This document shows, piece by piece, positions 1 through 64,000 of a DNA stretch of 64,000 nucleotides. Below the pieces are notes generated by a model, which was not told where the DNA came from, ran no database searches, and saw only the letters and a list, made by a program, of their open reading frames with translations. The stretch's first letter is position 1. Each line of letters begins with the position of its first letter. Origin of the DNA: Luteimonas fraxinea (lineage in GTDB: Bacteria > Pseudomonadota > Gammaproteobacteria > Xanthomonadales > Xanthomonadaceae). The translations under genes were made by a program, and so were the position numbers. Location of the stretch: NCBI RefSeq assembly GCF_021233355.1, contig NZ_CP089507.1, positions 3,944,184 to 4,008,183 of the forward strand. Reading direction: 5' to 3'.

Positions 1-1
1 A

Positions 2-748
2 CACCATCGGGTGAACAGCCATCTATCGGGCGCCGGCGGAGACACCGTTTTCTGCTACCTCAGCAGCGCCAGCCCAGCCGTTGACGCGCTGCGGACCAAG
101 GGCCTGCTTGCGTGGACCAGGACCGTCAACGACCTGGCAACCCTGCACAACTGCACCTTCTGGCGGGCAGGCGGACTGTCTCTGAAGAAGGTGCGCTCGG
201 CGCGCGCACCGCTTCTGCGGCCCGATCTCTCCTTCGTCGATCCATCGCGCGTGGCTCTCACGCCAGAGCGTCACCCCTGGTTTGATGTGCCGCAAGACAC
301 ATTGCCCGGCGACCGGGAACGCGTTGTCGGGCTTGCCGGCACGCAGATTTTCCGGGACATCACACCGCGCTGCGGCGGCCGCCCGGTCCGCATGCCGCTG
401 CTGTCGCAGCCCGTGATGGAAGCTGCGCTCAGGACGCCCACATGGATGTGGTTCGCCGGCGGACGTAATCGCGCGGTCGCGCGCGACGCGTTCGCGGATG
501 TCCTGCCTGCACGCGTGCTCGAAAGACGTAGCAAGGGCACGTTTGCCGGGTACCTTGGTGCGATCTACCAGCGGAACCGGAGTGAAATACGCACGTTGCT
601 GATGTCAGGTCATCTGAGGGAACACCTGCTGCTGGATGTGCACGCACTGGAGCGCGTTCTGTCCGAAGACGCACCGCCGAGGGATCAGCAGTACCTGCGA
701 ATCCTGTCGCTCTGCATGGTGGAAAGCTGGCTGCGCCATCAGGACTGA
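2..748 (+). CDS. Lasso peptide macrocyclase (asparagine synthetase-like), C-terminal part only
   Basis: The reading frame is open to the left edge, so the gene begins outside the window. The visible part opens with SGAGGDTVF, the SGxGGD ATP-pyrophosphatase loop of asparagine synthetase-like enzymes. In lasso clusters these adenylate a Glu/Asp side chain and close the isopeptide ring. The later segment MPLLSQPVMEAAL and the helical C-terminus fit the synthetase domain of the C protein. It ends 12 bp before the convergent isopeptidase gene. Assignment to lasso biosynthesis rather than asparagine synthesis rests mainly on that neighbour. The precursor and B-protein genes are not visible and would have to lie to the left. 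A GTG at position 11 is only an internal codon. Confidence 0.75.
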   Translation, partial: HHRVNSHLSGAGGDTVFCYLSSASPAVDALRTKGLLAWTRTVNDLATLHNCTFWRAGGLSLKKVRSARAPLLRPDLSFVDPSRVALTPERHPWFDVPQDTLPGDRERVVGLAGTQIFRDITPRCGGRPVRMPLLSQPVMEAALRTPTWMWFAGGRNRAVARDAFADVLPARVLERRSKGTFAGYLGAIYQRNRSEIRTLLMSGHLREHLLLDVHALERVLSEDAPPRDQQYLRILSLCMVESWLRHQD

Positions 749-760
749 CAGCTTGTTTTG

Positions 761-2818
761 TTAGCGTGTCGCCGCGAGCGCCTTGGCGTCTCGCATCGAA
801 CGCCACACCTCGTATTGCGCGTGCTTGGCAGGGTCCGCGTCTTCTTCACCGAGCAACCAGAATCGGAACCAATCAAGGTTGCGTTCGTTAGCCGCCAGCA
901 GGTGGCGCGGCTGGAACTTGAAGTGCGCCTCGTGTGGAAAGGCGTAGATGTCCGCCCGCTTCTCGCGGATCAGTGGAATTGCGTAGTCCAGCGCCCACAG
1001 GTACTCCTGCTCGGGCATCTGCATCAGGATCGGCGCGTCGATCCTGTCCAGGTTCAGTTCGGGCGCCAGCACCTGCCACTGCGCAGGTGTGTCCTCCGGC
1101 GCCCCGGACTGCCAGGTGCCCTCAAGTCCGTTGAAGAACGCCTCGCCCTTGAGACTGCCGTGCAGATACATCGTGCGCGACAGCATCGGCGATGTGGTCG
1201 AAGCAGCCGACAGCAGCCTGGAATGCATGGCGGTCCACATCGTGACTTCGGTGCCGAAGCTGAGCCCGCCCATCCCGATCCTGGCCGGATCGATCTCACC
1301 CTCGGCGCCCAATAGCGCGACCGCAGCTTCAACGGCAGACAATCCCGTCGAATACCGCTCCACAGCCGTGGCCTGGAATGGCGCCGCATTGATGCACAAC
1401 GCCGCGATTCCATGCGCCGCAAACGCGGCCAGCGGCCACTCGTCGCCATAGCCGCCGCGTTGAAAGCCCGGACATTTGTAGTAGGTGACAAACAGCGGCG
1501 GCGGCCTATTGCCCCTCGCCTTCGCGGGGAAAAACTGCCCCGAGAAACGGTTGCCCTCGGCATCGGTCCACTGCAGAAGCCACGGAGTGCCGTTGGCAGC
1601 AACGGCCTGGGCAAGCGCTGCGTTCGGGTCGAACAGCAATCGTTGCTCGCCCGTCGCCAAGTCGACATGCTCCAGTCTCGGCGGTACGGCCGCTCCGGCT
1701 GCCACACACACAAGCGCGCCCGTGGACACACCGCATGCGCTGCGCTCATCGCGACCGCCGCTGAGCAAACCATCGGATCGCGTCACCGGGTGCACGGTGC
1801 CCGTCTCGACGTTCCATCGAAAGATGGACTGCGCCATGCCCGCTTCCGGATCGGTCACCGTGAACACCACCTCGTCGTGACCAGGCCGCCATTGCAGGTC
1901 CGTGATGTTCTGACCGATGCAATGATCGGCGGCACACAGAACTGGCTTATCGCCCGATCGATCCGTCATCGTGACAAGCCGGGTTGCCCGCCCTCCCCCA
2001 TCAGTCGCACTGCGCCTGGCCAGAAACGCGACACGCCCGCCGCCGCGCTCACGCGTCCCTTTGAACGGCTCGCCCCATGCCTTCTGGAGGACAGCCAGTT
2101 CAACCGTGGTTGGCGATGCGGGTTCCGCTTCAAGCCGCTGCTTTTCGCCGGAACCGGGATCCATCTGGATCCAGTGGACCGGCTTGTGCGCCAGCAGCGG
2201 CACACGATCGAACCAGAAGCCGAGACGCTGAGTCCCCAAGCGCCCTTCGGTAAAGCCGGACCGAAAGAGGTTCTGACTCGTTGGCGCATTCGCGTCGATC
2301 CGGATCCCGCGCTCGTACTCGCCCTGCTCCGCCGCGCTCACCTCTGCCCGGCTTGGCCCCACGCTGTACACCAACCTATCATCCGCCAGCAGTTGAAACG
2401 CCTGCACGTCAGCCGAATCCAGCGTGAGCGGTGTGGTGCCCGAGCCATCGGTTGCGGCACGCCAGACATCGATACGCCCGTCAATCAGCGCCCGGTAGTA
2501 GAGCCATCGACCATCGCTTGACCAGACAGCGGACGCAGGCACCGGCAAGCCTGCAGAGTCCCGCAACGGCACGCCGCCCTCTGCGACCCGCACAGGCAGC
2601 GCGCCGTCGTCGAGCCGCTGCACGTACCACGCGGTGTCGTAGGTATTGCGCTCGATCGACGGCCGTTCCACCCGGAACGCCACGCGATCCCCATCGGGCG
2701 ACATGGTTGGCAAACCGATATCGACAGTCTCGATAAGTTGCCGTGGGGAAATTGCACGTGCGTCGGAGGCGCAGCAGATCGCGGTCACCAACAGCAGTGA
2801 GCCAAGAGAAATTTTCAT
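761..2818 (-). CDS. Atxe2-family lasso peptide isopeptidase (S9 prolyl oligopeptidase-like)
   Basis: A 685-residue protein with an N-terminal signal peptide (about residues 1-22), a beta-propeller-like first half (SPDG, SSDGRW repeats) and an alpha/beta-hydrolase C-terminal half. The nucleophile elbow is GGLSFG with Ser520. His629 or His632 in PHEAHF is the likely catalytic histidine. Serine-histidine spacing is about that of AtxE2 from memory. Enzymes of this family open the isopeptide bond of threaded lasso peptides, apparently after re-import. The gene lies 67 bp downstream of the TonB receptor on the same strand, which supports coupled uptake and cleavage. A generic S9 peptidase is the alternative, but the N-terminal half (SPRQLIE, ERNTYD, WYVQRL) looks specific to the lasso group. 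Confidence 0.88.
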   Translation of the reverse strand: MKISLGSLLLVTAICCASDARAISPRQLIETVDIGLPTMSPDGDRVAFRVERPSIERNTYDTAWYVQRLDDGALPVRVAEGGVPLRDSAGLPVPASAVWSSDGRWLYYRALIDGRIDVWRAATDGSGTTPLTLDSADVQAFQLLADDRLVYSVGPSRAEVSAAEQGEYERGIRIDANAPTSQNLFRSGFTEGRLGTQRLGFWFDRVPLLAHKPVHWIQMDPGSGEKQRLEAEPASPTTVELAVLQKAWGEPFKGTRERGGGRVAFLARRSATDGGGRATRLVTMTDRSGDKPVLCAADHCIGQNITDLQWRPGHDEVVFTVTDPEAGMAQSIFRWNVETGTVHPVTRSDGLLSGGRDERSACGVSTGALVCVAAGAAVPPRLEHVDLATGEQRLLFDPNAALAQAVAANGTPWLLQWTDAEGNRFSGQFFPAKARGNRPPPLFVTYYKCPGFQRGGYGDEWPLAAFAAHGIAALCINAAPFQATAVERYSTGLSAVEAAVALLGAEGEIDPARIGMGGLSFGTEVTMWTAMHSRLLSAASTTSPMLSRTMYLHGSLKGEAFFNGLEGTWQSGAPEDTPAQWQVLAPELNLDRIDAPILMQMPEQEYLWALDYAIPLIREKRADIYAFPHEAHFKFQPRHLLAANERNLDWFRFWLLGEEDADPAKHAQYEVWRSMRDAKALAATR

Positions 2819-2885
2819 GAGAGGTCTCGCTTACAGTTCAGATCGACCGCAGCGACGGCATGCTCATGCCGTCGCTGAGGCACGC

Positions 2886-5270
2886 TCACCAGCGCTTCGA
2901 CAGCCCCAGACTCACGAAGCGACCCACCGCCGAATAGTTGGTGGCGTCGTAGGGGAGCGAGAAGCCAGGCAACCACGCGATGCTGTACGGAGGCTCACGA
3001 TCGAACAGGTTCTGCGCCGCGATCGACACCTCGGTGCCGGACAACAGCCCGCGCGGTTGCGGCGCTGCATATCGCACCGCAACGTCAACGGTGGTGTAGG
3101 ACGGAGTGCGCGCGTCGTGCAGGACGTCTTTCAGCGAGGTCTTGTAGTTCGCGAACAAGGACGCGGAGAAACCGCCTTGATTCCACACCGTGCCCGCGCG
3201 CGCCTGGAACCTGGGCGGGTTGTGCAGCGTGCCCGACAGATCGAACGGCGCCTGCAGGGCTGTGCTTTGCTGCGTGCTGTCCAACCAGCTCGCAGAACCG
3301 CGCAGGGTCATCTGGCCCGGACCGATGTCCGCCCGGTAGGTACCGGACAGGTCAAGCCCACGGATCCGCTGGCGCGCGACATTCGTGTATTGCAAGTTGA
3401 CCAGTGCCACCACGTCATCCGGGTTATAGGGCGTGCCCGCGAAGTTGTAGAAGATCGTGGACCTGGCCACGCGCTCGGCCTGCGCCTCGCCGCTGGGATT
3501 GACGGTAATGAACTGCCGATAGATCGGATTGCTCAGCGCCTCCGCGAAGTTCGTGATCGGCTCCAGGGCGCGGCCCGTGTAATCGATGTCGAACCACGTG
3601 GCTTCCAGGTCCAGTCCGGGAATCGAAACGGGGTGCAGCGCCAGGGACGCCGTCCACGTGGATGCCCGCTCTGCCTCCAGTTCGCGGTTGCCACCGCCGA
3701 TGGCCAGCACCGTGCTGCCGGCTGGATAGCCGCTTCCACCGAAGTAAGCGGGCGCGGTCAGCATGGCGTACGGCGCGAAGAAGCGCTGATGCAACGTCGG
3801 CGCCTTGAAGGATTTGCCCCATGACGCCTTCATGGTGAGATTGGATCTCGGGGCGTACACCAGCCCCAATTTTGGAACCGTCACGCTGCCGAAGCTGTCG
3901 TAGTCCTCGGTGCGCAACGCAGCCGTCAACGCCAGGTGCTGTCCACCCTCCCCAGCATCAGCATTCCCCAACAGCGGCACGCTGAGCTCTGCGTACGCAA
4001 AGCGGCTGCTATCGCGGCCTTGCGTTGTCGCCGCGTCGGCCAGGTAGTTGAAGTGCAGGTAATCGTTGCTTCGATACCCCACACCCGCCGCCACCCGAAC
4101 CTCACCGCCAGGCATTACGAACAGCGGGCCTTCGCCGCCGATCTCATAGATGGTGCTTTCGTTGCACAGGCAGTCGTGCACCGAGGGCGTGGCCGCGCCC
4201 GTCTCGACGATCTCCCAGCGCTGGTACTGGAGATGCACGCTTCTGGCGCGCGAACCCCCTAGCGTGAGCGACCAGTCGCCTGGCAGGAAGAACTCCACGC
4301 TTGGCGACAACAGCATAGTGGCCGTCTCCGAGTTAACGCGGTTGATCCGCCCATCCGGCGAGAACAGGTTGTAGGCCTGGTCGCGCTCCGTCCGCAGCAC
4401 GTCGAAGCGGGCTTCGACATGCGCGCCCAGCGCCTGGTTCACGCTGAGCAGGCCGCTATCCAGATCGCTGCCCGGATACAGCGTGGTCGGGTGCGTCATG
4501 TGGCGGGTATAGGGGCGCTGCCGCGCGTAGATCGGATCCACGCTGCCCGTCTTGAACGTCGCCAGCAGACCACCACTGGCCCATGCCGTACCGGCGGTGG
4601 CGGTGTACTCGCGTGTTGCAAGTCCACCCGCCGTTGCCCCGCCAAACCGCGCGCCGACCGCGACGCCTTCGAAATCCCGTCGCAGAATCACATTGCCCAC
4701 CCCACCCACCGCATCGGACCCGTAGATCGCGGAGGCACCATCCGCCACGATCTCGATACGCTCGACTGCCTCGACCGGAATGGCGTCGATATCCACCGCC
4801 TGCGTCATGCCCCCATAGGCCATGCGCTTGCCGTTCAACAGCGTCAGCGTGGCATCCGGACCCAAGCCACGCAGATTCAGTGCCGAGCCGCCGGTGATGT
4901 TCTGGTTCTGCATCCCGGCACCGGAGTAGCCGAGGCTGGGGACACCCGGGTTCTGGCCTCCAGAGAAGTTCTGAGGCACTGCTCGAATCACCTCGCCAAG
5001 ATCCCCAAAGCCCTCTTCCCGGATGCTTTCGATGCCGATAGTCACCACTGGCGAGGGCGTTATGCCGCCACGGATGCGGGTGCCTGTGACTTGGATCGTG
5101 TCGAGTTGAACAGCTTCTGTCTCTCTGCCTGATCTGTCTGCAGATTGCTCAGAACTCTGCTTATCTCCCTCGCCGGATGTCACCGCTCTCGCTGTAGAAA
5201 CCGCCCCAGGCCCCGCGGCACTGGCGAGTAGAACGACGGAAATCGCTTTGTTGAGCTTGCCTATATTCAT
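2886..5270 (-). CDS. TonB-dependent outer-membrane receptor, probably for lasso peptide uptake
   Basis: About 794 residues. The ATG at 5270 is preferred over the one at 5288 because a GAGAGGG ribosome site precedes it and it starts directly on a signal peptide (MNIGKLNKAISVVLLASA). The plug domain follows: a TonB-box-like segment (IQVTGTRI), the GxGNVILRRD-type plug end and ERIEIVADGASAIYGSDAVG, typical of TonB receptors. The rest is a beta-barrel ending in an aromatic-terminal strand (SLGLSKRW). It is divergent from an XRE regulator, with two palindromes between them, and sits upstream of the isopeptidase in the same direction. Transport of the cognate lasso peptide is inferred from this context. 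Confidence 0.88.
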   Translation of the reverse strand: MNIGKLNKAISVVLLASAAGPGAVSTARAVTSGEGDKQSSEQSADRSGRETEAVQLDTIQVTGTRIRGGITPSPVVTIGIESIREEGFGDLGEVIRAVPQNFSGGQNPGVPSLGYSGAGMQNQNITGGSALNLRGLGPDATLTLLNGKRMAYGGMTQAVDIDAIPVEAVERIEIVADGASAIYGSDAVGGVGNVILRRDFEGVAVGARFGGATAGGLATREYTATAGTAWASGGLLATFKTGSVDPIYARQRPYTRHMTHPTTLYPGSDLDSGLLSVNQALGAHVEARFDVLRTERDQAYNLFSPDGRINRVNSETATMLLSPSVEFFLPGDWSLTLGGSRARSVHLQYQRWEIVETGAATPSVHDCLCNESTIYEIGGEGPLFVMPGGEVRVAAGVGYRSNDYLHFNYLADAATTQGRDSSRFAYAELSVPLLGNADAGEGGQHLALTAALRTEDYDSFGSVTVPKLGLVYAPRSNLTMKASWGKSFKAPTLHQRFFAPYAMLTAPAYFGGSGYPAGSTVLAIGGGNRELEAERASTWTASLALHPVSIPGLDLEATWFDIDYTGRALEPITNFAEALSNPIYRQFITVNPSGEAQAERVARSTIFYNFAGTPYNPDDVVALVNLQYTNVARQRIRGLDLSGTYRADIGPGQMTLRGSASWLDSTQQSTALQAPFDLSGTLHNPPRFQARAGTVWNQGGFSASLFANYKTSLKDVLHDARTPSYTTVDVAVRYAAPQPRGLLSGTEVSIAAQNLFDREPPYSIAWLPGFSLPYDATNYSAVGRFVSLGLSKRW

Positions 5271-5402
5271 GCTACTTACCCTCTCCATAGGTCGCCGCTC
5301 ATTAGTTGCGGCTTAGCCGCCGCGCACTAGCGCGGCATGGTTTCCACACGACACCAAGGGCCCTACCGACCCGTTGCGCATTTCCTCACTACGACCCTGA
5401 TC

Positions 5403-5421
5403 AGCTACATTAAATGTAGCT
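5403..5421. promoter_or_regulatory. Perfect 19-bp palindrome, putative XRE operator 1
   Basis: AGCTACATT-A-AATGTAGCT is a perfect 9+1+9 inverted repeat in the gap between the TonB receptor and the XRE gene. A second copy of the same length lies at 5521. Its position upstream of the receptor start suggests control of the receptor-isopeptidase unit by the adjacent regulator. Confidence 0.65.
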
Positions 5422-5520
5422 TATTAGGCAAACGTACAGCCTCCGTCTCATCGGCATACGTACTCTCCAGCGCTGATTCGCCTTCTACCGCTACTAGAAT
5501 TCACGGAATACGAAAAGAAG

Positions 5521-5539
5521 TGCTACATATACTGTAGCA
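5521..5539. promoter_or_regulatory. 19-bp imperfect palindrome, putative XRE operator 2
   Basis: TGCTACATATACTGTAGCA keeps the outer arms of operator 1 (GCTACA/TGTAGC) at the same spacing. It contains TATACT, a good -10 candidate for the plus-strand XRE gene, so occupancy could block that promoter. I see no good -35 element at 16-18 bp, so the promoter itself is uncertain. Confidence 0.55.
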
Positions 5540-5567
5540 TACATGTGAGGGGCTAGAAAGCCATCCT

Positions 5568-5918
5568 GTGCGTACACAGGAACGGCTTCGACGGCTCATG
5601 GCGTCTCGAATCAGCAGCATGTTCACCAAGCGGCTGAAAGAGGCACGCTTGGCCTTGGACATCTCCCAGAGGGAGCTTGGAAGAAGAATCGGCCTGTCGG
5701 AGGACGTCGTGTCCAGCAGAGTTACAAGGTATGAGCGCGGAACCTCCGAGCCGGACTTTGAAACCGCTAGCAAGTTGGCCAAGGAACTCGGCGTTCCTTT
5801 GGCCTATCTCTTGGCAGACACCGATACGCTGGCGGACATCATCCTTGCTGCAGCAAGCCTGCCACCAGGAGAGCAACGGAAGCTCGCTGCCCAGCTGAGG
5901 TCGAAGAGCAGGCGCTGA
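5568..5918 (+). CDS. XRE-family helix-turn-helix regulator
   Basis: At most 116 residues from a GTG at 5568. ATG codons at 5598 and 5619 are credible alternative starts, and the last begins right at the folded domain (MFTKRLKEAR). The HTH covers ISQRELGRRIGLSEDVVSSRVTRYERG, followed by the typical helix with VPLAYLLAD. A short C-terminal tail is basic. It is divergent from the TonB receptor, with two matching palindromes between them, so autoregulation and control of lasso uptake genes are likely. It is clearly paralogous to the convergent gene at 5937-6266 (shared SSRVxRYER and P-x-AYL-A-D/E). Confidence 0.85.
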   Translation: MRTQERLRRLMASRISSMFTKRLKEARLALDISQRELGRRIGLSEDVVSSRVTRYERGTSEPDFETASKLAKELGVPLAYLLADTDTLADIILAAASLPPGEQRKLAAQLRSKSRR

Positions 5919-5936
5919 GTCGCAGGATATGCGGGC

Positions 5937-6266
5937 TCAGTTTTTGTCAAACTTCTCACTGATCCAAGCAACCAGGTCTTTCCGCTGCTTGACTGAAAGC
6001 AATGAGAGCGACAGGAGGATTTCGGCCGTGGCCTCGTCCTCTGCAACCAAATAGGCCATAGGCACTTGCAGTGCGTCTGCAAGCTCGGCCAGCCCTTTCA
6101 AGTCAACCCCGCTTGACTCTCTCTCGTAGCGATTGACTCGACTGCTGGCGCGCTCTTTGTCCAGTCCCATCATCGCACCCAGTGCTCGCTGGCTATCGAT
6201 GCCACGCAGCTTCCTCGCCTGCTTGATGCGGGCAGAAAAGATAGCGCGGGGCGAAGCCTTCGGCAC
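5937..6266 (-). CDS. XRE-family helix-turn-helix regulator, paralogue of the previous gene
   Basis: A 109-residue protein with an N-terminal HTH (RALGAMMGLDKERASSRVNRYE) and the same downstream layout as its neighbour, including VPMAYLVAEDE. It converges with the plus-strand paralogue, the stop codons being about 18 bp apart. A weaker copy of the operator palindrome lies 62 bp upstream of its start. Its target is unknown. Its proximity suggests it recognises a similar site, perhaps antagonising the paralogue. Confidence 0.82.
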   Translation of the reverse strand: MPKASPRAIFSARIKQARKLRGIDSQRALGAMMGLDKERASSRVNRYERESSGVDLKGLAELADALQVPMAYLVAEDEATAEILLSLSLLSVKQRKDLVAWISEKFDKN

Positions 6267-6327
6267 GTGATCTGATACTTAGAACTGGGGGTTGTCAGCA
6301 TGCCTTGCTCCGCTCCTGCGCGGCAGT

Positions 6328-6346
6328 CTCTTCATGAAATGTAGCA
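6328..6346. promoter_or_regulatory. Degenerate third copy of the XRE operator
   Basis: The right arm AATGTAGCA matches the operators at 5403 and 5521; the left arm keeps 5 of 9 positions. It lies just upstream of the minus-strand XRE gene, where an autoregulatory site would be expected. Alone it would not be convincing. Confidence 0.35.
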
Positions 6347-6465
6347 CCCTGCTCCGGCCGCTGGCTGAGACAGGCGCCTAGGTAGGGCACAAGAAACTTT
6401 TGTCCGCCTAACTTCTATGTGCAGTCGCTATCACTGGTTACAGGCGGTCGCCGGCGTCCAGCCGC

Positions 6466-6666
6466 TTGCGGCCGGAGGTCGGCAACCGCTACGAAATCGA
6501 GGTGCATAGATCGGACCTGCAGTCCCTGCAGCGGCAGGCAGCGGTGCTTAGCGTCCCGACCGCCTACTTCTATGCCGAAGATGAAGAGCTCCGCAGGTGT
6601 TCTCGGAGTTCAAGAACAAAGGTAAGCGAACGCGCTGAGGCACTGAGTAAAACAAAGCCCCGCTAG
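6466..6666 (+). pseudogene. Remnant of a third XRE regulator
   Basis: The translation holds only the part after the recognition helix: NRYEIEVHRSDLQSLQRQAA followed by VPTAYFYAEDEEL, the signature seen in the two intact XRE genes nearby. No complete HTH precedes it in any frame and no plausible start is visible. It ends inside a hairpin terminator. Most likely a decayed duplicate. Confidence 0.55.
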
Positions 6667-6675
6667 CGGGGCTTT
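6654..6675. terminator. Rho-independent terminator hairpin
   Basis: A perfect 22-nt palindrome with arms AAAGCCCCGCT/AGCGGGGCTTT. It closes the XRE-remnant region before the dnd operon. Confidence 0.7.
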
Positions 6676-7205
6676 GGTCGTCGGCGCTTTGTTGAGGGTT
6701 CTCGCCCTCGTCCCCTAACAGGTACTTAGGTGAAGTGGCCAGGACAACGGCCTCATCCTACGTCGCGTGCAATCCGATAGTAATAAGGGCAAATGGCTGG
6801 GGCCTGTCAGATTTCATCCCGTCAGCCCACAGGCAAGCGTGCCGCTGCCTAGGCTCTTTCTGGAACGCGAGAAGTGTCCAGTGACAACCCAGGACATTGA
6901 GGCGCTAGGCGCCGCATCCGCGCCTTAGTGCAGAGCGGGACGAGGAGCAGAGGTACAACCTCAACAATCATGCCTTGCCTGGGTAGAGCGAAGCACCGAA
7001 CCGCATGAGCATGTCGACTGACTCTCTGTGTGCACAGCCCCGCTCCGATCGAGAAGTAACGCCAGCAGGGCAATCTTGTACCGCTAAAGCTTCGCCCACT
7101 GCCTCTTATCCCGCTCCTGTATGGACATCACTCGCCCTAGCGTTCACAGCGCTCACGCACTATCATTAAAAGGAACGTCCAAAGCGAAATAACAAACTTC
7201 CACTC
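6676..7205. other. Gene-free leader ahead of the dnd operon
   Basis: About 530 bp with no credible coding sequence. It must carry the dndB promoter, but I could not pick out a convincing -35/-10 pair or an obvious palindromic operator. No strong ribosome site precedes the dndB ATG. Confidence 0.4.
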
Positions 7206-8324
7206 ATGGAATCCAACAGCTACCGGTTCACCGCAATGCGCGGGATCCAAGCCGGGCGGGCGTACTACGTGCTGATGTGCCCGCTCCGTCTTGTGCCACG
7301 GCTTTTTCGCTTTGATGACGAGGCTCTGCCGGCCGAGCTGCGTGCCCAAAGGGTGCTGAACCGGGTGCGGGTACCCCAGATTTCCCGCTACATGGTTGAC
7401 CATTCGAAGGAATACATCCTCTCGTCTCTGTGCGCTTCTGTCGATGGCGAGATCGAGTTCGAGCCGGTGGAGCGCTCTGGCCCGATGCGGTCGATCGGTC
7501 AGCTTCAGATCGGGATGAGCGCCACGATCCTCATTAACGACGGGCAGCATCGCCGCGCCGCAATTGAGGAGGCGCTTATCGAGCGTCCTGAGCTCGGAGA
7601 TGAATCGATCTCGATCGTGCTGTTCGTCGATGGCGGCTTGAAGCGCTCCCAGCAAATGTTCGCCGACCTCAACGTGCACGCGGTGCGCCCGACCAAGTCT
7701 ATCCGGCTCCTCTATGACCATCGAGACGAGCAGGCCAAGCTAGTGCGTCAGTTGATTCAAGCCATTCCGCTATTCCGAGAGTTCACTGATCTTGAAAAGA
7801 CCAGCATCTCCAACCGCTCTCTTAAGCTCTTTACGCTGAGCTCGCTTCACCAGGCTACGGGTCGCCTGCTCTGCAGATCCAAGGATAAGGCCTTCTCGCC
7901 AGGCGATCTCGAACTGGCAGTAGATTTTTGGAAGGCGGTGATCACCAACATGCCGGACTGGGAGCGAGTGGCTGAGCGCGCAGTCGTTGCGCATGAGCTT
8001 CGGCGCGACTATGTCCACGCCCACGGCATTGCTCTTCAAGCGATCGGCGTCGTGGGTGCGCAGTTGATCAGAGAGGAGCCCCGGGACTGGAAGACGCGCC
8101 TGAAGAGCCTTCGCGACATTGACTGGTCTCGCGCCAACACGTCGCTTTGGGAAGGCCGCGCATTGATGGGCGGCCGGATCAACAAGACCAGCCAGAGCAC
8201 TATCGCCGTTGCCAATGTCATCTCGCGTGAGCTCGATCTACCTTTGAGCGAAGAGTCGGCGCGCCTAGAAGCGTTGCTCCCGCCGCCCCCGCGTAGATCC
8301 CAAAAATCCAAGGTCGCTGCATGA
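7206..8324 (+). CDS. dndB: DNA phosphorothioation regulator DndB
   Basis: A 372-residue DGQHR-domain protein, first gene of a tightly packed dnd operon. The hallmark sits at residues 112-116 in the context NDGQHRRAA. The usual core follows (VLFVDGGLKRSQQMFADLN) and an alpha-helical C-terminal half. In characterised systems DndB is not needed for sulfur insertion but represses the dnd operon and modulates modification level. Its stop overlaps dndC by 4 bp. A second, divergent DGQHR protein is encoded at 14416-15687. The start follows from the frame and homologous N-terminus, since the upstream sequence has no clear Shine-Dalgarno. Confidence 0.9.
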   Translation: MESNSYRFTAMRGIQAGRAYYVLMCPLRLVPRLFRFDDEALPAELRAQRVLNRVRVPQISRYMVDHSKEYILSSLCASVDGEIEFEPVERSGPMRSIGQLQIGMSATILINDGQHRRAAIEEALIERPELGDESISIVLFVDGGLKRSQQMFADLNVHAVRPTKSIRLLYDHRDEQAKLVRQLIQAIPLFREFTDLEKTSISNRSLKLFTLSSLHQATGRLLCRSKDKAFSPGDLELAVDFWKAVITNMPDWERVAERAVVAHELRRDYVHAHGIALQAIGVVGAQLIREEPRDWKTRLKSLRDIDWSRANTSLWEGRALMGGRINKTSQSTIAVANVISRELDLPLSEESARLEALLPPPPRRSQKSKVAA

Positions 8325-9757
8325 CTCACCAACGCGCCGCAAGTTCTATCCCCGCACTGTATGAAGAAGTCCGCGAACTCTATCTCGCAGACACCCGCCC
8401 TTGGGTACTTGGCTTTAGCGGCGGCAAGGACTCGACGTGTGCCCTGCAAGTGGTTTGGACTGCGCTTGCAGCCCTTCCGCCTGAGCAGCGCGCAAAGCCG
8501 GTCTATGTGATCAGCTCCGATACGCTGGTCGAGACGCCCGTCATCGTGAACTACATCGATGCGACGCTTGAGCGTATCAATGACGCAGCGATCGCCCAGG
8601 GCATGCCGTTTCGCACCCACAAGGTCGTGCCGCGGATCGATCGCAGCTTCTGGGTCAACATGATCGGACGAGGCTACCCTGCCCCGTCGCGGCGTTTTCG
8701 CTGGTGCACTGAGCGACTCAAAATCGAGCCAGCGAACGAATTCATTCTCGATCGTGTAGCGGAGTTTGGTGAGGTCATCATGGTGCTCGGCGTGCGTTCT
8801 GCCGAGAGCGCTACGCGCGCCCAAGTGATGTCGTTCCACAAGATTAAGGGCTCGCGCCTCTCGCGCCATTCCTCACTCAATAATGCCTTCGTCTACTCGC
8901 CGATCGAGGCGTTCAGCACCGACGAGGTCTGGTCGTATCTGCTGCAAAACCAATCGCCTTGGGGCAATGACAATCGCGACCTAGTGGCGATGTATCGGAA
9001 TGCCCAGGCCGGCGAGTGTCCGCTCGTGGTCGACAAGACCACACCAAGCTGCGGCAATTCGCGGTTTGGCTGCTGGGTCTGCACTGTGGTGACCAAGGAC
9101 AAGGCGATGGAAGCGATGATCGACTCCGGCCAGGACTGGATGACGCCGCTCCTCGACTACCGCGACATGCTGGCTGCGACGCAGGATCCCGCAAAAAAGC
9201 GGGAAGTGCGCGACTTCCGTCGCCGCACGGGGCAAGTGTCGTTCAAGGCCGAGTCCGACGACGTGATCCCGGGCCCCTACACCATGGAGTTCTGCCGCAA
9301 GCTCCTCCGGGAGCTCTTGGAGGCGCAAAAGCAGGTGCAGGCCGACGCCCCGCCTGGCGAAGCCACTCAGCTCATTCACGAGACCGAGTTGCACGCGATC
9401 CGCAACATCTGGCGGACCGAGCGCGGCGACTGGCAGGACTCGATGCCCGCGATTGTGCGCGACGCACTCGGCGTCGAACTCGACTGGGTCGTCGACGATG
9501 CGGCGCACTACTCGCATGCCGATGGCCTGCTGCTCGAAAAGATATGCGCCGAGAACGACGTGCCAATGGAGCTCGTCGTGCGGCTTTTGGATATCGAGCG
9601 CTCTACTTATGGCATGAAGCGGCGCCACGCTGTGCATCACCGGATTGAAGACGCGCTTTCCGAGGAGTGGCGCCCGCTCGAAGAGGTGGTGTCCGAGCGT
9701 CGCAGCACGCTTGACATCACGATGATTCCATCCGCGCCCCCTGCCGAAGTCGACTGA
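8321..9757 (+). CDS. dndC: DNA phosphorothioation protein DndC, ATP pyrophosphatase/Fe-S enzyme
   Basis: A 478-residue member of the PAPS-reductase-like adenine nucleotide alpha-hydrolase family. The PP-loop SGGKDS is at residues 33-38. Cysteines at 129, 233, 244, 251 and 254 provide the [4Fe-4S] ligands, the last group in the context SCGNSRFGCWVC. DndC activates the DNA backbone and receives sulfur from the cysteine desulfurase. It overlaps dndB by 4 bp and dndD by 1 bp, so translation is probably coupled. No truncation or frameshift. Confidence 0.95.
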   Translation: MTHQRAASSIPALYEEVRELYLADTRPWVLGFSGGKDSTCALQVVWTALAALPPEQRAKPVYVISSDTLVETPVIVNYIDATLERINDAAIAQGMPFRTHKVVPRIDRSFWVNMIGRGYPAPSRRFRWCTERLKIEPANEFILDRVAEFGEVIMVLGVRSAESATRAQVMSFHKIKGSRLSRHSSLNNAFVYSPIEAFSTDEVWSYLLQNQSPWGNDNRDLVAMYRNAQAGECPLVVDKTTPSCGNSRFGCWVCTVVTKDKAMEAMIDSGQDWMTPLLDYRDMLAATQDPAKKREVRDFRRRTGQVSFKAESDDVIPGPYTMEFCRKLLRELLEAQKQVQADAPPGEATQLIHETELHAIRNIWRTERGDWQDSMPAIVRDALGVELDWVVDDAAHYSHADGLLLEKICAENDVPMELVVRLLDIERSTYGMKRRHAVHHRIEDALSEEWRPLEEVVSERRSTLDITMIPSAPPAEVD

Positions 9758-11745
9758 TGCTGATTCGTAACATTGTTTTGGAAGATTTCGGTCTCTACGC
9801 AGGCAGGCAAGTGATCGACGTCCAGCCGACGCGCGGCGCGCGAAAGGCGCGCCCGATCATCTTGGTAGGCGGCAAGAACGGCGCGGGCAAGACGAGTCTG
9901 CTCGAAGCCGTGCGTTTGACGCTCTATGGAAAGCTCGCGCTTGGCGAGCGCACGTCCCAATCTGCTTATGAGGACTATCTGCGCTCGCGCGTGCATACGG
10001 GCCCGAGCGCAGGCGGCCTTGGCCGAGCATCGGTTGGGATCGAGTTCGAATTCGCTGAATCGGGCGTGGTGCACATCTACGAGGTCTCCCGCGCCTGGAC
10101 GGTGCGGGGCAATGTCGTGCAAGAGAGCATGGACTTGCGCAAGAACGGGGAGACCGTGACGGTAGTGCCTCGGAATGAGTGGCAGAACTTCCTCCACGAG
10201 CTTTTGCCCGTCGGCGTCTCTCAGCTCTTCTTCTTCGACGGCGAGAAGATCACTGAGATCGCCGAAGACTCCACCGATGGCCACCAGCTCAGTGCCGCGA
10301 TCCGCAGTCTTCTGGGCATCGATCTTGTGGGGCGTCTGCGCACCGACCTTGGCCTCTACCTCTCTCGAAATCAACGCAGTGATGTAGGTTCAAATCAGGA
10401 GCTGGAAACGATCCTCGCCGAGCGCGACAAGATCGACGAAGAAGTGCGCAGCCTGAGCGACCAGCGCGCAGACCTGCAAACCCAGCTCGACGGTCAGCGC
10501 CGCGAATCAGCAAAGGCGCAGCAGCGCTTCACTGTGGGCGGCGGCGAAGTCGCGCTGAGGCGCTCAAGCTTGACGGCCGAGCGTAGCGCGCTCGATCACG
10601 AGCGCACCACCCTGCTCGCGCAGTTCAAGGAAGGCTCGTCAGGCCTCTGGCCGTGGCTCGTGGCGCCCACGTTGGTTGCGCGCCTACAGCTCGCGCTCGC
10701 GAAAGCTGGCGCAGCGGATCAGGACGCAGCTTCACGCCTGCAGAAGCGCTTCAACGCATGGCAGAAGAAAGCCGACGCCGCAACACAGCGCCGCTGGACG
10801 CAAGAGCACAAAGACGATTTCCAGGCGCTGCTCGAGGCCACCTTCAAGGCGTCCGACGCGCCGGCCGCCCCGCGCGCGCTCACCGCCGTGGGGAACGCCA
10901 CCCAGATACTGACGCAGGCAAGCGCGCAGCAATCCATCGTGCAAGGCTTCGCCGAGCGCCTGCGCACGCTCGAGGAGCGTATTGGAGAGATCGACACGTC
11001 CCTTGCGCGCGTGGACGAGACGACTGCGAGCTATCTGCTTGATGAGCTTCGGGGCGCGGAGCAATCCTACGGACAGACGCAGGGCCGTCTGAAAGTACTG
11101 CAGGAGTCGCTCGATGCGCTGCACTACAGGCGCGCGACGCTCGACAAGTCACGCGAGAAGCTCCTGATCAGCCAAGCAGAAGATCGGCGAGGCACGCGTC
11201 AGACCGAGCTCGCGAGCCGCATCGCCGCCTCGCTCGCGGCTTACGAGACCGCATTGATCGCCAGCAAAGTGCGCGCCTTGGAAGTCGCATTCGTCGATTG
11301 CTTCAATCGTCTGGCGCGCAAGGGCGACCTGGTGCGGGAAGTTCGCATCAGCGCTGACAATTTCCAGGCGACCCTGATTGGCAAGGATGGTGCCGAGATC
11401 CCACGCGTGCGCCTGTCCGCTGGCGAAAAGCAGGTCTTCGCAATCGCCATTCTCTGGGCGCTGGCCAAGACCAGCGGGCGTTCGCTGCCGGTCATCATCG
11501 ACACGCCGCTCGCGCGTCTAGATAGTGATCACCGCGCAGCAATCTTGGAGCGCTATCTACCCGAAGTGAGTCATCAGGTCGTCGTGCTCTCCACCGACAC
11601 TGAAGTAGATGTGGACATGGTGGGACAGCTTTCGGACTTCGTCGCCCAGACCCATCACCTCCAATATCTGCCGGACGAGCGCCGCACAGCGGTGGCGACT
11701 GGCTACTTCAAAAGCCGGAAGGGAGCATCCAGTGCACTACTCTAA
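9757..11745 (+). CDS. dndD: DNA sulfur modification ATPase DndD (SMC/Rad50-like)
   Basis: A 662-residue ABC/SMC-type ATPase. Walker A is GGKNGAGKTS (residues 38-47), FFFDGEKI follows in the first lobe, and a central coiled-coil rich in Glu, Arg and Gln (about residues 200-480) separates the lobes. The signature LSAGEKQ is at 553-559 and Walker B VIIDTPLARLD starts at 579. DndD is thought to drive the DNA nicking or opening needed for sulfur exchange. The length is usual for the family. Its last 14 bp overlap dndE. Confidence 0.95.
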   Translation: MLIRNIVLEDFGLYAGRQVIDVQPTRGARKARPIILVGGKNGAGKTSLLEAVRLTLYGKLALGERTSQSAYEDYLRSRVHTGPSAGGLGRASVGIEFEFAESGVVHIYEVSRAWTVRGNVVQESMDLRKNGETVTVVPRNEWQNFLHELLPVGVSQLFFFDGEKITEIAEDSTDGHQLSAAIRSLLGIDLVGRLRTDLGLYLSRNQRSDVGSNQELETILAERDKIDEEVRSLSDQRADLQTQLDGQRRESAKAQQRFTVGGGEVALRRSSLTAERSALDHERTTLLAQFKEGSSGLWPWLVAPTLVARLQLALAKAGAADQDAASRLQKRFNAWQKKADAATQRRWTQEHKDDFQALLEATFKASDAPAAPRALTAVGNATQILTQASAQQSIVQGFAERLRTLEERIGEIDTSLARVDETTASYLLDELRGAEQSYGQTQGRLKVLQESLDALHYRRATLDKSREKLLISQAEDRRGTRQTELASRIAASLAAYETALIASKVRALEVAFVDCFNRLARKGDLVREVRISADNFQATLIGKDGAEIPRVRLSAGEKQVFAIAILWALAKTSGRSLPVIIDTPLARLDSDHRAAILERYLPEVSHQVVVLSTDTEVDVDMVGQLSDFVAQTHHLQYLPDERRTAVATGYFKSRKGASSALL

Positions 11746-12103
11746 GCTCCGCATTTCTTCAGACGCGACCAGCAAGCTGCGTGCAATGCGCCAGCGGATG
11801 CGGATCACGCCAAACCTTCTGTGCCGCTATGCGCTGATGAGTTCTCTCGAAGACGGACCGATTGGCAATGCACCACTGCCCGATGAAGATGGGCAAGAGT
11901 TCAACGCGTCGACGCTCACGGGTGAGCAAACTCAACTCTTTCTCGCGGCTATCTCTGTCGTAGAAGAAGAGACGAGCAACAAGACGCCGTCCAATGCGCG
12001 CGTATTGGAGCTCCTGCGCTGCCACATTCACCGTGGCATCGGCTCGCTGTCCGTTCGCCTTCGCTCACCCGCAGATCTCTTCTTGCGCAAGGCTGATCGC
12101 TAA
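11732..12103 (+). CDS. dndE: DNA sulfur modification protein DndE
   Basis: A 123-residue protein starting at a GTG (position 11732), with the ribosome site GAAGGGAG 7 bp upstream inside dndD. The start matches the family N-terminus (HYSKLRISSDATSKLRAMRQR), and the length is normal for DndE, which forms a tetramer binding nicked duplex DNA. The C-terminus has GIGSLSVRLRSPADLF, resembling the conserved end of the family. Its stop TAA shares its last base with the ATG of the cysteine desulfurase gene. Confidence 0.9.
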   Translation: MHYSKLRISSDATSKLRAMRQRMRITPNLLCRYALMSSLEDGPIGNAPLPDEDGQEFNASTLTGEQTQLFLAAISVVEEETSNKTPSNARVLELLRCHIHRGIGSLSVRLRSPADLFLRKADR

Positions 12104-13263
12104 TGAGCGCTCCGCGCCCGCTCTACCTCGATCACAACGCAACGACGCCGATTGACCCGCGCGTGCTGAGCGCGATGCTCCCCTATTTCTCGGAGCAGTT
12201 TGGCAACCCGTCAAGTACCGAACACGTCTACGGAATCGAGGCCGCTGGCGCAGTAGAAACTGCGCGCGAGCAGGTCGCAAAAACGCTTGGCGCATCGGCC
12301 GGCGAGATAATTTTTACGGGGTCATGCACCGAAGCCGACAACCTCGCGATCGTGGGATCGGTGCGCGCGGCCGGAGGGCCGCGCCGGCTGATCACCAGCG
12401 CGATCGAGCATCCAGCGGTGCTCGAGTCGTTTCGCCTTCTGGAGAACGAGGGGCATCAGGTTCTGTATCTCGGGGTGGACGAGACAGGACGCGTGCGGCT
12501 TGACGAGCTCGAAAGTGCGCTGCGCGACACGACGTTCTTGGTCTCGATCATGGGCGCCAACAATGAGGTCGGCACGCTCCAGCCACTGACCGAGATCTCA
12601 GCACTCTGCGCCGCGGGCGGCGCACTGCTGCACTCCGACATCGCTCAAATGCCAGCGTATTGCGATGTGAGCGTAGACGCTCTGGGGCTGGATATGGCCA
12701 GCCTGTCAGGCCACAAGATATACGGCCCCAAGGGCGTAGGCGCCCTATATGTGCGCAGGCGTCGCCCGCGCACGAAGCTTTCTCCGCTCACTTGGGGTGG
12801 TGGCCACGAGAAAGGCTTGCGAAGCGCCACGCTCAACACTCCGCTGATTGTCGGATTTGGCGAGGCGATGGCGCTGTGCGCGAAGGAATGGCGGACTACA
12901 GCAAATCATACGTCGCAAATCACCGCGCAGATCCGTGACAACCTCACCGGAGCGCTGGACGGCGTGGAGGTCAACGGTTACGCCGAGCGCTTGCCGAACA
13001 ACCTCTCGCTTTCCATCGCAGGCGTCGAGCCGCTCGCACTTATCCGAGCCATGCGGAACATCGTTGCCTTTTCAGCATCGAGCGCCTGCTCCACTGATGC
13101 AGTCAAGACCTCACATGTCCTTCAAGCAATGTTCGGAGACATTCCGCGTGCGCAGCGGGCGTTTCGCTTCTCACCCGGCAAGAGCACGCCGACCGAGGGA
13201 ATCGCACCCGTGGTCGAGCGAATCCTAGAAAGCGTCCAAACGCTCCGGGCGATCAGCGGGTAG
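12103..13263 (+). CDS. dndA: Cysteine desulfurase DndA (IscS/NifS-type)
   Basis: A 386-residue PLP enzyme with the N-terminal YLDHNATTP signature. The PLP-binding lysine is K205 in SGHKIYGPKG, and the catalytic cysteine C329 is in SASSACST. It supplies the persulfide sulfur to DndC. Here it is the last gene of the operon (B-C-D-E-A) rather than divergent or replaced by a chromosomal iscS, so the unit is self-sufficient for modification. It converges with the ParB-like gene, the two stops being only 14 bp apart with no obvious terminator between. Confidence 0.93.
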   Translation: MSAPRPLYLDHNATTPIDPRVLSAMLPYFSEQFGNPSSTEHVYGIEAAGAVETAREQVAKTLGASAGEIIFTGSCTEADNLAIVGSVRAAGGPRRLITSAIEHPAVLESFRLLENEGHQVLYLGVDETGRVRLDELESALRDTTFLVSIMGANNEVGTLQPLTEISALCAAGGALLHSDIAQMPAYCDVSVDALGLDMASLSGHKIYGPKGVGALYVRRRRPRTKLSPLTWGGGHEKGLRSATLNTPLIVGFGEAMALCAKEWRTTANHTSQITAQIRDNLTGALDGVEVNGYAERLPNNLSLSIAGVEPLALIRAMRNIVAFSASSACSTDAVKTSHVLQAMFGDIPRAQRAFRFSPGKSTPTEGIAPVVERILESVQTLRAISG

Positions 13264-13277
13264 CTAAGCGTCAATCC

Positions 13278-14411
13278 TCAGCGTTGCCCCGCATCAATCT
13301 TCTCAATGACGCCTTCCACCAGCCCAATGCGATCGGAAATCACCTGTTCGAGCTTCCGGAGATAGCGAAGAAATTCGTCAGGATCATCTGCAATCGCGGA
13401 CTGCGGTAGCTTCCCCAGCATTTCCTCGGTCGCGCGCATCGCTTTGCGCCAGTCTTGGCCCTTATCAGCGCTCTCGCCGGCCTTTGCGCGCGCCGCCTGC
13501 ACCGTCAGGGTAAAGGCGTCGATCTCAGAGAGCAGGCTCTCCTGCCTGTTCTCCACCAGGTAAGCGACATCTTTCAGTTGGCGAGGTTCGTGGATGCGCC
13601 GCTGCCCATCATGCTCATCGCAAGGCGAGATCCACGAATACAGACGCCGAAGGCTATCCACATTCTCAAACGCCTTGTTCGACTCGCTCCACCCAAGCCA
13701 ATTCTTGAGCGTGGTGCTTTTCAGCACCTCGTTGAAGAGTGAAAAGTGATCGTTGCGCGCACGCTCTCGATACTCCTCATCCTTGCTCATCTGCCGGAGA
13801 GCATGGTGCGTGCGGTAGAGACGGCCGACCTCAACCGCCGACATCCCGAACTGCTGCGCCGCCTTGGAGATTGAACTGCCATGCAAATCGATTTGATCAG
13901 CAACGAGCTTGGCGCGCTGCGCGGGCGCCCACGTCTTGATGCCGCTGATATGGCGGATACCCTGAAATACCCAAGAGATGTCGCCCGGCTCATTCCCTTC
14001 GTAAACCATTACCTCAATCTTCCCGGTGCGCTCCACGAAGCGGCGCAACACGGCCTCGTCAACCGCATCAGGCGAGCTCACGCGCCCTCCTTGAATGTCG
14101 GCCCTCAGCTTCGTTAGCGCCCGGAAGCGCCGATTGCCTTCGACAATGATGAACCCGCCTGTCGTCGTCCTGAGCGGCCGTACGACGATGCGGTCAAGCA
14201 GCAAAAACCCGTTTTGGAGCATCCCGTTATATAGATCCTGCACGCCAAACGGGTCGATCTCCGTCCCCGTGCGCCGCTGAACCGCCTCATGGGAGACCCT
14301 CTCCTCCGCAACCGGATGTTTGGTCGCTTCACTCCAAAACCGAGGATTGTTTGGGTCCAAGTAGATCTGATCGACCGCGAGCACCTTGGCCTTCAATTCT
14401 TCGATCAGCAT
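13278..14411 (-). CDS. ParB/Srx-like protein of the dnd-linked operon, unknown function
   Basis: A 377-residue protein. An N-terminal ParB-like fold is indicated by LDPNNPRFW (residues 18-26), the segment GFLLLDRIVVRPL and the nucleotide-binding-like motif EGNRRFRAL (91-99). A helical part resembles the ParB HTH (SISKAAQQFGMSAVEVGRLYR). The C-terminus (about 300-377) is alpha-helical. It is the last gene of the minus-strand operon GIY-YIG, DGQHR, ParB-like, 4 bp after the DGQHR gene. It is too far from plasmid ParB to suggest partitioning. A DNA-binding or CTPase-type role in phosphorothioation-linked defence is inferred only from position. Confidence 0.72.
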   Translation of the reverse strand: MLIEELKAKVLAVDQIYLDPNNPRFWSEATKHPVAEERVSHEAVQRRTGTEIDPFGVQDLYNGMLQNGFLLLDRIVVRPLRTTTGGFIIVEGNRRFRALTKLRADIQGGRVSSPDAVDEAVLRRFVERTGKIEVMVYEGNEPGDISWVFQGIRHISGIKTWAPAQRAKLVADQIDLHGSSISKAAQQFGMSAVEVGRLYRTHHALRQMSKDEEYRERARNDHFSLFNEVLKSTTLKNWLGWSESNKAFENVDSLRRLYSWISPCDEHDGQRRIHEPRQLKDVAYLVENRQESLLSEIDAFTLTVQAARAKAGESADKGQDWRKAMRATEEMLGKLPQSAIADDPDEFLRYLRKLEQVISDRIGLVEGVIEKIDAGQR

Positions 14412-14415
14412 TTGC

Positions 14416-15687
14416 TCAGGACCTCCCGGGCGGTTTGGGCAGCCGGCGCGGAAGCTTCAATGCCTCGTCCCCTGTCGCCAGGCGGTAGCGTTCAAGCAAT
14501 GCGTCATCCTTCACATCGGTAAGCCCGACCATGTAGTCCAGGAGATCTCGCGCGAGTTTGCGCCCCGCGAGCACCATGGTCCGCTTTTCTGGATTCCAGA
14601 TAATGTCTCGGTAGGGCCTCGCCGAAAGTTCAGTCGGAACGTTTTTGAGTGCATCAATCGCTTGGAACAGCGTGAGGCCATGGCGCGTGGCGTAGCTGAT
14701 TGCGAGGCGCGTGAAGATCTCGAGTCCGGCGGGTCGAAAGAGAAGATGCCCTCCACTACTACTTCGGTATTTATGCGTAATCGCGGCCTCGTTGTCCTTC
14801 GCAGAGAAAAGCTCTTTCACCGGCGCAAACGCCTTCGCAAGCGACCCGAAGAACTTCACCGCATAAGCTTCAAGATCATCTAGACGAACATCTGACGGGC
14901 GATAAAAGCGCAGGCTCTCGTCCTTCTTGAGCTCATCTTTGAACTTGAAAACAAGCTTCAAGATGTCGTAGAGATTCACGATGTTCGTCAGTGCAATCCG
15001 GTTTGTGACCGGAAGCGACGTGCTTGAAGATACGAGGATCTTGGGTTCTTTAAACCATAGGTGGGACTCAACCAATCGCCGGGCGATGATGGCCATGGAG
15101 TCGTCCTCATCCAGTGCAATGATGTCCGCCTTCGCCACCGGCTTCGCGGTCTTGTTAAGCGTTGTAAAAAGACGCCTTGTGCGCTCTCGCTCCTTCTCAT
15201 TGTGTCCAATGAATATCACAGCCAGGCGCTCGCCTCCGAAATCAAAGCCGTCCCCAATTGCTTTCTTGATACCCGCCAACCGATGCTGGCCATCCACCGC
15301 GAAAATCTTTTCGTTGCCGCTGAGGCTCAGAAAGCCGAACGATTCAAGCGCCTGCGGGTCGGTCGCTTGCAACACTGCGGCGCTTGTCTCGGAATGAAGA
15401 TTCCCGACCTCAAGCCATTTCGGCTTCCCGCCGTAGGTCGCGAGCACGAGCGAGTTGAAAAAGCGTTGGGGGGTCTTTTCTAAGTAGCTACTCACACTCT
15501 TGGCTCGGCTGCCTTCCAAAGAGCGCTGAATGAGATCGGAGAGCGCTTTGCTTTCGTGGATGTGCGCCGCGTAATCAACACGTCTCGCTAGCTCAGCCGC
15601 AGGTATCAGGCACGAGTAGTAGATCCAGTCTCCCATTCCGCCTCTGAGCGCTGGTAAGAGAAGCATGTCTTTTGCTTTGGCTACCAT
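14416..15687 (-). CDS. DGQHR-domain protein (DndB-related) of the dnd-linked operon
   Basis: A 423-residue protein with DGQHR at residues 132-136 in FAVDGQHRLAGIKKAI. This is followed by LAVIFIGHNEKERERTRRLFTTLNK, the usual continuation of the family (compare VLFVDGG..SQQMFADLN in DndB). It is a distant paralogue of the DndB encoded 6 kb away. Its start overlaps the end of the GIY-YIG gene by 7 bp, and the ParB-like gene follows 4 bp downstream. Sensing or control of phosphorothioate modification is a reasonable inference; a nuclease partner role is equally open. Confidence 0.82.
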   Translation of the reverse strand: MVAKAKDMLLLPALRGGMGDWIYYSCLIPAAELARRVDYAAHIHESKALSDLIQRSLEGSRAKSVSSYLEKTPQRFFNSLVLATYGGKPKWLEVGNLHSETSAAVLQATDPQALESFGFLSLSGNEKIFAVDGQHRLAGIKKAIGDGFDFGGERLAVIFIGHNEKERERTRRLFTTLNKTAKPVAKADIIALDEDDSMAIIARRLVESHLWFKEPKILVSSSTSLPVTNRIALTNIVNLYDILKLVFKFKDELKKDESLRFYRPSDVRLDDLEAYAVKFFGSLAKAFAPVKELFSAKDNEAAITHKYRSSSGGHLLFRPAGLEIFTRLAISYATRHGLTLFQAIDALKNVPTELSARPYRDIIWNPEKRTMVLAGRKLARDLLDYMVGLTDVKDDALLERYRLATGDEALKLPRRLPKPPGRS

Positions 15688-16190
15688 GTTGCATCCCTTG
15701 CGTCGCGCACTGACGCGTCGATATCCGTCTTGTTGACAGGAGGCACGATTGCACTAAGGAAGCTACGCTCGATCTTGGCAAGACTCACACGCTTGTCTGG
15801 CACGGGCGCAAAATTGAAGAACAGGTCGTCCTTCCACTGGTCGAGCATTGCGCAGACTTTGACTCGTTTACTCATTCGCCTCGCATCTGCCAAATACTGC
15901 CCATAGCGAACCTGCAAGTCAGAACCCGAGCTGTCCCCAGTGATCCCCATGTAGAGGATGTAACCGTGCGTTGGCATGTCTGGACTGTCCATCAACACCG
16001 TAAACGCGTAGACGCCCCGCTCCTTGGGCACCGAAGACTTGTTTGCCTTCAGAAAACGCGTGCGCTGCCAGTTCAAGGACGCGCTTGATTTGAACGCGCG
16101 CCACTTCTTGATGTCGACGTAGAACTGCACATTGAACATCGCGAACTCGCCAGCCGCGAACACAATGTCGTGATAACGCCCTCTTGCCAA
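15681..16190 (-). CDS. GIY-YIG nuclease-like protein of the dnd-linked operon
   Basis: Up to 169 residues. The GIY-YIG fold is read from GVY (59-61), YILYMGITG with YMG (80-82) in place of YIG, a catalytic-type arginine R95 in LQVRYGQYL, glutamate E141 in LAKIERSFL and asparagine N153 in PPVNK. All positions expected for a catalytic centre are present. The ATG at 16139 (MFNVQFYV) is as likely as the one at 16190. It is the first gene of the operon with the DGQHR and ParB-like genes. An IS3 copy ends 76 bp upstream of the 16190 start and may have displaced the promoter. No known Dnd restriction protein has this architecture as far as I recall. Confidence 0.68.
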
Positions 16191-16335
16191 GACCGCCCCC
16201 GGTGCTGCTTCCCTACGCCAATTCTCGGCACTTCTGAGGCAATCCTACACGTGGCGTCGCTCCACGGGTAATCCCCCCGCGCAATAGCTGACGTCAGAAG
16301 TGGAATTTTCTCGTACGCTTTCCCGAGGAGGTTCC

Positions 16336-16602
16336 ATGAAGAAGTCCCGCTTCACCGACAGCCAGATCATTGCCGTGCTCAAGCAGGCCGAGGCCGGCAC
16401 ACCGGTCCCTGAGCTGTGCCGCGAGCACGGCATCAGCTCGGCCACGTTCTACAAGTGGCGCAGCAAGTTCGGCGGCATGGAGGTGTCCATGGTGGTCCGC
16501 ATGAAGGAGCTGGAGGATGAAAACCGGCGACTCAAGAAGATGTACGCCGACGCCCAGCTCAGCGCCGACCTGTTGAAGGAGGCGATGTCAAAAAAATGGT
16601 GA
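16336..16602 (+). CDS. IS3 transposase OrfA
   Basis: An 88-residue HTH protein starting [10 protein letters not shown] after the ribosome site GAGGAGG. The HTH region ([19 protein letters not shown]) and the following leucine-zipper-like helix ([17 protein letters not shown]) are typical of IS407-group OrfA. It ends in a run of seven A, a likely programmed -1 frameshift site that would give an OrfAB fusion. Confidence 0.92.
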
Positions 16603-17423
16603 GGCCATCTCAGCGCCGGGAGATGGCCCGATGCGCAGTTCAGGACGAACGCACCAGCATCCGGCATGCCTGCCAGACCTTCGGCGTCAGCGAGACCTGC
16701 TACCGCTACGAGGCAAAGGCCTGCGAGGAGAACGCCCACATCGCCGACTGGCTGGTCCGACTGACCACTGCGTACAAGGATTGGGGCTTTGGGCTGTGCT
16801 TCCTGCACCTGCGCAACGTCAAGGGCTTTGGCTGGAACCACAAGCGCGTCTACCGCATCTACCGGGAGCTGGAGTTGAATCTGCGGATCAAGCCGAAGAA
16901 GCGAATCGTGCGTGAGAAGCCCGAGCCGCTGTCGGTCCCCGAGTCGATCAACCAGGTCTGGTCGATGGACTTCATGCACGACCAGCTCAGCGATGGCCGC
17001 AGCTTCAGGCTGTTCAACGTGCTGGACGACTTCAACCGCGAGGGCCTCGGGATCGAGGTGGATCTGTCGTTGCCCGCGGCGCGTGTGATCCGGTCTCTGG
17101 AGCAGATCATCGAGTGGCGCGGCAAGCCCAATTCAATCCGCTGCGACAATGGTCCGGAGTACATCAGTGGCGCTCTGCTGAGCTGGGCCGAGCGCCAAGG
17201 CATCAAGATCGAGCATATCCAACCGGGCAAGCCACAACAGAACGCCTACATCGAACGCTACAACCGCACTGTTCGTTACGGCTCGCTCGCACGAACCCTG
17301 TTCGACACCATCGACCAGGTGCAGGACAAGGCCACGCGCTGGCTATGGACGTACAACCACGAGCGCCCGAACATGGCGCTTGGTGGCATCACCCCGATGC
17401 AGAAGCTAGCGATAGCTGCATAG
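16596..17423 (+). CDS. IS3 transposase OrfB (DDE integrase core)
   Basis: 275 residues including the HTH_21-like N-terminus. The DDE residues are visible: D in WSMDFMHD, D in IRCDNGPEY and E in QNAYIERYN. The C-terminal [14 protein letters not shown] is the family end. It overlaps orfA by 7 bp at the A7 slippery run. The frame is intact, so the element may still be active. Confidence 0.92.
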
Positions 17424-17462
17424 CTCCACTTTTGGCGACTGCTAAAAATGGGGGGATTACCC

Positions 17463-17800
17463 ACGCCCAGCCTTGCACCACCAGCATTCGGAGCGCCCCG
17501 TGCTGCGCCGTAAGGTCGCTGCCTCACGACCCAGTGCGAGATAAATAGGTCAATGATGAGCAAGAGCGATCGAATCGCGGATTGATGCGCACAAATGCAC
17601 CTCTGTAACATTGCATCTGTGCACCAAGCTTCCCTAGGAGGACTTGATCGGGAAGTAGCCCTGCATCTGAGCGGCGCTGCATCCGCGTCGGTCAGAACGC
17701 ATCTAATGGGAAACCTCGAACTCAATCCTCGTATGCTCAGGCGCTGCGAGCGGTGTAGCCCCGCGCTTTCGGATTCCCTTGAACAAACCCTGAGCCCGGT
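17463..17800. other. Gene-free gap after the IS
   Basis: About 340 bp without a supportable gene. It probably contains the promoter of the PIN-domain gene and possibly the original upstream region of the GIY-YIG operon, displaced by the IS. I see no repeats or convincing promoter pair. Confidence 0.4.
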
Positions 17801-18937
17801 ATGCCAGCACAGACGCCAACGCCCGACGACATCTGGAACAAGACGATCGCCTTCATCTCGATTGATACAAACGTTCTATTTGAGACCGGCTTTCAGTTCA
17901 CGAGTGGCGCGCTCAATCAGCTTCCCGCTCAGATGCCTGACAGCCTCCATCTTGTTTTCAGCCCTGTTGTGGCCGAAGAAGTTAAGCGCCATCGCGTTAA
18001 GTCAGTGAAGAAGCATAGCGATTCCATTGCGGCGGCCATTGCGGGGATCCGGCGCGCGGCATCGCAGGATGTCTCTTCGATATCGTCCGCACTCGATGAT
18101 TTGAACGTCGTAGGCAATGCTGAGCGCACTTTCGATCAAGAACTCCTCGACTACGCGCAACGCTGTAGCGGCACTATTCTTACCTGGGAGGATGTATCAG
18201 TAGAGGCCGTGTTCGCAGACTATTTTCGGCAGAGTCCGCCCTTTGAAGATGGGAAGAAATCCGAGTTCCCGGACGCCGTAACGCTGCAGATCCTGCATAG
18301 ATACGCAGAACGCCTGGGCTCGACTGGAATTTTCGTAACCAAAGACCAAGGCTGCCAACGCTTCGCTGCGGATTCGGACCGAATCTACGCAGTGTCGTCC
18401 CTCGACGATCTTACGTCGCTATTTCAAGCAACGGGCAAGTCGGCGCAAGACATTTCCGATGCGATCGAAGCGCACATCCTTCATTCAACGTCTCCCGGCT
18501 ACAGCGCTGTAAACGAAGCGATCGAGCGACATGTCGCGCATTCCGAGTGGGATGTTCTCAACCTAACGCCTGACCTAGGTGGCCGCATGGAAGCAGAGGT
18601 TGTCGATGTGCGCATCAAACGACTCAACCTCGAACAATACATCATGCTCTGGCGAGACGACGATGCTGACGACACATGGATCGCGGAAGTGAGAGCAGCT
18701 GTCCAAGTAGACGTGAATGTTTCAGCCGAGCTCTACGTCTACGACTCACGTGATAAGGACGAAACGCTGATTCTGCGAGATCAGAAGTCCTTCCCTGAGC
18801 AGATAGATGTCGCAGTATTCGTCCACCTGACGAACGTCTCGCTCGCCAAGCCTCCGTCTGCTTGGAACCTGTCCTTCGACATTGCCTCGACCAACTACCG
18901 GCTAAGCGCCACAAATTTCGAGTTCGACGCGCGCTAA
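17801..18937 (+). CDS. PIN-domain protein (DUF4935-like), putative RNase
   Basis: A 378-residue protein with an N-terminal PIN-like nuclease fold. Acidic residues fall at the expected places: D22 in FISIDTNVLF, E59/E60 in VVAEEVKRH, D158 in EFPDAVTLQIL and D182 in VTKDQGC. The domain ends near residue 210, and a C-terminal beta-rich region (about 240-378) has no family I recognise. Large PIN proteins of this kind are frequent in defence islands, where they are suspected RNA-cleaving effectors. It stands alone on the plus strand, with no antitoxin-sized partner. Which nucleic acid it cleaves cannot be told. Confidence 0.72.
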   Translation: MPAQTPTPDDIWNKTIAFISIDTNVLFETGFQFTSGALNQLPAQMPDSLHLVFSPVVAEEVKRHRVKSVKKHSDSIAAAIAGIRRAASQDVSSISSALDDLNVVGNAERTFDQELLDYAQRCSGTILTWEDVSVEAVFADYFRQSPPFEDGKKSEFPDAVTLQILHRYAERLGSTGIFVTKDQGCQRFAADSDRIYAVSSLDDLTSLFQATGKSAQDISDAIEAHILHSTSPGYSAVNEAIERHVAHSEWDVLNLTPDLGGRMEAEVVDVRIKRLNLEQYIMLWRDDDADDTWIAEVRAAVQVDVNVSAELYVYDSRDKDETLILRDQKSFPEQIDVAVFVHLTNVSLAKPPSAWNLSFDIASTNYRLSATNFEFDAR

Positions 18938-19149
18938 TGGTCCAAGACTGACTTTCAATCCACGAGTAGGGGATGCGCGTTTTCGAACCGCGCAAGTCTT
19001 TAGCACTCCATCTTGCGTGCCTCAAGATCCAGATTTTTCGAGAAATCGTTCAGCGATCGGATCGCTCAAACTAAGCCTGGAAATCTGCGCTTTAAGGCAT
19101 CTCTGTTACTGAAAAATTTGAAAAGCGCATGACGAGCGGAAGCGCGATT

Positions 19150-19809
19150 CTAACGATGCTTAAGAACAATCTTGATCCACCGCACTTCTGTACGTTTTAA
19201 GTAGTCCTCAGATTTTCGCCCCTGATAAATCACTTCCAGCCCAGCGGCTGCCGACTGAGCAATGAATTCGCAGACGTCGATGGGGTACATCGGCCTGTCG
19301 GGCAGCTCGGCACCGATTCTGAGAGTTAACGCAATGCTTCCGTCTATACTGAGTAGCTGCTTCATGCTCTGCAGAGAGAGCGGACGATCCCTCGGCTCGA
19401 TGTGCATCCAAACGGCACTTAACAGGATGAAATCATAGGTATCCCTAAGAGCCTTCACCTTGTCTAGGTTCGGCAAATAATCATCGATCCATCTAATTTT
19501 TGCTTTGCGATGCTTGGCCTCAGCAAGAGCTCGAAGACCATGACTTGGCTCGACCGCAGTAACTTCATATCCTCGCGCTGCGAGTGCGGATGCGTCCCTA
19601 CCCGATCCCGCACCAATGTCCAAGCACCTTGCCCCTGGTGCAGGAAGAAATCGCAGAAAAGATCGATGGGTAGACGAAAAGCGAAGGCTCTCATAGGTCT
19701 GAAAGAACCTGTCACTAGCTTCATCGTAAGCGGACCAAGCTGCTCGACTCACGGCGGCGGCTTTCGCAAGGCGTTTGTCGGCGGCTTGACTAGAGGGACG
19801 GCAATGCAT
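19150..19809 (-). CDS. Class I SAM-dependent methyltransferase
   Basis: Up to 219 residues. Motif I is CLDIGAGSGRDASAL, followed by VTAVEPS (motif II acidic end of beta-2), DFILLSAVWMH (motif IV region) and a C-terminal beta-hairpin-like end (RWIKIVLKHR). The fold is that of small-molecule or protein methyltransferases; no NPPY-type DNA motif is present. The 5' end overlaps the upstream membrane-protein gene by 61 bp. An internal GTG near residue 20 is an alternative start, because the first residues look unlike the family. Substrate unknown. It sits beside a membrane protein and a PIN protein in a defence-rich stretch. Confidence 0.72.
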   Translation of the reverse strand: MHCRPSSQAADKRLAKAAAVSRAAWSAYDEASDRFFQTYESLRFSSTHRSFLRFLPAPGARCLDIGAGSGRDASALAARGYEVTAVEPSHGLRALAEAKHRKAKIRWIDDYLPNLDKVKALRDTYDFILLSAVWMHIEPRDRPLSLQSMKQLLSIDGSIALTLRIGAELPDRPMYPIDVCEFIAQSAAAGLEVIYQGRKSEDYLKRTEVRWIKIVLKHR

Positions 19810-20375
19810 AAACGAGGCAACGCCGGTTTCGCGACCACCTCAATTCTTAGTGCGGAACGGTCCGCTTCCTTGGAGGGAGCCAGCTTCTTTGACAATGATG
19901 AGGGATGAGAGGCGCCAAGCAGGCTGACAATGGCTGAACCGAGAAGCGCGGCGGTCCAGCAGTTAATGACAATGTTCTTAGGCCCTGCCGTATTCGGCGT
20001 CTCAGCGGAAAACTGATCCTGCTTATCGATTTGTGTTTGTATCAGACGGCGAAGGCGTCGAATTATCCTAATAGCCAGAAGGCTAAAGAAAGCAGCAAAA
20101 ATCAGAACCGCGATGCGAGCTCTTGGGTCTTCAACCGTAGTGGCCCCGTACCAAAGGCCGCCGGTGATCGCGATTACGATGCTTGGAACCTGCCACATCA
20201 GTTGATTCAACGACCGCAGATGCTGACCGGCTTCCAAGTACTGAAGCTCACGCTGTCGGAATCCCCATTTCCGATCTTCGAGCTCACTGGCGAGGCGGTT
20301 CTTTAATATCTCTATCGATTCTAGAGGCGTGGGATTCATGTCGAGGAAAGCCTCGCCGACCAGATCGGCCTGCAA
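19749..20375 (-). CDS. Small membrane protein with three predicted TM segments
   Basis: A 208-residue protein with an N-terminal amphipathic or coiled region (about residues 15-60), hydrophobic segments around VPSIVIAITGGLWYG and IAVLIFAAFFSLLAI, and a third around CWTAALLGSAIVSLLG. The C-terminal tail is basic and proline-rich. The arrangement, helix bundle followed by a TM hairpin, recalls SLATT-like membrane effectors, but I cannot assign the family. It precedes and overlaps the methyltransferase gene, so the two are probably co-expressed. Confidence 0.5.
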   Translation of the reverse strand: MQADLVGEAFLDMNPTPLESIEILKNRLASELEDRKWGFRQRELQYLEAGQHLRSLNQLMWQVPSIVIAITGGLWYGATTVEDPRARIAVLIFAAFFSLLAIRIIRRLRRLIQTQIDKQDQFSAETPNTAGPKNIVINCWTAALLGSAIVSLLGASHPSSLSKKLAPSKEADRSALRIEVVAKPALPRLCIAVPLVKPPTNALRKPPP

Positions 20376-20759
20376 ATTTGTAGGCGCCGGTCGCTCATTG
20401 TCATCCGCGTACGGACGATTCCGGGCTCTCGGCAGTCGCGGGCGGCTAGTGATCTCGCGCTAATGGCGCTCAGCTTCTTCATTTGCTCACCCGCCCAGTA
20501 AGGCTCATTCTGATCTTCAGCCGAATTAGGGTCATAACCTGCGTAGCCCGGACCAGTCTTAGCCTTAAGCCGTATTAAACATAGGAGCGTTCCTCAGTCT
20601 TGTCGATATGTGCCGCTTGCCCAACAAGAACAGACCAGGCTTTTGCCGGACTTGCACGATGGCTCCGTCCGCGGAAGGCGCTGTCGGGATACTCAAGCTG
20701 CATAGAGGGAAACGGCGCACAAGTCGTTTTCGTTGCACCTAGGCTACGAAGATGCTGAA

Positions 20760-20777
20760 GGCTCGTTGAGACGAGCC
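20760..20777. terminator. Hairpin outside the ICE boundary
   Basis: Arms GGCTCGT/ACGAGCC with loop TGAG. It lies about 40 bp beyond the guaA stop in the direction of guaA reading, where a terminator of the original guaA transcript would be expected. Confidence 0.45.
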
Positions 20778-20815
20778 GGTCCGCGATTTACGCAAGTGGT
20801 CGGGCGCTGCTCGCT

Positions 20816-20830
20816 TCACTCCCACTCGAT
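20816..20830 (-). other. Putative attachment site: 3' end of guaA (IEWE-stop)
   Basis: Read on the minus strand the 15 bp are ATCGAGTGGGAGTGA, encoding Ile-Glu-Trp-Glu-stop, the conserved C-terminus of GMP synthase. Many genomic islands integrate at the guaA 3' end and leave a short copy at the distal border. No other part of guaA is present. The orientation places the element to the right and the original guaA-downstream DNA to the left. This agrees with the trb end of the ICE lying here and with the integrase being absent from the window. Confidence 0.6.
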
Positions 20831-20837
20831 CATCAAC

Positions 20838-20861
20838 AAGCCACGCAGACCCGCGTGGCTT
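20838..20861. terminator. Hairpin just inside the ICE boundary
   Basis: Perfect 9-bp arms AAGCCACGC/GCGTGGCTT around loop AGACCC, seven bases inside the guaA remnant. It could be a terminator or a structural part of the attachment region. Confidence 0.45.
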
Positions 20862-20971
20862 AAGGGATTTTCGGTGATCGACATGGGCCTCTACCGTCGC
20901 TTTTACCGTCAGAAACGCACATCATTTGCTGACGCGGGTTTACGGGGGATCGGCCTGTCATCAATCAGCGC

Positions 20972-21892
20972 CTAGGATAACGCAGACATCCGCGTCGCGA
21001 GCAAGTCGGCCTGCTCGGCAAACTTCTTCAAATCGGTCTTCTGCAACTGCGCCAGGTTGTGCAGCTTCCAGCGGATGCCCGGCAGTTGTTCAAGGTGCGC
21101 GATGCCCAGCAACGACCACTCCGGCGTGCCGGCAACCAGCGACAACAGAAAGCGCCGCTCGCTCTGGTCCAAGCCCTGATGGATTTCGCGCGCCATGCGT
21201 TCTCGCGCGGCGAGCAACGCATCGAGTGGTACCGGCTCGGTCGTCATGCCTTGGAAGTTGTGCGCGTAGTCGTGCCGGATGTCCCTCAGCGGAGGGAACA
21301 GCACTTCATGGATCGGCCGGTTGCTGCTGGACAGGTAGACCACGAAAGCGCGCCGGATGCCAGGCGTGATGCCCTCGTGCGCAAAGAGCTGCATCACGTC
21401 GAATAGGTCGCGCGGGTGCTGCCTATCCAGTGCCGCCACCAGCTTGCCGCCGTACACGTCCTCCAGCGACACCACCGGGATGTCCAGATCGGCCATCAAC
21501 ACATCGCGCGCGGTCGGTGTGAGCGAAGCGCGGCGCACCGGCTGCACGGTGCCGCGCATGACGAAGTTGACTTCGATCTTGACCTGGATCGAGCCGCGGC
21601 GTACCAGCAATTTGGTCTCCCCTGCTGCTGCCGCCGGCACATGCGTCTGGAATCCTCGCTTCTTCAAGCGCTCTGCGGCCTGCCGGACGGCCTCGTTGAT
21701 GCGCGTCAGCGCCGCGTCACGCGGCAGCGTGTGATCGGGAAAGACCAGATCGAGATCGACCGACAAGCGCGGCATGTCGCGCACGAACAGATTGATCGCC
21801 GTGCCGCCCTTCAATGCGAAGGTGCCGTCCACGAACACCAGCGGCGCCACCTGCGTTAGCAACCGCGCGGTATCGAGATAGACCGGATTCAT
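20972..21892 (-). CDS. AbiEii toxin, nucleotidyltransferase of a type IV toxin-antitoxin system
   Basis: A 306-residue AbiEii/AbiGii-type nucleotidyltransferase. The catalytic signature is LKGGTAINLF (residues 28-37) followed by RLSVDLDLVF, giving the GG...DxD metal-binding pattern. VYGGKLVAALDRQHPRDLFDV is the usual second conserved block. These toxins block growth, in studied members by modifying tRNA. The gene overlaps its antitoxin by 4 bp and lies at the extreme trb end of the ICE, a typical site for a stabilising addiction module. Confidence 0.9.
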   Translation of the reverse strand: MNPVYLDTARLLTQVAPLVFVDGTFALKGGTAINLFVRDMPRLSVDLDLVFPDHTLPRDAALTRINEAVRQAAERLKKRGFQTHVPAAAAGETKLLVRRGSIQVKIEVNFVMRGTVQPVRRASLTPTARDVLMADLDIPVVSLEDVYGGKLVAALDRQHPRDLFDVMQLFAHEGITPGIRRAFVVYLSSSNRPIHEVLFPPLRDIRHDYAHNFQGMTTEPVPLDALLAARERMAREIHQGLDQSERRFLLSLVAGTPEWSLLGIAHLEQLPGIRWKLHNLAQLQKTDLKKFAEQADLLATRMSALS

Positions 21893-22626
21893 GGCTTGAG
21901 CACCAGCAGGCCATCAGCCGATCGGGACACCCAGGGCCGGTCGCTGCCCGTCGGCAGCTTGGCCGGATCGAGCTTGGCTGCCCAAGGTAGCGACGCCTCG
22001 CGGGCAAGTTGCAGGCACAGCCGCACGGTCTTGACGCTTGTGCAGCGTTGCAGGAGTTCGCGCAGCACGTCAGCGCGCAGGCTATAGGCGCTTTCGACGA
22101 GTTCGCGGGCTTCCTGCAACGGCTGACGCACGCCGACTTCGCTTAACAGTTCCAGCAATGCGCGCTCCGGCGCGGACACCTGCGGCGCCCCGCTGCGCTT
22201 CTCGAACGGGCCGACGTGTAGCAAGACGTCCGGCTGCTCGTCGAACAGACGCTTGCGGTGGTACTCGGCCGGGAAACGTTCGGTGAACCATTCCGGCAGA
22301 CGCGCTGCCGTCCAGCCATACAGGTGCAGCGCGGGCTGCTGCGACACGTACTGGCGCACGCCGTACCAGTCCAGGGCCGACTTGCCGCCAACGTGCAACC
22401 CCGCGAACCTGCGCTGCAACAGCAGCAGGCTGGGATGCAGAGCCAGGGTGTCGTTCGGACGGCCATAGACGCCGCGCGCCAGGCGCGTGAGCCATCCTGC
22501 CCGGACGTAGTGGACGGCCAAGTCGGCGGAGATGCCCAGCGCCGCCAAATCCTCGGAGGTCAGTGGCGTCCCCGGTGCCAGCCGGGTGTAGAGCGCATTT
22601 AGCTTGCTTTTAGTAGTCGTAGCCAT
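21889..22626 (-). CDS. AbiEi antitoxin, winged-helix autorepressor
   Basis: A protein of about 245 residues if started at the ATG at 22626 (MATTTKSKLNALYTRL). A TTG at 22662 extends the frame but coincides with the -35 box described below and is unlikely. The N-terminal winged helix (LTSEDLAALGISADLAVHYVRAGWLTRLARGVYGRP) is typical of AbiEi, and the C-terminal domain includes PERALLELLSEVG. AbiEi proteins neutralise AbiEii without direct binding and repress their own operon through paired inverted repeats. Two such repeats of identical spacing overlap and precede this start. Confidence 0.88.
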   Translation of the reverse strand: MATTTKSKLNALYTRLAPGTPLTSEDLAALGISADLAVHYVRAGWLTRLARGVYGRPNDTLALHPSLLLLQRRFAGLHVGGKSALDWYGVRQYVSQQPALHLYGWTAARLPEWFTERFPAEYHRKRLFDEQPDVLLHVGPFEKRSGAPQVSAPERALLELLSEVGVRQPLQEARELVESAYSLRADVLRELLQRCTSVKTVRLCLQLAREASLPWAAKLDPAKLPTGSDRPWVSRSADGLLVLKP

Positions 22627-22662
22627 ACTACGATTTTTACAACTTTTCCAAGCGAGAGTCAA
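22617..22662 (-). promoter_or_regulatory. abiE promoter with operator IR1, apparently leaderless
   Basis: On the minus strand TTGACT (22662-22657) and TAAAAA (22639-22634) are separated by exactly 17 bp. The predicted start of transcription falls within a base or two of the ATG at 22626, implying a leaderless message. The inverted repeat TCGTAG-N5-CTACGA at 22617-22633 covers the start codon and presumed +1, an ideal place for AbiEi repression. Confidence 0.55.
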
Positions 22663-22681
22663 TTTGATATGGCGCTACCAA

Positions 22682-22698
22682 TCGTAGTCTGGATACGA
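22682..22698. promoter_or_regulatory. abiE operator IR2
   Basis: TCGTAG-TCTGG-ATACGA repeats IR1 with the same 17-bp length and one mismatch between the arms, 65 bp away on the upstream side of the promoter. The pairing matches the two-repeat autoregulation known for AbiEi. Confidence 0.55.
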
Positions 22699-22720
22699 CA
22701 ATGAAAACTTATTCAAACTT

Positions 22721-22981
22721 TCACCCCTTCTGTATAGCCGCGCGGGAAGACGGCCGGTTGTCGTCTCCCCTGCCCCGCCTAAATCCCCGGTCGCCGGCGA
22801 TGAACGCCTCCAGCATGTGCGGGATCAGCGTCACGGCATCGACAGTCTCGCCATACGCCTGCGCGTGCAGCGCGGCGTAGCGTTCAAGGTCGGCCTTCAG
22901 GCTGGCCGGGCACGCGAAGGTCAGCTTGATGCTTTCGGTCTTGGGCAGAGGCCCCAGCCGCAGCTTCTTGGTCGTGCTCAT
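22721..22981 (-). CDS. DUF2274 family protein at the end of the trb operon
   Basis: An 86-residue protein (MSTTKKLRLGPLPKTESIKL) with a central LERYAALHAQAYG segment, recognised as the DUF2274 protein that regularly follows trbI in Tn4371-type elements. It resembles a ribbon-helix-helix-like DNA-binding protein (KLTFACPASLKADLERYA). It overlaps trbI by 4 bp, so it is translated as part of the transfer operon. Role unknown; regulation is the simplest guess. Confidence 0.8.
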   Translation of the reverse strand: MSTTKKLRLGPLPKTESIKLTFACPASLKADLERYAALHAQAYGETVDAVTLIPHMLEAFIAGDRGFRRGRGDDNRPSSRAAIQKG

Positions 22982-24270
22982 CGTGAAATCCCCCGATTGA
23001 AGAACAGCGGCTGGTACGGTCGCAGCACCAGATCCCGGTTGACGATGATGCGCACCGGCAGGCCCGGTCGTTCCGTCAGCGTGGGTTGGATGTTGAGGTT
23101 GCGCCGGGTCATCTCCTGGCCGACCTGATTGATGCTGTCCTGCGCGCTGTCACGCCCGGCGATGATGACGCGATCACCGTTCTGGCGGTTCTCCGGCGCG
23201 GCCAGCTCGGCACCGACGCCCAGCAGCGTGGTCAGCACCGCGCCAGCAAAGATGCGATCCCAATGCCAATCGACGCCATCCTCCAGGCCGGCATAGCCGG
23301 CCGGGTCGGTGCCGGCCAGGTTGTCGAGCGTCAGCGAGGACGTATCGGGCAGGATGATCCGGTTCCAGACGACTTGAACGCGGCTCTGCCCGTAGCTGAC
23401 CTGGCTGTTGTAACGGCCGAGGATGCGCGAACCCTGCGGGATCAGCAGAAACTTGCCCGTAGCCGTGTCATAGATCGGCTCCGTGACCGTGGCAATCACG
23501 TCGCCCGGTAGATCGGACTTGATACCCGTCACCAGCGCCCCGGCGATCACCGTGCCGGCCATGACTTGATACGGCGATGCCGGTATTTGCAGGTTGCCGG
23601 AATTACGGGTTTCCGTGGTGCCGGCTTGCTGGAACGCCTCCTTCTGGTCTTGCCGGTTCTGCACGGCGGTTGGGTCGGCAGGCTGGGCCGCCGTCGAGGC
23701 CGGCCCGGCCGCCATCGGGTCGAAGGCCGCATTGGCGGCGAAGCCCGGCGCGGCGGCCACCAGCGACTGCGCCACCGGCGCGGCCTGCTGGGTGCCGGTG
23801 CGGAAGAATACCGACGACGCAGCCGCTTCCTCGGCTTCCTTCAACCGCGCCAGGCGTTCCGCCTCGGCCGGGTCATGACCGGGTGTGGCGTAGGCGGCCA
23901 CGGCCGGCTGCTGCGAATTCACGATGGCCGGCCCAAGGTCGCCCGGCAGCGGCGGCCCCAGCTCGGGCACGTCGGGGGGCAAAGTCGGCGGCAGCTTGGA
24001 ATAGTCGGCCGGAAGCTGGTCGAGTCCTTCGGAGCGTGAAACGCGATCTACGTTGTATAGCTCGGCCTGCTCGTTGGCTCCGCGTCGCTGCGGTTGCAGC
24101 GACCACATCAGCGCGCCGAGCACGGCGACCGACAGGCCGCCGGCGAGGATGGCCAGCGTGCGCCGGTTCAGCCGTGTGACCGGATGCGGCTGGGCGCGCA
24201 GCGCCACCGCTTCGGGTTCGACCTTGCCCGCCGGCGGCACGGCAACGTCGGGAGTGTCGTCTTGGCTCAT
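22978..24270 (-). CDS. trbI: Conjugal transfer protein TrbI (VirB10-like)
   Basis: A 430-residue envelope-spanning protein of the type IV secretion channel. It has a short cytoplasmic N-terminus, one TM segment (LAILAGGLSVAVLGALMW, about residues 36-53), a proline/alanine-rich periplasmic stretch, and a C-terminal VirB10 domain with ILGRYNSQVSYGQSRVQVVW and a terminal RIIVNRDLVLRPY. It links the inner-membrane energy complex to the outer-membrane pore. It follows trbG with 2 bp between stop and start. Confidence 0.94.
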   Translation of the reverse strand: MSQDDTPDVAVPPAGKVEPEAVALRAQPHPVTRLNRRTLAILAGGLSVAVLGALMWSLQPQRRGANEQAELYNVDRVSRSEGLDQLPADYSKLPPTLPPDVPELGPPLPGDLGPAIVNSQQPAVAAYATPGHDPAEAERLARLKEAEEAAASSVFFRTGTQQAAPVAQSLVAAAPGFAANAAFDPMAAGPASTAAQPADPTAVQNRQDQKEAFQQAGTTETRNSGNLQIPASPYQVMAGTVIAGALVTGIKSDLPGDVIATVTEPIYDTATGKFLLIPQGSRILGRYNSQVSYGQSRVQVVWNRIILPDTSSLTLDNLAGTDPAGYAGLEDGVDWHWDRIFAGAVLTTLLGVGAELAAPENRQNGDRVIIAGRDSAQDSINQVGQEMTRRNLNIQPTLTERPGLPVRIIVNRDLVLRPYQPLFFNRGISR

Positions 24271-24272
24271 GG

Positions 24273-25262
24273 TCAGTTCCTCCGCGTGCCATCCGTGCGC
24301 TCGATGCGCACTACGTCGCCACCGTCCCCGCCCAAGCGCAGTTCAGCCGCACCGAACAGCCGATCGACGATGTAGTACGGCGAGCGGAAGCGGTAGTTCA
24401 CCAGTTGCCCGTCGCCCTGCGCGCCGATGACGAACAGCGGCGGCAGCTCGCCTTGGGCGATGCCCGGCGGGAACTGGATATAGACCTTTTCGCCGTCGTC
24501 GAAAGCGCGCAGCGGCTTCCACGGCGGATTGCTGCCACTGATCGCGTAGCGGAAGCGGATCTTCTCCAGCGACAGGCCGGTATCCACCGGCGCGGTCGCC
24601 TGCGCGGCCTGCGCCTGGCGCTGCAAGGCCAGCATCCGGTCTCTCGGGTAATCCCAGGACACCGAGGCCATCCAGGCGCGTTCGGTCGAAGTGAGTTCCA
24701 GCAGGTACGTCCGGCGGCTGGTGGTGATGACCAGGTTCGTCTTCAGCCCGGAACGGATCGGCTTGACCAGCACATTGATGCGCAGCTCATCACCGCTGCC
24801 GCTGGACGTGTCGCCGACGATCCAGCGCACGGTATCGCCGGCGGCGACCGTCACCAGTTCTTCGCCGGGCTGGAGCGAAACCACGGTGACGCGCCCCGGC
24901 GCGGCATAGACCTGATACAGCGCGCCGTCGGTGTATGGCCAGACTTGAATCGCGTTGACGTAGCCCTCGCGCGTGGGCGCGATGCGCGCCTCTGCATTGG
25001 CCTTCGACACGCGCACGGTCTCGTCGGCCGGTTCCGGCGCGGGCTTGGCCTCGTCCACCTCCGGCAGCGGCTTCAACTGCGCCGGCAGCGCCAGCGGCTC
25101 GGGAATGGCAACAACCTCCACCGGCTGGGGCGGTTCGGGCAGCGGCTGGGCCTGCACGGGTTCATCGAGCGAAATGGTCGGCGGCGGCTTGCCCTGCGTG
25201 GCGCAGCCCGACAGGGCAAGAAACAACAACGGCAAAGCGTAAAAGCGGAAAGGCAGGTTCAT
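24273..25262 (-). CDS. trbG: Conjugal transfer protein TrbG (VirB9/CagX-like)
   Basis: Start placed at the ATG at 25262 (MNLPFRFYALPLLFLALSGC), which begins a lipoprotein-type signal and overlaps trbF by 4 bp; the frame continues upstream only as a shadow inside trbF. About 329 residues. The proline-rich linker is followed by the CagX domain (YVNAIQVWPYTDGALYQVYA, RTYLLELTS) and an end with YYIVDRLFGAAELRLG. With TrbI and the TrbF complex it forms the outer-membrane core of the channel. Confidence 0.93.
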   Translation of the reverse strand: MNLPFRFYALPLLFLALSGCATQGKPPPTISLDEPVQAQPLPEPPQPVEVVAIPEPLALPAQLKPLPEVDEAKPAPEPADETVRVSKANAEARIAPTREGYVNAIQVWPYTDGALYQVYAAPGRVTVVSLQPGEELVTVAAGDTVRWIVGDTSSGSGDELRINVLVKPIRSGLKTNLVITTSRRTYLLELTSTERAWMASVSWDYPRDRMLALQRQAQAAQATAPVDTGLSLEKIRFRYAISGSNPPWKPLRAFDDGEKVYIQFPPGIAQGELPPLFVIGAQGDGQLVNYRFRSPYYIVDRLFGAAELRLGGDGGDVVRIERTDGTRRN

Positions 25263-25963
25263 GGCTTGGCTCCTTCGGAAGAATCCAGCTCGCGGCTCCA
25301 CGACAGGCCGTTGACATAGATGCCAAGCGGGTTGTGGCGCAGACGTTCCTCGGTGCGCGGGGTTTGCAGCACGATGGACACCACGGCCGTCCACCGCTCC
25401 AAGCCGGCGGCGGCGCCATTGACGTAGCGGCGTTCCGTCCAGCGCACGTTGAACGACGTGTCGCTGGCGCGAACCACGCTGGTGATCTGCACCGCTACCG
25501 ACTCGCGGCCGATGCGGGCGAACGGGTCATTGCTGCGGGCGTAGTCGTTGAGCACCGCCGCCCCCTTGTCGGTGGTGTAGTCGTAGGCATCGAGCCAGTT
25601 CTGGCGCACGACGATGGGGTCGATGGACAGCGACCGAACCAGCGTGATGAAGCGCGCGATGTGGTGCGCCATCTGCGCGTCGTTGGGCCGGTACGGCGTG
25701 GCGGCTTCGCCCACGGCGCGTACCTGGCCGGCGTTGTCCACTTCCACCACATAGGGCGTGACGATGGACTGCGCCGAGCGCCAGACCAGGCCGCCAGCCA
25801 TCAGCAGCGCCAGCACCAGGCAGCCGAAGGCCATCAGCCGCCAGTTCTTCGCCTGCACGCGGGCCGAGCCGATACGCTCGTCCCACACCTGCGCAGCGGC
25901 TTGATACGGAGTGGCAGGCTGCGGCGTGTCGGCATAGCGCACCTGCGGTCGCTTGAATCGCAT
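25259..25963 (-). CDS. trbF: Conjugal transfer protein TrbF (VirB8-like)
   Basis: A 234-residue inner-membrane protein: a cytoplasmic N-terminus (residues 1-40), a TM segment (LMAFGCLVLALLMAGGLVW), and a periplasmic NTF2-like VirB8 domain with TPYVVEVDNAGQ and FNVRWTERRY. It is an assembly factor for the mating channel. It overlaps trbG by 4 bp and lies 12 bp downstream of trbL. Confidence 0.94.
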   Translation of the reverse strand: MRFKRPQVRYADTPQPATPYQAAAQVWDERIGSARVQAKNWRLMAFGCLVLALLMAGGLVWRSAQSIVTPYVVEVDNAGQVRAVGEAATPYRPNDAQMAHHIARFITLVRSLSIDPIVVRQNWLDAYDYTTDKGAAVLNDYARSNDPFARIGRESVAVQITSVVRASDTSFNVRWTERRYVNGAAAGLERWTAVVSIVLQTPRTEERLRHNPLGIYVNGLSWSRELDSSEGAKP

Positions 25964-25975
25964 GGTCGTCTCTCC

Positions 25976-27367
25976 TTATGAATCATCGGAATCGCGCAGG
26001 CTCGGCCCCTGGCCGGAGCCGCCGCCATCGCCACCGCGCAGCGTGTGAGCGGTGGTGGTCGCGGCATGGGTCATCTGCTGGCGGCGGTGCAGACGCTTGG
26101 CCCAGGCCGGTTGCTTCTGTCCGGCGGCGGCCGGGGCATCGCCTCCGGCTGCATCCCCTTGGGCGGCAGCGCCACTGGCCGCTGCCGCACCGCCGCCAGA
26201 AGCCGGTGCCGCGCCGTCGGCGCGGAAAGCGGCGGCTGTCCGGTCTTTGAGCGAGCGCGCCCCGGCGGCGGCCTTTTGGCCGGTGGCCTGCGCACCGGTC
26301 TTGGCGACGTTACCCAGGCCCGCCATCGCGCCTTTGGCCCCGCCACCGGCTGCGGCGGAACCGGCCTGGAACGCCGACCGGGCGCTGCCGGCCGTCGAGG
26401 CAGCGGCACGCGCACCGCTGCCGGCCAGCCTGGCAGCGGCCGGCGCCATGCGCGCCCCGGCCATGACCGCACCGCCCACGCCAGTCGCGGCGGCACCAAT
26501 GGCCACGCCCGTGCCAACAGCGCCGACAGCGGCCCCGGCCATCGCGCCCGCGCCAAGCTGCGGCGCACCCGACACGAGGCCGGTGGCGATGCCCGGCCCG
26601 AAGATGCCCAGCGCCAGCAGCGCAAGCGAGGCCAGCATCACGACCAGGGCATGGTCGATGGACGGCTCATCCGGCACGGTCTGGAACTCGGCGAACAGGC
26701 CCGAACCGATGCCGACGATCACAGCCAAAACCAAGACCTTGATGCCAGCCGACACCACATTGCCTAGAACCTTCTCGGCCAGGAATGCGGTCTTGTTCCA
26801 AAGCGCGAACGGCACCAGCACGAACCCGGCGAGCGTGGTCAGCTTGAACTCGATGAGGGTGATGAAAAGCTGGATCGCCAGCACGAAGAAGCAGAGCACC
26901 ACCACCAGCCAGGCGATGAACATCACCACGATGGGGTCGAGATTGACGAACACCTCGGGGAACCCGGCCATGTCGCCGATCTGCTCCAGAATCGGCGCAC
27001 CCGCGTCAATGCCGGTTTTCGCCAGCCGCCCCGGCTGAAGAAAGTTCTCCATCGTGATGGCCGAGCCGGTGGCCGTCAGGCCCAGGCCGGCGAACGAGCG
27101 AAACACGATGCCGGACAGCCAGTTGAAGTTATTGATGATGTAGGCGAAGGCGCCGACGTAGAGCACCTTGCGCAGCAGCTTGGCGATCACGTCTTCGCCC
27201 TGGCCGGTCGCGTGGCTCATGGCCCAATACAGGCCGGCGATGGTCATGTCGATGACGATGAGCGTGGCGGTCAAGAACGCCACTTCGCCTTGCAACAGCC
27301 CAAAGCCCGAGTCGATGTAGCGCGAGAACGTGTCCAGAAAGCGGTCGATGATGGTCACGTCGTTCAT
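25976..27367 (-). CDS. trbL: Conjugal transfer protein TrbL (VirB6-like polytopic membrane protein)
   Basis: A 463-residue protein with several TM segments between about residues 30 and 270 (for example VEVFLTATLIV-type and FIAWLVVVLCFFVLAIQLF). A long Ala/Gly-rich, low-complexity cytoplasmic C-terminus (about 275-463) is typical of TrbL. It forms part of the inner-membrane translocation path. It overlaps the upstream small lipoprotein gene by 4 bp. Confidence 0.93.
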   Translation of the reverse strand: MNDVTIIDRFLDTFSRYIDSGFGLLQGEVAFLTATLIVIDMTIAGLYWAMSHATGQGEDVIAKLLRKVLYVGAFAYIINNFNWLSGIVFRSFAGLGLTATGSAITMENFLQPGRLAKTGIDAGAPILEQIGDMAGFPEVFVNLDPIVVMFIAWLVVVLCFFVLAIQLFITLIEFKLTTLAGFVLVPFALWNKTAFLAEKVLGNVVSAGIKVLVLAVIVGIGSGLFAEFQTVPDEPSIDHALVVMLASLALLALGIFGPGIATGLVSGAPQLGAGAMAGAAVGAVGTGVAIGAAATGVGGAVMAGARMAPAAARLAGSGARAAASTAGSARSAFQAGSAAAGGGAKGAMAGLGNVAKTGAQATGQKAAAGARSLKDRTAAAFRADGAAPASGGGAAAASGAAAQGDAAGGDAPAAAGQKQPAWAKRLHRRQQMTHAATTTAHTLRGGDGGGSGQGPSLRDSDDS

Positions 27368-27666
27368 GGCGTGTCCTCCACGGCTGGCTCATCGAAGCTG
27401 GGGGGAATCGGCGGCAGCTCGGCCAGCGTCCGGTATTCGTCCGGCCCGGTCTGGCCGGCGAAGAAGCGCCGCCGGAACGCCTCGGCTGCTGCGCGGCAGG
27501 CGTCCTCGCCCACGGCTTGCCGGTCGACCGCGCATTGCTCGCGCAGCGCCTTGAGCCGCACGGGATCTGTGGTCAAGATGTCGGCAAAGTCTTCGGCCTG
27601 CTGCTGGCCGCACGCGGTCAGCAGCAGGGCCAGCAGCGAAGCCGACAGGGCGAGGACACACCGCAT
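27364..27666 (-). CDS. TrbK/EexN-like lipoprotein in the trb operon
   Basis: A 100-residue lipoprotein: signal peptide and lipobox LLALLLTACG, lipidated Cys at about residue 19. The mature part has DPVRLKALREQCAVDRQAVGEDACRAAAEAFRRRFF, which parallels the EexN-type protein at 35245-35508 (DPARLKELRQQCKTDRATLG). Its place between trbJ and trbL is that of TrbK, the entry-exclusion lipoprotein of IncP plasmids, so exclusion of identical elements is the likely job. Confidence 0.82.
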   Translation of the reverse strand: MRCVLALSASLLALLLTACGQQQAEDFADILTTDPVRLKALREQCAVDRQAVGEDACRAAAEAFRRRFFAGQTGPDEYRTLAELPPIPPSFDEPAVEDTP

Positions 27667-27678
27667 GGCTGTCTCCCG

Positions 27679-28407
27679 TCAGTTGCCGTAGAAGTCCACG
27701 CGCTGCGGCGTGTAAGGCGTGCCGGTGCCGAGGAAGCGCCGCCGCACTTCGCGGGCGCGCTCGGTGGCCGCCGCCTGCCGCGCCAGTTCTAGCGAGGCCG
27801 CACGGTCTTGCGTGATCTGGAGCTGCTGCGCCTGGATGGACTGCTTGGCCTGCAGGGCCAGAAGCTGGTTCGTCGCCTGCATCGCTTGCAGCGCGCCGGT
27901 GGCGGACTGACTCTGGCTGACCAGATCGGCCAGCGCGCTTTCGTCTTGGGTCAGGTTCTGCGACACCTGGGCTTGCATCCGCATGGCGGTGTGCAGGCCG
28001 TTCAAGCTGTTCTGCCAGCGTTCGCGGGCGTCCTGGGCCATGCGGTCGCCGCTGACGGTGGCGGCGTACTGCTCGGGATACAGACGCGCGAACTCCCGAT
28101 CCATGCTCGTCACATCAAAGGCCAGCCCCTGCGCCTCGGCGATCAGACGCTCGGTGGTGGCGAGCGTCGAACGCAGGCGGTTGACGATGTTGAAGTCCAG
28201 GCTCGCCAGATTGCGAGCTTGGTTCATCAGCATCTGCGCCTCGTTTTGCAGTTGATTGATCTGGTTGTTGATCTGCTCCAGCGTGCGAACGGCGGTGAGC
28301 GTGTTCTGCACGAGGTTGGTGGGATCGACCACGACCCATTGCGCCTGGACGGTAGAGACGGTGCAGAGCATGGCCGCGACAGTGGCGGCGAGAAGACGCT
28401 TTTTCAT
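27679..28407 (-). CDS. trbJ: Conjugal transfer protein TrbJ (VirB5-like)
   Basis: Start at the ATG at 28407 (MKKRLLAATVAAMLC), which begins a signal peptide and overlaps trbE by 4 bp; 242 residues. The mature protein is alpha-helical with heptad-like Gln/Asn-rich stretches (TLEQINNQINQLQNEAQM), as in VirB5 minor pilus components. The C-terminus RRRFLGTGTPYTPQ resembles the end of the EexN-type lipoprotein at 35245 (RKRFYGDGDTPYTPP). Confidence 0.93.
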   Translation of the reverse strand: MKKRLLAATVAAMLCTVSTVQAQWVVVDPTNLVQNTLTAVRTLEQINNQINQLQNEAQMLMNQARNLASLDFNIVNRLRSTLATTERLIAEAQGLAFDVTSMDREFARLYPEQYAATVSGDRMAQDARERWQNSLNGLHTAMRMQAQVSQNLTQDESALADLVSQSQSATGALQAMQATNQLLALQAKQSIQAQQLQITQDRAASLELARQAAATERAREVRRRFLGTGTPYTPQRVDFYGN

Positions 28408-30851
28408 GGCTGGTTCTCCGATAGTTGGGACAAGAAGGAAGCAGCCGCCGGTGCGGACGGCAGCAGGTCGGCGGCCCAGTCGAGGCCGCGATGGCGCAGC
28501 CACGCGCCCGCGAAGCCGGGAGCGCCGGCTTGTGCAAGCACGCGGTCAATGTCGCGTTGGTCTTGGGGGGTGGATGCGCCCGCGAAGGCGAGCGCCACTG
28601 GCCCCAGGTCGAGGTCGAACAGGCGATTGCCGAGACGGGATTGGTAGTAGTAGTCGCGCTTGGGCTGCGCGGTGGCGACGATCTCGATTTGCCGGCTGTT
28701 GAGGCCGAAGCCCTCGTAGATCGTGCGAATCTGCGGCTCGGTGGCCTGCGGGTTAGGTAAGAAAATCCGACTCGCGCAGCTCTCGATGATCGCGGGCGCA
28801 ATGGTCGAGTCCTTGATGTCGGCCAGCGACTGTGTGGCAAAGATGACGCTGACGTTCTTTTTCCTGAGCGTCTTGAGCCATTGCCGGATGCGGGCCGCAA
28901 AGGACGGTTCGTCAAGGAACAGCCACGCCTCATCGAGAATCAGCAGCGTGGGCGCGCCGTCGAACCGCTCATCGAAGCGCGCGAACAGATAGCGCAGCAC
29001 CGCCTGCACGGCGGCGGGGCTGTGCATCAGTTCTTCCATCTCGAAGCCCTGCACGTCGCCGCTGCCCAGCCGGTCGCGGTCGGCGTCCAGAAGCTTGCCG
29101 TGGGCGCCGCCGAGCACATAGGGCGACAGCGCCTGACGCAGCGCGTTCGATTGCAGCAGCACGGAAAGCCCGGTCATCGTGCGCTGTTCCTGCGGCGCAC
29201 CCGCGAGGCTTCCCAGCGCCGACCAGATGGCCGCCTTCTCGTCCGGGCCGACGGTCACGCCTTCATGCAGCAGCCGGCCCTCGATCCATTCAGCCGCCCA
29301 GGTGCGGTTGCCCTCACGGTCGATGCGCGCGAGCGGCTGAAACGCGATGCCGCCATCGGCGCCCAGGTCATAGTGCTCGCCACCCAGGCCCAGGATGGTG
29401 GCGCGCATGGAGCGGCCCATGTCGAAGGCGAAGATCCGCGAGCCGAAGTAGCGGCGGAACTGCAAGGCCAGCATTGCCAGCAGGACAGATTTGCCCATGC
29501 CGGTCGGACCGGCGACCAGCGTGTGCCCCACGTCGCCGATGTGCGTCACCAGCCGGAACGGCGTGGCGCCATCGGTGCGGGTGACGATCAGTGGTGGGCC
29601 GTCCAGATGGTCGTTTTTCTCCGGCCCCGCCCATACCGCCGACAGCGGCATCATGTGCGCCAGGTTCAGCGTCGAGACGATGGGCTGGCGCACGTTCGCG
29701 TAAGCGTTGCCGGGGATCGAGGACAGCCACGCATCGACGGCGTTCAGCGTTTCGGGGATGGTGACGAACCCGCGCCCCTGGATGACGCGCTCCACCATGC
29801 GCAGCTTCTCGTCAGCCGCGCCGGCATCCGTGTCCATCACGGTGACGGTCGCCGTCAGGTAGCCGAAGGCGACCTGATCGCTGCCCAGTTCCTGCAACGC
29901 AGCGTCGGCGTCGGCCGCCTTGTTGCTGGCGTCGGTATCGACCAGAGGCGACTCCTGCTGGAAGATGGTTTCGCGCAACAGCGCGACGACGTTCTTGCGC
30001 TTGGCGAACCACTGACGGCGCAGGCGGCCGAGTTCCTTTTCCGCCTCGGCCTTGTCCATGCAGACAAAGCGCGTGCTCCAGCGGTAGCCAAAGCCCAGGC
30101 GGTTGAGGTCGTCCAGAATCCCCGGCCAGGTCGAAGTCGGAAAGCCGCGCACCGACACCACGCGCAGGTGCTGGTCGCCCAGCATGGGTGCCAGGCCACC
30201 GACCAGCGCGGAGTCGGCCAGCAGCGCGTCGATGTGAAACGGCACTTCGGGCACGCCCACGCGGTAGCGTCGTGTCGAGACGGTCGCGTGCAGATAGGTC
30301 AGCGTTTCAGCGTCATCGAGCCAGGCGATTTCCGGCATCACGCCATCGAGCAGGTCGAAGACGCGATCGGTTTCCGCGATGAAGGTATCGAGCCGGCCAC
30401 GCCAGTCCACACCGTCGCCGGGCGAGTTCTCGTAGAGCAGCTTGGCAGCGCGGGCGCGCGATTCCTCGGGCGGCAGGTACGCGAGCGTCAGGTGATAGCC
30501 ACTCTCGAAGTGATGCCCCGACTCCTCGAAGGCGGCACGGCGTTCCTCATCGACCAGCCAGGACAGTGGCTCGGGGAAGTCGGAGTGCGGATAGTCCGCC
30601 GCCGGCCGGCGCTCGGCCTCGATGAATAAGGCCCAGCCCGAACCCAAGCGGCGCAGCGCGTTGTTGAGCCGCGCCGACGTTGCGATCAGCTCGCCTTGCG
30701 TAGCGCTGTCCAGATCAGGTCCGCGAAAGCGCGCCGTGCGCTGAAAACTGCCGTCCTTGTTCAAGACGACGCCGGGCGCGACCAGCCCGGCCCACGGCAG
30801 CCAGTCCGCGAGCAAGGCCGGACGCTGGCGGTATTCGGCAAGGTTCAGCAT
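28404..30851 (-). CDS. trbE: Conjugal transfer ATPase TrbE (VirB4-like)
   Basis: An 815-residue ATPase with CagE/TrbE N-terminal domain and RecA-like C-terminal half. Walker A is VAGPTGMGKSVLLAML (about residue 460), Walker B LLILDEAWLFLD, and the following FATQSLADIKDS and RIFLPNPQATEP are characteristic. It energises pilus assembly and substrate passage. It lies 12 bp downstream of trbD and overlaps trbJ. Confidence 0.96.
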   Translation of the reverse strand: MLNLAEYRQRPALLADWLPWAGLVAPGVVLNKDGSFQRTARFRGPDLDSATQGELIATSARLNNALRRLGSGWALFIEAERRPAADYPHSDFPEPLSWLVDEERRAAFEESGHHFESGYHLTLAYLPPEESRARAAKLLYENSPGDGVDWRGRLDTFIAETDRVFDLLDGVMPEIAWLDDAETLTYLHATVSTRRYRVGVPEVPFHIDALLADSALVGGLAPMLGDQHLRVVSVRGFPTSTWPGILDDLNRLGFGYRWSTRFVCMDKAEAEKELGRLRRQWFAKRKNVVALLRETIFQQESPLVDTDASNKAADADAALQELGSDQVAFGYLTATVTVMDTDAGAADEKLRMVERVIQGRGFVTIPETLNAVDAWLSSIPGNAYANVRQPIVSTLNLAHMMPLSAVWAGPEKNDHLDGPPLIVTRTDGATPFRLVTHIGDVGHTLVAGPTGMGKSVLLAMLALQFRRYFGSRIFAFDMGRSMRATILGLGGEHYDLGADGGIAFQPLARIDREGNRTWAAEWIEGRLLHEGVTVGPDEKAAIWSALGSLAGAPQEQRTMTGLSVLLQSNALRQALSPYVLGGAHGKLLDADRDRLGSGDVQGFEMEELMHSPAAVQAVLRYLFARFDERFDGAPTLLILDEAWLFLDEPSFAARIRQWLKTLRKKNVSVIFATQSLADIKDSTIAPAIIESCASRIFLPNPQATEPQIRTIYEGFGLNSRQIEIVATAQPKRDYYYQSRLGNRLFDLDLGPVALAFAGASTPQDQRDIDRVLAQAGAPGFAGAWLRHRGLDWAADLLPSAPAAASFLSQLSENQP

Positions 30852-30863
30852 CGCGGCGTCTCC

Positions 30864-31133
30864 CTACACGTCCAGCAGTGGCTTGTGCTTGATGTGGCGG
30901 GCGAAGACCTGCATGAACTGCGGATCGACGCGCGCGCCCCACACCGCCAGCGAATGGCCGACGAGCCAGAGCACCAGCCCCGGAATCCACAGTTGCAGGC
31001 CCAGCCCGACGGCGGCGGCCAACGTGCCGTTGGCGATCGCCACCGTGCGCGGCGCGCCGCCCATGAGGATCGGCTCGGTCAGCGAGCGATGCAGCGGCAC
31101 CTCGAAGCCCGGAAGATCGCTGGCCGTGCTCAT
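30864..31133 (-). CDS. trbD: Conjugal transfer protein TrbD (VirB3-like)
   Basis: An 89-residue protein starting at the ATG at 31133 (MSTASDLPGFEVPLHRSLTE), with the VirB3 hallmark PLHRSLTEPILMGGAPR and a hydrophobic hairpin (AVGLGLQLWIPGLVLWLVGHS). It overlaps trbC by 4 bp. An inner-membrane component of the secretion system. Confidence 0.92.
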   Translation of the reverse strand: MSTASDLPGFEVPLHRSLTEPILMGGAPRTVAIANGTLAAAVGLGLQLWIPGLVLWLVGHSLAVWGARVDPQFMQVFARHIKHKPLLDV

Positions 31134-31513
31134 ACGACGGCCCCACCGGAGAAGCTGAAGAACGACAGGAAGAACGAGGACGCGGCGAACGCGATGCTCA
31201 AGCCGAACACGATCTGGATGAGCTTGCGGAAGCCGCCCGACGTGTCGCCGAAGGCCAGCGCCAGGCCCGTGGCGATGATGATGATGACCGCGACGATGCG
31301 CGCGACCGGCCCCTGGATGGAGTCGAGGATCGATTGCAGCGGGCCTTCCCACGGCATCGAGGAACCGGCGGCCTTCGCCGTGCCGGCCGTCATCAGCATG
31401 ACGGCGGCCAGCAGCAGGCCGTTGTGTGCCGGCGCGGCCAGGCGCCGCAGGCGCGCAAGGATTGAGGCCGGATTTACGGAAAAACGGAAAGCAACAGCGT
31501 TCATCTGCGTCAT
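31130..31513 (-). CDS. trbC: Pilin precursor TrbC (VirB2-like)
   Basis: A 127-residue prepilin: a long leader and hydrophobic segment (NGLLLAAVMLMTAGTAKA), then mature pilin with GPVARIVAVIIIIATGLALAF and GLSIAFAASSFF. It is presumably matured with the help of TraF (42226-42813), as in RP4. It overlaps trbB and trbD by 4 bp each. Confidence 0.92.
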   Translation of the reverse strand: MTQMNAVAFRFSVNPASILARLRRLAAPAHNGLLLAAVMLMTAGTAKAAGSSMPWEGPLQSILDSIQGPVARIVAVIIIIATGLALAFGDTSGGFRKLIQIVFGLSIAFAASSFFLSFFSFSGGAVV

Positions 31514-32553
31514 GGCAGTTCTCCAGGGTGGTCAGGGGACGGGAAAGAAGGCGCCAGCGCGGGAAACGGCGTTTCCATCGCGTCCGCCAGGCGATAGCCG
31601 GCAGCGTCGAAGCCATTGAGGCGAGCAATGCTTTCGACGTGGCGCTTGCGGCCACGACCGGCGATGTGGATGACGACGTTGACCGCTTCGGCGATCAGCG
31701 CCCGCGGCGGATTCACCGCAACTTCGAGAATCAACTGTTCGAGGCGCAGCAGCGCGCCCAGCGCGGAACCGGCGTGGATCGTGGCGATGCCGCCGGGGTG
31801 TCCCGTGCCCCACACTTTGATGAGGTCGAGGGCTTCGCCGCCGCGCACTTCGCCGACGATCACCCGGTCTGGGCGCAGGCGCATCGTGGCGCGCACCAGC
31901 TCCTGCATCGACACCACGCCCGCACGGGTGCGCAGCGGTACATGGTCACGGGCCGCGCATTGCAGTTCGATGGTGTCTTCGAGTACCAGCACGCGATCGC
32001 CGGTGGCGGCGATCTCGGCCAGCAGCGCATTCGCCAAGGTGGTCTTGCCGGTGCTGGTGCCGCCTGCGATCAGGACGTTCTGCCGCTCGCGCACAGCGCG
32101 GCGCAGGAAGTCCGCTTGGCCGGCGGTCAGGATGCCGTCGGCCACGTAGCGATCCAGGCCGATGATGTTCACGGCACGCTTGCGCAGCGCGAAGGCCGGC
32201 CCCGGTGCGGCAGGTGGCAGGATGCCCTCGAAGCGTTCGCCCGTCTCGGGCAGCTCGGCGGTCAGCAGCGGCTGGCCACGATGCACTTCCGCGCCGACGT
32301 GGGCAGCGACCAGGCGGATGATGCGTTCGCCATCGGCCTCGGACAGCTCCACGCCCAACGGCGCACGGCCCGACGACAGCCGATCGATCCATAGTGTGCG
32401 GTCGGGGTTGAGCATGACTTCCACCACGTCCGGGTCTTCGAGTGCTGCGGCGATCAGCGGCCCCATTGCCGTGCGCAACATCTGGATGCGGCGATCCAGC
32501 GAGGTCGCGGCCGACGAACGAGGCTCGGGCGGGATCTGCGGAACGGCGCTCAT
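31510..32553 (-). CDS. trbB: Conjugal transfer ATPase TrbB (VirB11-like)
   Basis: A 347-residue traffic ATPase with Walker A GGTSTGKTTLANALL, the Asp box (VLVLEDTIELQ), the His box (TGHPGGIATIHAGSA) and the region RPDRVIVGEVRGGEAL. First trb gene after the CopG-like regulator, overlapping it by 4 bp. Confidence 0.96.
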   Translation of the reverse strand: MSAVPQIPPEPRSSAATSLDRRIQMLRTAMGPLIAAALEDPDVVEVMLNPDRTLWIDRLSSGRAPLGVELSEADGERIIRLVAAHVGAEVHRGQPLLTAELPETGERFEGILPPAAPGPAFALRKRAVNIIGLDRYVADGILTAGQADFLRRAVRERQNVLIAGGTSTGKTTLANALLAEIAATGDRVLVLEDTIELQCAARDHVPLRTRAGVVSMQELVRATMRLRPDRVIVGEVRGGEALDLIKVWGTGHPGGIATIHAGSALGALLRLEQLILEVAVNPPRALIAEAVNVVIHIAGRGRKRHVESIARLNGFDAAGYRLADAMETPFPALAPSFPSPDHPGELP

Positions 32554-33014
32554 GAGGCACGCTCCTGGGCTTCGGCCAGCGCCGCCGCGTCATCCATCCG
32601 CATCGGGTCGGGATGCAGTTCTTCCACCACGTCCCGCACCAGGCTGCGGCCGCGCAGCAGGTGGCGGCCGAGTTGTTCGACGAATTGCTCGAAGCGGGCC
32701 TTGCCCTGGGCGCGGGCGGCGTCCTGATGTGCCTCGGGCACGGGTGTACTGACGGTCAGGAAGTAGCGGACGAACAGCGCCAGCGTTTCGATCTGGATGT
32801 TCTGGTCACGCTCCATGCGCTCGGTCTGGCGCGACAGCCGATCCAGCCGCTTGGCGATGGCTGCCTCGCGCTGGTCGCCCGCGTCCGGCGACAACCAGGA
32901 CGCCAGCGCCGCCGCGACGATGCTGGATTTCGAGACACCTTTCTTGGCGGCCAATTCGTCCAGGCGCTTGGCGTGCTCGGGCTGGATGAACAGGTTGAGT
33001 CGGTATTGGCTCAT
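32550..33014 (-). CDS. CopG-family (ribbon-helix-helix) protein between traG and trbB
   Basis: A 154-residue protein with the N-terminal RHH motif YRLNLFIQPEHAKRLDELAAKKGVSKSSIVAAAL and a helical C-terminus. This protein is a constant companion of traG-trbB in Tn4371-type elements. It overlaps both neighbours by 4 bp. DNA binding and control of the trb operon are inferred from the RHH fold. Confidence 0.85.
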   Translation of the reverse strand: MSQYRLNLFIQPEHAKRLDELAAKKGVSKSSIVAAALASWLSPDAGDQREAAIAKRLDRLSRQTERMERDQNIQIETLALFVRYFLTVSTPVPEAHQDAARAQGKARFEQFVEQLGRHLLRGRSLVRDVVEELHPDPMRMDDAAALAEAQERAS

Positions 33015-35008
33015 AGGTCGATTCCGTCGTTGGGGTTCAGCGATGCCAGCCGGGCCGTGCGCTGCATCGCGGGGTCGAGCTGGCCGGGAAGCGGCAGCGG
33101 CAGATCGTCGTCATCGAGCAGCGCCAGGTCATTGCCTGCGGACAGCGGTTCGGGGCTGTATTCGGTGACTTCGGTCAGCTCCGGCTGGCGGCGCGGGCCG
33201 CCGTCATCGGGGCCGCCCAGGGCATCAGCGGATACCGTCGCGGGTGCGGCGGGTACGGCCGGGATCGCCAAGCCGCTCCAGTCGTCGGCGCGGGCTGGTG
33301 GTGCGTCGGCATAGCGTGCTGCCGCCAGCATGGGCGGCGGCAGCACGCGCCGCTTGAAATTGGCGTCCGCGTAGTAGCGCAGCTTCTTCGCCTTGATCGG
33401 CGCGACGCTGGACACCATCACCACGGATTCATCGGGCGGAAGCTGCATCACTTCGCCCGGCGTCAGCAGCGGCCGCGCCGTTTCCTGCCGCGACACCATC
33501 AGGTGCCCGAGCCACGGCGCGAGCCGGTGGCCGGCGTAGTTACGCTGCGCGCGCAGTTCGGTGGCCGTGCCGAGCGTTTCGGAAATGCGCTTGGCCGTGC
33601 GTTCGTCGTTCGTCGCAAACGTCACGCGCACATGGCAGTTGTCCAAAATCGAATGGTTCTGGCCGTAGGCTTTGTCGATCTGGTTGAGCGACTGCGCGAT
33701 GAGGAAACTGCGGATGCCGTAGCCGGCCATGAAGGCAAGCGCCGTCTCGAAGAAGTCGAGCCGGCCCAGCGCCGGAAACTCATCGAGCATCAGCAACAGC
33801 TTGTGGCGGCGTTCGATGCCGTCGCTGCCATCAAGCGATTCGGTGAGCCGCCGGCCGATCTGGTTGAGAATCAGCCGGATCAGCGGCTTGGTGCGGCTGA
33901 TGTCCGAAGGCGGCACCACCAGGTACAGCGATACGGGATGCTCGGCAGAAATCAGGTCGGCGATGCGCCAGTCGCATCGTGACGTGACTTGGGCCACGGT
34001 CGGATCACGGTACAAGCCGAGGAACGACATGGCCGTGCTCAAGACGCCCGACCGCTCGTTGTCCGACTTGTTGAGAACTTCGCGGGCGGCGGATGCGACA
34101 ACCGGATGCGGTGCATCGCCCAGGTGCCTCGTCGTCATCATCCGATGCAAGGTCAGCTCGAACGGGCAAGCCGGGTCGCTGAGGAAGTTGGCGACGCCGC
34201 GCAGCGTCTTGTCCTCGCCCGCGTAGAGCACATGCAGGATCGCGCCGACCAGTAGCGCGTGACTGGTCTTCTCCCAGTGATTGCGCTTCTCCAGCGCGCC
34301 TTCGGGATCGACCAGGATGTCGGCGATGTTCTGCACGTCGCGCACTTCATGCGCGCCGCGTCGCACCTCCAGCAGCGGGTTGTAGGCCGCCGAACTGGCA
34401 TCGGTCGGGTTGAACAGCAGGCAATGCGAGAAACGTGAACGCCAGCCGGCGGTGATCTGCCAGTTCTCGCCCTTGATGTCGTGAATGACGGCGGATGCGG
34501 GCCAGGACAGCAACGTCGGCACCACCAGGCCCACGCCCTTGCCCGAGCGCGTCGGCGCGAAGGTCAGGACGTGTTCCGGGCCTTCATGGCGCAGATAGTC
34601 GTTGCGGTACTTGCCGAGGAAAATGCCGGCAGGCTGGTCGAGGCCGGCCTTGCGGATGTCGGCGGCATCGGCCCAGCGCGCCGAGCCGTAGGTCGTGACC
34701 AGCTTGGCCTGTCGCGAGCGCCACACCGACATGGCGATGGCGACCACCACGGCCAGCAGGCCGCTGCCGCCCGCAATCGCGCCGCCGGTGTCGAAGACCT
34801 GCGGCGCATAGGCGTCGAAGAAGAACCACCACTCGAACAGCCGCCAAGGGTAATAGACCGGCGTGCCGAAGAAGTCGAACCAGGGCGAGCCAAGGCGTAG
34901 CTGATAGCCCAGGGCGGCGGCTGTCCATTGCGTGGCACCCCACACACCGGCGATCACGATGCCGAAGACGGCGACGATCTGCCCGAACAGCACGCCCTGA
35001 CCTTGCAT
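33011..35008 (-). CDS. traG: Type IV coupling protein TraG (VirD4-like)
   Basis: A 665-residue coupling ATPase: two N-terminal TM segments (VFGIVIAGVWGATQW; ASGLLAVVVAIAMSVW-type), Walker A FAPTRSGKGVGLVVPTLL, Walker B LLMLDEFPALGRLDFFE and the following SFLIAQSLNQIDKAYG. The C-terminal 100 residues are Pro/Asp-rich. It delivers the relaxosome to the trb channel. A 236-bp gene-free gap separates it from the EexN gene. Confidence 0.95.
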   Translation of the reverse strand: MQGQGVLFGQIVAVFGIVIAGVWGATQWTAAALGYQLRLGSPWFDFFGTPVYYPWRLFEWWFFFDAYAPQVFDTGGAIAGGSGLLAVVVAIAMSVWRSRQAKLVTTYGSARWADAADIRKAGLDQPAGIFLGKYRNDYLRHEGPEHVLTFAPTRSGKGVGLVVPTLLSWPASAVIHDIKGENWQITAGWRSRFSHCLLFNPTDASSAAYNPLLEVRRGAHEVRDVQNIADILVDPEGALEKRNHWEKTSHALLVGAILHVLYAGEDKTLRGVANFLSDPACPFELTLHRMMTTRHLGDAPHPVVASAAREVLNKSDNERSGVLSTAMSFLGLYRDPTVAQVTSRCDWRIADLISAEHPVSLYLVVPPSDISRTKPLIRLILNQIGRRLTESLDGSDGIERRHKLLLMLDEFPALGRLDFFETALAFMAGYGIRSFLIAQSLNQIDKAYGQNHSILDNCHVRVTFATNDERTAKRISETLGTATELRAQRNYAGHRLAPWLGHLMVSRQETARPLLTPGEVMQLPPDESVVMVSSVAPIKAKKLRYYADANFKRRVLPPPMLAAARYADAPPARADDWSGLAIPAVPAAPATVSADALGGPDDGGPRRQPELTEVTEYSPEPLSAGNDLALLDDDDLPLPLPGQLDPAMQRTARLASLNPNDGIDL

Positions 35009-35244
35009 AGACTGGCCTCCGATTTCTCCTGCGCTGATTCCTCGCTCACACGCGGCACAAGGACGTGCCGCATAGCGCGAGGATCAGTGCCGGGTCGGTG
35101 CCGGTCAAAGACCGTTATCGGAAGAAAGGTCGAGTAATTGGAAAGAATTGGACCTGCATCGCGCCAAAGAGAAACGCCGCAAGCGAGGGCACATTGCGGC
35201 GTGTCGGGCAGAAGAATGGAAGTTTCGCGGCGGATCGAACGCGA

Positions 35245-35508
35245 TCAGAACTTGGGCGGCTCCTTCGGCGGTGTGTAGGGCGTATCGCCGTCACCATAAA
35301 ACCGCTTGCGCGTGGCTTCGGCCACCCGGTTGCACAGCATGTCGCCCAGCGTGGCACGATCAGTCTTGCATTGCTGGCGCAGCTCTTTCAGGCGCGCGGG
35401 ATCGGACGCCAGTTCTTCAACGGTCGGCACGTTCTTGTTCTCTGGCGTTTCGGTCGGGCCGCAGCCAGTCAGTATCGCAGCCAACAAGAATGGGATGGGC
35501 TTCTTCAT
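35245..35508 (-). CDS. EexN-family lipoprotein (entry exclusion)
   Basis: An 87-residue lipoprotein (MKKPIPFLLAAILTGCG, lipobox Cys at about 16) with DPARLKELRQQCKTDRATLGD and C-terminal RKRFYGDGDTPYTPP. It shares the central motif with the TrbK-like lipoprotein at 27364-27666 and its tail with TrbJ. It overlaps the LysR gene by 4 bp. Entry exclusion is the family role. Confidence 0.82.
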   Translation of the reverse strand: MKKPIPFLLAAILTGCGPTETPENKNVPTVEELASDPARLKELRQQCKTDRATLGDMLCNRVAEATRKRFYGDGDTPYTPPKEPPKF

Positions 35509-36449
35509 GGTTCGGAGTCCTCCAGGGAGTCGGGATCGTCGTCCGGTGTTGGCCCTGTGTCTTCCGGTGACTCGATGGCCTGTACGCGCCCGATGAAGCG
35601 GGCCAGCGTTTCCGAAGGTTCGCTATCCAGGCGCAGCAGGTAGGTCGTGAGCATCGGCGAACGGCCGACCAACGGCCGCGCGACGACGCCCTGTTCTCGG
35701 CTGGCCGCAATGTGCGCGGCGCCGGTCAGGCCCAGGGCGAAGCCGGCCGAAACCAGCGCCATCATCAGGTCGCAGGACGCCACCCGCTCGGCCACCAGCG
35801 GTTCCATGTCCACGCGGCGCAGCACGCGCTCGACCTGCCGCGCATGGCCTTCGCACGCCTGCTGATCGCACAGCACCAGCGGGTAGCGCAGCAGTTCTTC
35901 GAGCGGGATGCGCTTGTGGGCCAGCAAGGGATGGCGCGCGGGCACGGCCACCGTCAGCGGATCGTTCCAGACGGGCAAGGCGACGATGCCATCGCCGGCG
36001 TCATCGGCGCGGGCAAAGCCCACGTCGTATAGATCGTCGTGCAACCCCTTGATCTGCTGCGCCAGCGGCACTTCGGTCAGGCGGATTTCGACTTCCGGTT
36101 CCTCTTGTCGGCATAGCGCCAGTAGCGCTGGCAGGCGCGACGGCGTGATGCCATCGGACAGTGCAATGCGCAACTGGCCGTGGAAGCCGTTGGCGGCTGC
36201 CTTCACGCTGTCGCGCGCCTGCTGCAAAGCGGCGAAGACGCGCGGCACATGATCCAGGAACAGCTTGCCCGCGCGTGTCAGCTGCGTCCTGCGTGTGGTG
36301 CGGGCGAACAGCACCACGCCCAGTTCTTCCTCCAGTTCCTTGATGGCCCGCGACAACGGCGACTGCTCGATGTGCAACCGCTCGGCGGCACGGGCAAAGT
36401 GCAGTTCTTCGGCCACCGCTAGAAAGCAACGAAGATGACGCAACTCCAT
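35505..36449 (-). CDS. LysR-type regulator (TraR of Tn4371-type ICEs)
   Basis: A 314-residue LysR protein: winged HTH at residues 1-60 (MELRHLRCFLAVAEELHFAR, ERLHIEQSPLSRAIKELEEELG) and a periplasmic-binding-protein-like effector domain. In Tn4371 family elements a LysR gene called traR sits just upstream of traG, as here, and is thought to govern transfer genes. The Asp/Glu/Ser-rich C-terminal tail (about 295-314) is unusual. Confidence 0.88.
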   Translation of the reverse strand: MELRHLRCFLAVAEELHFARAAERLHIEQSPLSRAIKELEEELGVVLFARTTRRTQLTRAGKLFLDHVPRVFAALQQARDSVKAAANGFHGQLRIALSDGITPSRLPALLALCRQEEPEVEIRLTEVPLAQQIKGLHDDLYDVGFARADDAGDGIVALPVWNDPLTVAVPARHPLLAHKRIPLEELLRYPLVLCDQQACEGHARQVERVLRRVDMEPLVAERVASCDLMMALVSAGFALGLTGAAHIAASREQGVVARPLVGRSPMLTTYLLRLDSEPSETLARFIGRVQAIESPEDTGPTPDDDPDSLEDSEP

Positions 36450-36514
36450 GTCTCACATTCTCGCTCGCACTGTTTTTACCCCGTTGCTTCGGATGACTAA
36501 ATTTCAGCAGTAAG

Positions 36515-37642
36515 TTATGGCGATTGATCTGATATCTTACTTGCCCGGTAAATTATTCCGAATGCCATTAGCACGCAGAGCAGAAATGCATATCGAAGTC
36601 CAAATGCATCGGATAGAAATCCGATCAATGGTGGCCCGATAAGCAGGCCAAGGAACCCAATTGTCAGAACAGAAGCTATGGCGGAGCTTGGTGCCATGGT
36701 TGAAGATTTCGCGGCAGCACTTGCTACCAACGGAATGACAGCTCCGATACCGAATCCAACAAGACAGAAACCGACAATCGACGACAGCAGGCTGGGATGC
36801 AGCACCGTCATCGCCATGCCAATCAACGTAAGTATCCCGCTCCATTGCAAAGTTCTTCTTATGCCGAATCGGTCCACGAACCGGTTCAGTGCAAGCCTGC
36901 CAATGGTCATTGCCCCCATGAACACAGTGAATCCAAGACCGACAAACTTTCGCTCGGGTGAAACGACATCTTGAAAGTAAACGACACTCCAGTCGTACAT
37001 GATGCCTTCGCAGGCCATGGAGCAGAAGGTGATCAGGCCGTAGTTGATCAGAGATTTATCCGGTATTGCGAACGCCTTACCGGATTGTTCTAGGCTCGGC
37101 TTGTCGTGCAGGAACCGCCAGCACGCCAGTGCGGATATCAATGCAATGAACGATATCACTCCGAAATGCAGAGGCAAGGCAATATCTTGGCCAATCATTA
37201 ACGTACCAATTCCTGCGCCGACGAATCCGGCCAGTCCCCATATTCCGTGGAAAAATGGTAGTTTCGTTTTCCCGCTGATGACCTCCGATAGACTCGCCTG
37301 TGTATTGTTCGATACGTTGACTGCGCTATAGGAAAACCCAAAGACGAACAACAGAATCGCCAGTTGGTAGGCATCCATGGCAAAGGGAATGAGGGCCAAC
37401 AGAACGGCATTGGCAATAATGGCCGCCACTCCGATAACCCTGCTTCCTAGCTTTGCAATAGCCCACCCCGCTGCCGGCAATGAAAGCACCAGGCCGGCTG
37501 ACATGGCGAACAGTGTGCTTCCGAGTACGCCATCGGACAGCGAAAGCTCGTCCTTTATCGTTGCGACTCGTGAACTCCAGCTTCCGAAGCACAATCCCAG
37601 CATGAAGAACATGCCGCATATTGCGATATTGTTTCCCTTCAT
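36515..37642 (-). CDS. MFS transporter, low-GC cargo gene
   Basis: A 375-residue, roughly 12-TM major facilitator of the fucose-permease/YbjJ-like type, beginning MKGNNIAICGMFFMLGLCFGSW. Base composition is visibly more AT-rich than the ICE backbone on both sides, so it is a recent import. Substrate unknown. With the SDR and AraC genes downstream it occupies the position where Tn4371-type ICEs carry cargo, between traR and the relaxase. Confidence 0.85.
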   Translation of the reverse strand: MKGNNIAICGMFFMLGLCFGSWSSRVATIKDELSLSDGVLGSTLFAMSAGLVLSLPAAGWAIAKLGSRVIGVAAIIANAVLLALIPFAMDAYQLAILLFVFGFSYSAVNVSNNTQASLSEVISGKTKLPFFHGIWGLAGFVGAGIGTLMIGQDIALPLHFGVISFIALISALACWRFLHDKPSLEQSGKAFAIPDKSLINYGLITFCSMACEGIMYDWSVVYFQDVVSPERKFVGLGFTVFMGAMTIGRLALNRFVDRFGIRRTLQWSGILTLIGMAMTVLHPSLLSSIVGFCLVGFGIGAVIPLVASAAAKSSTMAPSSAIASVLTIGFLGLLIGPPLIGFLSDAFGLRYAFLLCVLMAFGIIYRASKISDQSP

Positions 37643-37755
37643 TGTGGACGACCTTGAACCGATCTCGGCATCTAGTGAATGAGCACATTCCGTTCGGCAA
37701 GCAAGTAGATTGCCCCATTGGGATTCGAACGGATTCGTATATTTTCAGATCCGAA

Positions 37756-38727
37756 CTAAGCCGAACTTTGCGCCGATAAAGCATCAATGCCGGTAAGTTC
37801 TGCCGAAAGCGCCCAAAGACGCTGTGCTTGTTCAGGGTCGATCGCGTACTCGCGCACGCCGACGAATGAATCGTCGTCACCGGAAGCAAGACTGGCAATG
37901 TCACAGTCTTCGCAGTAAAGGCCGCCCATGCCTTCCAGTTGGGGAGATGTTGCGGCCCAAACCTGGGTCGCGGCGCCTTGCTGCGTTGTCTTGAACGTTG
38001 GGTCTGCGGGATTGCCACTGGTGTCGAGCCAGCCGGCAGCAATCATTTCTTCCTGCGACAGATGGCGTTGCAGTGGCGTAAAAATCTTCCCAGGATGAAG
38101 GGAGAAAGCCCTCACGCCTTCATTCTGACCGAGACGATCCAAATGGACAGCAAACAATGCATTGGCCGTCTTCGACTGCCCATAGGCCAGCCACTTGTCG
38201 TAACTGTGCTTGAATTGCACGTCATCCCAGCGGATGCCGGATTGGTGGTGCCCGGCTGACGACACGGCCACCACCCTGGCGCCACCCTTGAGTGCCGGCC
38301 AGAGCAGATTTACCAGAACATAATGCCCAAGGTGATTGGTGGCAAACTGCGCTTCCCAACCTTGTCCCACACGGGTTTCAGGGCAAGCCATGATGCCCGC
38401 GTTGCCAATTAAGATGTCGATATGCCGGCCGGTTGCCAGGAAGCGTCTCGCGAAGTCATGCACGCTGGCAAGGCTGGAAAGATCCAGCCCCTCGACTTCG
38501 GCGCCGGAGATTTCGCTGGTCTTTGCACGAGCAACTTCTACATCACGCGCAGCGACAATGACCCGCGCACCGGCATTCGCCAATGCTCGTGTTGTCTCTA
38601 GGCCTAGGCCGGAATGACCTGCAGTGACAACGACAGTGGTGTTGGATAGGTCGCGCCCTACAAGCGTCTCTGCTGCGGTGGTTGTCGCTCCGAAACCGGA
38701 GTGGATAGGAGACTGTTTGCTGGTCAT
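37756..38727 (-). CDS. Short-chain dehydrogenase/reductase
   Basis: A 323-residue SDR. The nucleotide site is TAGHSGLGLETTRAL (a variant of TGxxxGxG), followed by NAG (IGNAGIM), the active-site serine region VVAVSSAGHH and the catalytic pair YGQSK. It belongs to the classical/retinol-dehydrogenase-like SDR branch; substrate unknown. It is divergent from an AraC regulator 78 bp away, which probably controls it. Confidence 0.9.
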   Translation of the reverse strand: MTSKQSPIHSGFGATTTAAETLVGRDLSNTTVVVTAGHSGLGLETTRALANAGARVIVAARDVEVARAKTSEISGAEVEGLDLSSLASVHDFARRFLATGRHIDILIGNAGIMACPETRVGQGWEAQFATNHLGHYVLVNLLWPALKGGARVVAVSSAGHHQSGIRWDDVQFKHSYDKWLAYGQSKTANALFAVHLDRLGQNEGVRAFSLHPGKIFTPLQRHLSQEEMIAAGWLDTSGNPADPTFKTTQQGAATQVWAATSPQLEGMGGLYCEDCDIASLASGDDDSFVGVREYAIDPEQAQRLWALSAELTGIDALSAQSSA

Positions 38728-38805
38728 GGAGTGTCCTTGTGAACCTGACGTGGAATCGGGGTAAGCCCATACCCAGCATTGTCCAGGCTAGACTTAGGAC
38801 TGTGA

Positions 38806-39771
38806 ATGCAGCAAACTCCAATTCTCTGTCGAGATCGTCCGATGCGCTACATGGATCCACTATCTGAAGTTCTCTCCCTTTTGAACACTCAAAGCTCCGT
38901 CTTCGCAGGTTTGAAGGCGGGTGGAGACTGGGCCATCGACTTTCCGCCGCCCGATGGCATCAAGTTCAATGCGATCGTTGAAGGGACGTGTTGGCTGACG
39001 GTGGAGGGCGTGGAACAACCTATCCAACTGACGGCTGGAGATTGTTTTCTGCTGTCGCGCAAACGTGCGTTCTCACTTCGCAGCGATCTGGCGTTGCCCG
39101 CTATCCATTCGGATGAGATTTACTGCCATGCGATCAACGGTGTCGCCCGTTGTGGAACCGCCGATGCGTTTTTCCTGATCGGGGGACGCTTTGCCTTCGG
39201 TGAGGAAGCTGGCCTTCTATTCGAGGGACTACCTCCTGTCGCAGTCATCAAAAGAGGTTCAGATCAAGCCTCCGTGCTGAATTGGGCCTTACAGCACCTT
39301 GCCCATGAACTTGCTAATCCATCTCCAGGCAATGCGATTGTGGTTCAACATCTAGGCCATATCATGTTGGTGCAGGTTCTTCGGATTTATCTGACCCAGG
39401 AAGGAAACAGTACGCCAAGCTGGTTGCTGGCTATATCCGACCCACGCATCGGGGCAGTTATCCAGGCCATCCATACCGATCCAGCCCGCTCTTGGACGGT
39501 CGAAGAGCTCGCCAAAGTAGCGGGTGTTTCTCGCTCGACTCTTGCCTTGCGGTTCAAGCAGAAGGCCGGCATTGCTCCTTTGGAGTACGTCTCACGCTGG
39601 CGTATGCAGCTAGCCACACGATCCCTGAAAGCCAACCACACCACCATTTCCTCGATAGCGCAGAAGTTGGGGTATGACTCCGACAGTGCGTTTAGCCATG
39701 CTTTCAAGCGCATCATGAAATGCTCACCCCGTGAATATAGGGAGAAATTGGCGCCCGTTCCGCAACAATAA
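38806..39771 (+). CDS. AraC-family regulator with cupin sensor domain
   Basis: Up to 321 residues (an ATG at 38842 is an equally good start). The N-terminal AraC_N_2-type cupin (FNAIVEGTCWLTVEG, LTAGDCFLLSRKRAF) is followed by two C-terminal HTH motifs (WTVEELAKVAGVSRSTLALRF and ISSIAQKLGYDSDSAFSHAFKR). Only plus-strand gene in this part of the ICE and divergent from the SDR gene, the classical layout of a regulator and its target. Confidence 0.9.
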   Translation: MQQTPILCRDRPMRYMDPLSEVLSLLNTQSSVFAGLKAGGDWAIDFPPPDGIKFNAIVEGTCWLTVEGVEQPIQLTAGDCFLLSRKRAFSLRSDLALPAIHSDEIYCHAINGVARCGTADAFFLIGGRFAFGEEAGLLFEGLPPVAVIKRGSDQASVLNWALQHLAHELANPSPGNAIVVQHLGHIMLVQVLRIYLTQEGNSTPSWLLAISDPRIGAVIQAIHTDPARSWTVEELAKVAGVSRSTLALRFKQKAGIAPLEYVSRWRMQLATRSLKANHTTISSIAQKLGYDSDSAFSHAFKRIMKCSPREYREKLAPVPQQ

Positions 39772-39785
39772 GGGGAGATTCACAC

Positions 39786-41777
39786 TTAAAGTTGCGGGCC
39801 ACGCTGTCGTCCAATCTCCCATGACACCCCGCCACCCCACACCGTCGCAGCGATCTGCTGCCCCAGCCGCTGTTCAATCACTGGCCGCCACGGCACCAAG
39901 CTGAATCCCATGCCGTCATCGAGCATCGCGTAGCGCCCGCTGGCGAGCATGACCGAGCGCCGGTAGATGCCGGCGGCGCGCTGCCCGTCGGCTACCGGGC
40001 GATGTTCCAGGCCGGTTTCGGCGGCGATGTCCTTGGCGGCCTGCGCCAGTTCCCGGTTGCGCAGCGTGTCCAGCAGGTTGCGCGCCAGGATGACCCGCTG
40101 CCCGCGCCGCTGCGCCAGCCCCTGTTCTTCGAGGAAGTCGGCGCGCTGCTGCATGGCCTGCTTGGCGTCGCCTCCAAAGCCCAGGTCCCCCAGCCCTCGA
40201 CCACCGCCGATCAACTGCTGATCCAGCCAGGTCGCGCCGATGACGCGGGCCTGCCGCTCGATGGGCAGGTGCGATTTCAGTTCCACGGCGACACCGCCCA
40301 GGCGCTGCGCGTCGTACTGGCGGCCCTGCTCGGGCAGATCGTCCGGCACCTTCCACAGCCCTTCGGCCACGCGCTCGACGATGCCGGCCCGGCGCAGGGC
40401 TTCCAGCCGGCGGACGTGGGCCGGGACGACTTCTTGCGGGTCGCGGCCGGGCTTGGCTCGGCCTTGCTCGATCGCCAGGTGGTGATCGGTGCGGTACAGG
40501 CCATCGCTCGCCAGCGTGGCGATGTTCTTGTCGGCCGCCCGCACCTCGGCGGAACCGCGCACCTCCACCACCGCGCCGGTGGGATAGCTCGCCAGTTCGT
40601 CGCGGGCGTTCAAGGCAACGTAGTGAGCCTTGCCGTCAATGCCGTCGATGACCAGATAGCCCCGGTCGTGCAGCTCGTCGGCCAGCCCCTTCGCAGCCAC
40701 GCGACCGATAATGGTTCGCCCGTCGTCGCCCGGCTCGAACACCGCCAACTCGCGCGGCTGGCCACTCATGGCCCGCTGCATCGTGCGAATGATGTCGCCA
40801 CGCTCGCCCAGGGCGCGCAAGGTCTTCTCGGTATCGGCGTGAACCGCCCAGGTGCCGGGCTGCGTCTCGTCGGCCAGGCCCAGGCGCTGCAAGCGTTGCA
40901 GGCGGCCGATCAGCAGCAGGCGCTGGCGTTGCAGCCGGGGTTCGTTGAAGCGTTCGATCTGTACTCTGCCGTCTTCGCCGGCCTCGCGTTGCAGGGTGCG
41001 ATCCAGGCTCGTCCACCGCTCTTGCTCCACCTCGCGCTGCAAGGTCTGCTGGATCTCCAGTTCGGTGCGCGGCCCCAGCCATTCCGTCGCCAGCTCGGCG
41101 GCGCGATGGCGGAAGCCGTGGGCGATGTAGTCGCCGGCGATGATGAGGTCTTTGCCGGTGTCGTCGCGCCCGCGCACGATCAGGTGGGTGTGCGGGTTGT
41201 CGGTGTTCCAGTGATCCACCGCCACCCAATCCAGCCGCGTCCCCAGGTCGGCTTCCATCCGGTTCACCAGATGCCGGGTGTAGGTGCGCAGGTCGTCCAG
41301 CTCGGCGCCGTCCTCCGGGGAGACGATGAAGCGGAAATGGTGCCGGTCGTCGGCGGCCTGCTCCTTGAAGACATCAAGGTCGGCTTCGTCGGTCTGCGGC
41401 CCGTAGGCCCGGCCCGGCTCGCCATCACGGCCGGTGCCGTCGCGCTCGATGTAGCGCAGGTGCTTGGCGAGCGATTGCGGGCTGGCGTTGCGCTGGTTGA
41501 CCAGCAGCGTCTTGATGGTCACGCGCCGCGACATGGGGGTCAGCTTCGCGCCGGCGAAGCGTGCTGCCGTATGGCCGCGCCCCAGGCGCGAGCCGGGACG
41601 CTGGCCGGCGCGTGCGTCGCTGCCACCGGCTGCGGAGTGGCGCATCGAGGACTTGCCGCCGCTGGCCTTGCCCGCTTGCTTGAGCACCGTGGAAACGAAG
41701 CTCTGCCCCTGGCCCTTGCCCCGGTTCTTTGGGGCGCTGGGGCGCACGCGGAAATCGTCGTCGCGGCGGTCGGTCAT
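39786..41777 (-). CDS. rlxS: Relaxase (VirD2-like, DUF3363 family)
   Basis: 663 residues from the ATG at 41777 (MTDRRDDDFRVRPSAPKNRG); the open frame further upstream is a shadow. The relaxase domain has the histidine triad motif in NPHTHLIVRGRD and HHFRFIVSPEDG. The large C-terminal part is the DUF3363 region (ATWLDQQLIG, VSWEIGRQRGPQL). It nicks the ICE at oriT and leads the strand into the recipient. The symbol follows Tn4371 usage. Confidence 0.92.
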   Translation of the reverse strand: MTDRRDDDFRVRPSAPKNRGKGQGQSFVSTVLKQAGKASGGKSSMRHSAAGGSDARAGQRPGSRLGRGHTAARFAGAKLTPMSRRVTIKTLLVNQRNASPQSLAKHLRYIERDGTGRDGEPGRAYGPQTDEADLDVFKEQAADDRHHFRFIVSPEDGAELDDLRTYTRHLVNRMEADLGTRLDWVAVDHWNTDNPHTHLIVRGRDDTGKDLIIAGDYIAHGFRHRAAELATEWLGPRTELEIQQTLQREVEQERWTSLDRTLQREAGEDGRVQIERFNEPRLQRQRLLLIGRLQRLQRLGLADETQPGTWAVHADTEKTLRALGERGDIIRTMQRAMSGQPRELAVFEPGDDGRTIIGRVAAKGLADELHDRGYLVIDGIDGKAHYVALNARDELASYPTGAVVEVRGSAEVRAADKNIATLASDGLYRTDHHLAIEQGRAKPGRDPQEVVPAHVRRLEALRRAGIVERVAEGLWKVPDDLPEQGRQYDAQRLGGVAVELKSHLPIERQARVIGATWLDQQLIGGGRGLGDLGFGGDAKQAMQQRADFLEEQGLAQRRGQRVILARNLLDTLRNRELAQAAKDIAAETGLEHRPVADGQRAAGIYRRSVMLASGRYAMLDDGMGFSLVPWRPVIEQRLGQQIAATVWGGGVSWEIGRQRGPQL

Positions 41778-42225
41778 GGCTGCGCTCCCTGCAAGCTCTG
41801 GCGTGCTCTGTCGTGCGAAGCACGCGGACATGCCTGCATTGGCGCGAACCTCGCGCCCCACGCGGCACGGGGGCGAAGCCACTCCGTGCCGCGCCACCCC
41901 CATGTGCAGACAGGCTTTCGACGCGGCCCGGTGCCGTGTCCTTTTGTCTTGCCTTCCGCCTTTGCCCTTCGCTGTCGCTTCGGGCGTCGGCGGCCCGGCG
42001 GCGCTGCGCTGCTCGCAGCCAGCACGCCGGGGAACGCGCCAGTGGCCGCAGGCCGGGCGCGTTCGAGGCAAGACGCCTGCACGTTGGACGGCTGCGCCGA
42101 ATGCATCGCGAGGTGCGGTGCGAATGCACACGCACTGCACGCGCGACGACACGGCGGTGGCGGCCGGAACGACATGCCCGATGGCACGATGAGAGGCACG
42201 GCACCGTGCAGCGAATCGGCAGCCA
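41778..42225. other. Gene-free gap upstream of the relaxase, candidate oriT region
   Basis: About 450 bp without a gene between relaxase and traF. It contains a perfect inverted repeat, GCGGCACGG at 41862-41870 and CCGTGCCGC at 41884-41892 with a 13-nt loop. Relaxase binding sites usually carry such a hairpin close to the relaxase gene. I did not find a clear MOBP nic consensus, so the call is tentative. Confidence 0.35.
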
Positions 42226-42813
42226 TCATGGGCGTGTCTCCAGCCAGACCGGATGCGCGACGCCGATCACAGAGGATGCGCTGACCGGGCCGAAGTAGCG
42301 GCTGTCGAACGACGCCGGATTGGTCACGCTCAACAGGAGCAGTTCGCCAGGCGCAAGGCGGCGGCATTGCGGCCAGGATGGCAACGGCCGGCCCAGCCGG
42401 TCGGCAGGCAGCACGGCGGCCGAAGGCACGCCGTCGATGCGAACCTGACCGGCGACGATGCAGACGTGTTGCGGCGCGACCGCGCCCACACGTTTGAGCA
42501 GCGGAACGTGAGCAGGCAGGTAGCCGCGCTGCGCAGCGAGCGCGGCAGCGTTGGCAGGCAATCGGGTCAGGACGATGCTGCCGACCGGCAGCGAGGCGGC
42601 CCGATGGTCAAGCGGCTGCACGTGATACCAGCCGACCGGAACGCTGTCGGACGGGTTGTAGATCAGGCGCGGCAGCGGCTGCACGAAAGCCGCCCAGGCC
42701 AGCGCAGCGAGGCCGACCGCGGCGAAGCCCGCCAGCACAATGCGAGCGCGCAGGCGCGAGCGAGGATGCGGCGCGGCTTCGGGCGTGCGTGCGGTGGTGG
42801 AATGAGCGGTCAT
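42226..42813 (-). CDS. traF: Conjugative transfer signal peptidase TraF (S26)
   Basis: A 195-residue S26-type peptidase with one N-terminal TM segment (IVLAGFAAVGLAALAWAA). The serine is in NPSDSVPVGWY and the general-base lysine in PLLKRVGAV. The C-terminal box is FDSRYFGPV. In RP4 TraF cyclises the TrbC pilin, and the same is expected here. It overlaps the DUF2840 gene by 4 bp. Confidence 0.93.
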   Translation of the reverse strand: MTAHSTTARTPEAAPHPRSRLRARIVLAGFAAVGLAALAWAAFVQPLPRLIYNPSDSVPVGWYHVQPLDHRAASLPVGSIVLTRLPANAAALAAQRGYLPAHVPLLKRVGAVAPQHVCIVAGQVRIDGVPSAAVLPADRLGRPLPSWPQCRRLAPGELLLLSVTNPASFDSRYFGPVSASSVIGVAHPVWLETRP

Positions 42814-43367
42814 GGCAGCGCCCTCCCGGTCAGCCAGGCGGCGTGCCGCTCGGCGGTGTATTCAGGCAGCGCCAGGCGGGACGCCAGACGGTTGCCCAGC
42901 GTGCGCCAGTACGCAGGCGACACGTCGATGGCGGCGATGCCCTGCGCGTCGATGCCGTCGATGCGTTCCAGCACGGCACGCACCGCGTTCTCGCCTTCGG
43001 CGTGCAGCAGCAGGCGTGCGCCGGGCCGCACGCCGGGGATGCGCTGCACGGTATCGAGCGGCGTGGCGGCTTGCATCACCATGAGCTGCCAGCGGATCGT
43101 GCCGTAGTCGTTGGCCTGCCAGCGGATGCGACACAGAACCGCGTTTGGCAAGAACACCGCGCAGCGCCGCCAGCGGTCGAGCTGGAGCGTGCGCGCCGGT
43201 TCGCCGAAGCGCAGGTAGAGCTTGAAGCGCGGCTCGATGTAGGCGAGCGATACGCGAGTCAGGGGCACGCTCCCAGCTTGGCCAGCGAGCGTCGAAAGCG
43301 AAGGCGGCGGCACGGTAGCCGGTGCAGCCGTCGCCGCGTGAGCGGCAGGCGTGATGGATGCGTTCAT
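42810..43367 (-). CDS. DUF2840 family protein of the ICE backbone
   Basis: About 185 residues from the ATG at 43367 (MNASITPAAHAATAAP). The conserved core is LTRVSLAYIEPRFKLYLRFG, WRRCAVFLP and the C-terminal RTLGNRLASRLALPEYTAERHAAWL. It always lies between the parA/RHH genes and traF in Tn4371-type elements. Function unknown. It overlaps both neighbours by 4 bp. Confidence 0.85.
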   Translation of the reverse strand: MNASITPAAHAATAAPATVPPPSLSTLAGQAGSVPLTRVSLAYIEPRFKLYLRFGEPARTLQLDRWRRCAVFLPNAVLCRIRWQANDYGTIRWQLMVMQAATPLDTVQRIPGVRPGARLLLHAEGENAVRAVLERIDGIDAQGIAAIDVSPAYWRTLGNRLASRLALPEYTAERHAAWLTGRALP

Positions 43368-43651
43368 GGCAGGTTCTCCATGCGGTTCTCGGGAAACTCC
43401 CGCTCCAGCAGGCCGCGCAGCAATTCGGCCACGGTCACGGCTTGGCCGAAGGCGGCGATCTTGATGCGCGCGCGCAGCGCGGGCGTCACGTCGAGGGTCA
43501 GGCGTGCGGTGTAGAGGTCGCCCTTGTTCAGCGCATCGGCATCGCCCTGGCGAATCCACGCCTCGGCGTGCGGATTCGCGGGCGGACGTGCGCCGATGCC
43601 GACGCGCTTGGCCGTGCGTTTGCTGTTCGGTGGTGGTGGCTTCGCTGTCAT
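43364..43651 (-). CDS. Ribbon-helix-helix protein next to ParA
   Basis: A 95-residue protein from the ATG at 43651 (MTAKPPPPNSKRTAKRVG). A basic, disordered N-terminus is followed by an RHH-like segment YTARLTLDVTPALRARIKIAAFGQAVTVAELLRGLL. It overlaps parA by 4 bp and could be the DNA-binding partner of this ParA, in the manner of ParA/RHH segregation pairs. Confidence 0.82.
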   Translation of the reverse strand: MTAKPPPPNSKRTAKRVGIGARPPANPHAEAWIRQGDADALNKGDLYTARLTLDVTPALRARIKIAAFGQAVTVAELLRGLLEREFPENRMENLP

Positions 43652-44286
43652 GTCGGCCACCGCAGCAGTTCGTCCACCAGCGCGGCGATCTCGCGCGCGG
43701 CGGCGCTGTCGGGCGCCGTCTCGCGTGCGAGCCGACCGGCGGCCACGCTGTCGGCGAAGACGATGCGCTGGCGCACTTCGGCGCGCAGCGCCGGCAGCGG
43801 CTGTTCGGCCAGCGACTGCCGCGCCTCCCGACCGATCACCGTGGTGCTGACGCGGCGGTTGATGACGAAGGCCGCGCGCAGCGCAGGCCGAAAGACTTGC
43901 GCCTCGCGGATCAGCGCCACCATCTCGGCGCTGGCCCAAAGGTCATACGGGCTGGGCTGCACGGGAATCAGCACGCGCTCGGCCGCCAGCAGCGCGGAGC
44001 GCGCCAAGGCGGCGATGCGCGGCGGCCCGTCGATGATGACGTGATCTGCGCGGCGGGCGAGTTCTGGCGCTTCCTGGTGCAGCGTTTCGCGGGCCAAGCC
44101 CACGGCGCTGAACAGCCGCGGCAAGCCTTGCTGGCTTCTGCGCTGCGTCCAGTCCAGCGATGAACCTTGCGGGTCAGCATCCAGCAGGATGACCGACTGC
44201 CCGCGCATCGCCAGTTCGCCGGCGATGTGCGTGGCGAGCGTGGTCTTGCCGACGCCGCCTTTCTGGTTGAGCAAGGCGACGATCAT
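43648..44286 (-). CDS. parA: ParA-family ATPase
   Basis: A 212-residue Walker-type partition ATPase. The deviant Walker A is NQKGGVGKTT with the signature lysine (residues 8-17), followed by VILLDADPQGSSLDW and HVIIDGPP. Starts at the ATG at 44286. In Tn4371-type ICEs it aids maintenance of the excised circle. Just upstream lie an AT-rich stretch and iterons. Confidence 0.93.
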   Translation of the reverse strand: MIVALLNQKGGVGKTTLATHIAGELAMRGQSVILLDADPQGSSLDWTQRRSQQGLPRLFSAVGLARETLHQEAPELARRADHVIIDGPPRIAALARSALLAAERVLIPVQPSPYDLWASAEMVALIREAQVFRPALRAAFVINRRVSTTVIGREARQSLAEQPLPALRAEVRQRIVFADSVAAGRLARETAPDSAAAREIAALVDELLRWPT

Positions 44287-44389
44287 TGCATGGCCCTCCA
44301 CGCTGGAAAGCCAGGCTTTGCCTGTCGTGCGAAACGCTGTTCGCCGTGCCGTTCGGTGGTTGTCCACTGAATCGGCGCGCTTCTACCAA

Positions 44390-44560
44390 AAGTTAGAGAT
44401 TTATAGTTAGGTAAGTTAGAGGGGACGCAAACCCGCGCCGTTATTGGCTTTCCGGCGTTTTCGTACTCCTGATAGCACGATAGGCGTACTCCTGATAGCA
44501 CGATACCCGGTACTCCTGATAGCACGAGGCCGTCCACAGGCTTTACCGCAGTTATCCCCG
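44390..44560. other. Putative replication origin: AT-rich stretch, iterons and DnaA-like boxes
   Basis: Between parA and repA lie an AT-rich block (44390-44423, TTATAGTTAGGTAAGTTAG), three direct repeats described separately, and TTATCCCCG at 44551-44559, a 7 of 9 match to the DnaA box. The combination of an initiator gene, iterons and an AT-rich element is that of an iteron origin. Confidence 0.55.
44463..44527. repeat. Three 18-bp iterons
   Basis: GTACTCCTGATAGCACGA occurs exactly at 44463-44480, 44486-44503 and 44510-44527, i.e. with 23- and 24-bp periods or about two helical turns each. The first two copies extend by TA. The repeats are immediately downstream of repA, whose product is the natural ligand. 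Confidence 0.85.
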
Positions 44561-45403
44561 TGCCGTATGCAGCACGGGCCGGAAGGTCAGCAGTTCCAAT
44601 CCTTCGTCCGGCATCGCCTCGATGCCGAGGACGTAGCCGGGCAACGACTGCCGCGCCACCAGGACGCGCAGGTCGTAGGCGAAGTCCGAGAAGCGTGCCG
44701 CGCTGCCCGACTTGCGGTGCAGGTGCCGGAAGTCGAACTGCCAGCCGTCCGGCTGCTTGCCGCCGTGCTTGCGCACGAGGCGGTACAGCCAGCGTTCGAT
44801 GCCGCCTTTGAGGCGGAAGTACGCGGGGTCGATGGTCAGCACCAGGGCGGCGTCCACCACGCCCGCGTAGAACCAGTCCGGCAGGATCAATTCGAGGCCC
44901 AGCGGCACGCCGCTGGCGTCGGCCAGTTCCTTCCACTCGTTGATCCACGAGAAGCGATGCAAGCGCCTTCCCGTGGTTTCGCGGATGGACGTGGCCACGC
45001 TGGTCGATTGCAGGCGATCCAGCGCGGCCTTCAGGCGCAGGTAGTCGTTGAGGGATGTTCCTCGTCCAATGAAGCGCAAAATCTCGTAAGGCGTGGCGCG
45101 TATCCAGCGCGACGGGCGTATGCCCGCGTCGCGCGCTTCCACGATCTGCGAGGCCGCCCATATCAACACGTCGGCATCCCATATCGTGGCGATGCCGTGC
45201 TCGGCCGTGCCTTCCACGCGGATGGTGATGTTCCCGCTGCGAAAGTCGATCGGCGCCGTGCGCCGCGACTTCGCCAGTGAGAAGAACGGAAAGGCCATCA
45301 AGTCCTGGCTGTCGCGCGGTGCCATGTCGCCGGGCAAGGCACGGAACAGATCGAGCTGTTCGCGCTCCTGCCGTGGGCTGGACATGACGGCAGCCACCGG
45401 CAA
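44552..45403 (-). CDS. repA: Replication initiator protein RepA
   Basis: Up to 283 residues; MSSPRQEREQLDLFRALPGD at 45385 is the more likely start. It matches the plasmid replication initiator protein A family found in Tn4371-type ICEs: LMAFPFFSLAKSRRTAPIDF, DVLIWAASQIVEARDAG, TPYEILRFIGRGTSLNDYLRL and FSWINEWKEL. It probably binds the three iterons downstream of its own gene and lets the excised circle replicate, or is a plasmid relic. Confidence 0.9.
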   Translation of the reverse strand: MPVAAVMSSPRQEREQLDLFRALPGDMAPRDSQDLMAFPFFSLAKSRRTAPIDFRSGNITIRVEGTAEHGIATIWDADVLIWAASQIVEARDAGIRPSRWIRATPYEILRFIGRGTSLNDYLRLKAALDRLQSTSVATSIRETTGRRLHRFSWINEWKELADASGVPLGLELILPDWFYAGVVDAALVLTIDPAYFRLKGGIERWLYRLVRKHGGKQPDGWQFDFRHLHRKSGSAARFSDFAYDLRVLVARQSLPGYVLGIEAMPDEGLELLTFRPVLHTARG

Positions 45404-45411
45404 GCCAACGA

Positions 45412-45696
45412 TCAGCGGCCATCACGGTAGTCGCCCGCGTGGCGTTCGGCGTATTCCGGATCGGACGTGGCCTCGTAGCTGCGCTGGTCGGCCCAGGCAT
45501 CGAGGTCGGCCACCGCGTACATGACGCGGCGGCCGAACTTGCGGAACTTCGGGCCGCCGCCGATCACGCGCTGCTTTTCGAGCGTGCGCGGCGACAGGCG
45601 CAGATACTCGGCGGCTTCGTCGTTGGTCAGGTAGCGTTGGGGCTGCGCGGGCGCAGCGACAGCAGCGGCGGCAGGCCGCAAGGGTGCGGGTCGCAT
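45412..45696 (-). CDS. AlpA/excisionase-like HTH DNA-binding protein
   Basis: A 94-residue protein from the ATG at 45696 (MRPAPLRPAAAAVAAPAQPQ). The MerR-like HTH_17 region reads YLTNDEAAEYLRLSPRTLEKQR followed by GPKFRKFGRRVMYAVADLDAW. The family includes AlpA regulators and excisionase-type proteins. Here it precedes repA, as in other Tn4371-type ICEs. Confidence 0.88.
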   Translation of the reverse strand: MRPAPLRPAAAAVAAPAQPQRYLTNDEAAEYLRLSPRTLEKQRVIGGGPKFRKFGRRVMYAVADLDAWADQRSYEATSDPEYAERHAGDYRDGR

Positions 45697-45779
45697 GGTG
45701 TGAACCTCCATCGGTCGGCAAAGCCCGGCCACACAGCGCGACCGGATGGAGGCAGTCTCAAGAAAGCAAGGCTTCCTGC

Positions 45780-46577
45780 TCAGGGACGTTTTGCAGGGGA
45801 TGCAGCGCGTCCCTGTGCAACGGACGGAAGCTGTGCCAGGCGGCGATAGCCGCCGCGCATCAGCGCATCGCCCCGGCGCACCAGCCGGCGAACGCGGGCG
45901 CGCAAGGCGCTGTCCGCGTGCCAGTCGGCGGCGACGGCATCGGCGCCGAACAGCCCTTCGGCCACGTCGCGCAAGGACGCGCCCGCCAGGGTGCCGTCGA
46001 GCGCCTGGAGCGTGTTCAACTCCAGCAATGCGGCGAGCGTCGGTCGTGACCTTGCCGTTCCTGCGGGTAAGGCCTCGCCAGCGATGGCCAGCTTGTCCAG
46101 CTCGGTCGCCAGTGCCTGATAGCGGACGCAAGGTGTGGCGCAGGCGCGGATGGCATAGGCGTAGGCCATGCCATCCTCCAGGCCGGGAGCGATCACCAGC
46201 CGCAGGCAGCACCCCGGCCAGCGTGCCAGCACCACCAGGCGCTTGCCATCGTGGATCAGATGCTTCTGGCCGGGAATGCGCCAGAACGCGAAGGCCAACG
46301 CATCGGGTGGCGGGTCGGCATCCGGGTAGAGCTGAACCACTGTGTCGGCATCCGGGAACCAGATCGGATGCGCGTCGCGCGCATCCAGGGCAGGGTCTTC
46401 CAGCAGGCGAAGCCCCCAGGCGTGCGCCGTCTCCGGCCGACGGCGACGGCGCAGCCAGTCGCGGCGGTAGTCGGGGTGGCGGCGCAGGTATTCCCACGCC
46501 AGCGCGGGGCCGTCGAGGTGCAGCGTGTAGAGATACGCAGCGGTCGGATACCAGTATTCGGCGCTCGGGTCAGCCAT
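45780..46577 (-). CDS. DUF2285 protein with DUF6499-like N-terminus
   Basis: 265 residues. The N-terminal part (WYPTAAYLYTLHLDGPALAWEYLRRHPDYRRDWL) matches the DUF6499 segment and the C-terminal part is DUF2285 (RDVAEGLFGADAVAADWHADSALRARVRRLVRRG), which looks helical and DNA-binding. A conserved ICE backbone gene; function unknown. Confidence 0.85.
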   Translation of the reverse strand: MADPSAEYWYPTAAYLYTLHLDGPALAWEYLRRHPDYRRDWLRRRRRPETAHAWGLRLLEDPALDARDAHPIWFPDADTVVQLYPDADPPPDALAFAFWRIPGQKHLIHDGKRLVVLARWPGCCLRLVIAPGLEDGMAYAYAIRACATPCVRYQALATELDKLAIAGEALPAGTARSRPTLAALLELNTLQALDGTLAGASLRDVAEGLFGADAVAADWHADSALRARVRRLVRRGDALMRGGYRRLAQLPSVAQGRAASPAKRP

Positions 46578-46914
46578 GACGCAACCTCCTGTCGTTCAGC
46601 AGGAACGTCGCCACGGATTCCGGCGTGCAAGAGCTATCGAGTCGCCATCAAGTCGTCATCAAGATCGGGGTAAGCTGTAACTGCTGGTGTCAAGACTGAT
46701 TCGCTCCAGGGCATTGCGGAAATCGTCTGAATGCGACGGCTGCGCCGCCACGAAAATGGTGCGCAGCATGGAGCACCGTGCAGCAGCCCGCGCCAAAGAT
46801 CATGACTGTTTCCAGCAGAAGCGCACCGCTTCGGTGCAAGAGTGTGGATTCAGACCTTCCGGGTCTTGAGTAAGACTGAAATAGTCAGAATGCGCTGTTG
46901 TTGACTGGGGTTGG
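46578..46914. other. Gene-free gap
   Basis: About 340 bp between the DUF2285 and DUF2958 genes. I see no supportable gene, hairpin or repeat; small open frames have no family resemblance. Confidence 0.4.
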
Positions 46915-47265
46915 TCAGTCAGTGATCAAGCCGTTTTCTTCAGCCAGCCGCAGGTACTCCGACAACAGCCGCACCGGCTGGAAGTAGCGATCGCGCATCA
47001 CCGGCTGCTTGCGCGGCCCGACGATGGACGCCAGATCGGACAGCTTCACATGGCCCAGGCCGGGCATGCCTATTCCCAGGTCGATCAGACCCCATGCCGT
47101 ATCGCCATCGGTCGGGTCGAGCGCGGCCAGCAGCCAAGTGGCGTGCGCGTCAGGAGTGAACAGCCGTACCGTCGGCATCGGGTCGATGCTCCGACCAGCG
47201 GCGCGTGCCTCGCCGACGGCGAGCAGTTGCGCCCGCTGTTCAGCGGTGACGAGCGGCTGGGTCAT
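46915..47265 (-). CDS. DUF2958 family protein
   Basis: 116 residues from the ATG at 47265 (MTQPLVTAEQRAQLLAVGEA). Conserved block TVRLFTPDAHATWLLAALDPTDGDTAWGLIDLG and FQPVRLLSEYLRLA mark DUF2958, common in ICEs and conjugative plasmids. Function unknown. Longer in-frame extension upstream is not supported. Confidence 0.85.
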   Translation of the reverse strand: MTQPLVTAEQRAQLLAVGEARAAGRSIDPMPTVRLFTPDAHATWLLAALDPTDGDTAWGLIDLGIGMPGLGHVKLSDLASIVGPRKQPVMRDRYFQPVRLLSEYLRLAEENGLITD

Positions 47266-47340
47266 GGCTCGAATCCCCACGCACCCGAGCATGCACGGAT
47301 ACGATTTTCCACCGAAGCGCGGAACCGCTGAAGCGGATGC

Positions 47341-47477
47341 GTGCTTTGGCGGAAAAGCACGAAGGCGCAAGCCATCGAATCCGTACATGCGCAGAAACGC
47401 AGAAGCGGAATTATGCAGGTCAGGAAAGGCACGGATGCGACTCCCCGGGTCTGGTGAAATCCGCAGTTGCGGATTTC
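47341..47477. repeat. Hairpin-rich intergenic segment
   Basis: Two clear inverted repeats: GTGCTTT/AAAGCAC at 47341-47360 and a perfect 22-nt palindrome at 47456-47477 (arms GAAATCCGCA/TGCGGATTTC, 2-nt centre). The gap lies between the divergent DUF2958 and XRE genes, so these may be operators for the XRE regulator or a terminator pair. Confidence 0.5.
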
Positions 47478-47583
47478 CGTAAAAGAACGAAAGCGGCTCG
47501 GCCAACAGGAATGAACACTTTAGATTGTAGCCCTATTGTTTGCAATGGGCTGTCATCTTGGTTTTTACGGGGAAACCAAGTTG

Positions 47584-47877
47584 GTGACAGCGAAACACTC
47601 ATTGGCGACGGCAATACGGACGATCAGGAAAGCGCGTGGCTTGAGCCAGGAAGCGTTCTCCGACGTGTCCAGCCGCACCTACATGAGTTCGCTGGAGCGC
47701 GACTTGAAAAGCCCGACCATGCACAAGCTGACCGCGCTGTGCGAGGTCATGGACGTGCATCCGCTCACGCTGCTGACGCTGGCGTATGCCGGCGACAGCA
47801 CGCGCAAGACCGATCAGCTTCTGGCGCAGGTGCGCCAGGAACTTGAGGCCATATTGAAGGAACGCGACACGCCGTAG
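47584..47877 (+). CDS. XRE-family regulator of the ICE
   Basis: About 97 residues from the GTG at 47584 (VTAKHSLATAIRTIRKARG); upstream ATG and TTG codons add residues that do not fit the family. The HTH is LSQEAFSDVSSRTYMSSLERD followed by MHKLTALCEVMDVHPLTLL. This small repressor-like gene is conserved in Tn4371-type ICEs and may control excision or transfer. It faces the opposite way to the backbone genes. Confidence 0.85.
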   Translation: MTAKHSLATAIRTIRKARGLSQEAFSDVSSRTYMSSLERDLKSPTMHKLTALCEVMDVHPLTLLTLAYAGDSTRKTDQLLAQVRQELEAILKERDTP

Positions 47878-47989
47878 GCGCGTGCGTGACGTGCTGCGCC
47901 AGCAGCACCGCCCGGCCGCAATGTGCGCGGCAAGGCTTCAATCGGTCGTACTGCGATCTTCTCATCTTGCGCTAGCAGATGGCGAACGG

Positions 47990-49358
47990 TTACGACTGCT
48001 TCATGCAACTATCCGTAACCAGTTGCATGACGCGGGCATCAGCTCCACCTTCGTTCTTCTCCTTGAACCAGCTTTGGTTGTGGTAGTTGATGCGATCACG
48101 ATAGCCAGAACCTCTTCCCCATTCGCCATAGCACGTCTTCCAAAAGTTGGCGTCAGCGGTCATTTCATCCGAATGGATGCTTTGCCCAACCAGTTGGGCT
48201 TTTCGGACAAGCGCATCGAAGCCGGCTTCCATCGTCCTGACTGTTTGATGGATGAGGTCATGGGCATCACTGAACTGATCGTCTTGCAGCAGGTTCTCGG
48301 CGATCTCCTTGAACTTCTGCAACTTCGGTTCAGCAATACCGGCCGCGATGCGCCGGGCACCATGACTGAGCTGGTGGGCATAGTTGAGATTCCACCCAAT
48401 CTCCGTCTCTTACGATGGCGGCATAGACGGTGCGCGGTGTGCACCCACAGCCGCCACCAGACTGTCGTGGACATGCCGCTTGGTTTGTGCCGGAATTGCT
48501 TCGTTGTTGTCCAGCCAGATGGTCAGGCGAACTGCGGCGCGCTCCCGAGCTTTTTTTCGCATGGACTTGGACACATGCGATGCTTTCGCACCACAGCGCT
48601 GACACGTGCCGACCCGAGCGCTTTTCGCTGCGGCGACGCGAAGCCGCCCATCGCAATGCGCGCTCGACCTCCGGAATTCCCTTCCGCCGCCGTCGGTCTC
48701 TGAACGCGACGCTTGTGGAGGATTCACAAGAAGTTTGCGAAGTCGGTGCCGCCGTACTTCATCTTCGGTGCAGGGCTCCACGATAAGTCCATATCCAGGG
48801 CCACGCCGGACATGCACTTCACAGATGGTTACCGCCCGCGCCGGTTTCCAAGACAGCTTTCGGCATTCCCTTGCTGCCCGGAATTTCGAGCCCTTCCGCA
48901 CGGCAAATCGCAGTGGACTTGCCCACTGCAATAGTTCCTATGAAAGCCGCCCGATAGCGCTTGTCTGCCACGCTTGCCGCTTTGGCGAGCAATTCTTCCT
49001 GATAGCGAACCAATCGGCGCTCGTAGAACTGTTTCACATCGGGACGCTCGGCAAGCGCATGCACCTGTTGCGCCGTCTGTTCTGCGTCCCACAGCAGGTC
49101 AGCATCCGGGTCGCCAAGGGCAGGCTCTGGGATCATCTGCCACTGGCGCTCCAGTATCTCCGCAGCTTCAGCGCATCAGCCGTGCCGATACCATCAAGCA
49201 CGGTTTGAAGTTCCTCCGCCGCCAACGCTCGGTCGCCATTCTCGACGCGGGACAGCACTGCCGCGCTCCAGGTGAGTTTCTTGGCCAGCTCGTTCTGCTT
49301 GAGTCCTACTTCATCGCAAGGCTGCAATGCGCTTACCAATCGCCGCGTCTCTGTTCAT
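47990..49358 (-). pseudogene. Frameshifted HTH plus P-loop protein, probable remnant
   Basis: Pieces in several minus-strand frames form one gene. It starts MNRDAAIGKRIAALR (ATG at 49358), shifts frame into an XRE HTH (VGLKQNELAKKLTWSAAVLSRVENG), continues through VKQFYERRLVRYQEELLAKA to a P-loop (IGTIAVGKSTAIC), then TICEVHVRRGPGYGLIVEP. The end has FWKTCYGEWGRGSGYRDRINYHNQSWF. Several indels are needed and the middle is poorly preserved, so unlike the genes further right this one may be genuinely decayed. The family is not recognised; the P-loop context recalls a dynamin- or kinase-like NTPase. Confidence 0.5.
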
Positions 49359-49381
49359 CGTTGCTCTCCAAGGCTTTGGAA

Positions 49382-49410
49382 ACGATACAGAAACGTTTCT
49401 GGAACGTCAA
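49382..49410 (-). promoter_or_regulatory. Promoter with palindromic operator upstream of the P-loop gene
   Basis: On the minus strand TTGACG (49410-49405) and TATCGT (49387-49382) are 17 bp apart. The spacer contains the perfect 12-bp palindrome AGAAACGTTTCT (49389-49400), a plausible site for the HTH of the encoded protein. Confidence 0.5.
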
Positions 49411-49476
49411 TAGCAATGTTTCTTTCGCCCGGGCATGATCTGCTCGGCCGCACCGATCTTGTTCCGGTGGAGTGAA

Positions 49477-49502
49477 GCGCCCCGCCGGGAGTGGCGGGGC
49501 GC
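49477..49502. terminator. Strong GC-rich hairpin
   Basis: Perfect 10-bp arms GCGCCCCGCC/GGCGGGGCGC around loop GGGAGT, placed just downstream of the DUF736 gene. A second hairpin, GGCGGCC-GTCA-GGCCGCC at 49507-49524, overlaps the DUF736 stop codon. No T-tract follows. Confidence 0.55.
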
Positions 49503-49514
49503 GGTGGGCGGCCG

Positions 49515-49826
49515 TCAGGCCGCCTTGGGCTTGCTGCGCGACCAGATCAGGTCGTGCGTGCCGTCCTCGCCTTCGATCAGGCGGGCATAGACCGTCGCCG
49601 GGAACGAAGGATCGTCGAGGGTCACGGACACGTAGGGCCGCCCGGCTCGCTGGTTTTCTTCCATGCCGCGCGATGTCGTGCCCGGCCGCCTGCAGGCGGA
49701 AGTCGGGGGCGTTGTCGTTGTCCCCTTGTCGTCGGGAACCAGCTTGACCTTGACGTTGAGCGTCAGGGTGCGAAGCGTGCCGGTGAAACCGTCTTTGTCT
49801 GCGGTGAAGGTGCCGATGTTAGCCAT
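49515..49826 (-). CDS. DUF736 family protein with a probable double frameshift
   Basis: 103 residues from the ATG at 49826: MANIGTFTADKDGFTGTLRT at the start and VSVTLDDPSFPATVYARLIE near the end are the DUF736 hallmarks. The middle (GTTTTPPTSACRRPGTTSRG) does not fit, but another frame over the same bases reads GDNDNAPDFRLQAAGHDIAR, the expected family sequence. Two compensating indels therefore seem present. A conserved ICE protein, function unknown. Confidence 0.82.
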   Translation of the reverse strand: MANIGTFTADKDGFTGTLRTLTLNVKVKLVPDDKGTTTTPPTSACRRPGTTSRGMEENQRAGRPYVSVTLDDPSFPATVYARLIEGEDGTHDLIWSRSKPKAA

Positions 49827-50498
49827 GATGTTTCTCCTTTCGGGTTGAACAAGGTCGCGCCAGTGCGTCCTTGTTGTGAACCGGCCGGCGGGGAATGGGC
49901 TGGCCGCACCGCGCAGCGGTCGCAACACCGTGGAGAACTTGGAAGCGAAAAGAATTTGCGCGAGGAAGCCGCGCAGCGGCGGGGAAATTGTTTTCGCTGG
50001 AAGGTTGCGGCCATGAAGCCCAAGGCGCAGCCGCGCCCTCGCCAGGATTCACGACAAGCCAAGGACGCACGGGCCGCCTGTCCCGAATGGAGACATGGCC
50101 GACTCGGCATCCCGCGTGACGGCTTCACCGGCTTGCACCCTGACGCGGGCAAGGCCAACAGCCCAACGGCAAGCGAGAACGCCCCTTGCCGCTGCTTGCG
50201 GCAACGTGCTTGAGGCGTGGTGTGGAAGTTCCATAGGCAAGGCCGGGCGGCGTGTCGGTGAACCGTCCTTCGTGACGTGCGGGCAATGAACCGCCAGCGT
50301 CGAAAACGGCACGCTTTTGCACAACCTGTCGCAGCAAGCCGGGGCGTAGCCCACAAGCCCCGCCCATTGCGGCGGGGCGCCATCGAAATCTTGCCCGCGT
50401 CAGCGGGCTCCGATCGCCGTACCGCGCGCAAGGCCGTTGCGCGCCCGCTCCGTCGCCTGGCCGAAGGCGGCGACGGGGCGGTTTTGCGGTGGACGTTG
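49827..50498. other. Gene-free, GC-rich stretch
   Basis: About 670 bp between DUF736 and the parB terminators. Open frames on both strands have no family resemblance, and the stretch contains many short self-complementary words. It may contain the DUF736 promoter; nothing further can be supported. Confidence 0.35.
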
Positions 50499-50562
50499 AA
50501 ACCGGGCGCGGCAGACCTGCCGCGCCCGGTTTGAGGTGAAACCCCGGCGCTGTGCGCCGGGG
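50499..50562. terminator. Tandem hairpins downstream of parB
   Basis: The first has 16-bp arms (50499-50514 and 50517-50532, core CCGGGCGCGGCAG) with a 2-nt loop. The second has CCCCGGCGC/GCGCCGGGG arms at 50542-50562 with loop TGT. They follow the parB stop at 50576 in its direction of transcription. Confidence 0.65.
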
Positions 50563-50575
50563 CTATGCTGCTATG

Positions 50576-52614
50576 TCACGCGGCGAGCGCGTGGGCTTCC
50601 ACTTCGTCGGCGGCATCTTCCGGTGCATCCACGTCCTGCGCGCCTTCCTGCGGCTCCGTATGATGTCCGCTCTTGAACACGGCGGGCATCCAGCCCGTAC
50701 CATCGGCCAGCCGTTCCGCCTCGCTGGCAATGTCGGCCTTCTTCAACTTCGCCAGCCGGATAGCGTGCGACGGCGCAAACTCGTCCACGGCTTCCAGAAT
50801 CACCGCCTTGGAAACGTGCTTGAAGTAGCCTTCGGCGGTGGGCTGCCACCATGCCGCCATATCCAGCCCCACGGCCTGCGCCAGTTCCGCGCCGGGCTGG
50901 TGCGCCGTGGCGCGGGGTGTCACCACGTCAACCGTAGCGGCGACGCATACCGCCAGCAACCGCACCAGTTCGCCTTGCTCCATCGCCAGCAGCGCGGTGA
51001 ACAGTTCGGCGCCGTCTTGCGGCAACGCTTCGCCAGCGACTTGCTGCAACTCGCGCAGGGCTACGGCGGCGGGCGAATCGGGCCAGTCCGGGGCCATGCT
51101 TTCCAGCCGGTCTTTCACGGTGAGGCGCACGCCGAGCGGCAGGCCGTCGTGGTAGTGGCCGTCCTGCAGGACGGCCTGCACCATGCCATGCACCAGTGCG
51201 GCCAGCGCGACCTGCGGATGCCGGGCCACTTCAATTTGCAGCGCGGCGGTACGGTGCGCGCTCAACCGCTGCGCCAGCCGGTCGGACAGGTTCGCGGCCT
51301 TGGGCTGCTCCGCGTCTTCGCCTTCGTCGTCGTTCCCGGCTTCGCCTTCCATGCTGCCGAAACCCTGCCGCAGCTTTTCCAGCGTGCGCAGCGCCTTGGC
51401 CTCGGCTTCGCGCAGCAGCCCACGATGAATCACGGCCTCTCCCTCGCGGTCGAGCGTGACGATGGAACCGGCCACGGCGCGCACGTCCGGGGCGTAGCCC
51501 TGCAAGGCTTCCTCCACGGCTTGCAGTTCCCCGGCGACCTGTTCGCGGCGCGGTTCCAGCGCCTCGGTCTTGTCTCGTCCTCGGCGTCGTAGGCTTCTTC
51601 CAGTTCGGCGTCGATCTTGTCGAGCGGGTTTGCAGCGAGGCGATGCGACGGGCTTCGCGGGCGCTCGGTTCGCGGCGCTGGCGCGGTGCGTTCTGGAACG
51701 CCTGCCGCTCGGCGTAGCTCATGTGCGGCACGGCTTCCACCCATGCCCAACCCTCGGCGCGCACATCCTCGGCCAGCGCATCCAGCTTCCCGCGCACCAG
51801 CGTTTCCAGCAGCGCGGCGTCGGTCAGGTAGGTTCCGGCGTCGCCTTCCGCGAACAGGTCGCGGCGGATGCCTCCACCGCCGCCGTGTAGGCGTCCAGCC
51901 CGGCGAAGCGCACCAGCGGATGCGTGGCGTCGATTTCGCGTTCGGTCAGGCGTTCGCGCAACGCGGACGCGCCACGCTGCCATTCCGGCGCACCGTAGAA
52001 CGCGGCTTCCTGCGCGGGGTGGTCGTCGGTGATGGTCAGGGCCATCAACTGTTCCAGCGTGACATTCCCGGCCCGGTAGTCGGCCAGCAGACGCGGCGAG
52101 ACGTTGGCCAGCTTCAAGCGGCGCTGCACCACCAGCGGGGTCACGCCGAAGTCGGCGGCAATGTCTTCAATGGGTCGGCCTTCCTTGACCAGCGCGGCGA
52201 ACGCCTCGAACTGGTCGGCCGCGTGCATCTGCTCGCGCAGCAGGTTCTCGGCGAGGCTGACGGTACGCGCCGAGGCATCGGGCACCAGCAGGCAAGGCAC
52301 CTCAAAGTCGGCGGGGATGCGCTTCTTCTTCGCCAGCAGCTTCAACGCGGTCAGGCGGCGGTCGCCAGCCGCCACTTCGTATTGCTCGCCATCGGCGTAA
52401 GGATGACGACGAGATTTTGCAGCAGGCCGATGCGGGCGATGCTCGCGGCCAGTTCGGGAATGGACAGGCGCTGGGTCTTGCGTGCGTTGCGCTTGGAGCG
52501 GCGCGGCAGCAACTGCGAGAGCGGAACCAAAATCATGTTCTTGCTCGGGTCGGCCACTTCCAGCGGCGCGGCAGTTTCGATGGCGATGGTTTCGGTTTTC
52601 AGGACGGCGTTCAT
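50576..52614 (-). CDS. parB: ParB/Spo0J-type partition protein of the ICE, four frameshifts
   Basis: About 680 residues if repaired. Start MNAVLKTETIAIETAAPLEV; the ParB nuclease-like core has LVPLSQLLPRRSKRNARKT, the motif GDRRLTALKLLAKKKR and AENLLREQMHAADQFEAFAAL, then the HTH (IEDIAADFGVTPLVVQRRLKL). The long C-terminal region ends in an acidic tail. The frame breaks near 52390, 51880, 51640 and 51575. Each can be mended by about one base (for example GAGGGCATC for GAGGCATC) and motifs continue without loss. The frameshifts look technical. Confidence 0.82.
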
Positions 52615-52692
52615 GGTGATGACTCCTTGCGGTTGGGATGCAGCAGCGAGAGAAGCGGCAAGGGCTGCTGCCTGCCCCTGCCGCGTGGGGAT

Positions 52693-53519
52693 TCAGGCTT
52701 TCAACTGGCGCAGGCCATCGGCCAGCAGCCAAAGCGCGCGATTCAGTCGGATGTTTTGGTCGATGCCCTGCACCGGACGGGTCTGCTGGCGGCGTCCGTT
52801 GGCGCTGCGCCCGCGCAGGCCGCCTTGGGTCAGGTTTTCTTGCGTGCGGTTGAACACGCTCCACAAGTCCGGACGGCGGTCGTCGTGGCGGCGCGGCATC
52901 AGGATTTGCGATTCCGTGATGGGCGCGGGCTTGTCGGGGTCGTCGTACTTGAGGGCCAGCGCGGCGCGGGCGAACACTTCGGATTCGTCATCGTTCAAGG
53001 TGATGGCGCGCATGGAATCGCGGGATTCCTTCACCCGGTCGAAGCCGCTCAACACTTCGTAAGCGCCTTCGATGACGTGTCCGGCCACGTCGCCCTTGTG
53101 GGGTACGCGCACATCGGCCACGGTGTCGCCGAATACCAATCCGTTCTGGCAGACAAAGCGCAGCAGGCCAGCCAACAATTGATAGCTGCTGGTGCCGTCG
53201 TGCGAGTTCAGCAGGACAATTTCATTGGCTTCTGCATCGTTGATCTGGTTGGCATGGCGCAGCCGGATCATGTGCTTGGTGAAGTCGCGGCGGTCTTCGC
53301 TGCGCACGCGGTCTGCGCCACCATGAAGGGCTGGAACCCTTCCTTGCGCAGTTCTGTCAGTACGGCGGCGGTGGGGATGTAGGCGTACCGTTCAGAACGG
53401 CTTTCGTGCGGGACGTCCGCGAAGATGGACGGGGCCACGCGGCGGATTTGGTCATCGGACAGCGGGTAATCGCTGCGCAGCGACGGGGAACGGGAAGCGA
53501 ATCGGGATGCGAGTTGCAT
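52693..53519 (-). CDS. DUF932 family protein, one frameshift
   Basis: About 275 residues if repaired, from the ATG at 53519 (MQLASRFASRSPSLRSDYPL). DUF932 features: PTAAVLTELRKEGFQPFMVAQT, then after a frame change RSEDRRDFTKHMIRLRHA, NEIVLLNSHDGTSSYQL and FVCQNGLVFGD. The break near 53315 is explained by ACCGC for ACCCGC. Similar proteins sit next to parB in ICEs and plasmids, some with anti-restriction-like contexts. Function not established. Confidence 0.85.
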
Positions 53520-53650
53520 GGTCTTTCTCCTGACAAAGAAGGGTTTGCTGTTCAAACCGCACACCGGATTCCTAGATTCGGAGCCCAGCCTTTCGGCTGT
53601 TCGGTGCGGTCGGCACGAGGAACCCGGTTGGCCCTGTTGCCACCGTCTTT

Positions 53651-54005
53651 CCTGAGTTCATCGCCCGCGACGGTCAGGAGCGCGCGGACGGGGGCCGTCA
53701 AGGAAACAAGCGCAGGGTTGGTGCGGCCCGCAGGCGCAGCCGAGGACAGGGCCCTGCGCGCCTTGACGGCACACGGCCGCGGGCTACAGTCGCGAGCAAG
53801 GTGATGAAGTCAGGGGAGACGGCTGGACAAGGCAACGGCCGCCTTGATGTGCAGACCGCACGCAAGCGAAGCGCGCAGGCCCGAAGCTGGAAGCCGGGCC
53901 GGAGGCGTCAGGGATGTGGAAGGCTGGCGATAGCCAGTCCCGCCAGGGATGAGCGGGTAGCGAACCTGGAGCAGCGCGGTCCGCAAAGCGGAGACGTACT
54001 GATGT
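53651..54005. ncRNA. Candidate structured RNA upstream of DUF932
   Basis: No gene, but dense nested complementarity. GCCGTCAAGG (53694) pairs with CCTTGACGGC (about 53760) and inside it GCGCAGGG with CCCTGCGC. Further right are CTGGC-GATA-GCCAG, CCCGC...GCGGG, GTGC-AGACC-GCAC and CCGC-AAA-GCGG. CCTGA/TCAGG closes an element at the left. The spacing of many short stems over about 350 nt is more than expected from GC content alone. Strand and class are unknown. Confidence 0.45.
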
Positions 54006-54143
54006 GTTTCGCTTATTATCGATTTGTACGAGTTGGCTGCCTTCGGCCAGAGCTGTACATCGGCTCTGACAAGACTCGAACGCTCCGCCATATTTCGGCG
54101 AATATAGCTTGCTATTAATTTAAAAAACATAGCGGAGGGGTTC

Positions 54144-56455
54144 GTGCATCTTCACTCGTATCGTCTCAGGAATTTTCGACGCCTGAAGGATGCTCATTTG
54201 AGCTGGCTGACGACATATCAATATTCGTAGGATCGAATAACAGTGGAAAAACGTCGGCAACTCAGGCCATCCATGCTTTCGTCACGGGTGGAAGGGATCG
54301 TTTCAGTCTCTATGATTTCAGCTCTTCGTGCTGGAAGACTTTCGATGAAGCTGTGAATATCAACTTGGCCGACCCGATTCCCGAGGGTTTCTCACTCCCA
54401 AGCATAGACCTTGATCTCTGGTTCGAAGTTGCAGCGCCAGACCTCTATCTAGTAATTCCCTTACTTCCGAGTACAGCGTGGGAAGGAACCAAGGTCGGCA
54501 TAAGAGTTTCCCTGACAGCTCGAAGCGCCATTAACCTCATTCAAAACTACCAAGAAGCTAAAGCCAAAGGTACAGGGCAGGCTGCGGAATTGCCGCCCGA
54601 GTCGCAATATATTCCCTGGCCTCGCTCCATGACGGACTATCTCCAGCGCGAACTAAAGAGCGAATATGAGCTGCGCTACTTCATCTTGGACCGCACGCAA
54701 TTCGATGAGAGCTTCCGCGAAATCGGCGACTATGTTCCAGATGAACTAGGTGGTGAGCCAGGCGGCGGAACGATTCTGAAATCGCTTATTCATATCGACA
54801 ACCTCGGGGCTCAGCGACACCTTTCTGATCCTAATCCGGAAGCCGGCGGTAGATCGGAAGATTTGTCAAAGCGGTTGAGCCGTTTCTACAAGCGCAACCT
54901 TAATCAGAGGCAAGACGATCACACAGCCCTTAGGGCGCTGTTCGAATCCGAACAAGCGCTCAATGTTCACTTAGATGGGGTATTCAAGCCGACGCTTGAT
55001 CGGCTCGCTAAGCTTGGCTATCCAGGCATCAATAACCCGCGACTGAAGATTATGTCGGCGCTGGACCCCGCCCACGTCATGAGCCAGGACGCGCGGGTCC
55101 ACTACCAGATCGGAGATGGCGAAGACACTGCCACCCTTCCCGACAGTTATAACGGGCTCGGGTTCAAGAATTTGATCTACATGGTTGTGGAGATTCTTGA
55201 CGCCCAAGCCAGGTGGGCGACGATGGACAATCGCCCCCCATTGCACCTGATTTTCGTGGAGGAACCAGAGGCCCATCTGCACGCCCAACTCCAACAGGTC
55301 TTCATCCGCAATGTTCTTGAGCTTCTCAATATAGAGGGCGACGATGGAAGTATTTTTGGCAGTCAAATGGTCGTCACGACCCACTCGCCACACATCCTTT
55401 ACGAGCGAGGCTTCAAGCCAATCCGCTATTTCCGACGCAAGAAAGTCGGCAAGGAACAGTTGACAGAAGTTCTAAATTTATCGGCGTTCTACCAAGCTCA
55501 GCCAGACGATCGTGATTTTCTAGAACGATATTTAAAGCTGACTCACTGCGATCTCTTTTTCTCAGATGCCGCTATTCTCGTTGAAGGCAATGTTGAGAGA
55601 TTGCTCCTGCCCGTAATGATTCGAAAGGTCGCGAGGACTCTCCGATCAGCTTGTCTATGCATTTTGGAGGTTGGCGGTGCCTTTGGGCACCGCTTCCAGT
55701 CGCTTATTGAGTTTCTCGGTCTGACAACGCTGATCATCACTGATATTGATAGTGTCGCCCTTGTGGCTCCGGCGGTTGGCGAAGATGTGGATGACGAAGA
55801 AGTCGAGGAGTTCGAGGTTCCAGCCGACGCGGAAGAAGACGTCGCTGTGCAGGCCCAGGATAATGGGCAAGATCCGGTCGGTGAGCCTATAGTCCCAGCG
55901 CCTAAGAAGAAATACGGCAAGGCTTGTTTGCCCAGTGAACCGGACGCTGCGACTTCGAATCAAACCCTCATCAAATGGCTTCCGGGGAAGCTCACAATCG
56001 AAGACTTGCGTAACGCCTCTGAAGCGGACAGAACTCACGTGCTCGAAGACGATACGAAGGTTCGCGTGGCCTATCAGACTGAACGGGCTGTCACTTGGAA
56101 CGGAGCCACTGAAACCCTCCGCGGGCGCACACTTGAGGAGGACTTTGGCCTTGAAAACCCGGAGTGGTCCCAAGCCGCAGCGAGGAAGCCCCTTGGTCTG
56201 ATTGTGAAGGGCGGGGCCGCTGGTCCTGCCGCTCTTGCTAAAGGCCTTCATGAGAAGGTTTCGCGGAAGAGTTTCGATAAAACGAAGTTCGCGCTCGCCG
56301 TTCTCACTGAAGACGAAAATGCGTGGCATGTACCTGCTTACATCCGTGATGGGCTTGTCTGGCTGAAGGACGAAGTACGGATCGAACTTGAGACCGTGCT
56401 GCCCGACGCCGCTCTCATCGCCGAAGATGTCGCGATAGGGGGCGAGCATGAGTAG
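54144..56455 (+). CDS. OLD-family (class 2) ATP-dependent nuclease, Gabija GajA-like, one frameshift
   Basis: About 770 residues if repaired. The GTG at 54144 follows GCGGAGGGG. The N-terminus (HSYRLRNFRRLKDAHL) breaks frame near 54200, where TTTGAGC probably should be TTTGGAGC, and continues into Walker A, FVGSNNSGKTSA. Later come FVEEPEAHLHAQLQQVFIRN (Walker B/D-loop), TTHSPHILYERG, and the TOPRIM pieces ILVEGNVERLLLP and LIITDIDSVAL. A long acidic insert (about 55775-55860) follows the TOPRIM DxD, unusual for GajA. It overlaps the helicase gene by 8 bp. Confidence 0.8.
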
Positions 56456-58390
56456 CCGGGCAAATAAGCCGGACACCCAGGCAGACATTGATCTGCGAAA
56501 CTGCCTTGGAGACGTTCCGCCGCGCAGCTTCATAATGAAGGCCGGCGCCGGCTCCGGAAAAACTACGTCTCTGATTAAGGGGCTGTCGTCGGCCATCCGA
56601 ATACACGGTGATAAGCTGAGGAAATTCCGCCAGCGCATTGCCTGCATTACCTACACCGAGATCGCAGCCGGAGAGATATGGAGGGATGTCGGCAGTGATC
56701 CGCTGGTTCACGTTTCGACGATCCACAGCTTCATGTGGCTGCTAGCTAAACCGTTTCAGAAAGACATTCGCGTATGGGTGTCTGGGCGCATCGCGGAGAA
56801 AATTGAGGCACTTGAACAGAAACAGGCAACCTATGGCCCCAGGGTTCAACAGCGAACAAAGGACAAAGACACCCGAGACCTGGAGCCCTTCGCAGGCAGT
56901 CGGGGCGGATCGCCGCAGTCAAAGGCTTCCGGTACGGAACGGGTAGTGACTACGTAAAGGGAATTTTGGGGCACGACGACATTTTGAAGCTTGTGCCGTA
57001 TCTCATCGCTGAGCGCCCTCTCTTTCGAACCCTTCTCGCGCGCCAATTTCCTTTCGTATTTGTGGACGAGAGTCAGGACACGACCACCGAAGTCATAGAG
57101 GCATTGAAGATCGTTGAGCGCGAACCCGGCGTTACATTTTGCCTCGGCTTCTTCGGCGACCCGATGCAACGAATTTATGCTACGGGAACCGGGTTGGTCG
57201 AAGCGGCACCGAACTGGGCCGACATTCCGAAGCCAGAGAATTTTCGGTGCTCCACTAAGGTGCTGAACCTGGCAAACGCCATTCGGCGCGATGGTGATGA
57301 CCTCGTTCAGATTCCAGGCCAACGTCTAGGCCCTGAAGGTATCGTTCCAACTCCTGAAGGGTCGGCCCATCTTTTCGTTTTACCTGCGGACGATACGCGA
57401 GATGCCAATCTGGTTCGGGTGCGCGAATGGATGGCGGCACGAACCGGTGATGATCATTGGCGAGCAGGGGATGATGACCAGGAGCGGGTAAAGCTTCTCG
57501 TCATTGTTCACCAGATGGCGGCAAAGCGCTTAGGGTTCGGAGAGCTTTACACGGCACTTAATTCCAAAGCGCCGACAGCATTCAAAGACGGTTTTCTGGA
57601 TGGCTGCATGGCCTCTTTCACCGTGTGTGAAATTTCTGATTCCGATAGCGATTGCCCATACAGAAGGCCGGCAACTCGAAGTGATGCGACTGATCCGAGA
57701 GTATTCGCCCCTTCTTGAAAAAGGCGATCTCGCCGGAGCGAACGTCGCAGAGCGGCTTAAAGCACTTAGAGAGCTTGTTGCCTCAATTGCAGAAGGCATA
57801 GCCGGGAATTCCAACGTAACGATCGGCGACCTTCTGAAGCAGGTGTACGCCGCAGGGTTATTAATCTTCGATCCCCGGCTAGCATCTTACTTGGACCCGG
57901 AAGCAGTTCCACCTGCCCAGCCCGCAGAAGGGGTGACAATGACGACGACCAAGAAGACGATGAGTCCGATAAGGAAATGGCCTCAATGGATGCTTTTTTA
58001 GCGTGTCCTGCTAGACAGCTTCTGGCGTACCAGACCTACATTTCAGAGCGCTCACCTTTTTGGACTCAGCAAGGCATCAAGGGTACTGAATTTGATAGGG
58101 TGCTCGTCGTGTTAGACGATGCGGAGAGTACCCATTTCCAGTTTTCTTACGAAAAATACCTGGGCCTCAAAGCGCTTTCGGATACCGACCGAAAACACAT
58201 CGAGGCAGGTGAAGAAACGACTGTGGATCGAACACGCCGTCTTTTCTATGTGAGCTGCACAAGGGCACTAAAAGAACTGGCGGTCGTCCTCTTCACGGCT
58301 GACCCCGAACAGGCTGAGGCGCATGTGCGCCAGCTTGATCTTTTTGAAGGCGACTCCATCCATACCCAAGCCGTCTTGGCGCCAGGATAA
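56448..58390 (+). CDS. UvrD/PcrA-like SF1 helicase, Gabija GajB-like, three frameshifts
   Basis: About 645 residues if repaired. Walker A FIMKAGAGSGKTTSL, motif Ia ITYTEIAAGEI, VHVSTIHSFMW, motif II FVFVDESQDT, motif III GDPMQRIY, then LVIVHQMAAKRLG, and the C-terminal GTEFDRVLVVLDDAES and RRLFYVSCTRALKEL (motifs V and VI). The frame breaks near 56900, 57600 and 57938; the last is cured by one G in the run GGGG. All helicase motifs survive. The tight overlap with the OLD nuclease marks a two-gene Gabija-type defence unit. Confidence 0.8.
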
Positions 58391-58585
58391 ATCAGTCGCC
58401 TTGCAGAATCGCTCTTCCTGATTAGTACGAAGCTTCAGCGCGCCGATCCTGACCCGTCTCCCGCATGCGGGAGACGGCCGGGATGGCACCCCATCCGCCA
58501 TCCGCCCCCCCGCACGCACGCAGGGTAAGGAAACTGAAAACTGGTGCTAATCAGGTCGCTCTTGGCAAGCACAGCGCGCAGAATT
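58391..58585. other. Gap between the two convergent defence operons
   Basis: No gene is seen here beyond the ragged end of the DUF1016 remnant. It contains CCGTCTCCCGCATGCGGGAGACGG, a 24-nt inverted repeat (58453-58476), a likely bidirectional terminator for the helicase operon. Confidence 0.5.
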
Positions 58586-58831
58586 TTATTTGTTTGTGCT
58601 TCTGCCGATGCAGAGGGTGATTTCCAGCAGCGAAGCCCCCCCGCTCGTTTTTGTCGAGCCGGCGCGGGCAAGCTCAACTTCACCCTTGCAGGCTGCCTTG
58701 AATTCACCGATCTTCACCTCCACTGCTACCAGCCGGCGCAGCTGGCGATTGTCGAACAACCGATCAAGATGAATATCCTCGTTGTCGATCTGGATGACCT
58801 TATGCCAGGGAAGAACCGCATTCGCATTCAA
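58586..58831 (-). pseudogene. Remnant of a DUF1016 (YhcG-type) PD-(D/E)XK nuclease
   Basis: The fragment reads IQIDNEDIHLDRLFDNRQLR followed by RLVAVEVKIGEFKAACKG, close to the conserved catalytic end of DUF1016 proteins (D-LLF-NR-L-RLVA-ELK-G-F-A---G). The rest of the roughly 350-residue protein is missing and the downstream part is out of frame. An 11-G run abuts the 5' end. Confidence 0.7.
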
Positions 58832-58835
58832 TTCC

Positions 58836-58846
58836 GGGGGGGGGGG
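58836..58846 (+). repeat. Run of 11 G
   Basis: An uninterrupted G11 tract next to the DUF1016 remnant. It is by far the longest G run seen in the window. It may be a slippage-prone site or an assembly artefact. Confidence 0.8.
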
Positions 58847-58928
58847 AATTTACTTTGGCGCCAGCGCCGGTAACGTTTCATTTTCCTTCAGTAAGCGTTG
58901 ACACCTGTAAAGGCGCATTGCTCCATCT

Positions 58929-59711
58929 CTACGACGACAGCAAGATCGAGATGCGACCTTCGAAATTTCGGATGATCTGCACTAGGCTGTCATGGGGAAT
59001 CAGCGCAGGTCCATGTTCTTTCTGAATCCACAGATTTCCAGCCTCGTCGCGAACCGTCCATACTCCAGCGACGCCGTACTGATCCACGATCTGAATGTTC
59101 CCCACCGGGAGCCCGCAGCCACGGGGGATGCGTAAGCAGTTGTCAATTGCCGAGAACCGCGCAAATCCTACGCTGTGCGCTCTAACGAATAGTCGGCCTT
59201 CCACCTCATGCGCTGTTCGTCCGTTACGGTCCTGATAGATAGACACGGTCAAATACTGCGTATCAACAGCGCTTAGCTTTGTTGCCCAGATCGGGTCGTG
59301 CAGGTTGCCCACAACGGCAACATAGCGGGGTATGTAGCTCAAAAGGTCCTCGGCTTGTTCACGGGTCAGGTCTTTAAATGCCCGTACCAAGCTCGTAACA
59401 CAGGAGTGCTCCGGGTCGCCATAGCGAAAGCAGCGAACTTGAGGCAGAACGTGGTGTTCCAGCGAATGACCTGCCAGTTCGACCTCGACGAACCAATGCG
59501 ACAAGCTCTTGTGAACAAGCGCCAGATCCGCAACGCGACGCTCGCCCTCTAGGACGAACGCTCCAGCGAACACGCCGCAACGATACTCCGGCATCAAACA
59601 CGACAGTGCTTTAACGACTTCAGCCTCGAAGTCACCTTCGACATATGTCGTTGGATCGACAAGTTGAAAAATGTTGTCGGGGTGGCACTCGCCGGTCAAT
59701 AGCTTTTTCAT
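58929..59711 (-). CDS. Putative PD-(D/E)XK nuclease of a MORC-type restriction system
   Basis: 260 residues from the ATG at 59711 (MKKLLTGECHPDNIFQLVDP), preceded by GGAG at a good distance and 22 bp after the repaired helicase stop. The segment VADLALVHKSLSHWFVEVEL gives D-x(12)-E-x-E, and HHVLPQVRCFRYG follows as the usual next helix, a pattern of restriction-endonuclease-fold proteins. The C-terminal half (GVWTVRDEAGNLWIQKEHGP) is beta-rich. It is the last gene of the operon with the SF2 helicase, GHKL ATPase and probably the methyltransferase, so it may be the cutting subunit. Family not recognised. Confidence 0.55.
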   Translation of the reverse strand: MKKLLTGECHPDNIFQLVDPTTYVEGDFEAEVVKALSCLMPEYRCGVFAGAFVLEGERRVADLALVHKSLSHWFVEVELAGHSLEHHVLPQVRCFRYGDPEHSCVTSLVRAFKDLTREQAEDLLSYIPRYVAVVGNLHDPIWATKLSAVDTQYLTVSIYQDRNGRTAHEVEGRLFVRAHSVGFARFSAIDNCLRIPRGCGLPVGNIQIVDQYGVAGVWTVRDEAGNLWIQKEHGPALIPHDSLVQIIRNFEGRISILLSS

Positions 59712-59733
59712 GCCCGGCTCCACGTCACAGTTG

Positions 59734-60860
59734 CTACGCTTCAAGGCGCTCCTCTTCCTCTTTGAGCCGCTGGATTTCCGGGCCGGTCGCGACGAGCGTA
59801 TAGATTGAGGCGCCATCCTTGCCCTTCGGGGGCGCACGACCCGGCCCAGACGTTGGATACGCTGGCGCCGCGTCGCCGTACTAGCGGCAATGATGCCGAC
59901 TTCGGTTTCTGGCACGTTGAAGCCTTCGTCGAGCGCACGACACGTCACCAACACATCGATTTCACCGCGCCGGTACCGCCCCAACATCGCGGCTTTCGTG
60001 CGGAGCGGCATCTTGGAGTGATAGACGCCGCTCCTGACACCGTTCTCGGATAGCACGCCGTGGATCAGGTCGCAGGCTTCGATATCTTCATGAAAGATCA
60101 GGATACGCTTGCCGCGGTTGGCTGCTACCAGCTTTAACGCCAAACGTATGCGGTTCAGGCTGAGATTCAAGACGCGGGCACGCTTCAGGAACAGTGCAAT
60201 CGTTTCCTCAGCTTCGGTCCCATGCTGGCTGATGGAGCGCTATGGCCTTGCTGAGCTTGTCATATTCGGCTTGTCTGTCTGCTTCCAGCTCGAAGACTAT
60301 GTTCTTTAGTTCGAAGGGCACGATTACACGTCACGCAGTGCGTCGGCGTAGTCATAGCTGTAGATGATTTCGCCGAGTGCTGGTACGAGCACTTCCTTCA
60401 GGCCGTCGTCATACTGCCGTTCAGGCGTTGCCGAGAGGCCCAAAGACGCGAAGGTTGGAACTTGAAGTGCCGAACGGAACTGCTCAGATGCAGCTTTGTG
60501 ACACTCATCAACGATTAGGAAGCACTTATGCTGCTCCTGCATGCGCTCAGGCAACTTGGCGGCCGTGTTAAGCACTGCGATGTTAATCGCCCCAAGACGG
60601 AAGCGCAGGCTCCCAGTGATGATGTTGATCTCATCTAGATCAAGATCGAAGTAGCTTGCTGCCTCTTCCCACCATTGCTCCAGCAGCGCCGCGGTCGGGA
60701 CGACGATGAGTGTCGCGACCGGCCGAATGCGATCGACGCATGACAGCGCAAACACTGTCTTGCCGCCGCCCGTAACGACGCTTACGATGCCGCGATAGTT
60801 GGCTTGCTCCCAACTAGCGAGCGCATCGACTTGCCACCCTCGCGGCGTCAATTTAGGCAT
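59734..60860 (-). CDS. SF2 (DEAD/DEAH-like) helicase of a MORC-type restriction system, three frameshifts
   Basis: About 375 residues if repaired. RGWQVDALASWEQANYRGIV leads to Walker A VTGGGKTVFA, then DECH in LIVDECHKAAS, SAT in LGLSATPER, and after the breaks ILIFHEDIEACDLI, VLVTCRALDEGFNVPE and motif VI RRQRIQRLGRVVRP. Breaks near 60345 (GACGTG for GACGGTG), 60235 and 59830 (one C short in a run of five) are simple to mend, and the repaired C-terminus ends at 59734. Starts 11 bp after the GHKL gene. Confidence 0.78.
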
Positions 60861-60871
60861 ACCGCGGCTCT

Positions 60872-62473
60872 TCAGCTCTGGCCTGGAGCAGAATCGATCT
60901 TATTCCCGAATAGATCAGCCTCCGCCTGCGCGCGGACCTCGGCATCCGCGTTGTCGAGTTGTGTCGCCCGTGCTCGCAGCAAGTCATTCTTCAGGCGGCG
61001 CACGCTGTCAGGGTTGACGCGAGAGAGCAGTTTACTAGTTTTGAACTCGGCGACTGCGTCGAAGATGTACTGCTGCACGCATTCGTGCATTGAGTCCTTC
61101 GCCTCCAGCGTCTGGTAGTACGGATGCAAGCCATTGATAATGACATGGAGAGTGCTGGGGTCCGCGCCTGGTACAAACGTGACGTGCGGCTCCCACTCGC
61201 TGGTCTCCTTCAGCGACATAACCACTTTCAAATCCGGAAGAATGTCGAGCGTGACCAGTTCCTCTTCGGCGGTAAGCGTCTTCAAGATCTGTTGGTTGTT
61301 GGCTGCGGTTGTTTCCGGTGGTGGCAGGGCAGCGTTGTTCAGCGCGTCCTTGAACTCATTGCTTGTGAACTCACTTTGCATGCTCTTGGCGAACTCGCGT
61401 ACTTGTTCCTTCGACCATTTTTGCCGTCCGCCACCTCGCCTGCTCTTGGCGTACTCCGCATAGGCTTTGGTCTCGTTAACAAGAAACTGCTCCAGCTTGT
61501 CCTCTTCGTCGCCCTCAAAAAGGATCGCATCTTTCGTATGGGACACAACGAAACCATCGAGTTGCAGGACACCAGTGAGCCGCTGCGCAACCAAGTTGTT
61601 GGCGCCTTCGTCATCGACACCGCCATAAATGGCCTTCGGCTTCCAGGCATTCGGGAAGCCCTGAATCTGACGACCATTCTGGAAGAGAGAGAAGCCACCG
61701 AATTTCCGACCACCCTTGCGTAGTACACCGATCCAGCCCTTGACCTTCTTGCCATCGATGTCGAGTTCCGGTAGATCACGGCACATGACCGTGCCAGACG
61801 GGTCGGTGTCCAGTCGCTGTCCTGAGGCGGTGCCACTTCCTCGCCGTTGTAGGTCAACTTCAGTGCTACCTGGCCCTTGTCGTCTGGCCGCAGGTCAAAC
61901 ATGTACATCGAACCCAGATAGGTCTTGATGGTCTCTTCGGAGCGCTTCTGAATCACGCGGCGTAGGTCTGTGATCGTGATGCGCGTGTAGTGCACATCCT
62001 TGCTCACTGACTTCATGGTCAGCGGACCTTCGCACCGTGATTCGCAATCGCGTCGACATCGACCGTCGCGGTCCATTCTTCGCCGCTGCCCATTCGCAGG
62101 TCGTCACGGACCACTTTGCGCCGATCCAGCATGCGGCCGTTTTCATGCCCATGCCATACTTCGATCGACCCTTGCTGTCAGCTGTTGGATTCGCGATCTT
62201 CAGCGCGGCGATCAAGTCTGCCTTGGTCATCCCAATCGAGTTGTCCTCGATCATGATTTCCTTGGTCTGTCGGTTGTGGACGATGGACACCGTCAGCGGC
62301 TGGCCTTCGGACTTCAGCAGTTCATCGACAAGCGTTCCATAGTTAAGACGCGACTGGGTTGAGTTGTCTACGAACTCGGCTAGCGCGAACCACATCGTGT
62401 AGCTCAGACGGCTATAGGCATCGATCGCCTTTGGGCCGACACTCAACTCGGCTTCGTCAATGTTCTGCGTCAT
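60872..62473 (-). CDS. MORC/MutL-like GHKL ATPase of a restriction system, three frameshifts
   Basis: About 535 residues if repaired. The GHKL fold is read from ALAEFVDNSTQS (E33 and N37 of the N-box), IEDNSIGM (D77 to G81) and SKYGMGMKTAA (G2 box with lid lysine), matching MORC/MutL-type ATPases. The S5-like region and a long C-terminal part (KGWIGVLRKGGRKFGGFSLF; FVPGADPSTLHVIING) follow. Frame breaks near 62095, 62040 (AAGGTCC for AAGGGTCC) and 61805 (TGGACACC for TGGGACACC). It is followed after 11 bp by the helicase gene. This pairing is known from MutL/MORC-type restriction-modification loci. Confidence 0.75.
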
Positions 62474-62522
62474 TCGTTAGCTCCCCCAGGTTTAAGAAAC
62501 ATGCCCAACCTTCGTCGGCGGC

Positions 62523-63512
62523 TTAGGATACTGAAAACGAGTCGAGGGTTATGCCATCGCCGAAGCGTCCACGGGACCCTTTAATGTATTCCTCAGATGC
62601 CTCGATGCTGATCCAAAACCGCTCAAGATCCTCTGCAGCGCAACCCGTAGTGTTGCTGCCACCGAACGGGTCTAAGACAATGTCACCCGGCTCCGTCAGA
62701 AACTTGATGAAGAACTTTGCTAGATCGCTTGGCATCCGTGCCGGGTGCAGTTGGAATTGGTTTTCCCTGCAATACGTCTGATATGCGTCGGAGGCTAGTG
62801 TATTTGCATATGTCAGAACGTTCGAAGGAATTGCACCACCATTGTTCTTCAGGAACGAGGTCTCTCCGATGTCATGTTCCGAGGGGCGCTTACCGGCGTT
62901 GTACGAGCCTTTTTTCAGCAAATCCTTCATGGACTTGCTGTATTCCTGGAGCACGCGCTGATTGCTCGCTTTGGGTTTCTCGTTTGGTGACAGCCACCAC
63001 AGCTTCGTGAAACTATCTTTCACCCTAATACGCTCGACATTGACCCACTGTGCCGGTGACGGCAACTTCGCCGGGTTCTGCCAGATGAACTCTTGGCAGA
63101 GGTGAAGATCGTTCTTGGATTGAAACTCAAGAAGCGCGCGTAGCGCCAGTGTGGACATTACTGGCGAGCCAGGCTCCCAAGAGTTTCCCATCTCGATCAC
63201 GATAGATCCGTCCGGTGTGAGCATTTTCTTGAAGAGCGGGCCGAACGTGCAAAGCCAGCGGATATAACTTTCCCCCGTCTCATTGCCATAGCGCTTCTTA
63301 CGGTTCAGTGGGAACGGCGGTGATGTGAAGATCAAGTTCACCTTGCCTTCAAAACGCGCCAGCGATCCGTCGCCAAGAATTTCGTCGGACTTGCCGTGGA
63401 GCATGCGGCCCCGTGCAGTTGCGTAGGCAACGTTGGATGGCGGCCGCCCATGAAGGGGTTCATCAGCCGCGCACTTGCGTCTTCTCCCGGTTACTAGCGT
63501 AGTTGTCTGCAT
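62523..63512 (-). CDS. Beta-class site-specific DNA methyltransferase
   Basis: About 330 residues from the ATG at 63512 (MQTTTLVTGRRRKCAADEPL); the frame runs on upstream but without family likeness. Motif IV FTSPPFPL comes first and motif I DPFGGSNTTG last, the order of beta-class amino-methyltransferases; SPPF favours N4-cytosine modification. The middle has EMGNSWEPGSP and WVNVERIRVKDSFTKLWWLS. It lies 49 bp before the GHKL gene on the same strand, so it is probably the protecting enzyme of that system. The frame is intact. Confidence 0.85.
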   Translation of the reverse strand: MQTTTLVTGRRRKCAADEPLHGRPPSNVAYATARGRMLHGKSDEILGDGSLARFEGKVNLIFTSPPFPLNRKKRYGNETGESYIRWLCTFGPLFKKMLTPDGSIVIEMGNSWEPGSPVMSTLALRALLEFQSKNDLHLCQEFIWQNPAKLPSPAQWVNVERIRVKDSFTKLWWLSPNEKPKASNQRVLQEYSKSMKDLLKKGSYNAGKRPSEHDIGETSFLKNNGGAIPSNVLTYANTLASDAYQTYCRENQFQLHPARMPSDLAKFFIKFLTEPGDIVLDPFGGSNTTGCAAEDLERFWISIEASEEYIKGSRGRFGDGITLDSFSVS

Positions 63513-63588
63513 GCGGGCCTGTGGTTCTACTTGAGTTCTGTTGAAGACGGATAATTTAGACTTGGTGGTAACGCGACACAGTGTCCAG

Positions 63589-63905
63589 CTATGCAGCGAT
63601 GATCTCCACCCCACGCTTTTGCACGAGGTGCAGCAGCTTCAAGGCGGTACCTGCGGGCCTCTTCTGGCCGATCTCCACTTCTGCACAGTGGAGACGCTGG
63701 TGTTGAGCAAGCGTGCAAAAACGGCTTGGCTGACGTGCGAATCCTCTCTGATGCGCTTGATCTCATCCGGTTGGAGCGGCGAGACCGGAGGCACGCTCAG
63801 CTGATCGAACTCGCGGAGCGTGACCTGATCCATCGCGCCGGCTCTGCTGAGGCCTCTTACAGTCCCATGCGCAGCTTTCAAAAGGTGCGACTCGGTTTTT
63901 CGCAT
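63589..63905 (-). CDS. HTH-type (HigA/NadS-like) antitoxin, one frameshift
   Basis: About 105 residues if repaired, from the ATG at 63905 (MRKTESHLLKAAHGTVRGLS). Core DEIKRIREDSHVSQAVFARLLNTSVSTVQKW is an XRE-type HTH; after one missing G (TGGAGATC for TGGGAGATC) the frame continues EIGQKRPAGTALKLLHLVQK, the usual end of this antitoxin family. Such genes normally follow a RelE/HigB toxin gene, which would lie at or beyond the right edge. I could not read a convincing toxin in the remaining 95 bp. Confidence 0.72.
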
Positions 63906-64000
63906 GACTTTGCCTTTGTCCGATCAATGCCACTTCGTGCAGGATCGCTGGTCCCATACAAGCCGACGCAATTTTATAGCACCAGGTGATACCTGTGCAA

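Follow-up and report, generated by a model that had tools for sequence, protein, structure and literature searches.

The closest described precedents for the locus analysed here are two effectors of phosphorothioation (PT) systems, SspE (of SspABCD-SspE) and DndI (of IscS-DndBCDE-DndI), each of which is a single chain that joins DUF262, a ParB-fold NTPase with a DGQQR motif, to an HNH (DUF1524) nickase. According to the available part of a recent paper (Rakesh, Aravind, Krishnan 2024, PMC10853773), 806 of the 3416 taxa that have a linked endonuclease possess DndFGH, many PT modification clusters are without it, and it is left open which nuclease uses the PT mark. The same part places GIY-YIG (URI) genes at the borders of Dnd loci, at times on the opposite strand, and proposes that these stand-alone URI nucleases act as a suicide ‘back-up’.

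The locus considered here lies in a 64,000-nucleotide stretch of the Luteimonas fraxinea genome (contig NZ_CP089507.1; hereafter ‘the window’, in whose numbering all coordinates are given). On its forward strand, dndB (7206..8324; TIGR03233, 481 bits against a cut-off of 328), dndC (8321..9757; TIGR03183, 586 against 290), dndD (9757..11745; TIGR03185, 487 against 246) and dndE (listed ORF 11609..12103; TIGR03184, 83 against 72) each score above their NCBIfam cut-offs; the listed ORF has its DndE domain from about residue 46 onwards, which puts the probable true start near 11735. Beside them sits a dndA-type cysteine desulfurase gene (12103..13263, forward strand; PADLOC DndA E 1.7e-133), the product of which, at 420.9 bits, is under the DndA-specific cut-off of TIGR03235 (480), yet is clearly a cysteine desulfurase. 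The canonical Dnd modification set, dndBCDE plus a desulfurase, is therefore present, and the sequence-only reading was right to call the five genes complete. Convergent with this cluster, on the reverse strand, is a tightly packed three-gene operon: a predicted GIY-YIG nuclease gene (15681..16190; 169 amino acids, TTG start), a DGQHR gene (14416..15687; 423 amino acids) and a ParB-like gene (13278..14411; 377 amino acids). Its coordinates, the 7 bp overlap between the first two ORFs and the 4 bp gap between the second and third were all reproduced, and 14 bp separate the ParB-like stop from that of dndA. The G+C content of the operon is ~0.57, below the ~0.62 of dndC-A.

Structure prediction bears out the proposed GIY-YIG fold of the first protein: the model has a pLDDT of 92.6 and its ten best solved-structure matches are all GIY-YIG, with UvrC, Eco29kI, PD-T4-3 and Hpy188I at the top, and a profile-profile comparison matches the GIY-YIG domain of UvrC (98.3%, E 1.4e-14). 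At E ≤0.01, PF01541 does not pick up the window protein, though it detects 17 of the 76 members of its family. All of the expected residues (G59/Y61, Y80/G82, R95, E141 and N153) are present in the window; across the family alignment, made without one fragment (L019) and one broken gene (L079), Y80, G82 and R95 are kept in 76 of 76 rows, E141 in 75, and G59 and Y61 in 75 (with one gap), but the C-terminal Asn (N153 in the window) is kept in only 41, with Ser in 20. Used as a single query, the window protein matched nothing in 368 other genomes of the class. Weak matches to the family profile elsewhere resemble UvrC, in that at 26 of 28 fetched loci a long ORF includes a stretch like UvrC (the motif being judged by eye), the other two loci not being assigned to such ORFs.

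The second protein had been read as a further DGQHR protein, and it exceeds the curated cut-offs of both PF14072, the DndB domain (E 1.3e-23, 84.1 bits against 29.1), and TIGR03187, the DGQHR domain (106 bits against 58.85). It aligns with DndB over 357 columns in profile-profile comparison (E 1.6e-28), but falls under the cut-offs of the DndB equivalog TIGR03233 (51.3 bits against 328) and of TIGR04172 (30.1 bits against 450); in a tree its family forms a clade apart from 11 DndB proteins (84/84, with support of no more than 0.63). The predicted structure (pLDDT 91.6) matches ParB-CTP and sulfiredoxin-ATP and, more weakly, SspE and BrxU, and the DGQHR motif is kept in 78 of 78 family rows. 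The helical C-domain of the model (184-423) has no convincing match among solved structures, with nothing to indicate a new fold, and the family profile matches no PDB sequence. Going by these models and profiles, we class the protein as a paralogue of DndB whose N-domain is predicted to be ParB/sulfiredoxin-like.

Relatives of the DGQHR protein were collected by an alignment-based scan (as a single query, the window protein found none in 149 other relatives), and the best 80 of 261 were surveyed. In this sample the trio did not survive as a unit: a ParB-like gene occurs in 3 of the 80 loci. Two of these (L010, L011) have genes 49-50% identical to that of the window directly 3′ of DGQHR, and the third (L012) has 28% identity over 184 amino acids only, with a helicase gene between ParB and DGQHR; a related ParB also lies beside a dnd cluster without GIY-YIG and DGQHR genes (L120). 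The window protein itself scores 18.9 bits against PF02195, under the cut-off of 26.3, and 151 bits against PADLOC PDC-M38A, and it is an optional accessory.

What is conserved is a GIY-YIG ORF directly upstream of DGQHR, which we find in 77 of the 80 loci, with a spacing of -11 to +23 bp in 76 of the 77 (taking the start codon nearest the GIY-YIG stop). A PT module, of Dnd, Ssp or DndE-HerA type, lies within ~10 kb in the fetched stretch for 65 of these 77 loci, and for 8 more PT genes (SspD, or DndC over its cut-off) are found elsewhere in the genome, bringing the total to 73. The SspD family also matched in 7 of 14 control genomes, and for this reason genomic SspD matches were counted at E 4e-107 or better only, the weaker SspD matches of the L054, L060, L047, L013, L085 and L068 genomes being left uncounted on this basis. 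One locus (L086) was initially taken as Ssp on account of a PAPS-reductase-family gene, the neighbours of which are a phage replication gene A and a DinI gene; it was dropped (66 to 65), and its genome has dndC elsewhere. In L081 the pair is present and PT genes were not found. With L086 excluded, 41 of the 77 are of Ssp type, the Ssp labels of the query proteins having been checked with PADLOC. The pair is thus associated with PT systems of several types, and the link to PT that had been suggested is supported without being Dnd-specific. By way of background, 398 Pseudomonadota genomes include 13 with DndC over its cut-off and 10 with SspC, without overlap, and 2 with the GIY-YIG family at high score, both of which have dnd genes on the same contig. 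By record titles, the pair spreads across Proteobacteria, Acidobacteria, Chloroflexi, cyanobacteria, Poribacteria and two archaeal MAGs.

The two proteins also appear to have travelled together, their distances being correlated at r 0.87 (76 pairs) and, in the 41 Ssp loci, at 0.93 within the pair as against 0.73 with SspD. PT type changed at least 14 times on the pair tree, and 200 shuffles never gave fewer than 19; as 14 such changes are many, the pair may follow the mark rather than any one enzyme. A methyltransferase gene in the window (19150..20375, reverse strand; its upstream part lies in a second, overlapping ORF) is 40% identical over 192 amino acids to a Rhizobium NXC14 plasmid gene between DGQHR and dndB, and its cluster is found with the pair in 9 loci, the window counted. 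A PIN-domain protein (17801..18937, forward strand; PF16289, E 4.4e-20) is a possible distant partner of the operon, from which an insertion sequence separates it; on a Rhizobium K1/93 plasmid, a PIN_12 gene with 25% identity to it adjoins the pair. The window region also has AbiE, PIN, insertion-sequence and conjugation genes.

The sequence-only reading had further claimed that dndFGH is missing. A search of the whole 4.0-Mb genome reveals neither DndH (the control matched 5 of 14 genomes) nor any DUF262/GmrSD_N protein (control, 8 of 14), in keeping with that claim; the DndF search likewise gave no match, but its control matched nowhere either, which leaves this negative with little weight, and one PbeC-like ATPase query, run without a positive control, had no match. 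To the extent that they were covered, none of the three outcomes named beforehand as refuting the sequence-only reading was obtained. None of the operon's three proteins matches F, G or H (FtsK/HerA). With single DptF, DptG and DptH queries from an annotated Aliivibrio cluster, the 80 loci, the window and L004-L009 yielded nothing beyond one match of 23 bits, in L064, where the protein hit is of DndE-HerA type, while among fetched random PT loci DptF matched in L122, DptH in L131 and, at 23 bits, L152. The suggestion of mutual exclusion fits these counts, DndFGH components being seen in 0 of 11 canonical Dnd loci with the pair (and in none of the window, L006 and the fetched 15 kb of G554, L123), as against 2 of 6 pair-less ones (L120, L121, L122, L124, L131, L135); the contrast is ~0.08 (one-sided hypergeometric, by hand), from a sample too small to demonstrate exclusion, in which some contigs are short and single Dpt queries miss distant relatives. 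SspFGH, in turn, coexists with the pair in 8 of the 80 loci, so named because PADLOC calls the Rhizobium K1/93 query proteins SspF, SspG and SspH. A Pfam tally of downstream genes (66 less 10 dropped) showed no DUF262 among the 25 of 51 families listed.

Synthesising these findings, we favour, with some reserve, a model in which the pair is a two-protein effector that reads the PT state of DNA, as a GIY-YIG version of SspE and DndI ‘split’ over two chains. The DGQHR protein would bind and hydrolyse NTP and in this way sense whether PT marks are present (or absent); on PT-marked self DNA it would restrain the GIY-YIG nuclease, presumably by physical contact, whilst on unmarked invading DNA it would license the nuclease to nick or cut, with an anti-phage effect as the expected outcome. 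Because it stands beside several different PT systems, the pair may be either a weapon or a safety switch of PT defence. More tentatively, it could represent a distinct class of PT-gated effector with two components, an NTPase derived from DndB that itself reads the sulfur mark and a GIY-YIG nuclease that it controls in trans.

A place in the modification pathway, with the DGQHR protein regulating it as DndB does and the GIY-YIG protein nicking or processing DNA for sulfur insertion or removal, would suit the paralogy to DndB, which covers most of the protein, and the published description of DndB as a PT regulator; moreover, 30 Ssp loci have the pair after sspD and in the same direction (within 250 bp in 21), so that it probably belongs there to the modification operon. 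We nevertheless consider this unlikely: 2 pair-bearing genomes compare with 13 for DndC and 10 for SspC, and since most of the sampled PT clusters are without it the pair is not generally needed for modification, whilst 7 of 11 canonical Dnd loci have it as a convergent unit, several such loci already have a dndB of their own, and so many changes of PT type would be odd for one enzyme's subunit.

The proposal of a suicide or back-up effector, destroying DNA indiscriminately once the main PT system is inhibited and without reading PT, draws on the border position and occasional opposite strand of such genes (in the window, and in the available part of PMC10853773), on the frequent coexistence of other restriction modules with the pair, and on L079, where, as might be expected of a toxic effector, the GIY-YIG gene is broken and a dndC of the genome is in pieces, albeit a single case in which an SspD gene is kept. 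It is hard to square with a window genome in which no DndH or DUF262 protein is detected to be backed up, and with the DndB paralogue that accompanies the nuclease at 77 of 80 loci (themselves found through that partner), by which it is not a stand-alone one; we regard it as quite improbable. Mere defence-island cargo, near PT clusters by chance, could account for the mobile and defence genes of the window region, for the lower G+C of the operon and for L081, but PT genes accompany 73 of 77 pair loci as against 23 of 398 sampled genomes, and the pair has re-associated repeatedly with three PT types, making chance proximity a very improbable explanation indeed.

On the preferred reading of a PT-reading effector, the pair offers a candidate for a nuclease that uses PT; its partner is defined, its spread wide and its architecture simple. 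It also ties DndB, the role of which is debated, to a sensor-plus-nuclease arrangement. Were the pair the distinct class of effector considered above, PT gating would have been invented more than once, given that Dnd, Ssp and DndC-DndD-DndE/HerA systems all have the pair beside them, and DndB, a known regulator, would belong to a lineage of PT sensors.

We know of no DndB-like partner for Eco29kI, Hpy188I or PD-T4-3, the last being 5hmC-specific by its entry title. The URI genes of PMC10853773 are likewise of the GIY-YIG superfamily and beside Dnd genes, and on the part available may include members of the pair's family; the main text, to the same extent, makes no mention of DGQHR, and neither a DndB-paralogue partner nor an Ssp association was found there. 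In the literature searched, neither the pair nor its Ssp link turned up. DndB and TIGR04172 (DGQHR_dnd_1; a PT-satellite family according to the available part of PMC3226654) are, like the window protein, DGQHR-domain proteins tied to PT clusters, although the window protein scores under both cut-offs; in Aliivibrio and Pseudoalteromonas, a DGQHR protein of another kind is encoded between dndE and dptH, and the protein before it shows no match to GIY-YIG. DndFGH and SspFGH are also PT-linked candidate restriction modules, with no protein families seen in common with the pair, and in 4 of 10 sampled Ssp loci the slot after sspD that the pair can occupy is filled by SspFGH (L156) or a PbeA-like helicase (L151, L154, L158). 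Relative to SspE and DndI themselves, the window pair has no DUF1524 match and reaches DUF262 at E 0.2 only; it consists of two genes rather than one, with the DndB/DGQHR family in place of DUF262 and GIY-YIG in place of HNH.

The conserved unit at this locus is a pair, comprising the GIY-YIG nuclease gene and the DGQHR gene, and not the trio with a ParB-like gene that the sequence-only reading had proposed. A plasmid search returned 5 matches to the GIY-YIG protein and 6 to the DGQHR protein, with each of the former (5/5) adjoining one of the latter. Three of the five neighbourhoods were inspected: the pair sits beside genes for SspFGH and SspC/SspD (Rhizobium K1/93), 52 bp after sspABCD (Roseobacter litoralis), or precedes dndBCDE-A with PbeA and PbeC-like genes beyond (Rhizobium NXC14), and ParB is absent at the pair in all three. 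Scanning a single genome from each species with a profile yielded 261 DGQHR relatives. In 77 of the best 80, which were selected by sequence and not by neighbourhood but lean toward kin of our four seeds (the window and these three plasmids, all phosphorothioation (PT) loci), a GIY-YIG ORF lies directly upstream; pair gaps were measured from the start codon closest to the preceding stop, a choice that favours short gaps. Among the three exceptions, L054 starts at a contig edge and L048 has an HNH gene at least ~350 bp away, whilst in L047 (7763-11212) the GIY-less DGQHR protein directly follows a CBASS-like CD-NTase and HNH-SAVED pair, the HNH-SAVED gene occupying the GIY-YIG position; neither L047 nor L048 has a PT module nearby or DndC in its genome. 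Across 76 loci the distances for the two proteins show a correlation of 0.87, where the maximum from 999 permutations was 0.16; in 41 Ssp loci the figure is 0.93 for the pair, as against only 0.73 with SspD.

No Pfam model matched the window GIY-YIG protein, and PF01541 was found at E 0.01 or better in 17 of 76 family members. The family profile, however, matched UvrC only among PDB sequences, aligning with it at 98.3% probability, and the ten solved structures closest to the predicted model are all GIY-YIG enzymes (with PD-T4-3, classed as such, among the matches), bearing out the expected fold. Of the catalytic residues, Tyr, Gly, Arg and Glu are invariant or nearly so across the family, but the Asn varies. 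One gene, in Devosia aurantiaca (L079:9508-9992), is split over two frames, a single case, in a genome with a dndC likewise in pieces and an SspD gene.

The link to dnd that had been suggested holds for PT in general, but not for Dnd exclusively. A PT module lies in the fetched stretch at 65 of the 77 pair loci (from the best 80 of 261 relatives), and is of Ssp type, canonical Dnd, or a variant whose DndE is joined to a HerA/FtsK-type ATPase. The 65 include three loci (L032, L055 and L060) where the evidence is pieces of DndE-HerA and DndD at short-contig edges; L086 was taken out of this local count. Eight more have SspD (L036, L039, L050, L076, L079) or DndC (L013, L085, L086, also L079) elsewhere in the genome, although many loci come from metagenome bins, and for some of them the taxon or what is said of the whole genome may be in error. 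Four remain (L035, L042, L068 and L081). L035 and L042 carry a local cysteine desulfurase, and in both, as in L036, the pair stands beside a ~482-residue PP-loop-like protein weakly like SspD; in L036 this protein is cut by the contig end and a PDC-M33A-like protein is present. These three neighbourhoods possibly represent a PT-type modification system not yet described. The L081 genome (Vibrio sinaloensis) yielded no PT gene; its pair falls within 20 consecutive genes, mostly short and all on one strand, that resemble an integron cassette array. In a background of 398 Pseudomonadota genomes, DndC exceeded its cut-off in 13 and SspC was present in 10, with the GIY family at high score in just 2, each of which carries dnd genes on the contig concerned; the other 43 GIY matches at E 0.001 reached at most 29 bits and were UvrC-like where read. 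Taken with the PT genes at most pair loci, this makes the pair an accessory that only a minority of PT systems possess, yet one rarely seen without PT.

The DndE-HerA variant consists of DndC, DndD and the DndE-domain/HerA/FtsK-type ATPase fusion, often followed directly by the pair (L034, L038, L058, L061, L064, L072, L073 and L078, besides the three edge loci). The fusion has Pfam evidence in L064 (PF08870 plus TrwB/DUF87) and was assigned elsewhere by clustering; most of these loci show no separate canonical dndE, dndB or dndA, and six sampled examples (L125-L130) lack the pair. At 30 Ssp loci the pair follows sspD in the same direction, at 21 of them by no more than 250 bp; of 11 canonical Dnd loci, 7 have it in convergent orientation. 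On a fast DGQHR tree (clade support 0.63), 68 classified loci required 14 changes of PT type by parsimony, as compared with at least 19 in 200 shuffles. The two genes travel as one, and pass from one PT system to another. In L086 (9429-15507; a Serratia genome with dndC elsewhere), L193 and L194, the pair has a PAPS-reductase-family gene nearby, along with a phage replication gene A in the first two and a DinI gene in L086, and may there be carried by P2-like phages as cargo.

In the window, dndB, C, D, E and a dndA-type desulfurase (7206-13263, + strand) face a convergent, tightly packed minus-strand operon, as had been read from the sequence: GIY-YIG (15681-16190), DGQHR (14416-15687, a 7-bp overlap) and ParB-like (13278-14411, after a 4-bp gap). 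Upstream are an insertion sequence (16300-17423; HTH_Tnp_1 and rve ORFs), a PIN-domain gene and a methyltransferase gene (19150-20375, - strand), the last with relatives in 9 examined loci, window included; it comprises two overlapping ORFs, possibly through a frameshift, and is a single ORF on the NXC14 plasmid. An AbiEi/AbiEii toxin-antitoxin pair (20972-22662, - strand) adjoins conjugation genes. Since further genes match TrbI, CagX, VirB8 and TrbL, the region probably belongs to a conjugative element; the window itself forms the final 64 kb, in the numbering used, of a 4.0-Mb genome in one contig. The operon has a G+C of ~0.57, as compared with 0.62 for dndC-A and 0.65-0.70 for the conjugation genes. 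Elsewhere, a dnd cluster that lacks the pair has next to it a ParB relative and a ResIII-type helicase (L120:15220-18956, - strand), a combination that recurs in L012 and is a possible separate helicase-ParB accessory of Dnd.

The anticipated absence of dndH was upheld by a search of the whole 4.0-Mb genome, which found neither DndH nor a DUF262 protein. Exclusion between the pair and restriction modules is slightly favoured for DndFGH in Dnd loci (0 of the best 80 loci, versus 2 of the 6 canonical Dnd loci without the pair that were sampled), but fails for SspFGH, which accompanies the pair in 8 of these 80, all of Ssp type; a PbeA-like helicase (profile score at least 150 bits) occurs at 24. 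In two dnd clusters with dptFGH (L196:17559-19483 and L197:16524-18427), dndE faces a convergent DGQHR protein of another kind, which scores 24-28 bits against our profile; slot and layout are those of the pair, but its partner, a preceding 206-228-residue protein, looks like a membrane protein and gave no GIY-YIG match.

What is directly supported for the pair comprises the genes, predicted folds, conservation, pairing and PT association. The main rival to a PT-gated nuclease is that the pair acts in modification or its regulation, as might befit a DGQHR partner that is a DndB paralogue and a pair that often sits in the modification operon; most sampled PT clusters, however, do without it. 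Coexistence with another module is no argument against an effector, since dndI is itself reported to be cotranscribed with dndFGH (PMC11662687). In earlier work, URI/GIY-YIG proteins are listed among nucleases at Dnd borders, at times on the opposite strand, with a suicide back-up suggested (PMC10853773), and another DGQHR PT-satellite family is described (PMC3226654); no description of the pair itself emerged from the listings and passages of the literature searched, whose scope stopped short of subscription papers and preprints.

We favour the pair as a candidate PT-gated nuclease, by analogy with SspE and DndI; NTP use, contact between the two proteins, PT sensing, gating and a role in defence are what we infer. 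A review names dndFGH/sspFGH, sspE and pbeABCD as restriction branches (PMC12707154). SspE and DndI are single chains in which a PT-responsive ParB-superfamily NTPase is coupled with an HNH nickase (PMC11662687, PMC10952713), whereas the pair would carry these two functions split over two genes, with a GIY-YIG nuclease in place of the HNH.
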